A DNA stretch of 43,150 nucleotides from a virus. Positions 1 through 43,150 of the stretch are shown here, piece after piece; the first letter of the stretch is position 1; the number at the start of each line of letters is the position of its first letter. Under the pieces are notes generated by a model. It was not told the DNA's origin, did not search any database, and saw nothing but the letters and a program-made list of their open reading frames with translations. The stretch lies in IMG/VR virus record IMGVR_UViG_3300020000_000032, positions 1-43,150 of that record; one strand, given 5' to 3'. Position numbers and translations under genes: made by a program.

Positions 1-188
1 TAGCTGCCCACCTTGTAGCCGCTGGTGCTGCTAACCGGCACGATTACCGTGGCCGCCACCGCAGGCTGCGTGAACTGCGCCGTGGTCTTGGCGCTGGGGC
101 TGAATACCGCGCGCCGCTTTTCGGTACGGCGGGCATAGTGCGCCATATCCGGCCTTGGCTTGGTCAGGTATCCATGATGATGATGCAT
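1..188 (-). CDS. Probable virion protein, N-terminal part (cut by window start)
   Basis: Leftward reading frame open to the window edge; 62 residues are visible. It starts at an ATG that shares its A with the TerL stop codon (TGATG), implying translational coupling to TerL. The visible N-terminus begins MHHHHGYLTKPRPD and is followed by a Lys/Arg patch and a segment TQPAVAATVIVPVSSTSGY. That segment closely resembles TQPAVGATVVVPVTSATGL in the protein at 2360-2842, so the two probably share a beta-rich module found in phage head-tail or tail structural proteins. Position directly after TerL is where portal or neck genes usually lie, but no portal signature is visible in this short piece. The natural HHHH run at the start is unusual. 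Function beyond 'structural' is inference. Confidence 0.7.
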   Translation of the reverse strand, partial: MHHHHGYLTKPRPDMAHYARRTEKRRAVFSPSAKTTAQFTQPAVAATVIVPVSSTSGYKVGS

Positions 189-1621
189 CAGTGATGCCCT
201 CCCTTCAGTGCCATGACACCGCCTCTGGCAGACTTGCCGAACATCAGGTCAGTGATTGCCCACACCGCAGCGTCCAACCTGTCCGGGGAACCCGCCCCTT
301 CATAGCCGCGCTGCGTCATGAAGATCATCTGGTCCTCAAGCTTGTTCAGGTTGCGTCCATAGACGTGTCTCACCCGGCCTTGTTCGTAGAGCGCAGCGAT
401 TGGCTCAGCCCGCACCGCTTTGCCCCGGCTGGCATGTACTGGCCTGTAAGGCACTCGCCGGTCAACAGTGCGTATGGTATGCTCAACCATTGCGCCGCCG
501 AAATTGGCCTCACCAACGATCATGTCAGCGTCGTTATTCTTGTATGTGGTGACCACCCGCCGTGCCCAGTCAGCCGGGCCCCAGTTGACAGTGGCGTCGT
601 CCAGCACGTAGATCAGGCCGTCATCACCCAGCCCGGCACAGACGATGCCCACGTCATCCCCCACCTCATCATCATGGTCACCGCCACGCGCATGCTTTTC
701 CACCCGGCGCATGTCTATGGCCCCTGACGTGCCGCTGGGATCAACGCCCACCACCACGCGGCGCATGTCAGGCAGGCTTTCCCAGCTGCCCATGCCCGCC
801 GCCGTGGGGTTGGTGGGGCTGCGCATTTCCAGCATCGCGCGGGTCCACAGCGCGCCGGGCACGTCATCAAGCACCTCAGCGTGCAGTTCCTGCCTGCCCA
901 GCCTTGTGCCCTCATAGCGGGTCTTCATCTTGGCGATGAAGGCCGGGCTCAGGTTCTCATAGTTCTCGTAAGTTGAGCCACGCGTCACATAGGTGTCAGG
1001 CGCATCCAATAGCTCACGGATCACCGGTATGGGCCTTGGCGTGGTGGTCACCAGCTGCTTGGGCTCACCTATGCGCAGACCAAATTGCAGCATGTCCCAC
1101 GTTTCTTGGGCATAGCGCCACTTGGCAAGCTCGTCAGACCATGCGGCCTCATGCTCAGGGCCGCGCAGCTGCTCAGGGTCATCGGCTGAATAGGTATGGG
1201 CCACCGCCCCGTTGGGCCACTCCAGCCGCCGCAGGCTGGGCTTGTACACAGGCCGAAATTCAGGCGGGTGGCACCTCAGAATGCCACCCGCTGATTGCAC
1301 CATGACATCGCGGGCATCAGCTGCCGTTTCTGCCACGAGCGCCATGTGCCCGCAACGCCCGTGCGCCAAAGGGGTTGCACCGCACATCATGGCGCGCACC
1401 CACTCTGCACCCATGCGGGTCTTGCCGTAGCCACGGCCCGCCATGGCCAGCCAGACGTTCCAGTCACCGGGCGGCTCCTGCTGTGACGGACGGCCCCAAA
1501 AGGACCAGTCATACTCCAGTACGGCCATTTCTTCGGGGGTCAGGTTGAGAAGGAATATTTCCCTCTCATGCGCAGGCAGTTCCTCTATCAGCCTTGAGGC
1601 TAGGGCAACGTTGACGTTCAA
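188..1621 (-). CDS. terL: Terminase large subunit (TerL)
   Basis: 477 residues, full length for the Terminase_6 type packaging motor. The ATPase domain has Walker A AGRGYGKT (residues 61-68), a Walker B-like WSDELAKW with the catalytic acidic pair (161-168) and the coupling motif TTTPRP (about 192-197). The C-terminal RNase H-like nuclease shows VGVDPSG (about 291-297), an acidic GEANFGG motif and DRLDAAVWA near the end, the expected acidic metal ligands. The protein cuts concatemeric DNA and drives it into the prohead with ATP. It is the penultimate visible gene of the leftward packaging/structural block, downstream of TerS, and its stop overlaps the next gene's start. A 190-bp gap separates it from the upstream gene and a rightward gene lies in between. 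Confidence 0.95.
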   Translation of the reverse strand: MNVNVALASRLIEELPAHEREIFLLNLTPEEMAVLEYDWSFWGRPSQQEPPGDWNVWLAMAGRGYGKTRMGAEWVRAMMCGATPLAHGRCGHMALVAETAADARDVMVQSAGGILRCHPPEFRPVYKPSLRRLEWPNGAVAHTYSADDPEQLRGPEHEAAWSDELAKWRYAQETWDMLQFGLRIGEPKQLVTTTPRPIPVIRELLDAPDTYVTRGSTYENYENLSPAFIAKMKTRYEGTRLGRQELHAEVLDDVPGALWTRAMLEMRSPTNPTAAGMGSWESLPDMRRVVVGVDPSGTSGAIDMRRVEKHARGGDHDDEVGDDVGIVCAGLGDDGLIYVLDDATVNWGPADWARRVVTTYKNNDADMIVGEANFGGAMVEHTIRTVDRRVPYRPVHASRGKAVRAEPIAALYEQGRVRHVYGRNLNKLEDQMIFMTQRGYEGAGSPDRLDAAVWAITDLMFGKSARGGVMALKGGHH

Positions 1622-1670
1622 TCTGGGCCCTCATGAGGGTTGGCCGCCTCAGCCGCTGGCACCTAGGACA

Positions 1671-1814
1671 ATGCCGGGCAGCGAGGCGGCCCCGGATGCG
1701 TCAAGCCCTGCACGCTTGATAGTGCACCCTCGCAAGCAACTTACATTCCAAATGTGTCCATGTAAATGCCCCTGCTTTACTTCATCTGCAAGCGATAATA
1801 CTCTGGTGACATGA
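1671..1814 (+). CDS. Possible small Cys-rich peptide (47 aa), uncertain
   Basis: A rightward frame in the gap upstream of TerL encodes 47 residues with a CPCKCPC cluster. Its TGA overlaps the ATG of the next rightward gene as ATGA, a common coupling arrangement in this genome. A CTAGGACA box, seen upstream of four other genes here, lies just 2 nt before the ATG, too close to act as a normal ribosome binding site. The overlap and box could be chance; no homologous family is recognised. Confidence 0.22.
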   Translation: MPGSEAAPDASSPARLIVHPRKQLTFQMCPCKCPCFTSSASDNTLVT

Positions 1815-2116
1815 AAACCGATTTGCGCCTGACAATCTATCGTATGCCAGATGAAACTGAGGGCCAGACCCTGCGCGCCAGCCACGTGCTGATGCTGGGC
1901 ACCACGCCCTTGATCAAAGCTTATGTGAACCTGCCGCTGACGCCATGGTCACCTGAAATGGACTGGCCTGAAGACATGTGGTCGCTGGCCCTGTCACTGG
2001 AACGCGCCCTTGGCATCATGTGCAGCTACCGTGACATCCGTGGTGAGGTGGCCAAACCACCGATCAGCGCCAGCGCCGTCAGGCTCAGCAACGGCGGCGT
2101 CAGGCTGCGGTTCTAG
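1811..2116 (+). CDS. Hypothetical protein, reversed gene inside the packaging block
   Basis: 101 residues starting MKTDLRLTIYRMPDETEGQT; family not recognised. It is transcribed rightward although both neighbours (TerL and the 88-aa gene) run leftward, and its last 17 bp overlap the end of the gene at 2100-2366 tail to tail. Upstream, a TTTACT box and a TACTCT box separated by 17 bp end only 6 nt before the ATG; if these form the promoter the mRNA would be nearly leaderless, and no strong Shine-Dalgarno is seen. A single reversed gene in a late operon resembles a moron. The residue composition is protein-like rather than shadow-like, with Trp-Pro-rich stretches about 45-60. Confidence 0.6.
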   Translation: MKTDLRLTIYRMPDETEGQTLRASHVLMLGTTPLIKAYVNLPLTPWSPEMDWPEDMWSLALSLERALGIMCSYRDIRGEVAKPPISASAVRLSNGGVRLRF

Positions 2117-2366
2117 GCAGCTTACGCCAGCGCACGTCGATATGGCACTGATCCAAGTCATTGCGCCAGCTATTGATGGTGACCAGCGTGTTGCATAGCT
2201 CACCGATGGCATGCGGCCCGTCCCATGGCCGCTCAAGGCAGCCCAGCAGACGGCCCTTGGGCGTGTAGATGGCCACCTTGATCGCGTATGTAACGTCAGG
2301 CTCAGGCGGCCCTTGCCCATCAGCCTCAGGCGGCTGCGTCTCAACGATGCGTAACGGTTCTACCAT
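2100..2366 (-). CDS. Hypothetical protein, 88 aa
   Basis: Small leftward gene between the probable virion protein (2360-2842) and TerL. Its ATG overlaps the upstream stop, so it is part of the same mRNA. The N-terminal 20 residues are acidic and proline-rich (QPPEADGQGPPEPD), followed by a compact segment with VTYAIKVAIYTPKGRLLG and a Trp/Asp-rich end (SWRNDLDQCHIDVRW). I do not recognise the family. It ends in a 17-bp overlap with the opposing gene at 1811-2116. It could be a minor structural or regulatory protein. Confidence 0.6.
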   Translation of the reverse strand: MVEPLRIVETQPPEADGQGPPEPDVTYAIKVAIYTPKGRLLGCLERPWDGPHAIGELCNTLVTINSWRNDLDQCHIDVRWRKLPRTAA

Positions 2367-2842
2367 CCCGGCACTACGGTGAACGCCTTGGCCGTGGCAA
2401 TGGCCGTGGTGGGCGCGGCGTTATCCGGCGCTGGCAACAGGTTCTTGAGCGTGATGCTGAGCCCGCCTATGGCTGTGATTTCGTACTTGCCGCCAGTGGC
2501 AATGGTCACATATTGGCCCACCACAAGGCCCGTGGCGCTGGTGACCGGCACCACCACCGTGGCACCCACGGCGGGCTGTGTGTAGCCTGCGGTGGTCGTC
2601 GTTGGCGTAATGGTGGCAGGCCGTAGCAGGTCATAGTCAGCCTGCGCCGCCGTCAGCGCCAACGCCTTGGTGGCGTAGTCGGCAGTCTTGGCCTTCAACC
2701 CGTACTTCTGATGATTGAAGCGACTCATGCGGTAGACCGCGCCAACCCGCCTGATGGCGTGCATGGCCTTGCCCTTGGTGTAGTAGGCTGGTTCCATGCG
2801 CTGAATGGTGTCGGTAGCGGTGCGCAGGGTGACGGGCATCAA
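2360..2842 (-). CDS. Probable virion structural protein
   Basis: 160 residues. The N-terminal half (1-85) is basic and helical-looking; the C-terminal half (about 88-160) is a Thr/Val/Ala-rich beta-type segment containing TQPAVGATVVVPVTSATGL, VGQYVTIATGGKYEITAIGG and SITLKNL. This V-P-V-T-S...G-x-x-V-G-x-Y pattern occurs in phage neck, collar and tail decoration proteins and is repeated in the protein cut at the window start. The gene overlaps the TerS stop by 4 bp and the following gene by 7 bp, so it is co-expressed with the packaging genes. Assignment as structural is by composition and context; a head-tail joining or decoration role is only a guess. Confidence 0.6.
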   Translation of the reverse strand: MMPVTLRTATDTIQRMEPAYYTKGKAMHAIRRVGAVYRMSRFNHQKYGLKAKTADYATKALALTAAQADYDLLRPATITPTTTTAGYTQPAVGATVVVPVTSATGLVVGQYVTIATGGKYEITAIGGLSITLKNLLPAPDNAAPTTAIATAKAFTVVPGW

Positions 2843-3354
2843 CTGGCTTCCTCTTGCTCTTGGGCAGCCCTACGGCGGGCGTTCAGGCGCTCGGTCATCT
2901 GGTTGAGCTTGCGGCGCACGTTCTCACCCGCCGCAGCCGGTGTGGTCACCTCAGGGTCAGGTGCCGGGGCGGTGAACACCATGGCCTTTGGCCCGTAGCG
3001 GGCAGGGTCGGTCTTCTCAGCGTAAATCTTGCCAGCGTTGACGCGCACCCCGGCATCCCATGTACCAGCCTTGCCATCCTCAAGAATGCCATCAACCAGC
3101 AGCTCAGCCTGAATGGCCTTGGCCCTGCGGTAGCGGGCGTTGATGTCAGGCTCCTGTTCAAGCCACAGCAAAAACGTGCCGGGCAGTGGGTAATCTCGGT
3201 TGTTTGAACATACCGCGTTCAGCGTCTCACCATTGGCAATACGATCAATGATGGCCAGCGCAACGTCAGGGTCAAAGTCCCTTGGCCTGCGCCTATAGTC
3301 TTCCTCAGCCCAACGCGGCTGGTAAATGGTCACTTGCGGGTGAGGACGTGCCAT
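2839..3354 (-). CDS. terS: Terminase small subunit (TerS), Sf6-like
   Basis: 171 residues from the ATG at 3354; an in-frame upstream TTG lies inside the predicted promoter, so it was not used. The N-terminal third carries the Sf6/gp1-type DNA-recognition pattern: IANGETLNAVC, a proline before FLLWLEQEP, then YRRAKAIQAELLVDGIL. The middle has the K-x-DPARYGPK signature seen in these proteins (WxASKxxPKKYGD in relatives), and the C-terminus is a charged helix (NQMTERLNARRRAAQEQEE). TerS oligomers select the packaging site and regulate TerL. It is the first gene of the leftward block next to the divergent control region, and a -10 box ends about 7 nt before the ATG, suggesting a leaderless transcript. 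Confidence 0.85.
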   Translation of the reverse strand: MARPHPQVTIYQPRWAEEDYRRRPRDFDPDVALAIIDRIANGETLNAVCSNNRDYPLPGTFLLWLEQEPDINARYRRAKAIQAELLVDGILEDGKAGTWDAGVRVNAGKIYAEKTDPARYGPKAMVFTAPAPDPEVTTPAAAGENVRRKLNQMTERLNARRRAAQEQEEAS

Positions 3355-3361
3355 GACCGGA

Positions 3362-3389
3362 GTATTACTCAACCTTGGCCGTAAGTCAA
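3362..3389 (-). promoter_or_regulatory. Predicted leftward sigma70-type promoter for terS
   Basis: On the minus strand, -35 TTGACT (3389-3384) and -10 TAATAC (3367-3362) are separated by 16 bp. Transcription would start within a few nucleotides of the terS ATG at 3354. Confidence 0.5.
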
Positions 3390-3436
3390 ATACCGCTCAA
3401 CCGGGGAGCCTCATCAGCCAATTAAGGCGCGTAGGA

Positions 3437-3524
3437 GTGATAAGTGATAGGTTGGTGATAAGTGGCTAAGTGCGCGCGCGCGTTTTTTAATTTGGTCGTG
3501 CTTATCACCTTATCACATTATCAA
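3437..3524. promoter_or_regulatory. GTGATAA array 1: three direct plus three inverted motifs around a CG tract
   Basis: GTGATAA at 3437-3443, GTGATAG at 3444-3450 and GTGATAA at 3455-3461 are followed by a GC-alternating tract (about 3471-3482) and T-rich spacer. The inverted copies TTATCAC 3502-3508, TTATCAC 3510-3516 and TTATCAA 3518-3524 come next. A seventh GTGATAA at 3585-3591 abuts the -35 box of the rightward promoter. The same arrangement recurs at 36979-37076. Likely a multi-site operator or replication iteron cluster in the 335-bp gap between terS and the first rightward gene. Confidence 0.75.
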
Positions 3525-3596
3525 GGGGCATATTTTTTGAAGGGGTATGCCTTCCCGTGCCTGCGCGTAGAAAAGATACGTTCTGTGATAAGCGAC

Positions 3597-3625
3597 TTGA
3601 CGCCCTAACACGACCATGCTAAGAC
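3597..3625 (+). promoter_or_regulatory. Predicted rightward sigma70-type promoter
   Basis: -35 TTGACG (3597-3602), 17-bp spacer, -10 TAAGAC (3620-3625). It heads the rightward accessory operon beginning at 3690. A GTGATAA motif ends 5 bp upstream of the -35 box, placed where a regulator could compete with or contact RNA polymerase. Confidence 0.6.
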
Positions 3626-3633
3626 GATCACCA

Positions 3634-3689
3634 GCCGGGCCCCCGGCCAACGCAAACCTGCAACCAACCTCAAACCTAGGACCAGAACC
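3634..3689 (+). promoter_or_regulatory. Leader element 1: hairpin, GCAAACCT repeats and CTAGGAC ribosome binding box
   Basis: Hairpin GCCGG/CCGGC (3634-3638 with 3643-3647), then CCTGCAACC and CAAACCTAGGACC before the ATG at 3690. The same order (GC hairpin, CTGCAAA, CTAGGACA, about 7 nt, ATG) occurs before the next two genes at 4112-4161 and 5101-5156. Confidence 0.6.
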
Positions 3690-4079
3690 ATGAAAACCGC
3701 CTTCACCACCTACGCCGCCCACGCCACCGCTGACGGCCACCATGACCTTGCCAAACGCCTGCGGGCTGAAGGCCGCGCCTGCGGCTACCTGATCCGTGAA
3801 TGCCTGCGCCGTGGCCTAGTCGTCTCAATCAATGACGGCGGTGAGTGGTGCCTGATCCGCAGCAACAACTACCGTGCCATCATGTGCGCTCTGGCCTCAA
3901 CTGACGGTGACACGGTGCACGTGCGCCACCCCGGCCAAGGCGTCAGCGTGGGTAGCTTCTACCTCGTCTACGGCAACTCTGGCCCTGAGGTCATCGCCGA
4001 CTATTCTGACAACCCCGCCTGCAACGCCATCATGACCGCCATCCAGCCCAAGCTTGACGCACTTGAAAATAACTGTTGA
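3690..4079 (+). CDS. Hypothetical protein, 129 aa
   Basis: First gene of the rightward accessory operon, behind a predicted promoter and a CTAGGACC ribosome binding box. The protein starts MKTAFTTYAAHATADGHHDL and has a helical N-terminus with charged residues (LAKRLRAEGRACGYLIREC), a middle with GGEWCLIRSNNYRAIMCAL and a C-terminus rich in Ala/Asp/Asn. No membrane segment or known catalytic motif is visible. I do not recognise the family. Its position, first from the divergent control region, fits an early-expressed host-takeover gene, but this is inference from location only. Confidence 0.75.
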   Translation: MKTAFTTYAAHATADGHHDLAKRLRAEGRACGYLIRECLRRGLVVSINDGGEWCLIRSNNYRAIMCALASTDGDTVHVRHPGQGVSVGSFYLVYGNSGPEVIADYSDNPACNAIMTAIQPKLDALENNC

Positions 4080-4111
4080 GGAGTATGCGACAACCTGCTA
4101 GACCAATCAGA

Positions 4112-4161
4112 CCGGGGCCTCCCCGGCCAACCTGCAACCTGCAAACACTAGGACAAATCAC
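4112..4161 (+). promoter_or_regulatory. Leader element 2: hairpin and CTAGGACA box
   Basis: Hairpin CCGGGG/CCCCGG (4112-4117 with 4121-4126, 3-nt loop), two CTGCAA units, and CTAGGACA at 4148-4155, 6 nt before the ATG. Matches leader elements 1 and 3 in order and spacing. Confidence 0.65.
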
Positions 4162-5091
4162 ATGAAACGACCTGTAGCACGCATTCGCATACTCGTGTCT
4201 TCAAACCCGAAGAAGCCCGGCAGCATGGCTTGGCACCGCTTCAACTTCTACAAGGAGGGCATGACCGCCGACCAGTTCAGGGCTGCCGGTGGCCGCCGTG
4301 ATGATCTGCTAAATGACACGGCCAAGGGCTTCATCGCCATTGACGTGCCAGCCCCTGCCACCACCGCTGCACCCGCTGGCAGCGGCAACCGCAGCGCCGC
4401 CGTCAACCGCATCCGCAACCTGCTGAGCAAGACCACTGAAAACGGCTGCACCGAACAGGAAGCCATGGCCGCCGCCCAGAAGGCCGGTGAACTCATGGAC
4501 AAGTACGGCATCCAGCAATCTGAAACCGAAATCAAGGCTGAAACGTGCATCAACGGCAGCCACGGCGCTCACCGTGCCCGCCCGCACCCCAGCCAGTATT
4601 GCAGCAAGACGATTGCCGAATTCTGCAACTGCGTGGTCTGGCACAAGCGCGGCAGCGGGGAAATCAACTTCTTCGGCCTCCCGGCTGACGTTGAAGTGGC
4701 CACCTACCTGCTACGGGTCATTGAGGGCGCTATGGACCGCTCATATCTGACCTACCGCAAGGCTACTCACGAGCGCACCGGCATGCGCCTGCGCAATACC
4801 TTCATGCTGGCCTTTGTGGACCGCGTCAATGCCCGCTTGGTAGCAATGTTGAAGGCCCGCCATACAGACACGCTCATGACCACCACCGGCACCAGCCTGA
4901 TGGTCGTCAAGAATGCTGTGGTGAAAGAACAGTGGGATGCCCAAGACATAAAACTGGCCAAGGCCAAAAGCGTGCGCATTGCCATGGCCCGCAGTGACGC
5001 CGCACGCGCTGCCGGGCAGGCCGCTGGCAACAAGGTGCATCTTGGCACCGCCGTGACCGGGGGAGCTAGCCAGAGCCGTATTACCCAGTAA
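4162..5091 (+). CDS. DUF2786-domain protein fused to an N-terminal NPK-GS-GMT module
   Basis: 309 residues in three parts. Residues about 8-62 form the module NPKKPGSMAWHRFNFYKEGMT ... RRDDLLNDTAKGFIAI that recurs in three other proteins of this window. An Ala/Pro/Gly linker (64-76) leads to a DUF2786 domain (about 79-116; AVNRIRNLLSKT, EQEAMAAAQKAGELMDKYGI). The remainder (about 130-230) resembles the region that usually follows DUF2786 in phage and bacterial proteins, with EINFFGLPADVEVATYLL and a conserved R-x-x-F-x-x-A-F segment. DUF2786 has no established biochemical role that I know of. A second CTAGGACA leader precedes it. The C-terminal 60 residues are Ala/Lys-rich and may bind nucleic acid. 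Confidence 0.85.
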   Translation: MKRPVARIRILVSSNPKKPGSMAWHRFNFYKEGMTADQFRAAGGRRDDLLNDTAKGFIAIDVPAPATTAAPAGSGNRSAAVNRIRNLLSKTTENGCTEQEAMAAAQKAGELMDKYGIQQSETEIKAETCINGSHGAHRARPHPSQYCSKTIAEFCNCVVWHKRGSGEINFFGLPADVEVATYLLRVIEGAMDRSYLTYRKATHERTGMRLRNTFMLAFVDRVNARLVAMLKARHTDTLMTTTGTSLMVVKNAVVKEQWDAQDIKLAKAKSVRIAMARSDAARAAGQAAGNKVHLGTAVTGGASQSRITQ

Positions 5092-5100
5092 TCTCAACCA

Positions 5101-5156
5101 CTTGCCTGTGGTGGTCTGCGCTGCCACAGGCAAGCCTGCAAACTAGGACAACGCCC
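5101..5156 (+). promoter_or_regulatory. Leader element 3: 11-bp hairpin and CTAGGACA box
   Basis: Perfect stem CTTGCCTGTGG/CCACAGGCAAG (5101-5111 with 5124-5134) followed by CTGCAAA and CTAGGACA (5143-5150), 6 nt before the ATG. No U-tract follows, so it is not a simple terminator; a 5' mRNA stabiliser or processing site is possible. Confidence 0.65.
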
Positions 5157-5483
5157 ATGCTGATGCTGAACAGCCTAATCGCTGACTACTGCCTGCACAA
5201 CCCCATCACCTATTGCCCGCCCGACCCTCAGCTACACCCTAAACCATGGCCGCCGTGCCCGGCCAAGATGGCCGCCCCCACCTCCAAGAAACGGGTCAAG
5301 CACGACTACGGCATCTTGCTGTCACACGTTCAGAACCCGAAGAAGAAAGGCAGCGCCGCACGTGATCGCTACGCGCTCTACCGCGATGGCCTCACAGGGC
5401 CTCAATTGCTGGCCCTTGGCCTGCGCCCTGACGACCTGCGCTGGGACACCGCCCATGCCCACCTGACATGGACCAACCCATAG
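5157..5483 (+). CDS. Stand-alone NPK-GS-GMT module protein, 108 aa
   Basis: The first 45 residues are a low-complexity Pro/Cys-rich leader (HNPITYCPPDPQLHPKPWPP), followed by a basic patch (TSKKRVKHDYG) and one copy of the module shared by four proteins here: NPKKKGSAARDRYALYRDGLT ... LRPDDLRWDTAHAHLTW (about 60-106). The module fills the entire C-terminus, indicating it is an autonomously folding unit. Preceded by the third CTAGGACA leader. The next gene begins 3 nt after its stop. Function unknown; see the module comparison in the findings. Confidence 0.8.
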   Translation: MLMLNSLIADYCLHNPITYCPPDPQLHPKPWPPCPAKMAAPTSKKRVKHDYGILLSHVQNPKKKGSAARDRYALYRDGLTGPQLLALGLRPDDLRWDTAHAHLTWTNP

Positions 5484-5486
5484 TGT

Positions 5487-5942
5487 ATGCTGCCCGTCAT
5501 GCCGCTGTTCACGCATGACCCTTCACGACTTCACCCGCCCCCAGCGGATGAACCGGCTCAACCGCCGCCAATGCCCAATCCCCAAACGGTTGAGCCGGAC
5601 CCGCCACGGGTCAGGAACCTCTATCAGGATGGTCAGGTCAGCACCACCATAGTGGCCATGGTGCTGGGTGAGACAGGCCAGCCGCACCGCTACATGTTTG
5701 TCAGCGTCAACCGCAGCCAGCGCGGCAAGGGCTATGCCCGCGCGCTTACTTCACAAGTGATGAATGATCTGGATCACGATGGCAAAGACTGCACCGTGAT
5801 CATCCGCAACGTTGAGCCAGACGTGAGTGTCTCCCGGCTGGCGGACTTCTTCCGCTCATACGGCTTCACTGACATTGCCCCCGGTGAGTTTGGTGAGCCG
5901 CAGCTGTACCGTGAGGCACAGCCCTTCATTACCCCGCTTTAA
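5487..5942 (+). CDS. GNAT-like N-acetyltransferase domain protein
   Basis: 151 residues. After a proline-rich leader (1-45), residues about 55-150 look like a GNAT fold: a beta strand YMFVSVNRSQ, the acetyl-CoA pyrophosphate-binding loop SQRGKGYARAL (motif A, pattern Q/R-x-x-G-x-G/A) followed by a helix, then SRLADFFRSYGFTDI typical of the motif B region. GNAT enzymes acetylate amines of small molecules, proteins or, in some hypermodification pathways, nucleobase adducts; the substrate here cannot be read. It follows the preceding gene by 3 bp, and a fresh promoter lies right after its stop. An alternative start is the in-frame ATG at codon 5. Confidence 0.65.
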   Translation: MLPVMPLFTHDPSRLHPPPADEPAQPPPMPNPQTVEPDPPRVRNLYQDGQVSTTIVAMVLGETGQPHRYMFVSVNRSQRGKGYARALTSQVMNDLDHDGKDCTVIIRNVEPDVSVSRLADFFRSYGFTDIAPGEFGEPQLYREAQPFITPL

Positions 5943-5946
5943 TCGC

Positions 5947-5975
5947 TTTACAACACGACAAGACGATTGTATGGT
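5947..5975 (+). promoter_or_regulatory. Predicted rightward promoter (TTTACA-17-TATGGT)
   Basis: -35 TTTACA (5947-5952), 17-bp spacer containing GACAAG, -10 TATGGT (5970-5975). The flank ATCGCTTTACA is identical at 7919-7928 and, on the minus strand, at 28535-28545. It heads the gene at 6006, which has an AGGAGG ribosome binding site. Confidence 0.7.
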
Positions 5976-6005
5976 TTAGCCTTCTCAACAGGAGGCCAAC
6001 CAGCC

Positions 6006-6302
6006 ATGTCTACCGTAGAAGTCTACCACGGCCCCGTTCACGTGGCATCTGTGGAAACCCCTGAGACCGGGGAAGACGCGCTTGAATACGCCTATCAGGC
6101 CACCCAGAACATAGAGGGTTCTTGGTCGCGCCCCGGCAACCCTGACTACCGTGAATACGTCACCGTGCGCGCGCCGCTGCCGCAGACGGCGCTCGGCCAA
6201 GAGCGTGGCCTGCGTTCAAGCATGATGGGTGACCGCTTTGTGCTTGATGGCACCACCTATGAGGTGGCCTCATTCGGTTTCAAGCAGGTGACCAATGCCT
6301 AA
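6006..6302 (+). CDS. Hypothetical protein, 98 aa
   Basis: The start at 6006 was chosen because AGGAGG lies 9 nt upstream; a longer frame from 5967 would overlap the -10 box. The protein begins MSTVEVYHGPVHVASVETP, contains GEDALEYAYQATQNIEGSWS and ends with GDRFVLDGTTYEVASFGF. It looks like a compact alpha/beta protein. I recall similar short proteins in phages and plasmids but cannot name a function. It is the first gene after the second rightward promoter and overlaps the next small gene by 8 bp. Confidence 0.85.
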   Translation: MSTVEVYHGPVHVASVETPETGEDALEYAYQATQNIEGSWSRPGNPDYREYVTVRAPLPQTALGQERGLRSSMMGDRFVLDGTTYEVASFGFKQVTNA

Positions 6303-6429
6303 GCAATGGCGGCCCGCCACCGTTGAAGACTTGCTGCGCCGCATGCCCAAGCCCAAGCCAGCCACCATCAAGCAAGTGCCCGGTCAACCCTTCATCTTCA
6401 TCAAGAGGACCCCCAAGTGCCCAAAATGA
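6295..6429 (+). CDS. Small basic peptide, 44 aa
   Basis: ATG at 6295 lies inside the end of the previous gene and the stop at 6427-6429 overlaps an ATGA of the next. The peptide starts MPKQWRPATVEDLLRRMPKP and ends with FIFIKRTPKCPK; it is rich in Pro, Lys and Arg. The tight overlaps at both ends and the absence of any other frame in this 115-bp stretch support it as a gene. No family recognised. Confidence 0.55.
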   Translation: MPKQWRPATVEDLLRRMPKPKPATIKQVPGQPFIFIKRTPKCPK

Positions 6430-6713
6430 AGCACCAGATCACGCAGGCCCGTGAAGACGCTCTGGCAGACCGCGCCTTGAAGGCGCGGGCCAAGCTGCCG
6501 CCGCCCAGCATCACTGAAACCACGCATGCCACCGCTGCCAAGGCCAAGGCCAGAGCGGCGCGGCTGATGCTGCCCAACACCACCGCCACCGCCGTGCAGA
6601 CCACGCATGGCTGGGTGGGCGTGGTTGTGCTGGGCGCTGACCAGCTGTGGCTGGTGCGTGAGGTCATCCGCAACGGCTGCCGCGCAGAGGTCTTGCCAGA
6701 GGTTGCGCCATGA
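6417..6713 (+). CDS. Hypothetical protein, 98 aa (GTG start)
   Basis: A GTG at 6417 with GAGGA 8 nt upstream is the likely start; an ATG at 6426 is an alternative but lies 17 nt from that site. The N-terminal half is helical and Lys/Ala-rich (AREDALADRALKARAKLPPP, AAKAKARAARLM); the C-terminal half is hydrophobic with HGWVGVVVLGADQLWLVREV and may form a beta hairpin. Overlaps both neighbours. A small DNA- or protein-binding factor is conceivable; no family recognised. Confidence 0.7.
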   Translation: MPKMKHQITQAREDALADRALKARAKLPPPSITETTHATAAKAKARAARLMLPNTTATAVQTTHGWVGVVVLGADQLWLVREVIRNGCRAEVLPEVAP

Positions 6714-6922
6714 CCCGCGCCCTTGACCACATGGAATGGTTCACCCTGATTGACGGGTCAAAGAACGATTTGCCCATCATCACCACCTTGCTGGAGAACC
6801 TGCACGGCTACAAGACCAAGGGCTACACGCAGACCGAGCTCAATGATGATGTCAAGCAGCTGGTGCACCTGATACTGGCCATACGCATGCACCAGCTGAA
6901 GAACACACGGTTGAAGCCATGA
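6710..6922 (+). CDS. Hypothetical protein, 70 aa
   Basis: Starts by ATGA overlap with the previous stop and ends overlapping the next start in the same way. The predicted product is mostly helical, with NDLPIITTLLENLHGYK and DDVKQLVHLILAIRMHQL suggesting a short amphipathic helical bundle. No motif or family recognised. Confidence 0.7.
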   Translation: MTRALDHMEWFTLIDGSKNDLPIITTLLENLHGYKTKGYTQTELNDDVKQLVHLILAIRMHQLKNTRLKP

Positions 6923-7833
6923 ACGAGCTGACCTTGGTGCCGCAGCAGCAGGCGGCACAGATCATCACCCTGCTATTTGAAAATCTGGTCACCCACCCCG
7001 TCAGGAGCGCCGAGGCATTCCGCAACGCCGCTCTTGAGGGCATACTGGCCATTAACCCCATGCTTGATGTTCAGGATGAGGCTGATGTCACCTACCTCAA
7101 GGACACCATCAGGGGCGTGGTTGCCTCAGGGCGCATGATTGACTTCGGCTACATACCCAACGCTATCATCATGTCTGAGAGCTTGGCCACGCGCCAGATG
7201 TTTGAGGCCGGTGAGCTTGCCCACCCGTTTGACAGCTGGCTGGGCGTCACCAGCTGGGAGGGCGGCTTCAACGGCTACCTTGTGGTGCCTCATCCCATCA
7301 ATGGCTATGACACACTGGTGGTGGAGCTGTATGGCGTCCACATACCCCACTTGCACCCTGCCATATTGATCTATGACATGGTATCCATCGCAGTAGGTGG
7401 CATAGGTGACACGCGGGTGTCACCGGCCCACATGAAATACCCCGGAGGCCATGTTGAAACGTTGCAGGAACAGCGCAACCGGGGGAGCAATTCATTGGAT
7501 CCGCTGGTGACCATGCTGAGGCTATTGGCGGATGCCTCAATACCCATCAGCCACACACCTCCCCCGGACAAGCTTAACAAGGCCCGCGCCAAGCGCGGCA
7601 AGCCGCCCATACCGGCCCACAACGTGGTGCACACGCGTGATTATGTCAGCTACTGCCAGAGCCACGCCAGCGGCAAGAGAACCGCTCAGGGCGGCCAGCA
7701 CGCCAGCCCTGTGGCCCATTGGCGGCGCGGCCACATGCGCCACCTCAAGAGCGGCGTGCTGGTGACCGTGCGCAGCGCCAAGGTCAACTGGCGCACCGCT
7801 GATGACTTGCACAGGAAATTTTACAAGGTATGA
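6919..7833 (+). CDS. Phage hypothetical protein with C-terminal HWRRGHMRHL motif
   Basis: 304 residues, the largest gene in this sub-operon. The N-terminal two thirds contain FDSWLGVTSWEGGFNGYLV and a mixed alpha/beta segment (VELYGVHIPHLHPAILIYDM). The C-terminal part is basic and carries SPVAHWRRGHMRHLKSG followed by VTVRSAKVNW (about 266-294). The H-x-R-R-G-H-x-R-x-L end is a recurrent signature of uncharacterised phage and prophage proteins; its His and Arg residues suggest metal or nucleic-acid contact, but the activity is unknown to me. Overlaps the genes on both sides by ATGA. Confidence 0.75.
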   Translation: MNELTLVPQQQAAQIITLLFENLVTHPVRSAEAFRNAALEGILAINPMLDVQDEADVTYLKDTIRGVVASGRMIDFGYIPNAIIMSESLATRQMFEAGELAHPFDSWLGVTSWEGGFNGYLVVPHPINGYDTLVVELYGVHIPHLHPAILIYDMVSIAVGGIGDTRVSPAHMKYPGGHVETLQEQRNRGSNSLDPLVTMLRLLADASIPISHTPPPDKLNKARAKRGKPPIPAHNVVHTRDYVSYCQSHASGKRTAQGGQHASPVAHWRRGHMRHLKSGVLVTVRSAKVNWRTADDLHRKFYKV

Positions 7834-7913
7834 GGATGCACCCCGTCATGGAAGCAATGCTCTGGGGCATGGCCATAGGGGCCATGCTGGTGCTGGTGAT
7901 GTGGCGCGGCTGA
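7830..7913 (+). CDS. Tiny single-pass membrane peptide, 27 aa
   Basis: ATG at 7830 overlaps the previous stop (ATGA). The product starts MRMHPVMEAM and is followed by a 15-residue hydrophobic stretch (LWGMAIGAMLVLVMW) ending in Arg-Gly. It closes this transcription unit, immediately before the next promoter. Five further in-frame ATGs make the exact start uncertain. Possible small membrane effector or holin-like peptide; no homology claimed. Confidence 0.5.
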   Translation: MRMHPVMEAMLWGMAIGAMLVLVMWRG

Positions 7914-7922
7914 AAATATCGC

Positions 7923-7951
7923 TTTACATCAAAGCGACAAGCGTTTAGAAA
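7923..7951 (+). promoter_or_regulatory. Predicted rightward promoter (TTTACA-17-TAGAAA)
   Basis: -35 TTTACA (7923-7928), 17-bp spacer with GCGACAAGCG, -10 TAGAAA (7946-7951); preceded by ATCGC exactly as at 5942. Drives the operon from 7984. Confidence 0.7.
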
Positions 7952-7983
7952 GGACTGTCAACCAACCGGGGAAAGGACCCGTT

Positions 7984-8175
7984 ATGCCTGAGATTGATGA
8001 AGACGCCCGCGCCTACTGGGCCGTGCTGAATGGCCCGGCCGATGGCTGGGGGCAGCATTGCCACCCGCGCTACGGCGCAAGCCACAACATGCTGCGCCTG
8101 ATGCGGCAGAAGCACGGTGAGGCTGCCTTTGATGCTGCCCTTGACCGTACGCGCTCCGTGGCGGTGCAATCATGA
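7984..8175 (+). CDS. Hypothetical protein, 63 aa
   Basis: Small acidic/His-containing protein beginning MPEIDEDARAYWAVLNGPAD, with a Trp-Gly-Gln-His segment and a helical C-terminus (HGEAAFDAALDRTRSVAV). First gene behind the third rightward promoter, with AAAGGA about 9 nt before the ATG. Overlaps the next gene by ATGA. No family recognised. Confidence 0.7.
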   Translation: MPEIDEDARAYWAVLNGPADGWGQHCHPRYGASHNMLRLMRQKHGEAAFDAALDRTRSVAVQS

Positions 8176-8384
8176 CCCGCGTGCAGATACCCGCCTATAC
8201 CGATAGGTGGATGATGGGTGACCGCTACGGCACGGTCACCAAGATCACCAAGTACAAGGAGCGCTATGCTGGTGTGCCGTCACAGCGCTCGCGCACCGAC
8301 GCCTATGACATTGCCCACGTCAGGCTTGACGTGAGTGGCAAGACCGTCAAGGTGGTCCTTGATGACTGCACGGTGGTGTCATGA
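8172..8384 (+). CDS. Phage hypothetical protein, 70 aa
   Basis: Begins MTRVQIPAYTDRWMMGDRYG and continues with an all-beta looking body ending in AHVRLDVSGKTVKVVLDDC. This opening (IPAYTDRWMMGDRxG) and ending are, from memory, shared by short phage proteins of unknown function. Probably a small beta-barrel. Overlaps both neighbours by 4 bp. Confidence 0.75.
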   Translation: MTRVQIPAYTDRWMMGDRYGTVTKITKYKERYAGVPSQRSRTDAYDIAHVRLDVSGKTVKVVLDDCTVVS

Positions 8385-8752
8385 ACACCAAGCTGCAAGA
8401 AGCCTTGGCCGACCTGCGCGCGGCCATCTACGGCGGGCAGGACCGCCAGACTGCCATTGCTGAGACGGCTGAGTTCTACGGGCTGCGGCCCGAACTGCTT
8501 GACCGCTTCACCAAAGACATGCCGGTGGTGCCACTACCCAGCGCCCTGCCTGAGCCGCCGGAGCCCATTGAACGCAAGGCAGTGCGGCTGCGCAACATGC
8601 ACACAGTGGGCTTTGACGCGCTCACCGGCTTGGGCACCCTGACTGAGCGCAAGGCTGCGGCGCGCCGTGAGCTTGACGCCATGGCTGATGATGAACTGGC
8701 TGAGGTGATGTTCGCCATGGCGCGGATGTTCAGAAAGGCGGTGCGATCATGA
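8381..8752 (+). CDS. Hypothetical protein, 123 aa
   Basis: N-terminal half helical (LQEALADLRAAIYGGQDRQT), central Pro-rich linker (PVVPLPSALPEPPEPIE) and a C-terminal helical segment with LTERKAAARRELDAMADDEL. No catalytic motif visible. Overlaps the ADP-ribosyltransferase-like gene by ATGA, so the two are probably made together; an antidote, chaperone or unrelated role cannot be distinguished. Confidence 0.7.
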   Translation: MNTKLQEALADLRAAIYGGQDRQTAIAETAEFYGLRPELLDRFTKDMPVVPLPSALPEPPEPIERKAVRLRNMHTVGFDALTGLGTLTERKAAARRELDAMADDELAEVMFAMARMFRKAVRS

Positions 8753-9480
8753 TGCTCTATCACGGCACCGCCGCCCGCCACTTGCCTGACATCCTAGCCA
8801 ACGGCCTCAAGCCGCGTGGCAAGCGCTCAGGCAATTGGCGGCACAGCGTTGAAAGCTGTCCTGATGCGGTCTATCTGACCAACAGCTATGCCCTGCACTA
8901 CGCATACAGCGCCACCAAGCCGGGGGAGCCCATGGTGGTGCTTGAGGTGGATACCAGCAAGCTCAACATGTGGGCCTTTGCCCCTGATGAGGACTGGCTG
9001 GAGCAGGTGACCCGCAAGGATGCCGCTCTGGCCCCCATAGACAAGCCCATGAAGTACCGCACGCGTTGGTACCGCCGCCGCCTGCCGCAGTTTGCCCGGT
9101 TCTGGCGTGACAGCCTTGAGGGGATGGGCAACGCCACCTATCACGGTGTGATCCCACCTTCTGCCATCACGCGGGTGGCCACCGTTGACATGCAGACCTA
9201 CGCCGATCTGGTGTGGGTAGCGGGTATGGACCCGCAGATCAATGTCATGAACTATCGCATCTGCGGCCCCAAGTACCGCAACAGCATGCGCAGGCTGTTC
9301 CATGACGTGGCTGAGCTTGAGCATGATGACCTTGACCGCTACGGCCACCCTGACCCGGCGCGTGAGGCTGAGCGCCAAGCCCGCATAGCTGAGGTGTGGG
9401 GGCGGGTTGAGGTGGCGCACACAAACCCCTGTGCCGAACAACGGGTGCTGCGGCAACAGCCAAATGAGGAGCGCCCATGA
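8749..9480 (+). CDS. ADP-ribosyltransferase-fold-like protein (KptA/ART resemblance)
   Basis: 243 residues. The first 180 show the order of motifs expected of the ART superfamily: LYHGTAARHLPDILANGLKP (first conserved His, helix and the I-x-x-x-G-L turn), a second block AVYLTNSYALHYAYSA, a strand VVLEVDTSKLNMW, and a later YHGVIPPSAITRV. KptA/Tpt1 RNA 2'-phosphotransferases and DarT-like or mono-ADP-ribosyltransferases share such a frame. The catalytic acidic residue cannot be placed with confidence. The C-terminal 60 residues are charged and helical. Phage ARTs are known to modify host RNA polymerase, ribosomal proteins or RNA; the target here is not readable. Lies in an operon with small unknown genes and a zinc ribbon. 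Confidence 0.55.
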   Translation: MMLYHGTAARHLPDILANGLKPRGKRSGNWRHSVESCPDAVYLTNSYALHYAYSATKPGEPMVVLEVDTSKLNMWAFAPDEDWLEQVTRKDAALAPIDKPMKYRTRWYRRRLPQFARFWRDSLEGMGNATYHGVIPPSAITRVATVDMQTYADLVWVAGMDPQINVMNYRICGPKYRNSMRRLFHDVAELEHDDLDRYGHPDPAREAERQARIAEVWGRVEVAHTNPCAEQRVLRQQPNEERP

Positions 9481-9659
9481 TGAAGTGCCCGCATTGCAAT
9501 CAGGAAGGGACCGCCTACTATATCAGCGGCTCCGGCACTGCCTCAAAGGTCTACGGCTGCAAGGGCTGCAAGAAACGGTTCCGCACCAAGATTGAGCGGC
9601 CCGCCCCGCCATTGCGCTGGGATGAGGCCAAAGAGGTACTGCCTGACGCTGACAGCTGA
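9477..9659 (+). CDS. Small zinc-ribbon protein, 60 aa
   Basis: Two CxxC knuckles, CPHC (residues 4-7) and CKGC (about 28-31), spaced as in transposase-InsA-type and transcription-factor-like zinc ribbons, followed by KKRFRTKIERP. Likely binds DNA or RNA. Last gene of the rightward operon, followed after 160 bp by a strong terminator; overlaps the ART-like gene by ATGA. Confidence 0.75.
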   Translation: MMKCPHCNQEGTAYYISGSGTASKVYGCKGCKKRFRTKIERPAPPLRWDEAKEVLPDADS

Positions 9660-9819
9660 CCAGAGGGCGGCCCGCCAGCGCGCGCGGGGCCTCTTGGCCG
9701 GTGTCTGGTAGCCCTCAGCCCCACAAAAACGTCTGGCGGGGCTGCCTGACGGGCCTGCGGGCATTGCCAAAGGCAACCATTACCCCTAAATGTGCTGGAC
9801 CCTAGAGAAACCCAACCTT

Positions 9820-9845
9820 GGCCGCCCTTACCGGGCGGCCTTTTT
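9820..9845 (+). terminator. Rho-independent terminator of the rightward accessory operon
   Basis: Stem GGCCGCCC/GGGCGGCC (9820-9827 with 9833-9840), 5-nt loop, then TTTTT (9841-9845). No T-tract on the opposite strand, so it stops mainly rightward transcription. The 160 bp between the last gene and this hairpin contain no other clear feature. Confidence 0.9.
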
Positions 9846-10007
9846 GTTGGTGGGCATCATATGCTGAGCGATGATGCGGGTGTGCGGGTAGATGGTGCGG
9901 ATCAAGCACAACAAATCAAGGCAGCTGATCTGCGCCTCATTCAATACGAGATAACCGCCGCCCGGTGGTGCAGCCGGTAGAAACAGAGGATGCTGCGCTT
10001 CAAGCAA
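9828..10007 (-). CDS. Possible small protein, 59 aa (TTG start)
   Basis: Leftward frame whose TTG at 10007 overlaps the end of the gene at 10000-10203. The product has a Pro/Gly-rich start and a helical GGYLVLNEAQISCLDLLCL segment followed by RTIYPHTRIIAQH; its stop lies inside the terminator hairpin. It fills an otherwise empty stretch and looks protein-like, but start and reality are uncertain. Confidence 0.4.
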   Translation of the reverse strand: MLEAQHPLFLPAAPPGGGYLVLNEAQISCLDLLCLIRTIYPHTRIIAQHMMPTNKKAAR

Positions 10008-10203
10008 ACAGCATCTTGATGACCACGCCCACGGCCACCACCCCGGTGAATATGCCCCAATCCACAGCCAACACGGCCCACTTGCTTTCGCCATGATGCG
10101 GTTGCTGGCAGTCAGACCAGCGGCACTCCTCATACCACAGGCGCAGGCAGTAGTCGCACTTGGTGCAACGGTGAGCCTCTGATGGTCTGCGCCAGATGAT
10201 CAT
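10000..10203 (-). CDS. Small Cys-rich membrane protein, 67 aa
   Basis: N-terminal 40 residues carry CTKCDYC and CRWSDCQ, a possible metal-binding knuckle, and residues about 45-66 form a hydrophobic transmembrane-like segment (VDWGIFTGVVAVGVVIKMLF). Starts by ATGA overlap with the upstream gene. The mix of a cytosolic zinc knuckle and a C-terminal membrane anchor suggests a tail-anchored protein. Family not recognised. Confidence 0.65.
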   Translation of the reverse strand: MIIWRRPSEAHRCTKCDYCLRLWYEECRWSDCQQPHHGESKWAVLAVDWGIFTGVVAVGVVIKMLFA

Positions 10204-10406
10204 GCCCGGTACTCATCCAGAAGGTCAACCAGCTGGTCAGGGCGCACGCACAGCAGCTTCTTGACCTTGTACCGGGGGTGATCACCCACCCACCGCGCCG
10301 CCGCCATCTGGGCGCTGGCCATGCAGCCAGCCGCCACCACAGGCTCTGACAGCTGCACCACGCGGCACTCAGCGTTCAGACAGGCTATCAGCACCAGCAC
10401 CAGCAT
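10200..10406 (-). CDS. Small exported Cys-containing protein, 68 aa
   Basis: The first 12 residues (MLVLVLIACLNA) resemble a short signal peptide; mature part has two further cysteines (GCMASAQMAAARW and KLLCVRPDQ) that could form a disulfide in the periplasm. ATG at 10406 forms a TGATG overlap with the upstream stop; a GTG at 10409 is an alternative. Similar tiny exported proteins with a 'CxxxxM..A..W...HP.y.V' pattern occur in phages, by recollection. Possible lysis or superinfection role, unproven. Confidence 0.65.
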   Translation of the reverse strand: MLVLVLIACLNAECRVVQLSEPVVAAGCMASAQMAAARWVGDHPRYKVKKLLCVRPDQLVDLLDEYRA

Positions 10407-10585
10407 CACGCGCTATCCTTGCGCCGGATGGACACCAGTTCTGGCGGCGGTTGCTCATAGACCCTGTACTGATCCTGTATGGCGTCATGAACAACAAGGT
10501 TGGGCGTGTCTAGGTCAAGGCCCTCACGCAACAGGCCCGCCCGCTCCAGCAGGTAGTACACGCGTGAATGCATGTAGACCGTCAT
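10406..10585 (-). CDS. Hypothetical protein, 59 aa, C-terminus matches its upstream neighbour
   Basis: Starts MTVYMHSRVYYLLERAGLLR, with ATGA overlap to the upstream gene, and ends in SIRRKDSA. The upstream gene product (10582-10779) ends in TIRRKDSA; the nucleotide sequences encoding both tails are also similar. No other frame covers this interval. Function unknown. Confidence 0.7.
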   Translation of the reverse strand: MTVYMHSRVYYLLERAGLLREGLDLDTPNLVVHDAIQDQYRVYEQPPPELVSIRRKDSA

Positions 10586-10779
10586 GCGCTGTCCTTGCGG
10601 CGGATAGTGATGCGCACAAAGTTATCCTGCACATCAACATTGCGGCGCACCACGGTGTAGGTCTCGCCATCGTCAAACGTCATGTCGTCGCCCGTGATGG
10701 GCGGGTTGTACATCTGGTAGCGGCCCTTTGAGCCGCCGCCCTCAATGAAGAACTCGCAAGTACTTGCACCGTTAGCCAT
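10582..10779 (-). CDS. Hypothetical protein, 65 aa
   Basis: Beta-rich small protein with GDDMTFDDGETYTVVRRNVD and DNFVRITIRRKDSA; looks like a small OB- or SH3-like barrel by residue pattern. Shares its last seven residues with the downstream gene product. Overlaps the nuclease gene upstream by 8 bp. No family recognised. Confidence 0.7.
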   Translation of the reverse strand: MANGASTCEFFIEGGGSKGRYQMYNPPITGDDMTFDDGETYTVVRRNVDVQDNFVRITIRRKDSA

Positions 10780-11227
10780 GTGTCTTCTCCGTCAGTATCT
10801 GGGCCACAGCGGCCCAATCCCAGTCATGCGGGTCACCCACCCACTGGCCCAGCACGGTATGGCTGGGCAAGTCACGCAGGCCGTACTCAGATAACAGTCG
10901 TACGCCAGAACCTGCAATAGCCCACAGCGCATCCCCGGCTGAGCGGGTGCTGCCGATGCCCCCGGCCCGCACCAGCACCGTGCAGCGCACGCCCGCCTGC
11001 AAGTGGCGCTCAATCCACGCTACCTGATGCGGCCTGACGCCCACTGCCCATCCACCAGTGGCCTTGTGTTCAACCCAGCCGTTGATGCGGGTGTGCAGGT
11101 GCGCGTAGAAGCTGTCGGGCACCCCGGCCTGCGTGGCCCCGGTTTCAAGCGGGGTCCACAGCCAGCCCTTTGACTTGGGCAGGTAGGTCTGCACCACGCG
11201 GCGCAGACCGTTATCAGCAATGCTCAC
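10772..11227 (-). CDS. VRR-NUC / PD-(D/E)xK-type nuclease
   Basis: 151 residues. Residues about 30-80 give the core: AGVPDSFYA (the PD acidic motif), INGWVEHKATGGW (the E-x-K motif), then RPHQVAWIERHLQAGVRCTV, the Q-x-x-W-x-x-x-x-x-x-x-G signature of VRR-NUC domains, and a strand VLVRAGG. VRR-NUC enzymes act on branched or flapped DNA; in phages they are found next to replication genes and may resolve junctions or trim ends. The C-terminal 60 residues lack motifs. It overlaps both neighbours by 4-8 bp within the operon that also encodes the ribonucleotide reductase. Confidence 0.75.
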   Translation of the reverse strand: MSIADNGLRRVVQTYLPKSKGWLWTPLETGATQAGVPDSFYAHLHTRINGWVEHKATGGWAVGVRPHQVAWIERHLQAGVRCTVLVRAGGIGSTRSAGDALWAIAGSGVRLLSEYGLRDLPSHTVLGQWVGDPHDWDWAAVAQILTEKTHG

Positions 11228-11544
11228 TTCTTGAGGTCTTTGTTCAGCTGCCCCAAGGCCCGCAGGCCGTCAGGGCTGGCCGCCCATGCGTCACTCTCAG
11301 CCTTGGTGGCGTCAAAGTCCCCGGCGTGATGACGTGACCTGATCTGGCTGGCGGCGTCACGTTTTTCGGGGCTGTAGGTGGGGTCTTTGATGATGGCCAC
11401 CAGCGCCGTGTCAAGTTCCATGCCCGGCAGGCCGTGGTCTGACAGGTAGTCATGGAACTCATCACGCTCAGCGCGCGCCGCCAGTTCATCAAACCCGGCC
11501 CGCTTGAGTACGCTGGCCAGATGCTTGCTACTGGGGGCGGTCAT
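11224..11544 (-). CDS. Hypothetical protein, 106 aa
   Basis: Highly charged helical protein: LASVLKRAGFDELAARAERDEFHDYLS then a central IIKDPTYSPEKRDAASQIRS and a C-terminal helix DGLRALGQLNKDLKK. The layout resembles small phage proteins found beside replication genes, but I cannot assign a role. It starts by ATGA overlap with the ribonucleotide reductase stop. Confidence 0.7.
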   Translation of the reverse strand: MTAPSSKHLASVLKRAGFDELAARAERDEFHDYLSDHGLPGMELDTALVAIIKDPTYSPEKRDAASQIRSRHHAGDFDATKAESDAWAASPDGLRALGQLNKDLKK

Positions 11545-13334
11545 TCACAGGTCCTCATGCCGGTTGATGGGTCAAAATAGCATGCCTGCCCATCGGCGTA
11601 ATCCCCTATGCCTGCCAGCAACGCGTCAACCACCGGGCTAGCAAACGGCAGGTCCGGGGGTTCCGGGCTCAGCTTGAAGATACCGGCCCTTTTCCCGTCT
11701 GCATTAAACGTGGTGCAGCCTTTGCCGCCTTTCTCGTAGACCTTGGTGTAGACGCCCTTGAAGTCCTCCATGGGCATGGTGCCGGTCACGTTGATGGTCT
11801 TGCTGACGGCGCTGTCAACATAGCTCTGGGCACGGGTCAGCACGTCAACATGCTGGTTGGCCGTCACCTCACCAAACGCGGCGCGTTTCCCCCTCACATG
11901 CAGCTTGTCAAAGCCATAGTCGTACAGGTCAATGGTCCGCTTGCCTGCCAGCATGTTCACGTCACGCTCCTGCCGCCAGCGGAACACCGGCTCAGCGCTG
12001 CTTGATACGTTGTCAGCCGTCTGGCTGATGGTGCCGGTGGGTGCCACGCTGGTGTAGTGGCTGTTGCGCAGGCCCCAGATGCGGATCTGCTCCTGCACGT
12101 CCCTATCCAAGGTGCACACGTGCTTGCCCTTGAGGTAGCGGTCAGCGTCAAACAGCGGGAACGCACCCTTTTCACGCGCCAGCTGCGCGCCGGTCAGGTA
12201 CGCTTCACGCTGGATCATGTGCATGATCTTGGCCTCAATATCCAAGAAGCTTTCAACCCCGTAGCTGTGGCCACAGGCTTCCAAGGCGTTGGCCAGCCCG
12301 GTGATGCCCACGCCCATGCGGCGCTTGCTCTTGGCCTCAGCCTCCTGCTCCGGCAGCGGGTACTTGGCGGCGTCAACCACGTTATCCATGGCACGTACGA
12401 TTGGTGGTATGTCAGAGCGCAGGTAGTCCCAGTCAAACGCCCAGCGATTCTCGCGGCCCTGCCACGTCAGGTATTTGACGAGGTTGAAGCTGCCCAGCAG
12501 GCACGCGCCAAACGGCGGCAGCGGTTGCTCAGCGCAGGGGTTGGTGGCCTCGATGGTCTCGCAGTACCAGAGGTTGTTGCGGCGGTTGATGGTGTCTATG
12601 AAGATTACGCCGGGCTCGCCCCAGTCCCAATTGCTGAGCATGATTTCATTCCACAGCTCGGCCGGGTCAACGTGGTTGTAGACGGTGCCGCCGTGATGCA
12701 GCGGGAACGGCCTGCCGCTTTGCAGGTGGTCCATGAACTCATCAGTCACGGCCACGCTGATGTTGAAGCCGTTGAGCGCGTCAGGGTTCTGCTTGATGCG
12801 GATGAACTCAAGGATATCAGGGTGGTCTACGCGCAACATCCCCATCTGCGCGCCGCGCCGGTTACCGGCGCTGCTGGTGGCTTGCCCCACGCTGTTGAAG
12901 ATCGGCATAAAACCTAAGGGACCGCTGCTGGCGCTTTGCAGCTTCTGTATCATTGCGCCGCGTGGCCGCAGGTGGCTGAAGCCGTAGCCGATGCCGCCAC
13001 CCATGCGCATGGTCTTGGCGCTCTCATGCGCCCGGTCCATAATAGAAGACTTCTGCGGGTTGTCTCGGTCTGTGAAGCTGTCTGGTATGGTGCCTGACAC
13101 AAAGCAGTTGTAGGCGGTGGTGTTCTTTGGTGAGCCCAGCGCTGCCCGGATACGACCGCCGAACAGGAAGCGCTGGTTGAGTGTGATTTCGTTGACTTGG
13201 CGGTAGTGGTGTTCGCCGTCTGCTACCACGCGGGCCACGCGGCTGGTGGCCTCACGGAAAGTCTCACCGGGTGCCCGGTATTTTTCGGCATCTAACTGGT
13301 CGGCATATACGGTCTGAGGTCCGTATTCCGGCAT
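11541..13334 (-). CDS. nrdJ: Class II (adenosylcobalamin-dependent) ribonucleotide reductase
   Basis: 597 residues from the second ATG, which sits 7 nt from GAGGAGG; the ATG two codons upstream touches that site. Converts ribonucleotides to deoxyribonucleotides for phage DNA synthesis. Recognisable are NTTAYNCFVSG, the MRMGGGIGYGFSHLRPRG block, SSAGNRRGAQMG, the active-site loop NPCAEQPLPPFGACLLGSFNL (N, C and E of the radical site), and VAPTGTISQTADN (phosphate loop). The C-terminal end holds a Cys pair (QACYFDPS...RTCE) in the place of the mobile redox thiols. Class II enzymes need no separate NrdB/NrdD and no oxygen, but depend on host B12. It follows the exonuclease gene in one leftward operon. 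Confidence 0.93.
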   Translation of the reverse strand: MPEYGPQTVYADQLDAEKYRAPGETFREATSRVARVVADGEHHYRQVNEITLNQRFLFGGRIRAALGSPKNTTAYNCFVSGTIPDSFTDRDNPQKSSIMDRAHESAKTMRMGGGIGYGFSHLRPRGAMIQKLQSASSGPLGFMPIFNSVGQATSSAGNRRGAQMGMLRVDHPDILEFIRIKQNPDALNGFNISVAVTDEFMDHLQSGRPFPLHHGGTVYNHVDPAELWNEIMLSNWDWGEPGVIFIDTINRRNNLWYCETIEATNPCAEQPLPPFGACLLGSFNLVKYLTWQGRENRWAFDWDYLRSDIPPIVRAMDNVVDAAKYPLPEQEAEAKSKRRMGVGITGLANALEACGHSYGVESFLDIEAKIMHMIQREAYLTGAQLAREKGAFPLFDADRYLKGKHVCTLDRDVQEQIRIWGLRNSHYTSVAPTGTISQTADNVSSSAEPVFRWRQERDVNMLAGKRTIDLYDYGFDKLHVRGKRAAFGEVTANQHVDVLTRAQSYVDSAVSKTINVTGTMPMEDFKGVYTKVYEKGGKGCTTFNADGKRAGIFKLSPEPPDLPFASPVVDALLAGIGDYADGQACYFDPSTGMRTCE

Positions 13335-13373
13335 GTTCATTCCTCCTCGCTGGGGGTTGTACTAGGGGGGCTC

Positions 13374-14114
13374 CTAGATGGTGTAGGACTGAACGTTCTT
13401 CTGCCGGTAGTGATCCACCGTGAAACGTATGTCCTGATCGTTTTGATACATGTCACTGATGCGGGCCATCCAATCAAGGTAGCCTATGGGCACATTGGCC
13501 CACGGCTCATCCTTGTGCTTGCCAAAGGTCACCTTCTCAAGCAGAAATGGCGTGGTGCTGAGCCGCACCAGATCAGCCGGGCTGTGGCTGACCAGCATGC
13601 GTTGCAGTATGGCGGCGGTGACGGCGGCATCGTACAGGGCGCGGTGCGGCACCAGACCGTCAAGCAGCTTGGCGGGTGGCTCGGCTTTCAGCCAGTAGCG
13701 CAGCGTCTGGTTCTTGTACTGGGGGGCGTCAGGCCACAGGTGCTTGGCGCAGCGGTAGGTGTCTATGACGGCTAGGCTTAACTCAGGGAGAAAGGCCATG
13801 TCGTAGGGCGCATTGTGCGCGCAGTAGAGCATCTGGCCGGGCCGCTCCATGGCCTTCATGCTGCCTATGATGATGCCGCGCGGGGCGCAGTTGGGTGCCC
13901 CCGGTTGGCACCACGCCGGGTCTATATGGTGGGCGGCGCGGGCTGCCGGGTCAAACGGCTTGAACGTCTCAATGAAGCAGCCATGGCCGGGGCCGAAGAC
14001 CCATTCACCATCCATAAAGTTCAGGCTGACCCAAGCGATTTCACAAATTTCAGCACCAGCTGCCGGGTCAAGGCCGGTAGTCTCAGTGTCAAGCACCACA
14101 ATACAGTCAATCAC
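13374..14114 (-). CDS. DEDDh 3'-5' exonuclease (DnaQ/ExoX-like)
   Basis: 246 residues; start is GTG at 14114 behind GAGGGTACTAGG. Exo I LDTETTGL (residues 8-15), Exo II HNAPYDMAFL (about 105-114) and Exo III HRALYDAAVTAAIL (about 163) supply the four acidic residues and the histidine of the DEDDh class. Residues about 195-225 (FGKHKDEPWANVPIGYLDWM) match the short C-terminal domain seen in exodeoxyribonuclease X-like proteins. Could provide proofreading for, or host DNA degradation alongside, PolA. First gene of the leftward operon that continues into nrdJ; a leftward promoter lies at 14228-14256. Confidence 0.85.
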   Translation of the reverse strand: MIDCIVVLDTETTGLDPAAGAEICEIAWVSLNFMDGEWVFGPGHGCFIETFKPFDPAARAAHHIDPAWCQPGAPNCAPRGIIIGSMKAMERPGQMLYCAHNAPYDMAFLPELSLAVIDTYRCAKHLWPDAPQYKNQTLRYWLKAEPPAKLLDGLVPHRALYDAAVTAAILQRMLVSHSPADLVRLSTTPFLLEKVTFGKHKDEPWANVPIGYLDWMARISDMYQNDQDIRFTVDHYRQKNVQSYTI

Positions 14115-14169
14115 CCTAGTACCCTCAACGTATTGTTTTTACTTGTTAATTATGGAACTGGTCTACCGG

Positions 14170-14194
14170 GTCAAAGCCGCTGGGCCGCTTTGAC
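14170..14194. promoter_or_regulatory. Inverted repeat GTCAAAGC / GCTTTGAC
   Basis: Perfect 8-bp arms at 14170-14177 and 14187-14194 with a 9-nt spacer, between the leftward promoter and the exonuclease start. In the transcript it would form a leader hairpin; as DNA it could be an operator. Confidence 0.5.
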
Positions 14195-14227
14195 GTAGGG
14201 TCATGATACGCTCCGCCAATTGCTACG

Positions 14228-14256
14228 AAAATAGGTAAAAGGTACGAGAACGTAAA
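14228..14256 (-). promoter_or_regulatory. Predicted leftward promoter (TTTACG-17-TATTTT)
   Basis: Minus strand: -35 TTTACG (14256-14251), 17-bp spacer, -10 TATTTT (14233-14228). It lies in the AT-rich part of the 256-bp gap between the exonuclease and the gene at 14371. No equally good rightward promoter was found; a TTGCTA-17-TACGAG pair on the plus strand overlaps it. Confidence 0.6.
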
Positions 14257-14370
14257 CAAAAACTTTCTGGACCCCCGGTCCATTTAGTCCCTTGCAGAGG
14301 TATGCGAGGAATGCTACAACTCGTAGATCGTCAACGGGCCAACGCGCCCATTTCTCTAGGGGTTAACCAA

Positions 14371-14967
14371 ATGCTTTCTGAACTTTCTCTGGCACAGCTG
14401 AACGTTGCCTACAATCGTGCAGTGGCTGAACTGGCCCTGCCACTCAAGGAAATCAAGGGCTTCAAAGACAAGCCCTCTGGCGTGGCCCGGCTCACCAAGG
14501 TAATGGCTGATCACAATCTTGTGCTTGACGGCACCAAGCTGGTTAAGGCCAACGGCGCTGATACCACTGAGCCAGACGGCCTTGCCGGGCTCAACGCTGA
14601 CATGGCGGGCCTGAATGCCGCGCTGACGCCCGCCGCTGAGCCCACCAACGTGGTGGCGTTCAAGAAGCCCGTCAAGGCCGCGCCTGCGCCCAAGGCGGCC
14701 AAGCCCGCACCCAAGGCCAAGGTGGGCAAGCCGGTGGTGGTTGCCACCAAGCGCGTGCCGCTCAACAAGCGTGGGCCGCAGGCACAGTTTGCCGATCATC
14801 AGGTCATCACCCTGCTGGTGGCCAACCCCAAGAAGCCGGGCAGCATGGCGTTCAGGCGGTACAAGCTGTATGTGGATGGCATGACCGTGCGTGAGGCGCT
14901 TGACGCCGGGCTGCGCCGGGATGACTTCAGGTGGGACACCGCCAAGGGGCACATCAGCATCAAGTGA
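14371..14967 (+). CDS. Ala/Pro/Lys-linker protein with C-terminal NPK-GS-GMT module
   Basis: 198 residues from the ATG at 14371 (AGGGG 10 nt upstream); an in-frame start at 14302 lacks a binding site. Residues 1-60 form a helical domain (LSLAQLNVAYNRAVAEL, then IKGFKDKPSGVARLTKVM), a pattern seen in phage proteins often joined to a small C-terminal domain. Residues about 90-140 are a Lys/Ala/Pro-rich histone-H1-like linker (KAAPAPKAAKPAPKAKVGKP). The C-terminus is the module NPKKPGSMAFRRYKLYVDGMT ... RRDDFRWDTAKGHISIK. It stands alone between two leftward blocks with its own terminator, so it is separately expressed and probably abundant. Nucleic-acid binding is inferred from the linker. Confidence 0.85.
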   Translation: MLSELSLAQLNVAYNRAVAELALPLKEIKGFKDKPSGVARLTKVMADHNLVLDGTKLVKANGADTTEPDGLAGLNADMAGLNAALTPAAEPTNVVAFKKPVKAAPAPKAAKPAPKAKVGKPVVVATKRVPLNKRGPQAQFADHQVITLLVANPKKPGSMAFRRYKLYVDGMTVREALDAGLRRDDFRWDTAKGHISIK

Positions 14968-14974
14968 TCAAACA

Positions 14975-14996
14975 GGGCCCCTGCGGGGGCCCTTTT
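14975..14996 (+). terminator. Terminator after the isolated rightward gene
   Basis: GGGCCCC/GGGGCCC (14975-14981 with 14986-14992), 4-nt loop, followed by TTTT (14993-14996). The leftward gene at 14996 ends at this hairpin from the other side. Confidence 0.85.
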
Positions 14997-15283
14997 CAAT
15001 TCATCTGTACCCATGCCGCCCGCAGCTTCTGGCAGTCAGGGTCTTCACCGATCTCAATGAACTCCGCATCGGTGGGCTTGCGCTGCGCCAGCGCGGCGGG
15101 CAGCGCTGCATCGTAGACGGCCCACTCCCCACAGTAGAAGCACATGCTCACGTCACCGTCAGAGGGCGTCACCACCTCACCGGGCACGGCATTGCTGGCG
15201 CGGTCATTCTTGGCCCCGCACCACGGGCAGCGTGATATGATCTTATGGATAGACACGGACAGGCTCAAAGAACCAGACGGCAT
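14996..15283 (-). CDS. Zinc-ribbon phage protein, about 95 aa
   Basis: CPWC (about residues 19-22) and CFYC (48-51) form a four-Cys zinc ribbon; the C-terminal part (RKPTDAEFIEIGEDPDCQKL) is a helical segment. The ATG at 15283 overlaps the upstream gene by 41 bp; a GTG at 15256 is an alternative start that would shorten the overlap. Similar Cys-ribbon proteins occur near replication genes of podo- and siphoviruses. Role unknown. Confidence 0.75.
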   Translation of the reverse strand: MPSGSLSLSVSIHKIISRCPWCGAKNDRASNAVPGEVVTPSDGDVSMCFYCGEWAVYDAALPAALAQRKPTDAEFIEIGEDPDCQKLRAAWVQMN

Positions 15284-15794
15284 CGCCGGTCATATGCTCC
15301 TTACTCAGGTCAATGTCATCACGCGCCAGCAGGCGGTTGTTGTCAGGGTTGAACTTCAGCTTGGCCGCCCAACGTGTCACCTTGCCGCCGCCGCCGCGCT
15401 CACAGGTGTGCACCATCAACCCGTCTTCACGCCCCGGTATGTCACGCACCGGCACGTCAGGACGCTCCTGACCCACAGGCAGGCTGGCCATCCATATCTC
15501 TGAAATGAATGACACCATGGTCAGGCTGGGGTCCATGGCGCAAATCTCACGCACCAAGGTGAAGATCATGTGCTTGCGCGGCCCGGCGTCAAACATAGCC
15601 TCCATGACATGCACGGTGTCACCGCGCCGCATGTTGAAGTAGGTCACCGGGTTGGTATCGTAGCTGCCCTTGGTGGCGAACTTGGCCTGTGCAAACGTGA
15701 TGTTCCATTCATGGAACTGGTCAAGCGTCATCGGCTCCAGAAATTGCATAGGGTGAAAGTGAAGTGGCGAATCTATATCTGCTAATGTTCTCAT
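15243..15794 (-). CDS. Phage hypothetical protein, 183 aa
   Basis: Start at the ATG at 15794, 8 nt from AAAGGAG and overlapping the polymerase stop; an ATG at 15800 touches that site. The protein has RGDTVHVMEAMFDAGPRKHM and MDPSLTMVSFISEIWMAS in its centre and a glycine-rich CERGGGGKVTRW loop near 140. No motif recognised. Immediately downstream of PolA and tightly coupled, it may be a replication accessory protein. Confidence 0.7.
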   Translation of the reverse strand: MRTLADIDSPLHFHPMQFLEPMTLDQFHEWNITFAQAKFATKGSYDTNPVTYFNMRRGDTVHVMEAMFDAGPRKHMIFTLVREICAMDPSLTMVSFISEIWMASLPVGQERPDVPVRDIPGREDGLMVHTCERGGGGKVTRWAAKLKFNPDNNRLLARDDIDLSKEHMTGDAVWFFEPVRVYP

Positions 15795-17788
15795 GTCCAT
15801 GGCTCCTTTGCTTCACCCCATGTGGGCCCCACCTCAAAGTCAACGATTGTGGGCACCAGCAGCGGCGTTGTCTCAATCATAAGCTCCTGTACGTACAGCG
15901 CCACTGCCTTGTCAGCGGTGCTGATGCCCAGTTCATCGTGCAGCTGTATCAGCGGCGTGACGCCTGCCTGCCAGACCGCCAGCATGGCACGCTTGGTCTG
16001 CCGTGCCGCGCTGCCCTGCACCAGATTGTTCAGCGCCTTGCGGGTGTCAGCCCGCCGCAGCCGGGTCTGTGACCACGGGTGGTCGGGGTCAAGTTGGCGT
16101 TCCTTGGCCTTCTCAATGGTGGTTGGCTCCAGCTTCTTGCCAGCCATTTCTGCCTCGGCGCGCTCAGCGGGGTTGACGTAGCCGCCTTCCCATTGCGGGT
16201 AGTGCATGCGGGCCCCGTCGATCAGCCTGATGTAGCCGCGCATGTCGGCGGCGCGCTTGCACTTATCCTCAAGGCTCTTGATGTAGGGCAAGCGGTCATG
16301 ATAGTCCTGCAAGATCAGGTCAGCCTCATTCATGCTGACGCCCAACTCCTCAGCAAGGCTGCGCTTGCCCTTGCCGTAGGTCATGGCAAGGTTGAGTATC
16401 TTGGCGCGCGACCGGGGGAGGCCGGTCATGTCCGCCACCATCTGGTGGTAGTCAGTGCGCGGGTTGTCACGGTAGCGCGCCACGGCAGCCTCTGCGCCCT
16501 GCGCGCCCACCCGGCTGGCAAAATGCACGGTGACACGCGGCTCTTGCTGGCTGTAGTCCAGTGATACCCAGCGCTCACCGGGCTCAGGTAAAAAAGCCCG
16601 GCGTATTTTACCACCCATGGCGTCCTTGTCCGGGCTGGGCATCTGTTGCAGGGGCGGCTCGCTATAAGAGAACCGGTGACTACGGGTTCCCCCGGTCGTG
16701 TCACGGTATTGGTGGATCTCAGCGTGGATGCGCCCATCCACCGCGTAGCCCAGCAGATAGTTCTGGCAGAACTTGGCGGCGGCTTCCTCATACAGTTCAG
16801 CGGTGGCGCAGGCACGCGGCAGCGGGTGTTCGGCCTTTTCCATCCAGTCTTTGGTGAAGCTGCCCTGCTTGGCCTTGAGAGTCCGGGGGAACCATATGTG
16901 GCTCTGGGTGAACCACTGCTCCATCTGTTTGGGGCTGCGGATTTCAGTCATGCTGGCGGCGCGCTTGAGCTCCAGTAGCTCACCCACCTCAGCCAGCGCC
17001 GCGTCACGCAGGCCGTGGAACTCACCGATCAGCTGCTCAACATAGTCAAGATCCAGCCTGATGCCGCGCTTGCGCATGGCCACCACCATGGGCACCAGAC
17101 CCATTTCAGTCTCATAGGCTTGCATGAGCTCCTGCTCGCGCATCAGCGGCAGGGTGTGCTGCCACAGCGCCAGCGTTTGTACGGCATCAACCGTGGCGTA
17201 GGGTGCCGCAAATTCGGCGGGCACCATGCTGATGAACTCACGTGCCTTTTTAGGATCATAACCCGCCGCCTCAACGGCATCTGTCAGCATGCGGGTATCC
17301 TTGCCCGGCAACCCTATGCGGTGGCAGCAATCGTCAAGACTGTAGTTGTATTCAGTTTCATCCACCATCACGCAGGCGGCCAGCGTGCAGTTGATGTCAG
17401 CGCCGGTCAGGTCAGCGCCCATGCGGGTCAGCCAGCCATAGTCATAGGCGGCACTATGGAACACCAGTCTGGTGCCACTCTTGGCCAGATCGGTGATCCA
17501 TGCCACCGCCTGCTCTTGCGCAAAATTGACGGTGTTGGGGTGGTTGATGGGCGCATAGCCGTTGCTGCCCTCAGCTGCCCAGCTGATGCCACAGACATAA
17601 CCTTCTTGAGCAAAGGCCCAGCCGGGACCGATCTTCTTGATCAGGCCCCGGTCAAAGGTTTCACAGTCAAGCACCACCACGGGCCTGCCACGCAGGTCGG
17701 GTAGCTCAGTGGGGGGTAGCCACTCACTGGTGGGACCGTACAGGCCCAGCTGCCCTTCCATATGGCGGCGCTTCTTGTACTTGGGCAC
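15791..17788 (-). CDS. polA: Family A DNA polymerase with 3'-5' exonuclease domain
   Basis: 665 residues, starting at GTG 17788 (an in-frame ATG nine codons on is possible). Exonuclease: VVVLDCETFDRGL (Exo I), FHSAAYDYGWL (Exo II), YATVDAVQTLALW (Exo III), so proofreading appears intact. Polymerase: motif A WVSLDYSQQEPRV, motif B RAKILNLAMTYGKGKRSLAEEL, motif C PLIQLHDELGIS with the catalytic HDE. No 5'-3' exonuclease domain. Motif A has Gln and Pro where cellular PolI has Ile and Leu, a variant I believe is common in phages. This is the replicative polymerase candidate; no family B or C polymerase is present. Clustered with genes for nucleotide metabolism. Confidence 0.95.
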   Translation of the reverse strand: MPKYKKRRHMEGQLGLYGPTSEWLPPTELPDLRGRPVVVLDCETFDRGLIKKIGPGWAFAQEGYVCGISWAAEGSNGYAPINHPNTVNFAQEQAVAWITDLAKSGTRLVFHSAAYDYGWLTRMGADLTGADINCTLAACVMVDETEYNYSLDDCCHRIGLPGKDTRMLTDAVEAAGYDPKKAREFISMVPAEFAAPYATVDAVQTLALWQHTLPLMREQELMQAYETEMGLVPMVVAMRKRGIRLDLDYVEQLIGEFHGLRDAALAEVGELLELKRAASMTEIRSPKQMEQWFTQSHIWFPRTLKAKQGSFTKDWMEKAEHPLPRACATAELYEEAAAKFCQNYLLGYAVDGRIHAEIHQYRDTTGGTRSHRFSYSEPPLQQMPSPDKDAMGGKIRRAFLPEPGERWVSLDYSQQEPRVTVHFASRVGAQGAEAAVARYRDNPRTDYHQMVADMTGLPRSRAKILNLAMTYGKGKRSLAEELGVSMNEADLILQDYHDRLPYIKSLEDKCKRAADMRGYIRLIDGARMHYPQWEGGYVNPAERAEAEMAGKKLEPTTIEKAKERQLDPDHPWSQTRLRRADTRKALNNLVQGSAARQTKRAMLAVWQAGVTPLIQLHDELGISTADKAVALYVQELMIETTPLLVPTIVDFEVGPTWGEAKEPWT

Positions 17789-17790
17789 GG

Positions 17791-18432
17791 CTAGAACTGG
17801 GGCTGATTGCTCTCAAGCTCACGCCGCAGTTCTTCAGCCAAGGCTTCTGTGCTGGCCTCATTATGCTGGCCACCGTCTTCAGGCGTGCCCACAGCGGGCC
17901 GCTGGGGCGCACCAGACGGTTCATCACCATCTTGTGACCTACGGGGCCGCCAAGGCCGCTCAGGCGCGTCTGTGGCCTTGGGCAGTGTCTGAGTGCGCCC
18001 AATGCCCTGCCGCCCGCTGTTGAGGTCCCTAGCCATGGTAGCGGCGGCCTCTGACCGCTGGCTCTGGTCACGCATGATCTGTTGCACGCGTGCCTTGGCC
18101 TCGTCACGGGTTATGTGCCACGCCACCGCCAGCGCGCTGTAGACATCAGAGCCATCGTAGGGCGTCACCGGCTTGCGCAGGCGGTCAGCCACCAGCTTGG
18201 CGTAACCGGCAATGTCGTCCCAGTGATCAGGCTCAGACGCATCACCGCAGACGATGCGCGCCATCTTGTGCGCCACCATGTACAGGGCATGCCGGTGCTG
18301 GTCACTCAGCGTGGACCAGTTGCGTTCATGCTGCAAGGCACGCATGATCACCCACGTTGCCCGGCTGTTCTCAGCAAACTCGCCGTGCACAGATGGGCGC
18401 TGGTTCAATATTTCGGTCACTTTATCCAACAT
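17791..18432 (-). CDS. DUF6378-like phage protein, 213 aa
   Basis: The first 100 residues show RPSVHGEFAENSRATWVI, a hydrophobic helical core (HRHALYMVAHKMARIVCGD) and DHWDDIAGYAKLVADRL, the pattern of a small conserved phage domain I recall as DUF6378. Residues 125-213 are low-complexity, Pro/Gln/Glu-rich and probably disordered. AAGGAG lies 5 nt before the ATG and overlaps the HD gene's last codons. It sits between PolA and the HD hydrolase, suggesting a nucleotide or replication link, otherwise unknown. Confidence 0.65.
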   Translation of the reverse strand: MLDKVTEILNQRPSVHGEFAENSRATWVIMRALQHERNWSTLSDQHRHALYMVAHKMARIVCGDASEPDHWDDIAGYAKLVADRLRKPVTPYDGSDVYSALAVAWHITRDEAKARVQQIMRDQSQRSEAAATMARDLNSGRQGIGRTQTLPKATDAPERPWRPRRSQDGDEPSGAPQRPAVGTPEDGGQHNEASTEALAEELRRELESNQPQF

Positions 18433-19004
18433 TAATTCTCCTTGTATAGTTGCGCCAGCACAGCTGCGTGGCGGTCCTCTTGTTGCTCAACCCAAGCATA
18501 CACTCGGTTGCGTTCACCTTCAGCCTCAATCTCATTGACCAGCTTGAGCGCCGCCTGCCGGGTGCGCAGTATGATGGGCTCGGCCAACAGATTGCCCAGC
18601 TGGCGTTCAACCATGCCAAACAGCATCATTTCAAACAGGTCACAAATCTTGATGCGCCGCTTCACGTCAGGATGCAGCACGGGCACATATAAATCCATGG
18701 CCTCAAGCGCCTTGAACTCAACCGCCTCAATGGCGGTCTTCAGGTCGGGGTTCTTGCTCTTGGTAGGGAACGGGATGTCACCCGTCACCAGTTCAGCCGC
18801 GTCGTGCAGCCTGATGAACCGCTCAACCGGGCTGCTGAGTTCACCCCAAATCTGCTGGTAGACCAGCGCTACCTGCCAGCAATGCTCGCCCACGGTCTGG
18901 CTCTGGATGGTCGGCCATGTGTGGTAGCGTTTGACGCGGCCTGCAAAGGCCACGTTGTCCGTTACACCGTCACTCACTGTACGCTCACTCGTCTTCGTCA
19001 ACAT
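18432..19004 (-). CDS. HD-domain phosphohydrolase (YfbR-like)
   Basis: 190 residues from ATG 19004 (longer upstream frame discarded since it overlaps the zinc-finger gene). HD-domain ligands are visible: QTVGEHCWQVALV (His), RLHDAAELVTGDIP (His-Asp) and IKICDLFEMMLF (distal Asp). YfbR-type enzymes remove the 5'-phosphate from deoxyribonucleoside monophosphates; HD proteins in modified-base phages often clear the canonical dNTP or dNMP pool. Either job would suit this phage. It belongs to the leftward operon running from the thymidylate-synthase-like gene to PolA. Confidence 0.8.
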   Translation of the reverse strand: MLTKTSERTVSDGVTDNVAFAGRVKRYHTWPTIQSQTVGEHCWQVALVYQQIWGELSSPVERFIRLHDAAELVTGDIPFPTKSKNPDLKTAIEAVEFKALEAMDLYVPVLHPDVKRRIKICDLFEMMLFGMVERQLGNLLAEPIILRTRQAALKLVNEIEAEGERNRVYAWVEQQEDRHAAVLAQLYKEN

Positions 19005-19305
19005 AACCCTTTCCTGCCTTCCCTTGCTTGGCTTTGCCGCTTGGTGCGGCGTCGTCATCATCAACCTCACGCAGCCGCGCCTTGGCTGCCTTGCGTTCTG
19101 ACTGCGGCAGCGGCGTGTGCGCTATGGCGTCAGTGGCCCGCGCCACGCTGGCCGCGCTGGCGCGCACATTCACCTCAACGCGCCCGGTGCCGCCGCACAT
19201 TTCACACTCACGCTCAGCATCAGCGCTGGGCGTGCTGTAGACGCGCCCGCTGCCGTGGCAGGCGGCGCAGTCAATGATCTTTCTGACCGTGCGGAAGATG
19301 CTCAT
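18985..19305 (-). CDS. DnaJ-type zinc-finger-like protein, 106 aa
   Basis: Two CxxCxGxG units, CAACHGSGRV (about 13-22) and CEMCGGTGRV (about 34-43), form half of a DnaJ Cys-rich zinc domain. The rest is a basic/acidic low-complexity tail (KAAKARLREVDDDDAAP, KAKQGKAGKG) with an acidic end. Such short proteins in phages may act in nucleic acid or protein binding. Its stop overlaps the HD gene, its start overlaps the next gene. Confidence 0.75.
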   Translation of the reverse strand: MSIFRTVRKIIDCAACHGSGRVYSTPSADAERECEMCGGTGRVEVNVRASAASVARATDAIAHTPLPQSERKAAKARLREVDDDDAAPSGKAKQGKAGKGYVDEDE

Positions 19306-19544
19306 CTGGTTATTTCTCCTGTTCGATGGTACTCACGCAGCGCCTGTTGCAAACCAGCCAGATAACCATCCTTAAATCCATCTGTATAGCCGGTAAAAAA
19401 GCCTGCAAGCGCAGCTTTGCTTGTTACCCCTTTAGGTACATACGGTCTTCCTGTGCCTGAGTACCCGTCAAAACCTATCGTATAGCCTATGTCATAACCA
19501 ACGTCGTATTGCTGGTCATATTCCACGCTCATCTTTGTTACCAT
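19302..19544 (-). CDS. Gly-Tyr repeat protein, 80 aa
   Basis: Alternating aromatic/Gly pattern YDVGYDIGYTIGFDGYSG near the N-terminus and FFTGYTDGFKDGYLAGL near the C-terminus, giving roughly [Y/F]-x-x-G-[Y/F] repeats at 4-residue spacing, compatible with helices having a small-residue face. Start could also be the ATG four codons on; neither has a strong ribosome binding site. AT-richer than its neighbours. Unknown function. Confidence 0.6.
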   Translation of the reverse strand: MVTKMSVEYDQQYDVGYDIGYTIGFDGYSGTGRPYVPKGVTSKAALAGFFTGYTDGFKDGYLAGLQQALREYHRTGEITR

Positions 19545-19677
19545 CTACGTCACAGCGTGGGTAACGGTAACCGTCCTCACGTGACAGGTAAGCGTTCTGG
19601 TTCAAGATTTCCCTGCCGATGCGCTCACGCCAACGGTCAAGCCGCCGCTCACGCCAGCGCCGCCACCATTTCATCAT
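19516..19677 (-). CDS. Small Trp/Arg-rich protein, 53 aa
   Basis: ATG at 19677 overlaps the TS-like gene stop (ATGA). Begins MMKWWRRWRERRLDRWRERI, a strongly cationic amphipathic helix with six Trp/Arg alternations, then LNQNAYLSREDGYRYPRC. Could bind membranes or nucleic acid. A longer frame to 19713 would sit inside the upstream gene and is not preferred. Confidence 0.6.
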   Translation of the reverse strand: MMKWWRRWRERRLDRWRERIGREILNQNAYLSREDGYRYPRCDVDGNKDERGI

Positions 19678-20699
19678 GCGTTTTCCCTTACCTTTGCCTT
19701 GCGATCCAACCACGCCATGGTGGCCATGCGCCAGTCAGGCGCGTGGATATTTCTGGCCCACGCCATGGCTGACGTGTTGGCGTTGCCTGCCCGGCGCTCA
19801 ATGTTGGCCATGTACATGGGCCATGCCGTGCCGCTCAGAAACGTGTTCTTGAACCTGTCCGCCATGGCCGCCTCAGGGTCATCCACGTAGGCGCGCACCT
19901 CACGGTCAAAGCTGGTGGGGTCAGCCACCAGCTGCGTGGTGCCGGGGTAGCCGTTCATGATGCCCGCCTGCGCCCCCACAGGGTCCGCCAGATGCGCGGT
20001 GTTGTCGTACATATGCCAGTTGAAGCTGAACTGCGTCAGCCGCCCCATGGGCACGCCCAGCCGCGCCGCCAGATATTCCTGCAAGATGCTGAAGTGCACG
20101 GCATTGGCCCCGTAGCAGCCCCACACGATGTCATTGCTGCGGCAGCACACCGCCATGTCCAGTTCCATATTTGAATGCAGGCGCAGGTAGATGTGGGTGT
20201 TGCAGGGCTTATCCTTCAGGTGCGGCTGGTCAAGGTCTTGCTCGCCGTCCCACATCTGAATGACCGCCTGCCGCGTGCCGGGGTCACGCGCCAGCATGTC
20301 AACCACCACGTCAAGCTGGTCTAGCTCACCAATGCGGTCACCGCCTACGCTGAAGCTGCCCGCAAAGTGCTGACGCCACCGGTAGCCGTAGGCCCCGTGC
20401 TGGTGGCCGTCAGGCTCAGCAAAGCGCTGGCTGAAATCACTGACGAACTGGTCAAGCCATTTGGCGTCATTGCGCCCGGCCAGCATCCATAGCGCTTCAT
20501 GCAGGTGGAACACAGGGTTGGCGTTGCGCACCGGGTCAAACAGCACCCGCTGGCGCGGGTTGTCATAGATGGTGGTCACCGGGCCCGGCATCACCAGAAC
20601 GCGCCCGGCGCGGCTGTCTTCAGGCACGCCCAGCCGTCTGATCAGGTTCATAGCCTCAGCCCATGCGTAATTGACGTTGCCTGCATGAATGGTGAACAA
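19674..20699 (-). CDS. Thymidylate synthase-like enzyme; candidate dUMP hydroxymethylase
   Basis: 341 residues from TTG at 20699, chosen because GAGGAG lies 6 nt upstream; a longer frame to 20735 also begins with TTG but has no site. ThyA-family landmarks: AYGYRWR, DPGTRQAVIQMWD, KPCNTHIYLRL with the catalytic Cys (about residue 166), CCRSNDIVWGCYGANAVHFS (nucleotide-binding R-S-x-D and Asn), and the terminal Asp/Tyr regions. The sequence departs from canonical TS (PCHxxxQF and GLPFNIASY are absent), as in phage enzymes that hydroxymethylate dUMP or dCMP. Retention of Asn in the YGAN segment favours a uracil over a cytosine substrate. Its location in an operon with an hmdU-kinase-like protein supports hmdUMP synthesis, but plain TS activity is not excluded. 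Confidence 0.8.
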   Translation of the reverse strand: MFTIHAGNVNYAWAEAMNLIRRLGVPEDSRAGRVLVMPGPVTTIYDNPRQRVLFDPVRNANPVFHLHEALWMLAGRNDAKWLDQFVSDFSQRFAEPDGHQHGAYGYRWRQHFAGSFSVGGDRIGELDQLDVVVDMLARDPGTRQAVIQMWDGEQDLDQPHLKDKPCNTHIYLRLHSNMELDMAVCCRSNDIVWGCYGANAVHFSILQEYLAARLGVPMGRLTQFSFNWHMYDNTAHLADPVGAQAGIMNGYPGTTQLVADPTSFDREVRAYVDDPEAAMADRFKNTFLSGTAWPMYMANIERRAGNANTSAMAWARNIHAPDWRMATMAWLDRKAKVRENA

Positions 20700-20770
20700 A
20701 TCAAACTCCTCAAAAAAAGTGGTGACAGGGGGCAAAGGACCCTTGAGGGAAATCCCCCTGTCACCGGGCT

Positions 20771-20802
20771 TGCATACATGCTTCGTATTTATGGGGTATG
20801 CA
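20771..20802. promoter_or_regulatory. Inverted repeat TGCATAC / GTATGCA upstream of the TS-like gene
   Basis: Arms at 20771-20777 and 20796-20802 in the 185-bp gap between the genes at 20699 and 20885. The gap also holds purine-rich GGGGAGGTAGGGAGG near 20860 but no clean promoter boxes. Operator or leader hairpin. Confidence 0.4.
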
Positions 20803-20884
20803 CTTTCCTAGCCGTGTCACCTTGACCCCTCTAGTAGTACCGGGGATGCGTAACCCGGTGGGGAGGTAGGGAGGTGACTTTCCG

Positions 20885-21166
20885 TTATCGGGCTGGCCGC
20901 TCGCCCTCAATGAAACCCTCCCCTGATGGGTCTACCTGCTTTAACTCCTTTAGCCATTGTGACAGTGAGTAATGCCACTGGTCTACCGGCGTGTGATTAT
21001 CGCTCTGTGTATGATCAGTCATGTTGCTGCCGCAGCAACAGACACCGCTGCTGACCGGCGCATTCTTCACGAACGCAGCAAACTCTCGGTACTTCTCAAT
21101 GCGTGCCACCGCCGCATCAAAAAATGCATGGATTTCTGCCTCAGCTTGTTCAACGCGCCGGTTCAT
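20885..21166 (-). CDS. Conserved phage protein with VCCCG motif, 93 aa
   Basis: N-terminal helix EAEIHAFFDAAVARIEKYREF, then GVCCCGSNMTDHTQSDNHTP and VDQWHYSLSQWLKEL. The C-C-C-G-x-x-M-x-x-H...H-x-P-x-D arrangement, with three Cys and two His, could bind a metal ion; I recall it in many phage genomes without known function. Overlaps the kinase-like gene by ATGA. Confidence 0.75.
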   Translation of the reverse strand: MNRRVEQAEAEIHAFFDAAVARIEKYREFAAFVKNAPVSSGVCCCGSNMTDHTQSDNHTPVDQWHYSLSQWLKELKQVDPSGEGFIEGERPAR

Positions 21167-21741
21167 AGCCCCAACAACTCCTTGACACGCGGCAGCGCCG
21201 TCTCACGGCTGTGTGTCTCAACCTTGATGCCCACCGCCTGATTGCTGCGGCTGGTGGTGAACAGTGCCTTATGCTTACGCTCGGTATGATACAGGTCAAG
21301 CGGCTTGGTATTGCCCTTGGCCGCCCGCCGTGCTTGGATTGACTGCACACATTCATCAAGACTGGTATCCAATTGAATGACTGTCAAGTCTGGTCCCATG
21401 GCCAGCAGGCGCTTCTGGCCGTAGCTGCTGACAGCAATGCCTTCCCACAACACAGACTGGCCCTGCGCCGCCTCAGCGCTGATCTTGGCGCACACCTCAT
21501 CAGGCCCGCCCGGCCAGCCACCTATGGTGTCACAGCCGCCGCACTGCGTCTCATAGCGGCCCATGATGGTAACCGGGGGAGACAGCCAGCGGTATCCCCC
21601 GGTCTTGCGGATGCCCTGCTTGTTGGCGGGCCCCAAGGCAAAAGGCACGGATGTGTACAACCCGCCCAGCGCGGCAATCACTTGCTCGGCAATATAGGTC
21701 TTGCCGCTGCCGCCCGTGCCCCTGATCAGAACTATGGCCAT
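21163..21741 (-). CDS. P-loop kinase; candidate 5-hydroxymethyl-dU DNA kinase (HMUdK)
   Basis: 192 residues from ATG 21741. Walker A RGTGGSGKT (residues 7-15) matches the R-G-T-x-G-S-G-K signature I associate with HMUdKs. Residues about 68-110 read CGGCDTIGGWPGGPDEVCAK then GQSVLWEGIAVSSYG; the CGGCDTI and VLxEGxxxS blocks fit the same family, and IQLDTSLDECVQSIQARR is a lid-like segment. In phages such as ViI and M6 HMUdK pyrophosphorylates 5-hmdU in DNA, creating a leaving group for later enzymes. Here it is two genes from the TS-like enzyme. A generic nucleoside or polynucleotide kinase is the alternative. Confidence 0.65.
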   Translation of the reverse strand: MAIVLIRGTGGSGKTYIAEQVIAALGGLYTSVPFALGPANKQGIRKTGGYRWLSPPVTIMGRYETQCGGCDTIGGWPGGPDEVCAKISAEAAQGQSVLWEGIAVSSYGQKRLLAMGPDLTVIQLDTSLDECVQSIQARRAAKGNTKPLDLYHTERKHKALFTTSRSNQAVGIKVETHSRETALPRVKELLGL

Positions 21742-21743
21742 GG

Positions 21744-22415
21744 TCAATCCGTTGGTCTGTCAGGGTCAGCCGGGTCAAAGGCCATGAAGTAGTCAGCGTC
21801 CATCGGCCACGGTATGGGGTCACCATTGGCGTCTCTGCGCGGCTCTGACTTCATTGCTTCACTTATTCTACCGCTGCGCAGTGCATCACTGATCCGCGCG
21901 CCTTCTTTGGCAAGCAGCCGCTTGACCTGCACTTCCAGCTCCTTGGCGCGCTCCTTCCAATCGTCGCGGTTGCTCTCGGTTTTGTAGATACGCTCGTTCA
22001 GCCGCTCTACCTCTGCCTCCTTCAGCAGTAAGTCTTGCCCATTGTTCAGCGCCGCTTGCGCGAGGCCACGGCACTGCTCCTCCAGCCGCTCGACCTCTGT
22101 TTTCAGCTTGCGGATTTCTGCATTGGCATCTGCCGGTCGCCAAGAAGTAGCGTCTTCTTGCTTCAGCCGCTCTATCTCTGCCTTGGCTTTCTCGAGTTCG
22201 ACCATGCTGGGGCCAAGCAGTTCCGCTGCACGGTGTATCAGGTCTTCATAGCGCCTGATGTCTTCAGCCTTGTTCTCAAGCAGCTTGATCTGATCCTCAA
22301 GCTTGATCACCTTGGCATATAGCCGGTCAAGCTCCTCAGCTGCGTCTATCAGCAAGGGCACGTCAGTCAGGTCGTTATGGTAGGCTTGACGCAGCTTTTC
22401 AGGTATGACGCTCAT
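21744..22415 (-). CDS. Coiled-coil protein, 223 aa
   Basis: Residues about 20-170 are heptad-rich (AEELDRLYAKVIKLEDQI, ELEKAKAEIERLKQE, RKLKTEVERLEEQCRG, EAEVERLNERIYKTE), predicting a long parallel coiled coil; the C-terminal 40 residues are Pro/Asp-rich and flexible. Such proteins act as scaffolds or tethers. Located immediately before the kinase-like gene (stop overlap), so it could be an accessory of that enzyme, but nothing in the sequence proves it. Start at ATG 22415 by TGATG overlap. Confidence 0.75.
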   Translation of the reverse strand: MSVIPEKLRQAYHNDLTDVPLLIDAAEELDRLYAKVIKLEDQIKLLENKAEDIRRYEDLIHRAAELLGPSMVELEKAKAEIERLKQEDATSWRPADANAEIRKLKTEVERLEEQCRGLAQAALNNGQDLLLKEAEVERLNERIYKTESNRDDWKERAKELEVQVKRLLAKEGARISDALRSGRISEAMKSEPRRDANGDPIPWPMDADYFMAFDPADPDRPTD

Positions 22416-22618
22416 CAATGGGCCTCACCGGTTGCTATCTTGATGACGGTGTTGGCAAAGACAATCGCCTGCTCCTTTGACAGTGCAAACCAAGCAACCG
22501 GGGTGCCAAAGCTGAGGTGGACGTTGTCACCTATCTTGCTGACCGCTATTTGCAGTTCACCCTCATCGTGCTGGTTCAACTTGCCTTCAGGGAATTTGCC
22601 AGTTGGTCCTAGTTTCAT
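22415..22618 (-). CDS. Hypothetical protein, 67 aa
   Basis: Small beta/alpha protein: KIGDNVHLSFGTPVAWFAL followed by SKEQAIVFANTVIKIATGE, i.e. strands then one helix. This layout resembles its upstream neighbour (22615-22803), also strands followed by a helix with an SDG/YAAKVF end, so the two may be distant paralogues. Overlaps both neighbours by 4 bp. Confidence 0.7.
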   Translation of the reverse strand: MKLGPTGKFPEGKLNQHDEGELQIAVSKIGDNVHLSFGTPVAWFALSKEQAIVFANTVIKIATGEAH

Positions 22619-22803
22619 TTCTGGAATACCTTTGCGGCATAGTCGCTCAGCGCCTTCATCACCTGAGGCTCAAGCGCAATGCTGTTGGTGACGCTCAGGC
22701 CATCTGACGTGCGCAGCCATATCTGGTAGCCGTCAAAGCTGGCATAGAGCCCGTCACCAAGGTACACCTGCTCGCGTTCACCGGCAACTATCAGGTCATT
22801 CAT
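22615..22803 (-). CDS. Hypothetical protein, 62 aa
   Basis: GDGLYASFDGYQIWLRTSDG gives a beta sheet, then EPQVMKALSDYAAKVFQK forms a helix. Same strand-helix arrangement as the downstream 67-aa protein. Overlaps the phosphatase gene's end by 8 bp. No family recognised. Confidence 0.7.
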   Translation of the reverse strand: MNDLIVAGEREQVYLGDGLYASFDGYQIWLRTSDGLSVTNSIALEPQVMKALSDYAAKVFQK

Positions 22804-23242
22804 TTCTGAACCTCATCAAATCATTGATCAGTGGTGGATTAAGCTTGTAGCTGGGGCATGCCAGCTTGGTCAGTTCCAGAGCCCTTGCGCCAGACAGGCT
22901 GTTGACCACCGCCAGCACCCGCGCGCTGAACCAGACGCTGCGCCCGCGCCCCGCCTCACAGTGGATCAAGGCGCAGTGCCCGGCCATGATCAGGTTGGCT
23001 ACGATCTCAGTCATCAGGTCAGCATCATGCGGCACCGCGCTGGGTGAACAAAGCCAGCACAGGTAGATGCGGCCCTGTTCCTCACCTGATAGGTCGGGGT
23101 CAACCTTTGACCATAGGTTGACCACCATGGTGATGCCCGCGTTCTCAAGCATGCGCCACTTCTGCGCGGCGGGCCACGTCAGGAAGTGGCCGCGCTGGTA
23201 CAGCTTGCCCTCAATGATGGTGTTGGCGCTAGCTCGGCTCAT
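22796..23242 (-). CDS. Dual-specificity/tyrosine phosphatase-like protein
   Basis: 148 residues from ATG 23242; the longer frame upstream overlaps another gene out of phase. Contains ALIHCEAGRGRSVW (about 100-113), i.e. the H-C-x-x-G-x-x-R-S P-loop of cysteine-dependent phosphatases, with a strand/helix frame (GITMVVNLWSKVDP as the beta strand preceding the general-acid loop). Cys, Arg and Ser are intact. Substrates of this class include phosphoproteins, RNA 5' ends and inositol phosphates. Its operon also encodes myo-inositol phosphate synthase two genes upstream, so an inositol phosphate substrate deserves testing; a host signalling protein is an equally fair guess. Confidence 0.75.
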   Translation of the reverse strand: MSRASANTIIEGKLYQRGHFLTWPAAQKWRMLENAGITMVVNLWSKVDPDLSGEEQGRIYLCWLCSPSAVPHDADLMTEIVANLIMAGHCALIHCEAGRGRSVWFSARVLAVVNSLSGARALELTKLACPSYKLNPPLINDLMRFRNE

Positions 23243-23459
23243 CTGGTCCCCCTGCCCCGGTGTTCGGGTAAATACCCATAGCCTTCTCAACCTCACAGCA
23301 CAGCGCCTGACACACCGCATCATAATCGCTGGTCGCCGTGACCCATTGGATGCGATCTTTTACCAGCCCATAAAGCTGCTCAAACGTGATGCCCTTGACC
23401 TCGGTATTTGCCCGGTGCGTGCCACCGACAAACGTGCCTGAGAATTTATTCACGTGCAT
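23229..23459 (-). CDS. Hypothetical protein, 76 aa
   Basis: Starts MHVNKFSGTFVGGTHRANTE, then a helical FEQLYGLVKDRIQWVTATSD and DYDAVCQALCCEVEKAMGIY with three Cys. The overlap of 14 bp with both neighbours keeps it in the operon between the ADDT-like gene and the phosphatase. Function unknown. Confidence 0.65.
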   Translation of the reverse strand: MHVNKFSGTFVGGTHRANTEVKGITFEQLYGLVKDRIQWVTATSDYDAVCQALCCEVEKAMGIYPNTGAGGPDEPS

Positions 23460-24468
23460 ACACCCTGTTGATCGGTTGATCTGCCTTCACAGATGCGTGG
23501 TAGTCATATTTGGTATCATCCCACACAATGCCCCTTGTCCGCAACCACCCTGCAACATCAAGCCTGCGCTTGCGCCAGCCCTGTATCTCACCAAGGCACT
23601 CATGCGGGTCTATGGCGGCGCGCGCCTCATACAGGCGGCTCTGTAGCCCGGTGGCGCGCCAGTGGTCAGCGTAGCGGCTGTAGCTGTATTCAAGCTCCTC
23701 ATCATGCTGGTTGCCCGCGTAGTCCTTGCCGCTTTCATAGCCGCTGCGGTACTCGCACAGCAGGGTGGCGTACAGGAAATAGCTGAGCTCCATGCCCAGA
23801 TCAGATTTCACCTCTTGGGCAATCTCATTGACCACACCTTGCTCACCGGTCATCAGGTCAGCCACCCTGTCCGGTTTCAACAGCATCAGGCACCTGATGG
23901 GGCTGTGGGCCCCCACCGCCCGGATATCGTACAGGTGGGCCTGCATGTGGCCGCGCCGCCGCATCAGTTCCAACAGGCGAATATTGATATATCTACCAAA
24001 TTGATAGATTTTGTCAGCGCTCTCCCACCAGCCGTCATACTCAGTCAGTGGGTCCAACCAGCGCGTCTGGCGCAACCGGGGGAACTCATGTTGTGCCCAA
24101 TGGCTGAAGCTATCCACGCAGCTGGCAAACTTCAGATAGGTGGGCAGGCAGCGGCGGGGCTTGCGCTTGTGCACGCCCTTCCAGTTCTCCTTCAGCCACA
24201 TGGTGAATGGGCCAAGGCCCTCAGCTTGGTAACGGTCCCATGACCAGCTGTTCCAAATGCCCTCCCCGGTCAACACTGAGTAGCCTGCCAAATACAAACC
24301 GGCGCGCCACGTCTGCTCCTCAAGGGGCAGGTCGCGGCACAGATAGTCAACCACCCGCATGTGCGGCGTTGGCTCACCGATTGCCGCCTTGGCGTGGGCA
24401 AACTTGACGAACTTGTCCATGTGCCAGTCAGCACCGTGGTCGTTCTCAATGGGTTTGATGGCGCTCAT
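23446..24468 (-). CDS. Candidate amino acid:DNA transferase-like (ADDT / aGPT-PPlase) helical protein
   Basis: 340 residues from ATG 24468 (GAGGAGAG 7 nt upstream). All-helical and Trp/Tyr/Arg-rich: TWRAGLYLAGYSVLTGEGIW, WKGVHKRKPRRCLPTYLKF, LLELMRRRGHMQAHLYDIRA, SYFLYATLLCEYRSGYES and CLGEIQGWRKRRLDVAGWLR. The opening 'W-R-x-x-x-Y-x-x-x-Y-S-V' and the late 'L-x-x-I-Q-x-W-x-x-R-x-x-D' fit my recollection of the ADDT family that attaches amino acids or similar groups to the pyrophosphorylated hmdU base. This is a motif-based resemblance, not a search result. Context supports it: HMUdK-like and TS-like genes are downstream in the same block. If wrong, it is an uncharacterised phage helical protein. 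Confidence 0.5.
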   Translation of the reverse strand: MSAIKPIENDHGADWHMDKFVKFAHAKAAIGEPTPHMRVVDYLCRDLPLEEQTWRAGLYLAGYSVLTGEGIWNSWSWDRYQAEGLGPFTMWLKENWKGVHKRKPRRCLPTYLKFASCVDSFSHWAQHEFPRLRQTRWLDPLTEYDGWWESADKIYQFGRYINIRLLELMRRRGHMQAHLYDIRAVGAHSPIRCLMLLKPDRVADLMTGEQGVVNEIAQEVKSDLGMELSYFLYATLLCEYRSGYESGKDYAGNQHDEELEYSYSRYADHWRATGLQSRLYEARAAIDPHECLGEIQGWRKRRLDVAGWLRTRGIVWDDTKYDYHASVKADQPINRVYARE

Positions 24469-24480
24469 TCTTCTCTCCTC

Positions 24481-24501
24481 AAAAGGTGGGGGCTTTCCAC
24501 C
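24481..24501 (-). terminator. Weak leftward terminator after the inositol phosphate synthase gene
   Basis: On the minus strand GGTGG/CCACC with a 7-nt loop runs into TTTT, 16 nt before the ADDT-like start codon. The 176-bp gap upstream of it also holds two GGCGCGCC palindromes (24595-24602 and 24632-24639) and GGGGATT/AATCCCC arms; see findings. Confidence 0.4.
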
Positions 24502-24644
24502 CCCTTGCCGGGTTTTGCCCACACCGCTCAGTGGTCTAGCTATTAAGGCGATTGGTTACGCCACCCTTACGGGCAAGGTTGCCACCGGACTATTGGCGCG
24601 CCGTCTTGACCAGCACGGGGATTCGGGCGGCGCGCCTCAATCCC

Positions 24645-25724
24645 CTAATCATAATCTCCGTTCAACCAGTCATCAAGCATGTTGTTGGCGTCGCTGTCGT
24701 CATATTGCTCAGGCGGTGATTTCATGTACCAAGCGCTGGCCGCATGCACCGGCCCGCCCTCACTGCGGTCCTGCGCCACGGCAGCGCAGCGTATGGCATC
24801 CATCACCACGCCCGCGCTGTTGGGGCTATCCCATACCTCAAGCTTCAGTTCAATGCTCATGGGCGCGCCGCCAAAGCCTTCGCCCTCTAGCCGGATGTGC
24901 GCCACCTTGCGGTCACCCAGCCACGGCACGTGGTCAGAGGGGCCTATGTGCACGTCTTCAGCCGGTAGCTCCACGCCCATCACGCTGGTCACAGCCTGCG
25001 TCTTGCTGATCTTCTTGCTGAGCAACCGGTCACGCTCCAGCATGTTGAGGAAGTCGGTGTTGCCGCCCACGTTCAGCTGGCTGGTGCGCTTCAGCTGAAC
25101 GCCGCGCTCACGCATCAGCGTGGCTAGTGCCCGATGCACGATTGTAGCGCCCACCTGTGACTTGATGTCATCACCAATGATGGGCACACCCGCCCGCTCA
25201 AAGCTGTCAGCCCAGAAGGTGTCAGAGGCAATGAATGTGGGCATACAGTTGACGAACGCACATTTGGCGCGCAGCGCCGCCCCGGCATAGTGCCGTGCCG
25301 CCAGTTCAGAGCCGACTGGTAAATAGTTGACCACCACGTCAACCCGCAGGTTGCCCAGTATGTCCTCAACTTCAACCGGCTCAACCGTGCTTTCACCTAC
25401 GATCTCACGCAAGTAACGGCCCAGACCGTCAAAGGTGGGCCCCCGGTAGACCTTGCCGCAGTCAGGCACGTCATCATCGTAGATCAACATGGTGTTGTTG
25501 GGTCGGGCCCAGATGGCTTGGTTGACCGGTATGCCCACCTTGGTGTCAACCACGTCAAACCCGGCAACCACCTCAATGTCACCGGGGCCGTAGCCGCCCA
25601 GCACGGGTGTAATCATGCCCGGCTTGGGGAAGTTGTCAGATGTCCGGCTGTAGTAGGCCAGACCTTGGATCAGAGCGCTGGCGCAATTGCCCACACCCAC
25701 AATGGCTACGCGTATCTTCCGCAT
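24645..25724 (-). CDS. ino1: myo-Inositol-1(3)-phosphate synthase (actinobacterial/archaeal type)
   Basis: 359 residues from ATG 25724 (GAGAGGG 7 nt upstream). Converts D-glucose 6-phosphate to 1D-myo-inositol 3-phosphate with enzyme-bound NAD. Diagnostic segments: VAIVGVGNCASALIQG (Rossmann loop), VDVVVNYLPVGSELA, AFVNCMPTFIAS, IIGDDIKSQVGATIVHRALA, LNVGGNTDFLNML, KKISKTQAVTSV, HIGPSDHVPWLGDRKVAHIR and LEVWDSPNSAGVVMDAIR, ending WYMKSPPEQ. All known catalytic-region lysines (KSQVG, KISKTQ, GDRK) are present, so the enzyme looks active. It is the short ~360-aa form typical of actinobacteria and archaea rather than the ~500-aa eukaryotic form. Unusual cargo for a phage; the product could serve osmolyte, lipid or DNA-modification chemistry. 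Confidence 0.95.
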   Translation of the reverse strand: MRKIRVAIVGVGNCASALIQGLAYYSRTSDNFPKPGMITPVLGGYGPGDIEVVAGFDVVDTKVGIPVNQAIWARPNNTMLIYDDDVPDCGKVYRGPTFDGLGRYLREIVGESTVEPVEVEDILGNLRVDVVVNYLPVGSELAARHYAGAALRAKCAFVNCMPTFIASDTFWADSFERAGVPIIGDDIKSQVGATIVHRALATLMRERGVQLKRTSQLNVGGNTDFLNMLERDRLLSKKISKTQAVTSVMGVELPAEDVHIGPSDHVPWLGDRKVAHIRLEGEGFGGAPMSIELKLEVWDSPNSAGVVMDAIRCAAVAQDRSEGGPVHAASAWYMKSPPEQYDDSDANNMLDDWLNGDYD

Positions 25725-25763
25725 AAAGGCCCTCTCAATTTGATGATCATTCTGATAAACAGA

Positions 25764-25839
25764 CGGCCCACGGAATGCTGAAACCGTGGGCCGCCTGCCC
25801 CCTCCGGGGCCCGCCAACCAACCAACCAACGGCGGGCCC
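25764..25839 (-). promoter_or_regulatory. Structured leader of the inositol phosphate synthase gene: two strong hairpins, one with a GGTT-repeat loop
   Basis: Minus strand 5' to 3': GGGCCCGCC/GGCGGGCCC (25839-25831 with 25815-25807) encloses GTTGGTTGGTTGGTT, a potential two-quartet G-quadruplex. Then a 10-bp stem CGGCCCACGG/CCGTGGGCCG (25793-25784 with 25773-25764) with loop TTTCAGCATT. Neither has a strong U-tract. They lie between the upstream stop (25853) and the ATG (25724). Confidence 0.6.
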
Positions 25840-25852
25840 TAGAAAACTCAGC

Positions 25853-26059
25853 CTAATCTCCTTCAGGTTCTGACGCCAGCAATTTTCCCATAGCGCTCAC
25901 CGTCTTGACGCTGACCGGGTTGATGTTGGTGTGCACCATAGGCGGCACGGTCTGGCGGTAGTTGCTGGCGTGCCCGCCGATGTCATCACTGAACTTGTGG
26001 GCGGCGCGCTCAGCACGGGCCCGCTCAGCAGTCGTTAATTTGAACCAATGGTCCGCCAT
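25853..26059 (-). CDS. Hypothetical protein, 68 aa
   Basis: Helical start (HWFKLTTAERARAERAAHKF) followed by a polar tail with NYRQTVPPMVHTNINPVS. AAGGTGAT precedes the ATG by about 7 nt. It overlaps the preceding gene by 35 bp and is the last gene before the structured ino1 leader. Unknown function. Confidence 0.7.
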   Translation of the reverse strand: MADHWFKLTTAERARAERAAHKFSDDIGGHASNYRQTVPPMVHTNINPVSVKTVSAMGKLLASEPEGD

Positions 26060-26312
26060 GGTTGATCACCTTCTGTTCAAAGTCTGGCTCGTAATGCTCA
26101 GCTATGGGGCGGGGTGGTACGCCCGCCACTGTCTGGTGGCCGCAGCCCATACACTGCCACAGGTCACCCACCCACAGCTTATAGGGTTGCCACGCCTCAG
26201 GCACCGCTGTTCCGGGGGGAGCGCCGTAGATGCTGGGCATCCCCTCAATGAAGTAGTAGCCGTTGCGCTTGACGCGGTAGAACCGCTGGCAGGGCAGGCA
26301 GATGGGTTTCAT
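26025..26312 (-). CDS. Zinc-knuckle phage protein, 95 aa
   Basis: Start at ATG 26312, ATGA-coupled to the small membrane gene upstream. CLPC (residues 5-8) and CMGC (about 54-57) are four metal-binding cysteines around a segment FYRVKRNGYYFIEGMP and WQPYKLWVGDLWQ; C-terminus VAGVPPRPIAEHYEPDF. The pattern is familiar from phage genomes as an uncharacterised Cys4 protein. Likely nucleic-acid binding. Confidence 0.75.
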   Translation of the reverse strand: MKPICLPCQRFYRVKRNGYYFIEGMPSIYGAPPGTAVPEAWQPYKLWVGDLWQCMGCGHQTVAGVPPRPIAEHYEPDFEQKVINHGGPLVQINDC

Positions 26313-26425
26313 GGGTGCAACCTCAAGAACGCATCTACGCTCAGCAGCACCATGAGCAACAGAACCAGCCCCAGCCACATGCCGGGGTGGGTGTATTTGG
26401 TGATGACCCTTTGCACCCAGTTCAC
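26309..26425 (-). CDS. Small single-pass membrane protein, 38 aa (GTG start)
   Basis: GTG at 26425 overlaps the upstream stop (GTGA); its stop overlaps the next ATG. Begins VNWVQRVITKYTHPGM and continues with WLGLVLLLMVLLSVDAFL, a clear transmembrane helix. Overlap at both ends and lack of any other frame support it. Confidence 0.6.
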   Translation of the reverse strand: MNWVQRVITKYTHPGMWLGLVLLLMVLLSVDAFLRLHP

Positions 26426-26637
26426 AGGCTCAGCCTCCGCTCAAAGACCATGAACGGGCTGCTGACGTAGCCGGTGATGCCACGCCGCTCAAGCGCCGCC
26501 CTGATGCGGTGGCCGCCGTCACCGGTCAAGAACACATCCAGAGGCAGGCCATAGAAAGTCAGGCGGAACGGCGCGGTGTCACCATCAGCGTTGACCAGCC
26601 GCGCTTCCACAATGGGTATGTAGGGCCGTTTCTTCAT
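26422..26637 (-). CDS. Hypothetical protein, 71 aa
   Basis: Beta-rich small protein (IPIVEARLVNADGDTAPFRL, then GGHRIRAALERRGITGYVSS). ATGA overlap with the upstream membrane gene, RBS AGGAGG 7 nt upstream. A small phage protein of unknown role. Confidence 0.75.
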   Translation of the reverse strand: MKKRPYIPIVEARLVNADGDTAPFRLTFYGLPLDVFLTGDGGHRIRAALERRGITGYVSSPFMVFERRLSL

Positions 26638-26807
26638 TTGTAGGTCCTCCTGAAATGCATTTGCAGTGCCAGCACCGCCCAGACCATCATCACCAAGGCT
26701 GCCTGTCGGTGATCAGTGAACCAGCAGCCAAAGCTGAGGGTCAGAGAAATGACCACCTCGATGGTGGTCATCCTCTGGCTGGTACGGTAGGTGAAGTTGC
26801 TTTTCAT
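26634..26807 (-). CDS. Small membrane protein, 57 aa, one or two transmembrane helices
   Basis: ATG at 26807 overlaps the helicase stop and the TGA at 26634 overlaps the next ATG. TTIEVVISLTLSFGCWF and AALVMMVWAVLALQM are hydrophobic segments separated by TDHRQ, suggesting a hairpin in the membrane with charged ends. Together with the 38-aa gene two genes on, it gives two membrane peptides in one operon. Could be holin-like; no proof. Confidence 0.65.
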   Translation of the reverse strand: MKSNFTYRTSQRMTTIEVVISLTLSFGCWFTDHRQAALVMMVWAVLALQMHFRRTYK

Positions 26808-28465
26808 GCCGCACCCTCCTCAGTCATGGTGGTCATTACCGAGCCCGCCTGCGGCGCAAGAGAAATTTCAACCGGCTTCTGGGCGGGCTTCAGGTCGGCT
26901 GGCGTGGGCATTGGCACGTCAACCAGAACCTCTTGTGCCCTCGTTACGGCCACGTAGCAAAGGTTAATTTCCTGCTCCACCTGCCAGTCTTGCTTGGCGC
27001 GCGGGCTGGGCATGATTTCACCACGGCCCAGAATGTGCACCACCGGCCACTCCAACCCCTTGCTCTTGTGGACGCTGGACAGCACCACCATGTTGGCCGT
27101 CTGGCCCTCAAGGCCAATGTCAGCGAACATGCTCTCAACCATGGCCTGCATTTCAACCACCGTCTGAAGGCCGCGCTCACGGGCCCGCTCAAGCAGGCAG
27201 ATGATGGTGGCGTGCTTGTCTTCATGACGAGCCAGCTTGGCTTCATCAAGCTTGCCAGCGGCAGCCAGCTTGGCGCGCTCACGGGCATCCCACTTGGTCA
27301 GCTTGCCTTCAAAGGCGTCTAGGCCCTTGACCTTCCAGCGGCCGACCAGCGCCACCAGACCGGCACCAATCTCACGGCCCTCAATCTTGGCGGGCTTGCC
27401 TTCACGGATCAGGCGGAAGCAGAGTTCAACCAGCGGCGCATTGGTGCGGCACAGCACCGCCTGACCGGGCTCAATGGTGTCAAGCATCTGGCGGTAGGTA
27501 GCGCTGCGCACCACGCCCTCAGCGGCGGTAGGGGCTGCGTTGATGTGGCTGACGTACTCACGCGCCACCGCAACCACCGCCTGCGGGCAGCGCCAGCTGA
27601 CGCTGAGGCTCAGGGTCACCGCGTTGAACAGCTGGCGTATCAAATCCAGTGAGCGGTTGTCAGCGCCGGTAAACCCAAAAATCGCCTGATGCGGGTCACC
27701 AACGGCAACCAGACGGCCCGTGGGCTTCAGCATGCGCTTGGCGATCTCACGGCGCACGCCATTGGTGTCTTGCGCCTCATCAATCAGCACCCAGTCTTTG
27801 GTCCAGAAGCGCAGGTTGAGGAGCAGCGGCAAGTAGCACATATCATCAAAATCAACCACGGCACGGTTGGCGTTGCTCAGCGCCAGAGCGCGCTCGGCGG
27901 TGGCCACCAGCTGGCTGGGGTCAAAGTCATCAGGCAGGCGGTCAGCCACGTCATAGCGGTTGATCAGTTCAACCCAGAAGCGCGGCTGCACCACCGGCAC
28001 CAGACCCTTGACGCCAAAGCCCGTCTGCTTGGCAAGGCCGACCAGCTGGCAGATGGCGGTCACTTCACCGTCAACCGGCAGCCGCGCCGCAAACACGCCC
28101 TCATGGTTCTCAACCAGCGCGTCAACAATGTTGCGCACCTTCTTGTCATCAACGGTAACCTTGTCATTGGCCTTGCGCAGGGCGCTGAAGCCAGCGGAGT
28201 GGAACGTGGCAGCCATCTTGCTGTCAGGGCCGGTGCCGCTCAGGCCCATGGCGGTCAGGCGCGCCTTCAACTCAGCGCCCATCTTGGTGTTGTAGGCACC
28301 CAGAAACACAGTGCCGGGCATGCGCTTGACGCCCTCAACCAGCGTGGTGGTCTTGCCCGCGCCCGCAACGGCTTCAAGCACGCAAGAGCCCTTGCCCGTC
28401 TCAATCCAATCAAGAAACGCGGCCTGTTCAGCAGAGGGCGTGAAAACTTTGGTGGTGGTGGACAT
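26804..28465 (-). CDS. SF1 (UvrD/Rep-like) helicase, copy 1
   Basis: 553 residues. Q-motif and motif I: PSAEQAAFLDW and LEAVAGAGKTTTLVEG (Walker A GAGKTT); motif Ia NTKMGAELKARL; motif II WVLIDEAQDTN; motif III VAVGDPHQAIFGFTGAD; motif IV SVSWRCPQ; motif V VLSSVHKSKGLEWPVVHIL; motif VI NLCYVAVTRAQEVL. All catalytic residues appear intact. Acts as a 3'-5' DNA helicase in replication, repair or recombination. Transcribed from a leftward promoter at 28512-28540 with a hairpin in the leader; ribosome binding is weak (GGGG 8 nt upstream of ATG). Confidence 0.92.
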   Translation of the reverse strand: MSTTTKVFTPSAEQAAFLDWIETGKGSCVLEAVAGAGKTTTLVEGVKRMPGTVFLGAYNTKMGAELKARLTAMGLSGTGPDSKMAATFHSAGFSALRKANDKVTVDDKKVRNIVDALVENHEGVFAARLPVDGEVTAICQLVGLAKQTGFGVKGLVPVVQPRFWVELINRYDVADRLPDDFDPSQLVATAERALALSNANRAVVDFDDMCYLPLLLNLRFWTKDWVLIDEAQDTNGVRREIAKRMLKPTGRLVAVGDPHQAIFGFTGADNRSLDLIRQLFNAVTLSLSVSWRCPQAVVAVAREYVSHINAAPTAAEGVVRSATYRQMLDTIEPGQAVLCRTNAPLVELCFRLIREGKPAKIEGREIGAGLVALVGRWKVKGLDAFEGKLTKWDARERAKLAAAGKLDEAKLARHEDKHATIICLLERARERGLQTVVEMQAMVESMFADIGLEGQTANMVVLSSVHKSKGLEWPVVHILGRGEIMPSPRAKQDWQVEQEINLCYVAVTRAQEVLVDVPMPTPADLKPAQKPVEISLAPQAGSVMTTMTEEGAA

Positions 28466-28477
28466 GTGAAAAACCCC

Positions 28478-28511
28478 AGAAGGTGGGGGCCCCAGTGGCC
28501 CCGGTCCTTCT
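28478..28511 (-). other. Hairpin in the helicase leader
   Basis: Inner stem GGGGCC/GGCCCC (28502-28497 with 28491-28486) inside a weaker outer AGAAGG/CCTTCT pairing, just downstream of the -10 box and followed by GGGGTTTTT before the ATG. It would form within the first 20 nt of the transcript and could stabilise or attenuate it. Confidence 0.5.
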
Positions 28512-28540
28512 CGTATATGCGTAAGCGACTGCCGTGTAAA
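28512..28540 (-). promoter_or_regulatory. Predicted leftward promoter (TTTACA-17-TATACG)
   Basis: Minus strand: -35 TTTACA (28540-28535) with ATCGC immediately upstream, 17-bp spacer, -10 TATACG (28517-28512). The 11-bp ATCGCTTTACA is identical to the rightward promoters at 5942 and 7918. Confidence 0.7.
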
Positions 28541-28573
28541 GCGATAAAATGCACTGCTTGATAAAAATCCCTA

Positions 28574-28630
28574 CCGTACCTGACCAATCCACGCCACACC
28601 ACGCCCTGCCGTACCGAGCCGGACCGTACC
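28574..28630. repeat. Three CCGTACC direct repeats upstream of the helicase promoter
   Basis: CCGTACC at 28574-28580, 28609-28615 and 28624-28630. They occupy the 168-bp gap between the 62-aa gene and the helicase gene, beyond the -35 box. A regulator-binding cluster is possible. Confidence 0.45.
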
Positions 28631-28633
28631 AAA

Positions 28634-28822
28634 CTAATCCTTCTCCCCCATGAACTTCAGCCGAGCCAACGTAATCCTGTCACGCTTCACCACCTGCTGA
28701 GTGATGCCCTCAAGCTTCTTGACCGGCTGCACCGGCTTGGCAGCGTTAGGATTGCGCGCCTTCCACGCTGCCACCCCGGCAGTGCTGTGGGTGCCGTTGG
28801 GCACCTTGATACGACGAGCCAT
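28634..28822 (-). CDS. Small basic protein, 62 aa
   Basis: MARRIKVPNGTHSTAGVAAW then a Lys/Ala/Val-rich body (KPVQPVKKLEGI, KRDRITLARLKFMGEKD). Net positive; AAGGAG lies 7 nt before the ATG. Possibly nucleic-acid binding, otherwise unknown. Last gene before the CCGTACC repeats. Confidence 0.7.
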   Translation of the reverse strand: MARRIKVPNGTHSTAGVAAWKARNPNAAKPVQPVKKLEGITQQVVKRDRITLARLKFMGEKD

Positions 28823-28834
28823 TGCTCAACTCCT

Positions 28835-29167
28835 TCACTCATCATTCATCCGCCAGTTGGTGCCTTGCAGCTTGTGGTGATCGTGCCACCACAGACTGTA
28901 CATGTCATGCAGCTTAGGCTCCTTCACGCTGTCTTTGAAGTTGCCGTAATCAATGTTCATGATACGTTCATGCACCAGCTGCGCGATCATGCTGGCAGGC
29001 ACGCTGACGCGCCAGCGGTAGTCACGCTGCGGCGTGCGGCTGATAGGCATTCTACCGGGGAACAGTCTGGTTAGGTGTGCTTTGCGCCGGGCGCGCACCA
29101 GCATATGCCCGGCGCGGGCCGGGTCTTGCACGATTGAGACAAATCCATCATTAAGGCAAATCCACAT
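28835..29167 (-). CDS. Conserved phage hypothetical protein, 110 aa
   Basis: Start at ATG 29167 (GGAG 6 nt upstream). Begins MWICLNDGFVSIVQD and continues RAGHMLVRARRKAHLTRLFP, DYRWRVSVP and IDYGNFKDSV...LHDMYSLWW. From memory this opening and the 'NIDYxNFKDSV' block recur in short phage and bacterial proteins annotated only as hypothetical. Alpha/beta fold by pattern. No catalytic residues assigned. Confidence 0.75.
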   Translation of the reverse strand: MWICLNDGFVSIVQDPARAGHMLVRARRKAHLTRLFPGRMPISRTPQRDYRWRVSVPASMIAQLVHERIMNIDYGNFKDSVKEPKLHDMYSLWWHDHHKLQGTNWRMNDE

Positions 29168-29233
29168 CATACGCTCCAAAAGGGTTGATTGATGTCCCCT
29201 TTTAGCCTCGTTGATGCTGAAAGTAAATGGATG

Positions 29234-29680
29234 TTAGTGCGTTGCGCGACTTAGCTCTACGCCCCAGTCAGCGCCATCATCAGCCAAGCCATGCTCAACG
29301 CGGCCTGCCTCAAGCGCCTCTGCAACGATATCAGCGGTGTTGAACATCAGGCAGATGGGGCACACCTTGAACCGCCGCGCAATCTTGCGGCTGATGCGGA
29401 TCAGCATCAGCGTGGCCTGCATTTCGCTCTGGATATCTTCAGTATCTTCGGTCACAGCCAAGTCTCCAAAATCATTCGCGCTGCGCTCAAGTCGGGTCAG
29501 GCCCATTTCTGCCAGCAAAACTGCACGCAGTTTTTCCAGATCAGCGCTGATGATGACGCTGTTGGTGGGCTGCTCGCCTCTGAACTGCCGCGCCACGTAG
29601 CAATGCGGGTAGTCACGCGGGTGGTCGTAGACCGTCCAGATAGACAGCGTGTCAGTCACAGCATAAACCTTCCAGATCAC
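29234..29680 (-). CDS. Hypothetical protein, about 148 aa (GTG start)
   Basis: GTG at 29680 overlaps the upstream stop (GTGA); an in-frame GTG at 29689 is possible. N-terminal part has VYDHPRDYPHCYVARQFRGE and IISADLEKLRAVLLAEMGLT (phage-type segment with a C-terminal helix); C-terminal part has KVCPICLMF and an acidic tail. It may be a fusion of two small domains. Function unknown. Confidence 0.65.
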   Translation of the reverse strand: MIWKVYAVTDTLSIWTVYDHPRDYPHCYVARQFRGEQPTNSVIISADLEKLRAVLLAEMGLTRLERSANDFGDLAVTEDTEDIQSEMQATLMLIRISRKIARRFKVCPICLMFNTADIVAEALEAGRVEHGLADDGADWGVELSRATH

Positions 29681-29811
29681 AATACCCACAATATGAATGA
29701 AACTATCAGGATCAGCCCGGCTTCCATCATAGCACCTACCACCACGCCGAACCAGAATGTGCCCAGCCCGCGTATCGGCGGTGGGTCGTCATCATCCCAG
29801 TCGTATTTCAT
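29677..29811 (-). CDS. Small membrane protein with acidic N-terminus, 44 aa
   Basis: ATG at 29811 overlaps the upstream stop (ATGA). MKYDWDDDDPPPIRGLG precedes a hydrophobic segment FWFGVVVGAMMEAGLILIVS ending FILWVL. The acidic head plus transmembrane tail indicates an N-in single-pass protein. Third tiny membrane gene of this leftward block. Confidence 0.6.
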   Translation of the reverse strand: MKYDWDDDDPPPIRGLGTFWFGVVVGAMMEAGLILIVSFILWVL

Positions 29812-29942
29812 TTCTTGCGCTTGTGGACGCCCCTGATGGTGCCCTTGTTGATGGATGCATAGAAGACGCGGGCACCCTTTTTCTTGCCGTACTCAGCCGT
29901 CATGGCGCGCTTGATCTTCTTGCCTTTTTTGGTCAGCGGCAT
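29808..29942 (-). CDS. Small basic conserved phage protein, 44 aa
   Basis: MPLTKKGKKIKRAMTAEYG then KKKGARVFYASINKGTIRG and HKRKK. This Lys/Arg-rich sequence is one I recognise as a widespread short phage protein (P-L-T-K-K-G-x-K-I...VFYAS-x-N-K-G-T-I-x-G-V). Probably nucleic acid binding. ATGA overlap with the following membrane gene. Confidence 0.75.
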   Translation of the reverse strand: MPLTKKGKKIKRAMTAEYGKKKGARVFYASINKGTIRGVHKRKK

Positions 29943-29943
29943 G

Positions 29944-30033
29944 TCACTTACCTCGCTTAGACAGCTTCAACCTCTTGCGCTTACGTGGCTTAGTCTTGGC
30001 TTTTCCACGTTTGCCGCCCGAACTTGCCTTCAC
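29944..30033 (-). CDS. Possible 29-aa very basic peptide (GTG start)
   Basis: Frame starting at GTG 30033 within the end of the GIY-YIG gene; ends GKAKTKPRKRKRLKLSKRGK. Fifteen of 29 residues are Lys or Arg. Fills the gap between the GIY-YIG gene and the 44-aa basic gene. No ribosome binding site; may be chance. Confidence 0.3.
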   Translation of the reverse strand: MKASSGGKRGKAKTKPRKRKRLKLSKRGK

Positions 30034-30436
30034 TGTGCTGTCGTTTGGCTTTTTCTGCAAGGGCATGATGGGCCTCAGGGTTATCGGTAAGATAGCGGGC
30101 ACGGCCTTCACGCATCTTCTGCTTGGTGGCCTCAGACCAGCGCCGCGTCTTGCCGGTGGCGTCCCTGATGGTGTTCAGCAGCACCTTGGGGTGGCTCATC
30201 CAGAAGGTTTCACGGTCAGGGTCATCGTCAAGCAGTTCAATGTGCCAGTCGTCAGGTTGCGTAACTGACCACAGGTCTTGCAGCGCCTTGCAAGTGTGCA
30301 TGCCCCGCGTCAACATGCTCTTGTGCCATGACAGGCGGTTATAGATGCACCGCTTGGTGCCGCCCACGTAGCCCGCGCCAGAGGCGTGCATGATGGCATA
30401 GACCCCCGGTTTATTGCGCTCATACCCGTCCCACAT
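29990..30436 (-). CDS. GIY-YIG endonuclease with NUMOD3-like DNA-binding segment
   Basis: 148 residues. GVYAIMHASGAGYVGGTKRCIYNRLSWH gives the GIY (here GVY) and YIG (YVG) motifs with the conserved Arg and Tyr following; an acidic residue completing the site lies near LLNTI. Residues about 98-112 (RRWSEATKQKMREGR) resemble the nuclease-associated NUMOD3 helix, and the C-terminus is Lys/His-rich. Phage GIY-YIG proteins are homing endonucleases or host-DNA-degrading enzymes. It overlaps the helical HMUDK_hel-like gene by TGATG and is free standing, not inside an intron as far as can be seen. Confidence 0.8.
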   Translation of the reverse strand: MWDGYERNKPGVYAIMHASGAGYVGGTKRCIYNRLSWHKSMLTRGMHTCKALQDLWSVTQPDDWHIELLDDDPDRETFWMSHPKVLLNTIRDATGKTRRWSEATKQKMREGRARYLTDNPEAHHALAEKAKRQHSEGKFGRQTWKSQD

Positions 30437-31305
30437 CAGCCTACCTTTTCAAATCGTGAAGCGTATGCACCGTGTTTGAAAAGCTGCTTGGGCTTGCCTT
30501 CGTTTAGACGGGTCCTTTCAAATTTATCCCATTCACAAAGGATATTCTGCACGTCTTGAGCATCAGGCACTGGCCAGCCCTCACCTTCAAAGTAAGGGGC
30601 CATTGCCTCACGCAGCCGCAGCAATGTCAGCCTGAACTCGTCTTCACGCCATGGCGTGCCTATGGGTCTGCCCATCACCCTATTCAAGCCACGCTTTGAA
30701 CCCGGTCCACTAGCGCAAAACGTATGCCAATCCTTGGCTTCTTTCAGCGCCGGGGTGGCGTGCTTGATGTCGGCAATCACCTGCGCCGCCATGAAGCTGG
30801 CCATGCCGAACCATAGGCCCAGCTGCATGTGCCAGCTGGTCAGCGTGTCACCCTGCTTGGGCCTGATCTGTTCACGCTTTTCCCACATAGGGGTCAGCAC
30901 GTTGTCAGCGATATACTCACACTTGTCACCGGGGTTGCGGGTGCCGATGATGTAGGCAGCCGACCAGACGCGCAGGCCCTTGGCCTTGCGGGCCGCGCCT
31001 ATGGCCTTGAACCGGTCAGGGTTCCACGGCAGCGTAATGCCGCATAGAGCCTCAAGCATTTCCACATTGTTGATGTGCCGGGCCACCACAAAGGCGTGCC
31101 ACAGGTCAGGGTGGTCAGCGTAGGGCTCACGCCAGTAGATGCGTAGCCACTCAGTCACCGTATCCAGCTCCCGGTACATGTTGCAGAACCGGTAGGTCTT
31201 CAGAATGGGGTCGGTAGTCCACGTTTCCGGGGGAGCCCCGGCTGCGCGCTTCAGGTAGATGGTGTGCCGCTTCAGGGCAAAGTTCCAGATATCCTCGGTA
31301 CGCAT
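30436..31305 (-). CDS. HMUDK_hel-like helical DNA-modification protein
   Basis: 289 residues, GGGGAG 7 nt before the ATG. Nearly all helical and Trp/Arg-rich. The N-terminal block WNFALKRHTIYLKRAAGAPP ... TDPILKTYRFCNMYRELDTV fits my recollection of the helical domain associated with hmdU DNA kinases ('R-x-x-I-x-x-x-R-x-x-G ... D-x-I-L-x-x-Y-R-F-x-N-x-x-R-E-x-D'). A later AKDWHTFCASGPGSKRGLNRVMG is a shared loop of that family, and the C-terminal WDKFERTRLNEGK ends it. The family is implicated in chemical steps on the pyrophosphorylated hmdU base. This assignment is by pattern only. Confidence 0.65.
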   Translation of the reverse strand: MRTEDIWNFALKRHTIYLKRAAGAPPETWTTDPILKTYRFCNMYRELDTVTEWLRIYWREPYADHPDLWHAFVVARHINNVEMLEALCGITLPWNPDRFKAIGAARKAKGLRVWSAAYIIGTRNPGDKCEYIADNVLTPMWEKREQIRPKQGDTLTSWHMQLGLWFGMASFMAAQVIADIKHATPALKEAKDWHTFCASGPGSKRGLNRVMGRPIGTPWREDEFRLTLLRLREAMAPYFEGEGWPVPDAQDVQNILCEWDKFERTRLNEGKPKQLFKHGAYASRFEKVG

Positions 31306-31345
31306 GCCGTTACTCCCCTAGAGTTTTTTTATGGCAAGGCTACGG

Positions 31346-31708
31346 TCAGGCTGTAGCCTCATCCTCAGTTACAGTCTCAGTCTCAACCTGCTTCTTGGCC
31401 TTGGCCTTCTTGGCCTTCTTGGCGGGCTTGGCCTTGGCCTTGGCCTTGGCCGCCTTCTTGGCCTTCTTGGGCTGGTCCTCACCGTTGGTGGTGATGCCGG
31501 GCCGCAGGCTGATGAAGTCCTTGCCCACATCATGGGCGATGTCTACCGCCAGCAGGCCCGCCGCCTTGGCTTCACGCACCGTCATGCCATCGCGGTAATA
31601 CTCAAACCGCCTGTGTGCCGCGCTGCCCTCACGCTTGGGGTTGTCTTCGGCCACCATGGTGATGATGTCGTTTTCATTGATGCGCTTGCGCGCCGTTGCA
31701 CTTACCAT
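31346..31708 (-). CDS. N-terminal NPK-GS-GMT module with histone H1-like Lys/Ala tail
   Basis: 120 residues, AGAGGA 9 nt before the ATG. Residues about 18-66 are the shared module (EDNPKREGSAAHRRFEYYRD, GMTVREAKAAGLLAVDI, VGKDFISL). Residues about 78-110 are a KA-repeat tail (AKKAAKAKAKAKPAKKAKKA), as in histone H1 C-termini and AlgP-type proteins; the last 12 residues are acidic. The coding DNA of the tail is a tandem repeat of the hexamer CTTGGC on the plus strand. Probable DNA-compacting or condensing protein. It has its own leftward promoter at 31810-31838. Confidence 0.8.
   Translation of the reverse strand: MVSATARKRINENDIITMVAEDNPKREGSAAHRRFEYYRDGMTVREAKAAGLLAVDIAHDVGKDFISLRPGITTNGEDQPKKAKKAAKAKAKAKPAKKAKKAKAKKQVETETVTEDEATA
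31385..31471 (-). repeat. Hexamer-based tandem repeat encoding the Lys/Ala tail
   Basis: The plus strand repeats CTTGGC/CTTCTTGGC units many times (minus strand GCCAAG), encoding the K-A-K tail of the gene at 31346-31708. Such tracts change length by slippage and recombination. Confidence 0.75.
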
Positions 31709-31809
31709 TTCAATCTGTCCTCTATGGGGTCTGGGGGAAAACCGCGCATCCTACTTCAACTGGCCTCAGAACCTGTCTCAGTAGGACACGCGGTAAGTCG
31801 TACTCGCCA

Positions 31810-31838
31810 GCAATACACTCCTGCCGACAAGAAGTAAA
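31810..31838 (-). promoter_or_regulatory. Predicted leftward promoter (TTTACT-17-TATTGC)
   Basis: Minus strand: -35 TTTACT (31838-31833), 17-bp spacer, -10 TATTGC (31815-31810). Placed about 100 bp upstream of the H1-tailed module gene in the 130-bp gap following the helicase stop. Confidence 0.55.
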
Positions 31839-31840
31839 GC

Positions 31841-33352
31841 TTATAACTCATAACTCCGTTGATAGTTTCGTGCCCTGACTATCGTCAATTTTTGCTTGGC
31901 GCGGGTCACCGCCACATACCATGTGCGGGCCTCGTCATCTGGCAGGTATTTGGCTTCATCAAGCGTGCGCCACGCTATATCCAGCAGGATTACTACATGG
32001 TCCGCCTGTGCACCCTTGGCCCCGTGCATGGTGCTGATGCGTATCTTGGGGCGCTCGGTCAGCTTCTGGCCGCCCTGAAGCACCTTGACCATGTAGCTTT
32101 CTTCCTCAGGCTTTATGCGCCGCGTGAACGCCTTGCGCCAAAGGTCATCAGCCAGCAGCCCACCGGCTTCTTTCAGGTCCTGCATGGTCACCAGTTGGTC
32201 ACGGTCCTGCCATGCAGGCAGCTTCTTGTGGCCGCGCGCGTAGCCGGTGCCCGAACTCATTTCGTCATAAACCTTCTCAGCCTCATCAACCGTCACCTCA
32301 CCGCCACGCCGCAGGCGCTCCCACCACACAATGGCGTTGATCAGTGATTGCCGCACTGACGGGTTGTCATGATATTCATACAGGATGCCTTGCCGCTTCA
32401 GCATGGGTATCACCGGGTTCTGCAAGAACTGGGTGTTGCGGCTCAGGATCAGTGTATCCTCATTCACGTCTATGTCGGCGTTGTCCAGCAGGGCAACGTA
32501 CTCAACCGTGCCTTGGCCGTCACGCGGGGCCCATGCCTTGGCGCGCCGGTTCTTGATGCCGCCCACTATCCTGAGCGCTATGGTCTGCACCTCAGGCGGC
32601 ACCCGCCAGCTGTGGTCAAGCACTGTCACGTCACCCTGCAAGCCTATGAAATGCTCAACGGCGGCACCCGCCCAGCGGTAGATGGCTTGGTCATCATCAC
32701 CGGCCACCACCACGCGCCGCGCGCCTTTGGCCAGCTGGTCAACCACCTGCCATTGCAACAGGCTCAGGTCTTGCGCCTCATCAACAAACAGCACATCCAG
32801 CGGCACGTGGCCCTGCATGACAAATTTGGCCAGCATGTCGGTGTAGTCCAGCAGGCCGTAAGTGGTCTTGAACTTGACCAGCGCCTGAGAAATGAAATCC
32901 ACAACTGGCCATTGCGTATCATCACGGTTCTCAACGTGATCGTATTGTTCACGCAGGCTGACGCGCCGCACGCGGGCAAGGTTGTCTATGAACAGGCAGC
33001 GGTCACCCGTCTCAAAGCCAAAGGTGGTGCCGTCTTCCCATGATGTGTAATTGCTGAGCTTGTGTCCGCAATATTTAGCAAACTCCTGTAGCTTCTTGCC
33101 CTCAAACACTTCCTCATTCTTCATGCCCAGTGAGCGGAAGCACAGGCTGTGCAGGGTGCTGACCCACGGCAAGTCCTTGTCACCCAGCTTGAATTTGACC
33201 TTGGCCCGGTCTTTGGCCTCACGCGCGGCGCGCTTGGTGAATGAGACATAACCAATGCGTTTGGGGCTGGTCCCCCGGTCAAGCTCACTCTCCATCTGTT
33301 GAAGCAGATAGGTGGTCTTGCCGGTGCCGGGTGGGCCCAACACTATTTCCAT
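31841..33352 (-). CDS. SF1 (UvrD/PcrA-like) helicase, copy 2
   Basis: 503 residues. Motif I IVLGPPGTGKTTYLL; motif Ia GYVSFTKRAAREAKDRA; motif II DVLFVDEAQDLSLLQ; motif III VVAGDDDQAIYRWAGA; motif IV LDHSWRVP; motif V ISTMHGAKGAQADHVVILL; motif VI RTWYVAVTRAKQKL. All SF1A motifs are present. Sequence differs clearly from the helicase at 26804-28465, so it is not a recent duplicate. Lies downstream of the primase in the same leftward run, so it may be the replicative or primosomal helicase in the absence of a DnaB-like gene. The stop overlaps nothing; the next promoter is at 31810-31838. Confidence 0.92.
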   Translation of the reverse strand: MEIVLGPPGTGKTTYLLQQMESELDRGTSPKRIGYVSFTKRAAREAKDRAKVKFKLGDKDLPWVSTLHSLCFRSLGMKNEEVFEGKKLQEFAKYCGHKLSNYTSWEDGTTFGFETGDRCLFIDNLARVRRVSLREQYDHVENRDDTQWPVVDFISQALVKFKTTYGLLDYTDMLAKFVMQGHVPLDVLFVDEAQDLSLLQWQVVDQLAKGARRVVVAGDDDQAIYRWAGAAVEHFIGLQGDVTVLDHSWRVPPEVQTIALRIVGGIKNRRAKAWAPRDGQGTVEYVALLDNADIDVNEDTLILSRNTQFLQNPVIPMLKRQGILYEYHDNPSVRQSLINAIVWWERLRRGGEVTVDEAEKVYDEMSSGTGYARGHKKLPAWQDRDQLVTMQDLKEAGGLLADDLWRKAFTRRIKPEEESYMVKVLQGGQKLTERPKIRISTMHGAKGAQADHVVILLDIAWRTLDEAKYLPDDEARTWYVAVTRAKQKLTIVRARNYQRSYEL

Positions 33353-33787
33353 TCAATTCACGCTCACACCAAACATGCTGATATCCACCCTGACATAAGG
33401 CAAGCCGCCCGGCAGCATGTGCCATTTCTCACGTGGCGCGCAGAATGTCATCAGCCCGCTGGCAATGCCCAGCGCCACCAGCTTCTCAATGTCAGACATA
33501 TCTACCGACCAGATCACGCCATCACCGCGCTCAATCATGGCACCCACGCTGCCGCCTTCACCCACGTCGCTTCTAAAGCCTGCGGGCAGGCTCAGCAGCA
33601 TGCGGATGATTTCCTCACGGTAGCCGTGCAGCTTCTTGATGCTGAACGTGTGCCTCAGCAGCCAGCCTGTCACCTCAATGCGTTGCAGGCTGTTGCGCGT
33701 GCCCTCTGCCCGCCAGCACGCGCCATAGACGTGGTGCAGGCGGTCAGCGGTCAAATAGGCGTCACTGGTTGACGCGGGTGGGCTCAT
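33353..33787 (-). CDS. Conserved phage hypothetical protein, 144 aa
   Basis: Segments DRLHHVYGACWRAEGTRN, SIKKLHGYREEIIRMLLSLP, GGSVGAMIERGDGVIWSVD, EKLVALGIASGLM. The pattern is one I associate with uncharacterised proteins lying between primase and helicase genes in some phages. No catalytic motif identified. Start overlaps the primase gene end by 4 bp; stop touches the helicase start. Possibly a primase or helicase loader, from context alone. Confidence 0.65.
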   Translation of the reverse strand: MSPPASTSDAYLTADRLHHVYGACWRAEGTRNSLQRIEVTGWLLRHTFSIKKLHGYREEIIRMLLSLPAGFRSDVGEGGSVGAMIERGDGVIWSVDMSDIEKLVALGIASGLMTFCAPREKWHMLPGGLPYVRVDISMFGVSVN

Positions 33788-35361
33788 ATTGGGTCCTGCG
33801 CAGGTTCTTTGGGCGTGGGCGTCACGGTCTTGGCTGCAAACCCTCTAGGTACTGCCCAGACCCGTGTGCCCTTGCCATTCAGGTTGAAAAAACCACTCTC
33901 ACCGCCTATGGCGCGCAAGCGTGTAACCATCTGGCCACGCGTGTATATCTTGAAGTTAGCGTCGTTCAAGAACTTCTGCAAATCCTTTAACCTGAACCAA
34001 TATTTGTGTCGCTCAGCCTTCTCATCCTCATCATCAAGCCATGGCAGGCCCAGCAATATCTCCTCACGTGAATTGCTCTGCTTGTGGTTGTTGATGAAAT
34101 CATCCAGTATTTCAATGAACTGGCCGCCGTAGCCTACCTCCTCTGACACCTCTATCTTGTTCACTTCACGCAGGGCCTCCGCCAGAACAGCATCCCACGC
34201 CTGTTGTTTCATGCCCTCAAAGCGCATGTAAAAGCGATCTGTACACACCGTCTGGAAGTTGCGGTAATTGACCAGTTCCTGCGTGGTCAGTTCAATGCGG
34301 TGTTCACCAACATCCATAAACCACAGCGGCGGATCAGTAGGCAGCACGCTGAGCCCGCCTATGACGGGCATGCCATTGCTGCCTGAAGCCACGCCATGCT
34401 TGCGCGTGCGGCACAGGGCACTCTGGCAGACGGCTACGATTGGCTGTTTCTTGCAGGGGTAGAAATACTCCTTTGCTTTAAGGCTCCTGATGATATCGTT
34501 CATTTCACTATGTTCTAGTTGCGGGTCCACAAACTCAAGGTTCCAACGCCAAAGCTCTTTTTCCCAGCTGTTGGGGTATTTCTTCTTGGCAAAGATGCCA
34601 AAAGCCATCATGCCTTCGTTACGCGCACCTTGGGTCAGACCTACCTTGCTCAGGTGCTGCAAACAGGGTGGCCCATCCCTGAACTCAGCTTCTCTGCTGG
34701 TCACCTTCTCATTCTTGGTTGCTGTATGCTGCGCCGCCTGACCCAACCACAACGGGACGGCAGCCAGACGGTCACACTCATCCATAAATTCATCAGGCGT
34801 CATCGTGCCACCATCACGCCTGACGGCCCAGCGGGTGTCACCAAAATAGGGCATATTTATCCAGCTGCCCAAGTCACCGCGCTCAACCGCCACCTGTCGC
34901 TGCTTGGGGAATATCTCTGAGCCGCCATAACCCACCAAGGCTGACAGGCTCTGTAGCCCCATCTGCATGGCTGTGGCCGTAAGTCGCTTATTGAAAAATG
35001 CCCAGACATGGGCCCCGTCTGACTTTGAACGCGTGATGATTACCTGCGCACCTTCTTTATCAAGTTTCTTGTACAACGCGCTGATATCGACGCTATAATC
35101 ATCAATATCAATGGCTCCAAAACAACACTTGTTCTCAGCATCAATAGGGATAACCCCCAACGGCTTCTCACCGCTCAAATGCAGGCCCCAAAGATTATCC
35201 CAATCCAAACCCTTGCCACGTTTGGTTATCGCTGAAGATTTAATCTCAACCTTGCCCCCCAGTATTTCCGCTACGGCGGCATCCTTGTTGTAAAAACCAT
35301 AGGCTTCATGAAAGCCTTCAAACCGCCTCACAAAGCGGCTCACCAATTTAGGATCAGTCAT
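33784..35361 (-). CDS. Archaeo-eukaryotic-type primase (AEP, TOTE/PrimPol-like)
   Basis: 525 residues from ATG 35361 (AAAGGAAAAG upstream). The catalytic half shows CFGAIDIDDYSVD (the D-x-D metal site, about 81-92), VIITRSKSDGAHVWAFF (S-x-H motif, about 107-123), and IFPKQRQV with GSWINMPYFGDTR (third region). This order is characteristic of AEPs in the TOTE conflict-system/PrimPol group and many phage primases. C-terminal half includes a Cys-containing segment (YPCKKQPIVAVCQSALCRTR) suggesting a zinc-stabilised fold, and a wHTH-looking end (DLQKFLNDANFKIYTRGQ). Synthesises RNA or DNA primers. Neighbours: SSB-like candidate upstream, two helicases downstream. Confidence 0.85.
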   Translation of the reverse strand: MTDPKLVSRFVRRFEGFHEAYGFYNKDAAVAEILGGKVEIKSSAITKRGKGLDWDNLWGLHLSGEKPLGVIPIDAENKCCFGAIDIDDYSVDISALYKKLDKEGAQVIITRSKSDGAHVWAFFNKRLTATAMQMGLQSLSALVGYGGSEIFPKQRQVAVERGDLGSWINMPYFGDTRWAVRRDGGTMTPDEFMDECDRLAAVPLWLGQAAQHTATKNEKVTSREAEFRDGPPCLQHLSKVGLTQGARNEGMMAFGIFAKKKYPNSWEKELWRWNLEFVDPQLEHSEMNDIIRSLKAKEYFYPCKKQPIVAVCQSALCRTRKHGVASGSNGMPVIGGLSVLPTDPPLWFMDVGEHRIELTTQELVNYRNFQTVCTDRFYMRFEGMKQQAWDAVLAEALREVNKIEVSEEVGYGGQFIEILDDFINNHKQSNSREEILLGLPWLDDEDEKAERHKYWFRLKDLQKFLNDANFKIYTRGQMVTRLRAIGGESGFFNLNGKGTRVWAVPRGFAAKTVTPTPKEPAQDPI

Positions 35362-35406
35362 CACTTTTCCTTTCGGGGCTTAAAGGGGCGTACTTGGTGT
35401 TCGCTG

Positions 35407-35423
35407 GCCGGGTGCGACCCGGC
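35407..35423. other. GCCGGGT/ACCCGGC hairpin in the gap before the primase
   Basis: Perfect 7-bp stem with a 3-nt loop (35407-35413 with 35417-35423) in the 94-bp gap between the SSB-like gene and the primase. No T-tract on either strand, so it is not a standard terminator; leader structure or attenuator. Confidence 0.5.
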
Positions 35424-35455
35424 TACAAAGCAGGCTATGCCAGACCTTAGGGGGC

Positions 35456-36319
35456 TCAGATTTCGTCAGACACCCCGCCACCGTGAGCATCTTCATCAGT
35501 GCTGGCCTTGATGATGCCCGCCTTGGCACCTTCATGCAGGCTCTTGCCCGCCGCCAGCAGGCCGGGGTCTTCAATGCGGCCACCGTCATCAACGGTGGTC
35601 ACGTAGAATGACCCCTTATTGTTCTCACGCGGCTTGCTGCCGATGATGTACTTGCGGTACCAGCTGGCCATGGGCCGCACCTGACCATTGATGATCATGG
35701 GTTTGCGGGTGGCCGGATCAATGACCTTGAAGCCGGACATCAAAGTATTCCACTGCTTGCTGCTGGTGTGGCCTGTTGACTTGAAGGCAATCACCGCTGG
35801 CTGCGGCACCTCACCCGTGAGGATCTGGCCAAAGTGGTAGCGGGTCTCCAACAGTTCAGTGCCCCGACTGGTGGTCCACTTGGCTGGGTTCTGCGGGTCA
35901 GCGCCCTGCTTGCCACCCAGCTTGCGCATGGTGTCTTCAACCGTGCCCTCGATGGGGTGGCGCGCCACCAGACCACCACCCTGCTCGCGCGGCACCCACT
36001 CAACGATTTCCTTGCTGAGCATGCAATGCTGGAACTCAAGGCGCGGCAGCTTGGTGCGCTTGGCTGTGACTTCATCGCCAGCGTACAGTGTCTTGGTTGC
36101 CTTGTTCAGGTACATGCCCGGCTCAGCGCCTTCAACGTACTCGGGGTCACGCTTCTTGACCTCAGGGCTCATGTCCTGAAGCAACACCACAAACGGCAAT
36201 ATGTTGTCTTCAGATGCCGTGCTGACGCCAGCCCCGGCATCATCCAGCATTTGCTGAAGCATTTCAGCGGTGATCAGGTCACCGCCGCCGTTTTCCTTCT
36301 TAGCTACTTCCTTGGCCAT
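35456..36319 (-). CDS. Phage protein with acidic C-terminus; ssDNA-binding or recombination candidate
   Basis: 287 residues (AAGGAG 8 nt before the ATG). N-terminus basic (MAKEVAKKENGGGDLI); core segments LPFVVLLQDMSPEVKKRDPE, GMYLNKATKTLYAGDEVTA, EFQHCMLSKEIVEWVPREQGG, and KSTGHTSSKQWNTLMSGFKV; C-terminus ends KASTDEDAHGGGVSDEI with acidic residues. An OB-like beta-rich middle and an acidic tail directly upstream of the primase fit a phage single-stranded DNA-binding protein (gp2.5-like role), though the sequence does not resemble T7 gp2.5 to my eye. Second gene of the leftward replication operon. Confidence 0.65.
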   Translation of the reverse strand: MAKEVAKKENGGGDLITAEMLQQMLDDAGAGVSTASEDNILPFVVLLQDMSPEVKKRDPEYVEGAEPGMYLNKATKTLYAGDEVTAKRTKLPRLEFQHCMLSKEIVEWVPREQGGGLVARHPIEGTVEDTMRKLGGKQGADPQNPAKWTTSRGTELLETRYHFGQILTGEVPQPAVIAFKSTGHTSSKQWNTLMSGFKVIDPATRKPMIINGQVRPMASWYRKYIIGSKPRENNKGSFYVTTVDDGGRIEDPGLLAAGKSLHEGAKAGIIKASTDEDAHGGGVSDEI

Positions 36320-36322
36320 ACT

Positions 36323-36865
36323 TCACTCCTTCACTTGGGTTATCTTGACAATGCGACCAACCGTGCCACCTATCAGGTCAAGCGGCGGCAGCTGTTCACC
36401 GCTTTCATGCAGTTCCTTCAGCCACTTGGTCAACGTGGCGTGATGCACAGAACGCCTGCGCAGCACCTCTGCCTGCTGAAACCGGGTCTTGATCAGGCGC
36501 TCAGCCAGTATAGCATCCTCATTGCTGCCGCGCGCAAACTCAACCACGATCTGGTTCTTGATCAGGTCAGCGGCATCATTGGCTTCAAGCCACGCAAGGC
36601 CGGGGTGGTTCTGGTCCTCAACCGGGATGGCCGCCTTGTAGTAGGGCACGGCCTTGAACTGCCGCCCGTCTACCTGAAGCAGCGGCACGTCAGCGTCATC
36701 CATCAGTTCAACAAGGTCAGTGGTCAGTATGGCCATGCGCCGGGTTTTGAGTTCTGTAATGCGCAATTCATTCTTGGCAATGCGGTCGTCTATGTCATTA
36801 AGCTCAGCCGCCAGCTGCCGCATGCGCTCAAGCGTTGGCCCTGCCGGGGGATCAGTATCTGTCAT
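36323..36865 (-). CDS. Conserved phage protein at the head of the leftward replication block
   Basis: 180 residues. Helical N-terminus (ERMRQLAAELNDIDDRIAKN, LRITELKTRR) leading to VPLLQVDGRQFKAVPYYKAA, HPGLAWLEANDAADLIKNQI and RRRSVHHATLTKWLKELHES, ending GGTVGRIVKITQVKE. I recall the same layout in uncharacterised phage proteins that come before an SSB-like gene. Coupled helix-hairpin and 'H-H-x-T-L-x-x-W' segment suggest nucleic acid or protein binding. It is the first gene from the second divergent control region, behind a promoter and a CTAGGACA box. Confidence 0.75.
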   Translation of the reverse strand: MTDTDPPAGPTLERMRQLAAELNDIDDRIAKNELRITELKTRRMAILTTDLVELMDDADVPLLQVDGRQFKAVPYYKAAIPVEDQNHPGLAWLEANDAADLIKNQIVVEFARGSNEDAILAERLIKTRFQQAEVLRRRSVHHATLTKWLKELHESGEQLPPLDLIGGTVGRIVKITQVKE

Positions 36866-36873
36866 GGTGGTTT

Positions 36874-36887
36874 GTGTCCTAGTTTGC
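36874..36887 (-). promoter_or_regulatory. GCAAACTAGGACA ribosome-binding box (fourth copy)
   Basis: Minus strand GCAAACTAGGACAC precedes the ATG at 36865 by about 8 nt. It matches the box in front of the genes at 3690, 4162 and 5157, so the leader module serves both early leftward and rightward transcripts. Confidence 0.65.
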
Positions 36888-36898
36888 TTACCCGGTTG

Positions 36899-36927
36899 AG
36901 GGTACAGTCCGGCAATTTTGCTATCAA
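36899..36927 (-). promoter_or_regulatory. Predicted leftward promoter of the replication block
   Basis: Minus strand: -35 TTGATA (36927-36922), 17-bp spacer, -10 TACCCT (36904-36899). It is immediately followed upstream by the CCCTTA/TAAGGG inverted repeat and then the GTGATAA array. Confidence 0.6.
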
Positions 36928-36945
36928 CCCTTATACGCGTAAGGG
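36928..36945. promoter_or_regulatory. Palindrome CCCTTA-N6-TAAGGG abutting the -35 box
   Basis: Arms at 36928-36933 and 36940-36945, centre TACGCG. Typical geometry for a repressor or activator site upstream of the promoter at 36899-36927. Confidence 0.5.
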
Positions 36946-36978
36946 GTAAATTTTATTTTGACCCTTTTTACATGCGTG

Positions 36979-37076
36979 CTGATAAAGTGATAAAGTGATA
37001 GCTTACGCGCGCGCGCCCTTGCTGGCTATGGCTTTGCTTAGTTATCACGCGCTTATCACTTTTGCGGTTCTATCAC
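36979..37076. promoter_or_regulatory. GTGATAA array 2: three direct plus three inverted motifs around a CG tract
   Basis: CTGATAA 36979-36985, GTGATAA 36987-36993, GTGATAG 36995-37001, then a CG-alternating run (37006-37015), then TTATCAC 37042-37048, TTATCAC 37053-37059 and CTATCAC 37070-37076. Same order and same CG centre as array 1 (3437-3524). It lies in the 259-bp gap between divergent genes. Confidence 0.75.
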
Positions 37077-37124
37077 TTTTGCCACCAATTGCACCCCCGG
37101 TCAGCCGAGGTTACACTCAAACCC

Positions 37125-38630
37125 ATGCTTCAAGACATCCCAGACACCTACACCCCCCGGTCAGCCCCGCTGGCCCACCAGCAAGAGGCTCTGGCCATCG
37201 GCTGGCGGCGTGACTTCTTCGCCTACTTTCTTGAAATGGGTCTGGGCAAGAGCCGCGTGGCGCTTGATGACTTCCTGCTGAACTATGAGGATAACCGCGT
37301 TGACGGCCTGATCATCATCGCGCCCAAGGGCGTCTACACCAACTGGGGCCGCCTCAGCCGTGAGAACCCCGGTGAGGTGCAACGCTGGCTGTGGGACAAG
37401 TACCGTGACACCGCGCAGACCTACATGTACCGCGCAGGTCGCAAGAAGACTGACTATGAGGTGCGCCGCCAGCTGCTGAACACCAGCATGCCTAGCCCCC
37501 GGATACTGCTGGTCAACGTTGAGGCGCTGGCCTCAACCGGGGATGCCGCTGAGCTTGTCAGGCAGTTCTGCCAGACCCACCGCACCATGATGGTGGTTGA
37601 CGAGTCAACCGTCATCAAGAACCCCAAGGCCAAGCGCACCCGGTTGCTGCACAAGCTGGCCCAGCTGGCCACCATGAGACGCATCATGACCGGCAGCCCC
37701 AGCACCGGCAGCCAGTCAGACCTGTGGGCGCAGTTTGAGTTTTTGCGGCCCGGTGCCAACCCGCTGGGGTTCAAGCACTTTGTCATGTTTCAGGCGCACT
37801 TCAACAAAATGTTCATCATGCAGGGCCATGGCTTCAGCTTTAAGAAGGAGGGCGGCCCGCTCAATACGGAACAGCTTCAGCACCTTGTCAGCCTGCACAG
37901 TTTCCGGCGGCGCAAGGTTGATTGTCTGGATTTGCCGCCCAAGGTCTATAGGCGTTGGGAAGTGGAACTGACCCAGCAGCAACAGACCGTCTACAAGGAG
38001 TTGCGTGAGTTTGCCTTGGCCACGGTCAACATCAAGGACAGCATGGAGTTTGTGCCTGTGTCTACCGAGCTGGTGGTCACCCAGCTGATGCGCATGCACA
38101 GCGTCATCTGCGGCCACATCAAGACGGATGATGGCGTGGTGCGCCGCCTTGACAGCAACCGCATGGCCGCCGTTGAACACATCATCAGCGCCGCTGATGT
38201 GCAGGAGCAGGTGGTGATCTGGTGCCACTGGCGTGAAGATGTGGCGCTGGTTATCAAGCGGCTGCGTGAGCTTTATGACGAAGACAGCATTGCCGCGTGG
38301 CATGGCGGCGTGGGCTCTGCCCAGCGTGAAGAATACGAAGCTGACTTTCAGGCGGGCCGCCGCCGCTTCATGGTGGCCACTGACCAAGCCGGGGCGCGTG
38401 GCCGCACGTGGACCGCAGCCACCTTGGTGATCTATTACTCAAACGGTTACGATTGGGAAGTCAGGGATCAAAGTGAAGACCGCACCCACCGCATAGGCAC
38501 CAAAGGCACCGTCACCTACGTTGACATCGTGGCCCCCGGCACCGTGGATGAAAAGATCATCAACGCCCTGCGCACCAAGCGCAGCATTGCCCGCGCCGTG
38601 GTGCAAGACGGTCTTGCCGCTTGGATATAA
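37125..38630 (+). CDS. SNF2-family helicase/translocase
   Basis: 501 residues from ATG 37125; an in-frame TTG at 37062 would translate across the array and is rejected. Motif I FLEMGLGKSRVALDD, motif Ia LIIAPKGVYTNWGRL, motif II MVVDESTVIKNPKAKR (DEST), motif III RIMTGSPSTGSQSDL, motif V/VI MVATDQAGARGRTWTAATLV and QSEDRTHRIGTKGTVTYVD. SNF2 enzymes translocate on double-stranded DNA; phage versions act in recombination-dependent replication or against host nucleoprotein. First gene of the rightward block, followed by a terminator. Confidence 0.92.
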   Translation: MLQDIPDTYTPRSAPLAHQQEALAIGWRRDFFAYFLEMGLGKSRVALDDFLLNYEDNRVDGLIIIAPKGVYTNWGRLSRENPGEVQRWLWDKYRDTAQTYMYRAGRKKTDYEVRRQLLNTSMPSPRILLVNVEALASTGDAAELVRQFCQTHRTMMVVDESTVIKNPKAKRTRLLHKLAQLATMRRIMTGSPSTGSQSDLWAQFEFLRPGANPLGFKHFVMFQAHFNKMFIMQGHGFSFKKEGGPLNTEQLQHLVSLHSFRRRKVDCLDLPPKVYRRWEVELTQQQQTVYKELREFALATVNIKDSMEFVPVSTELVVTQLMRMHSVICGHIKTDDGVVRRLDSNRMAAVEHIISAADVQEQVVIWCHWREDVALVIKRLRELYDEDSIAAWHGGVGSAQREEYEADFQAGRRRFMVATDQAGARGRTWTAATLVIYYSNGYDWEVRDQSEDRTHRIGTKGTVTYVDIVAPGTVDEKIINALRTKRSIARAVVQDGLAAWI

Positions 38631-38655
38631 ACCCGGCTGAAACCGGCCGGGTTTT
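38629..38655 (+). terminator. Terminator after the SNF2 helicase
   Basis: AAACCCGG/CCGGGTTT stem (38629-38636 with 38647-38654), 10-nt loop, ending in a T-run that begins within the stem. Confidence 0.7.
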
Positions 38656-38675
38656 AGTTCCCTAATTAAAGGGAC

Positions 38676-38705
38676 TTGACAGTCAGATCAGACCGAGAAT
38701 ACCTT
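38676..38705 (+). promoter_or_regulatory. Predicted rightward promoter
   Basis: -35 TTGACA (38676-38681, consensus) and -10 TACCTT (38700-38705) with an 18-bp spacer, between the terminator and the gene at 38769. Confidence 0.6.
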
Positions 38706-38768
38706 CTGTCCCATCGCACTATGTTGCGATGTTCAAAGGGCAATGCGCCCGGAAAGAAGGTTAGTTCC

Positions 38769-39740
38769 ATGGAAAGTGAAGACAAGAAGAAGACGCTCGG
38801 TGAAGAACTCAACGAGCGTATTGATGAACTGCTTGCGCAGGTCACAGATGCCGACAGGGCATTTGTGGAGAAGGTCAGGCAGCCCGGCTTTTTCAGCCCG
38901 GCTGAGACTGTCACCCCGGTGCAGTCAGCGCTCATTCTCAAGGCCAATAGCCACAACCGCCGTATCAGCAATGCCCAGTTGGACATGCTGATGGGTATTC
39001 TGGTGCGTGGTGACTGGAAGCGCACCCATCAGGGCATGGCATTCTATGAGGACGGTGATCTTATGGATGCACAGCACCGCCTTGGTGCCAGCGTGCTGAG
39101 TGGCATACCGCTGGTGGGCCTGATGATTTCAGGCGGCTACAAGAAGGATGACAACGACGCCATCGACGCAGGCACCAAGCGCACTGCGGCAGATGCGGCA
39201 TCACTGGCCGGTCTGCATGACGCGGCGCTGAAGTGCTACGTGGTTGATCAGTGGATGACCTATGAGCATCGCCTGAACTACGGCAAGCCCATCAGCCTCA
39301 CCAATCATCAGGTGAAGGTCAAGGCCATTGAGCATGACAAGGCGCTTGGCGCGGCCATTGGCCGGGCTGATCTGGTGGTCAAGCAGTGCGCCATTGCCGT
39401 CATGAGCCGCAAGGAAATCGCGGCGCGTGACTTTGAAATGGTGCAGAGCGGCTGGTCGCCGGTCTTTGCGCAGACTATGTTGACGCTGGTCAATCAGGGT
39501 ACGGCTGATTACGACGGTGCGCCCACGGTGTACCTGAGTGACGCCTACCGGCTGGACCGGGAAGACAAGGCCAAGCACAAGCTGACCACCCTTCAGCGTC
39601 AGGCTATGTGGCACAAGGCGGTCGATCTTTACGCCCACAAGAAGCGCGTCAGCAAGAACGCCATTGCGTGGAAGATTGGCAACCCTATGCCCGGCATGGC
39701 CCCGGCGTCTGATGTGGATCAGTCGGCGGCTGCCGAGTAG
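38769..39740 (+). CDS. ParB-like/DGQHR-type phage protein (DAQHR motif)
   Basis: 323 residues from ATG 38769 (GAAAGAAGG about 8 nt upstream; an earlier GTG-like frame start lies in the promoter). Residues about 55-105 contain NSHNRRISNAQLDMLMGILV and GDLMDAQHRLGASVLSGIPL, a variant of the D-G-Q-H-R motif found in ParB/Srx-like domains, where the Gln-His-Arg binds nucleotide. Then DAGTKRTAADAASLAGLHDA. The rest is helical (ALGAAIGRADLVVKQCAI, LTTLQRQAMWHKAVDLYAHK). ParB-like domains bind CTP or act as nucleases or sulfiredoxin-like enzymes; here the activity cannot be told. It has its own promoter and terminator, suggesting high-level independent expression. Confidence 0.65.
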   Translation: MESEDKKKTLGEELNERIDELLAQVTDADRAFVEKVRQPGFFSPAETVTPVQSALILKANSHNRRISNAQLDMLMGILVRGDWKRTHQGMAFYEDGDLMDAQHRLGASVLSGIPLVGLMISGGYKKDDNDAIDAGTKRTAADAASLAGLHDAALKCYVVDQWMTYEHRLNYGKPISLTNHQVKVKAIEHDKALGAAIGRADLVVKQCAIAVMSRKEIAARDFEMVQSGWSPVFAQTMLTLVNQGTADYDGAPTVYLSDAYRLDREDKAKHKLTTLQRQAMWHKAVDLYAHKKRVSKNAIAWKIGNPMPGMAPASDVDQSAAAE

Positions 39741-39746
39741 TCAACT

Positions 39747-39775
39747 GGGGGCGCGCCAATGCGCCCCCTCTTTTT
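39747..39775 (+). terminator. Terminator after the DAQHR gene
   Basis: Stem GGGGGCGC/GCGCCCCC (39747-39754 with 39761-39768), 6-nt loop, then TCTTTTT (39769-39775). Confidence 0.9.
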
Positions 39776-39788
39776 GGGGTGAAATCAA

Positions 39789-41300
39789 ATGGAACAGAAC
39801 ATGAGCAACATACCAGAACTGGTGGCCCGCGTGCAGCAAGCCATGGCCGATTACAAGGCTGGGTTGGCCAAAGAAGCTGCTGGTATTGCCACGGCGGCCA
39901 TCGGCCGCGCAGAGGCGCAGGCAGCGGTGGTAAAATACGGTGCAGCGCTATCTGAGGGCCGCAAGAAATTTGCGTCAGACACAGAGTTTGGCCAATGGGT
40001 GCATGACAGTGGCTTTGATGCTGAAAAGCCATGGCAAGACCACGATGTCCGATGGGCTGCAAGACAGGTTGCAGAAGCTGCTGTTGATCACGTGATCAAC
40101 AGTGACTTTTCTGATTGCACAGTTACCAGCCCACGACGGATGTGGGACTGGTGCAAAGACCGTATTGCTTTTGCTGAAGCTGAGGCTGCGGCTGCGGCTG
40201 CGTTACTGACCAAGCAACAGGCTGAGGCTGAGCGCGCCGCCAAGGCTGAGGCTGACGCACGTGCCCGTGAGGAGGCTGCGCTACAGGCCAAGCGTGATGC
40301 CGAGGCTGCGGCGGTGACCGCCGCTGAAGCTGAGGCGCGCAGGCGTGAGCGTGAGGCGGCTGAGGCTGAGGCTGAGGCACGCAGGCGTGAGGAAGCTGAA
40401 CAGCAGAAAGCTGCCAAGGCCGCTGCTGAGAAAGAACGTAAGGAGCATGAAGATCAGAAGGACTCAAGGTCAAAGCTGAACGCCATGTTTGGGCCTGCCG
40501 CCGCCAAGGTGGTCATGAACAGGTTCAAGCACTGGGGTTCAATCCGCAATGCTTTTGATGGCGTGGGCAAGGCGCTCAGCAAGCGTCTGGGCAATTATCT
40601 GGCTGAATGCTGTCAGGCCCCTGATTACCCTGAGGTGTTGCTAGGTGTCACGTGGTCCGCGCAGATGTTATACCCGCATCTACCCAAGCGGCTGCTTGAT
40701 CATCAGCCCAAGACCAAGACCATTAGCGGATTGGGCAAGATACACAGCACCCTTGTTGAAACTGAACGACGTTTCAAGATGACGCCTGAGTTCGGCATGA
40801 CTGACCCACCGCTGGCCGCCTTCAACAAGGCACACGCCATCATGGTGGCCTTGCTCAACGCCCAGAGCGCTGCCAAGGACGCTGCCAAATATGGTGAAGG
40901 CAGCGGCACCATGGACCCCAAGGCCAAGGCCAGCACCAAATACCGTGACGATGAGGGTAAGTCAGAGGTGATCATCATGGGTACGCGCCTATGGCCTATA
41001 TTGGAAGATGCCACGGCCACCTACAACTATGACGATCTGCGCTGCGCCCATGGGTTTGTGGATGATGTGTTCAAGACATTTCTTGAGCCACGGGACTCCT
41101 CTATGGATACCAAGTTGCTCAAGGTGCGGCACCTGCTGTCATGGGTCAACGGCGGCTACAACGCCAAGGGCGCAACGCTGGCCGGTACGTTTGAAGCCAT
41201 TGACAGCGTTGTCACCGCCTATGCCCGCAAAGCCAGCCCGGAAATGAAGACGCCCGGCGTGCGCTTTGACAAAAACGATGGTAATGCTAGGGGCACATAA
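39789..41300 (+). CDS. Large coiled-coil protein with Ala/Glu/Arg repeats, 503 aa
   Basis: The start lies 13 nt past the terminator T-run; GGGGTG is the only ribosome-binding-like site. Residues 1-110 include SEGRKKFASDTEFGQWVHDS, reminiscent of DUF3102-type phage domains. Residues 125-225 are an extended charged coiled coil (AEAEAAAAAALLTKQQAEAE, RRREREAAEAEAEARRREE). Residues 230-503 are a helical domain (FKHWGSIRNAFDGVGKAL, SGLGKIHSTLVETERRFKMT, LRCAHGFVDDVFKTF). The repeat tract in the DNA (40170-40400) suggests expansion. Could be a scaffold or DNA-associated structural protein. The stop overlaps the next start (TAATG). Confidence 0.8.
   Translation: MEQNMSNIPELVARVQQAMADYKAGLAKEAAGIATAAIGRAEAQAAVVKYGAALSEGRKKFASDTEFGQWVHDSGFDAEKPWQDHDVRWAARQVAEAAVDHVINSDFSDCTVTSPRRMWDWCKDRIAFAEAEAAAAAALLTKQQAEAERAAKAEADARAREEAALQAKRDAEAAAVTAAEAEARRREREAAEAEAEARRREEAEQQKAAKAAAEKERKEHEDQKDSRSKLNAMFGPAAAKVVMNRFKHWGSIRNAFDGVGKALSKRLGNYLAECCQAPDYPEVLLGVTWSAQMLYPHLPKRLLDHQPKTKTISGLGKIHSTLVETERRFKMTPEFGMTDPPLAAFNKAHAIMVALLNAQSAAKDAAKYGEGSGTMDPKAKASTKYRDDEGKSEVIIMGTRLWPILEDATATYNYDDLRCAHGFVDDVFKTFLEPRDSSMDTKLLKVRHLLSWVNGGYNAKGATLAGTFEAIDSVVTAYARKASPEMKTPGVRFDKNDGNARGT
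40170..40400 (+). repeat. Imperfect GAGGCTGAGGCT-type tandem repeats in the coiled-coil gene
   Basis: Repeated GCTGAGGCTG and CGCAGGCGTGAG units encode the A-E-A and R-R-E heptads. Likely prone to length variation. Confidence 0.7.
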
Positions 41301-41569
41301 TGACCAAGAACCTCTACACCATTGACGATTTCTGCCAGCGCAACAGCCAGACGCGCAGACGGCTTGACCGCCTGTGGGCGCGCGGCATAGGGCCGCGCCG
41401 CACCTACATTGGCGGCAGGGTGTTCGTCTCAGCCAAAGATGAACAGGCGTGGCTTGACCTGATGGCCAACCCCACTGGCAAGGCGGCCAAGCTGGCTGAG
41501 GCCACCCAGACCATGATGCATGAGAAGGCTCTGCACGCGGCGCGCGCCGGGCGCTTGGCCGGGCACTGA
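41300..41569 (+). CDS. AlpA/Xis-like small DNA-binding protein, 89 aa
   Basis: Begins MTKNLYTIDDFCQRNSQTRR, with a helix-turn-helix-like LYTIDDFCQRNSQTRRRLDR, then GIGPRRTYIGGRVFVSAKDE (the wing) and WLDLMANPTGKAAKLAE. The plan Y-T-x-x-D-F-C-x-R...G-P-x-x-x-x-I-G-x-R-x-x-V is the MerR-like 'HTH_17' fold of phage excisionases and regulators. C-terminal helix Ala/Lys-rich. TAATG overlap with the coiled-coil gene. Confidence 0.75.
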   Translation: MTKNLYTIDDFCQRNSQTRRRLDRLWARGIGPRRTYIGGRVFVSAKDEQAWLDLMANPTGKAAKLAEATQTMMHEKALHAARAGRLAGH

Positions 41570-41592
41570 AACGAAAGTATGATTTTTCCCAT

Positions 41593-41632
41593 GCCCTGTC
41601 AGGTAGTGAAGCGACGCGCCGCCTGACTGGGC
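41593..41632. other. Imperfect hairpin GCCCTGTCAGG/CCTGACTGGGC
   Basis: 11-nt arms (41593-41603 with 41622-41632, one mismatch) in the 138-bp gap between the two regulators. No T-tract. May be an operator half-site pair or leader structure. Confidence 0.4.
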
Positions 41633-41707
41633 TAGGGGGTGGCAATTGTGGCGCTCTCCAGCCTACCAACAATGCCGCCCCCGCCTGTCTCAACCAAGGG
41701 GGTCACC

Positions 41708-41947
41708 ATGTCAGCCAAGGTCATACCAATCACCGCCACGCGCAAGCTGATACAGGAGCATCATACCGGTGGCAAAGGCGGCAGGCATAGGGTTGACCGG
41801 CATAGCATCAAGGAACTGGCCAAGCGCGCCAACCTGACGCCCACCACGGTGTCACGCATCATGAACCGTGAGACGCGCAGCCCGCGCATGCTCACCTGCA
41901 TCATGCTGTTCAAGGCGCTGGGGTTCACCGCAGTCAGGTTTGAATAA
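41708..41947 (+). CDS. XRE/Cro-type helix-turn-helix regulator, 79 aa
   Basis: Start at ATG 41708 (AAGGGGG 6-8 nt upstream). IKELAKRANLTPTTVSRIMNR (about 36-56; IKELAKRANL as first helix and TPTTVSRIMN as recognition helix) is a classical lambda-repressor-like HTH, with a hydrophobic end TCIMLFKALGFTAVRF. The basic N-terminal 35 residues may contact DNA. Being the last gene before the secreted proteins, it may control them or the GTGATAA arrays; no proof. Confidence 0.85.
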   Translation: MSAKVIPITATRKLIQEHHTGGKGGRHRVDRHSIKELAKRANLTPTTVSRIMNRETRSPRMLTCIMLFKALGFTAVRFE

Positions 41948-42012
41948 TAGCGCTAGTCGCCTAATTTTTAACGGTGTACTGTGACGCTTTACGAGTTCTA
42001 GCATGGGCCATG

Positions 42013-42039
42013 TGGGCGGCTGGCATAGTGTGCCGCCCA
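42013..42039 (+). other. Leader hairpin TGGGCGGC/GCCGCCCA before the VPLPA-CTERM gene
   Basis: Perfect 8-bp stem (42013-42020 with 42032-42039), 11-nt loop, then AAGGGGA and ATG at 42057. A TTTACG sequence lies upstream at about 41983, but a good -10 is not found. Possible 5' mRNA stabiliser. Confidence 0.5.
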
Positions 42040-42056
42040 GTTAAGGGGATAAACGC

Positions 42057-42818
42057 ATGAAAACCATATTGGGGACAGCAGCCCTGTTGCTTCTGCTGGG
42101 CATGGGTGCGGCCAACGCAGCCACCGTCACGCTCGGCGGTCAGAACTGGACATTGGGCGGCACTACCTTGGGGCTGGTGGCGACGCCAACGCCCACCGCC
42201 AATCAGCCGAAGGATGCACCGTGCCTTATCTGCGGCGGCGCTCAGCCACAGCAGCCAGCCAACTTTGGCTACAATGACTTCGGCAACACCGGCAACCAGA
42301 CGGACTTGGCGTTCTTCTCGTCTGGCATCTTCAAGGATCATCTTGCCGGTGACACCATCGGCACGGCGTACACGTTTGGCACGCTGAGCAACTACCTGCT
42401 GGGCATGAACGACCCAACCCTGACCTTCAGCATTGGTGTTGACATGAACGACACCAACAAGGCGCAGACGCTGGAAAGCTTCTTCTTTCTGGACCTGACC
42501 ACGCACACCGTGTTGGCGTCATACTCACCGGGGCCGGGTGGCACGGAGTTGCCATCCATCCACAACGGCACCGGCTATGCCGACTACCTGCTGACCGGCG
42601 CGTCACTGGCGGGCGTCAACGTGGGTGACCAGCTGCTGTTCTACTCACGCATCAGCGGCGCAAATGACGGGCCTGACAGCTTCTTTCTCGTAGCGCAGCC
42701 CAATGCAGTGCCGCTGCCTGCGGGCCTGTGGCTGTTTGGCACGGCCATTGCCGGGCTGGGCGCTTTCAAGGCCAAGGCCCGGCTGAAAGCCCGCAACACC
42801 AATCTCACCACGGCTTGA
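42057..42818 (+). CDS. Secreted protein with VPLPA-CTERM sorting signal
   Basis: 253 residues. N-terminal signal peptide ILGTAALLLLLGMGAANAA with Ala-x-Ala cleavage about residue 21. The mature domain is Gly/Thr/Asn-rich (GNTGNQTDLAFFSSGIF, TFSIGVDMNDTNKAQ, GPDSFFLVAQP), typical of PEP-CTERM surface proteins, with a Cys pair CLIC. The C-terminus has the tripartite sorting signal: NAVPLPAGLWLFGTAIAGLG (motif, transmembrane helix) and a basic tail KAKARLKAR. In bacteria an exosortase (EpsH/XrtA type) recognises such signals and links the protein to extracellular matrix or outer surface. It is the first of two adjacent secreted genes at the end of the window. Such a signal on a phage genome is unusual. 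Confidence 0.9.
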   Translation: MKTILGTAALLLLLGMGAANAATVTLGGQNWTLGGTTLGLVATPTPTANQPKDAPCLICGGAQPQQPANFGYNDFGNTGNQTDLAFFSSGIFKDHLAGDTIGTAYTFGTLSNYLLGMNDPTLTFSIGVDMNDTNKAQTLESFFFLDLTTHTVLASYSPGPGGTELPSIHNGTGYADYLLTGASLAGVNVGDQLLFYSRISGANDGPDSFFLVAQPNAVPLPAGLWLFGTAIAGLGAFKAKARLKARNTNLTTA

Positions 42819-42837
42819 TCAGGCCGTAGTGAGGTAA

Positions 42838-42877
42838 GGGCGGCCCCCCTTTATGTCCAGAAGGGCCGCCCTATTTT
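42838..42877 (+). terminator. Terminator between the two secreted-protein genes
   Basis: GGGCGGCCC/GGGCCGCCC (42838-42846 with 42863-42871), long loop, then TATTTT (42872-42877). The second gene starts 36 nt later, so it needs its own promoter or read-through. Confidence 0.75.
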
Positions 42878-42912
42878 CTACCCTGCAACTACCAACTCAT
42901 GAGGTTAACCTA

Positions 42913-43150
42913 ATGCGCAAATATCTTGTAACTGTGGCCGCAGCCGCCGTGTTGGCGTTTGCGGCTAGCCCCGGCAAGGCCGCTGTCATCAACGACCTTG
43001 GCGTCAACCCGACCAGTGCCCAAGGCGCTTTCAAGAACTCGGTGGGCGGCACCAGCTTCACCGATCAGTATCTGTTCCAGCTGGCCAATGCCCAGAACTT
43101 TCTGACCATTGCCAGCGTCACCAACGTCTACCCCAAAGTCACCGACTTCA
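42913..43150 (+). CDS. Second secreted PEP-CTERM-like protein, N-terminal part (cut by window end)
   Basis: Open to the window edge; 79 residues are visible. GAGG 8 nt before the ATG. A clear signal peptide (YLVTVAAAAVLAFAASPGKA, cleavage near A-x-A) is followed by GVNPTSAQGAFKNSVGGTSF and TDQYLFQLANAQNFLTIASV. The F-x-D-x-Y-x-F-x-L pattern is common at the start of PEP-CTERM domain proteins. The C-terminal sorting signal, if present, is beyond the window, so the class is inferred from the N-terminal pattern and from its neighbour. Confidence 0.75.
   Translation, partial: MRKYLVTVAAAAVLAFAASPGKAAVINDLGVNPTSAQGAFKNSVGGTSFTDQYLFQLANAQNFLTIASVTNVYPKVTDF

Follow-up and report, generated by a model that had tools for sequence, protein, structure and literature searches.

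A secreted protein of unrelated phages with a conserved body and swapped exosortase-type sorting signals

Introduction

Why would a phage encode a secreted protein that ends in a sorting signal of the kind read by bacterial exosortases? Sorting by exosortases is found widely among Gram-negative bacteria of the environment, yet to our knowledge the purpose of most of its substrates is not known. The question is raised by the right end of a 43,150-base virus record in IMG/VR (hereafter the window, i.e., the whole stretch of DNA that was analyzed), where an earlier note had described two tandem secreted proteins, the first with a VPLPA-CTERM signal, and had added that it knew of no phage system using such signals. 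This last remark agrees with our keyword search of open papers, a search that largely excludes subscription papers and preprints and that retrieved no phage PEP-CTERM system. The observation of a CTERM-tagged secreted protein on a phage holds and is larger than first stated: our main result is a conserved protein body, found in unrelated phages, whose sorting signal has been swapped.

Results

The window phage and its two secreted proteins

The window encodes a terminase, ribonucleotide reductase, DNA polymerase, thymidylate synthase, primase and helicases. Its terminase is closest to those of Brevundimonas phages (48%) and its polymerase to those of Pelagibacter phages (ca. 35%), neither of which is decisive for the host. 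Its closest relative is contig L002 (30 kb), with most shared proteins 91% to 98% identical. Among its other features are a primase with the AEP domain of the TOTE conflict system (33784-35364; Pfam PF22548) in the replication module, two separate UvrD-like helicase genes that both match PHROG 1967 (26804-28465 and 31841-33352) and an imperfect tandem repeat of 39 bases with abundant GCC, CTT and GGC (31394-31471). The right end is organized as follows:

41708..41947, + strand: small HTH_3 protein, possible regulator, directly upstream of the first secreted-protein gene (Pfam HTH_3, 29.3 bits; cut-off 23)
42057..42818, + strand: coding sequence of the first secreted protein, 253 aa, phage ectodomain plus VPLPA-CTERM sorting signal (TIGR03370 match; dN/dS 0.15 against L002)
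42057..42119, + strand: N-terminal signal peptide MKTILGTAALLLLLGMGAANA (from sequence and hydropathy; cleavage after ANA placed by eye)
42222..42233, + strand: CxxC motif (C56-x-x-C59), invariant in a 27-member alignment
42666..42686, + strand: DGPDSFF, the invariant end of the ectodomain, directly beyond which the signal classes diverge
42708..42782, + strand: VPLPA-CTERM signal with Pro-x-Pro motif, hydrophobic helix and start of the basic tail (TIGR03370, above cut-off)
42838..42871, + strand: terminator-like, GC-rich hairpin between both genes, with TATTTTCT behind it (z -2.94; 0 of 200 shuffles as stable)
42913..43149, + strand: first 79 codons of the gene for the second secreted protein, which runs off the contig end (L002:6844-7413 is a complete copy with a sorting-type tail)

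The first protein, with the tail AVPLPAGLWLFGTAIAGLGAFKAKARLKAR, matches the NCBIfam model TIGR03370 (VPLPA-CTERM) over residues 218 to 242 of 253 at 27.6 bits as a whole protein and 32 bits when the genome was searched, above the curated cut-off of 25.35 bits; the description of a signal peptide joined to a complete sorting signal is thus confirmed. Its score against Pfam PEP-CTERM stayed under the cut-off. As the earlier note had proposed, a putative regulator of the XRE type precedes the secreted genes, namely the HTH_3 protein, and the proposed terminator between the two genes corresponds to a terminator-like hairpin more stable than all 200 shuffles, though the terminator scan, with its loop limit of 8, did not list it. 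For the strong leader hairpin proposed ahead of the first gene, stability does not exceed the chance level (z -0.43).

The second protein starts at 42913, not 42853, and its C-terminus lies beyond the window end. In L002, the complete protein, 99% identical across the shared 79 aa, ends in the sorting-type sequence AVPIPAALPLFGTALGGLFLLKKKHRARKG (tail also given as VPIPAALPLFGTALGGLFLLKKKHRARKG). A second protein lacking any sorting signal, which together with the lack of an exosortase in every candidate host would have told against the initial proposal, is therefore not what its L002 relative presents. The assignment of this protein to the CTERM type stands as far as the C-terminus of that copy is concerned, but its scores fall below curated cut-offs, with 19.3 bits for the L002 tail against TIGR03370 and 40.4 bits for the protein against NF038126 (FxDxF PEP-CTERM; cut-off 50). 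A viral scan with the second protein matched its own contig only and a plasmid scan gave no match. A distant relative, found via its neighborhood, lies beside a main-family member at L009:7422-7967, and its tail VPGPTVGSFNIASIVGLFK looks incomplete.

Unrelated phages share the first protein

Relatives of the first protein, matching outside its tail, were found in 193 viral contigs by a single-protein search and in 207 IMG/VR contigs with the 27-member alignment. The carriers are unrelated phages, many of them from soil. Among thirty window proteins tested, the first protein is the only one common to L003, L006, L007, L015 and L052 (one of them also shares a distant helicase), and four of these five contigs have terminal repeats of 123 to 127 bases, typical of circular assemblies. 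No relatives were present in 50,697 INPHARED phage records or 72,556 plasmids. Across 84,980 bacterial and archaeal species genomes (one genome per species, with soil under-sampled), the alignment search detected no relative of the ectodomain, and 90 stretches matched a short pattern. Host matches in 398 genomes of the phylum were limited to the tail and the residues next to it (profile positions 166 to 245) and never reached the main ectodomain; since no more than six candidates were scored in each of these genomes, the larger search is the stronger negative.

The gene lies in varying places. In L003, it starts 27 bases past the terminase gene and ahead of head and portal genes; a portal gene follows it in L030; and in L012, it is near a tail-fiber gene. 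That the right end of the window could be host chromosome, which the earlier note had named as one finding that would overturn it, or a misassembly draws on the position of the gene at a contig end and on the abundance of PEP-CTERM genes in many environmental Gram-negative bacteria. This explanation is ruled out by the 207 viral contigs, including circular ones, by flanking terminase, head, portal or lysis genes and by the searches of bacterial genomes, in which the ectodomain was not found. In addition, L002 runs on beyond the second secreted gene into a gene for a protein of 1887 aa that matches a phage protein family. We regard the probability of a host or assembly origin as negligible.

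The location inside head and packaging clusters of some phages could also indicate a virion component. However, the Sec signal peptide would export the protein from the cytoplasm, where tailed dsDNA phages assemble, and the first protein has no PHROG match. Of the functions suggested, virion display is the least likely, and we give it very little credence.

A single mobile cargo gene that moves across unrelated phages and, in the window, has its own terminator-like hairpin at the 3' side also resembles a moron that benefits the infected or carrier cell, e.g., by surface coating or attachment, via lysogeny or pseudolysogeny. That it was not found in the 84,980 species genomes, where prophages would show, speaks against such a role, as do the lytic-type replication genes of the window phage and the position directly behind the terminase gene in L003, and we consider a moron unlikely.

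Two further, unrelated phage protein families with VPLPA-type signals were located near the main gene in other phage contigs (L022:9221-9757 and L057:11065-11613 on the minus strand; L077 and L078:10817-11524). The CTERM cargo of phages thus extends beyond a single family.

One ectodomain with several signal classes

The architecture is highly consistent across the family. A hydrophobic segment and three or more basic residues occur in each of the 81 tails inspected, the Pro-x-Pro pattern was recognized by script in 80 of them and by eye in the remaining one, and a hydrophobic N-terminal segment is present in 80/81 members, the exception being truncated at a contig end. A tail test was passed by 69 of 71 family members against 7 of 856 neighboring phage ORFs, and three of those seven are further CTERM proteins.

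On this one ectodomain we distinguish the tail classes VPLPA/WLF, VPGPxxGAG, PEPxxWA and TPLPAS, assigned by pattern and by eye. The VPLPA/WLF class comprises the window, L002 and L045, and about half of the distinct members belong to the VPGPxxGAG class, for which no curated model exists. The tail of L014 passes the PEPxxWA-CTERM model (NCBIfam NF035944) with 38.9 bits at a cut-off of 35. On a tree of 56 ectodomains, built with the tails left out, the signal class switches at least 11 times, and the four main classes by themselves already require nine switches. The window and L002 (VPLPAGLWLFG), for example, fall into a fully supported clade (100/99) with L003 to L005 (VPGPxxGAG), at ca. 70% ectodomain identity.

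A conserved beta-rich domain

Values of dN/dS between 0.07 and 0.17 reveal strong purifying selection in the family, and around 40 positions are invariant in the 27-member alignment, including the CxxC pair, NGTG and DGPDSFF. AlphaFold2 models the protein with confidence (pLDDT 85) as a domain rich in beta structure with a helix at the C-terminus. Its ectodomain fold has no structural match in PDB or BFVD at E 0.001 or better, its sequence has no match in PDB, and no enzyme domain was found in the family protein. Without a significant structural match, the model gives no pointer to the activity of the ectodomain.

These results bear on a different job for the same exosortase-sorted protein, i.e., loosening or remodeling exopolysaccharide or biofilm for the escape or spread of progeny, or a role at the envelope during lysis. 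Exosortase substrates have been linked to exopolysaccharide and the formation of flocs (PMC1569441, PMC9850573), the family gene directly follows the endolysin gene in L017, and it is near large genes with peptidoglycan-cutting domains in L010 and L016. A dedicated release function fits less well with the widely varying gene positions, such as terminase and head genes in L003 or the portal gene in L030, and with a predicted structure that has neither an enzyme domain nor a significant enzyme match. We judge this role to be rather unlikely.

Host proteins with the same signals and a candidate exosortase

Bacterial proteins with near-identical tails were found by a query composed of three tail classes, and the percent identities obtained refer to this composite and not to real sequences. 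Its TPLPAS part is not an exact phage sequence, and the matches of this part in Nitrospira, Desulfobulbaceae and Acidobacteria assign no host to the TPLPAS class. A comparison of real phage and bacterial sequences is provided by the VPGPxxGAG tail of phage L063 and the protein L103 of a Bradyrhizobium metagenome-assembled genome (MAG), which agree in 29/30 residues, 12/30 third codon positions and 69/90 bases. Such agreement in the protein with so few shared third positions argues for a match that is kept by protein-level selection and is not a fresh copy, as would be expected if one enzyme reads both tails.

The Bradyrhizobium MAG carries nine VPGP-type tails. It gave no match to the Pfam exosortase model (PF09721), and its exosortase/archaeosortase family protein surfaced with the broader TIGR04178 model, above the cut-off and on the same contig as two VPGPxxGAG proteins. 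This divergent protein (L188:110-1093; contig C491 of G050) is a candidate enzyme for the VPGPxxGAG class. Exosortases are characterized by conserved Cys, NxxR and HxxxG motifs (PMC1569441), and the candidate has PCSS, NVTRI and HNQWG as fitting counterparts. It adjoins a protein that, by eye, resembles a polysaccharide chain-length regulator. The link between VPGPxxGAG tails and this exosortase is their co-occurrence in one Bradyrhizobium MAG; other Bradyrhizobium genomes sampled have few or no VPGP-type tails, and a second genome with six tails gave no exosortase match.

Pfam exosortases are present in six of seven bacterial genomes with tails like those of the phage family. A search for exosortases, which the earlier note had suggested for this genome, found no Pfam match in 49 phage contigs, which is what would be expected if the phages borrow the enzyme of their host.

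Phage signals that mimic those of the host almost exactly are also what a competitor would need, and the phage protein might thus be a decoy that jams the host exosortase and leaves host surface proteins, possibly including receptors, unsorted. A decoy would require the tail alone, whereas here the ectodomain itself is conserved, with its invariant positions and strong purifying selection, and the Pro-x-Pro motif is intact. The conservation of the ectodomain renders a decoy role highly improbable.

Discussion

Probable sorting by a host exosortase

We consider it likely that the phage cargo protein is an exosortase substrate that the host exosortase takes to the surface or matrix of the infected cell. 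The protein would be exported by the host Sec machinery during infection and anchored in the inner membrane by its C-terminal helix and basic tail. The host exosortase would then read the Pro-x-Pro motif, cut and hand the protein over to the outer surface or extracellular matrix, where the beta-rich ectodomain with its CxxC motif is predicted to act outside the cell. We infer this processing from the sequences, which point to it strongly. Each phage would carry the signal class that is read by its own host, and the same ectodomain would be fused to different signal classes because the exosortase belongs to the host. With somewhat less confidence, we favor the broader proposal that tailed phages of many lineages hijack host exosortases for surface display and adapt to hosts by swapping the C-terminal signal only.

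What the displayed protein does is speculative. It may mask or alter the surface or exopolysaccharide of the infected cell so that further phages and progeny skip doomed cells and debris, a tentative idea to which we give slightly less than even weight. Such a block of adsorption is a guess by analogy with other secreted phage proteins, and matrix remodeling is its main alternative.

A family of phage substrates that matches host signals in protein but not in third codon positions constitutes independent evidence for a dedicated enzyme that reads these signals, and one protein in which signals have been swapped many times in nature is material for testing exosortase specificity. The VPGPxxGAG class gains a candidate enzyme in the Bradyrhizobium MAG. 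The family also suggests a route by which phages may control the surface of infected cells, and, if host-matched swapping is true, the host range of a phage could be read from its signal class.

Comparison with known systems

A single-gene transcription unit, with an upstream sigma-54 site in Proteobacteria, is a trait expected of PEP-CTERM/exosortase substrates. The phage protein resembles substrates of the PEP-CTERM/exosortase (EpsH) system and its VPLPA-CTERM subclass TIGR03370 (Haft et al. 2006, PMC1569441) in having a signal peptide, a Pro-x-Pro motif, a hydrophobic helix, a basic tail and a body without known homologs. Unlike those substrates, it is encoded by phages, whose contigs gave no exosortase match, and one conserved body is combined with several signal classes; the bodies of host substrates are diverse. 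PEPxxWA-CTERM (NF035944) is found on the same ectodomain in members such as L014, and the window protein belongs to another class.

The lipoproteins Llp of phage T5 and Cor of lambdoid phages are phage-encoded surface proteins for superinfection exclusion. Like these, the protein described here is a small secreted phage protein expected at the outer surface of the host, which makes them our working analogy, with no sequence relation claimed; they take the lipoprotein route, and our family has an exosortase-type signal instead. Gram-positive prophages, in turn, encode LPXTG proteins that are sorted by the host sortase and thus represent phage proteins that borrow a host sorting enzyme via a tripartite C-terminal signal. 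The family described here would do so with an unrelated enzyme, in the Gram-negative envelope and with signals that are swapped between classes.
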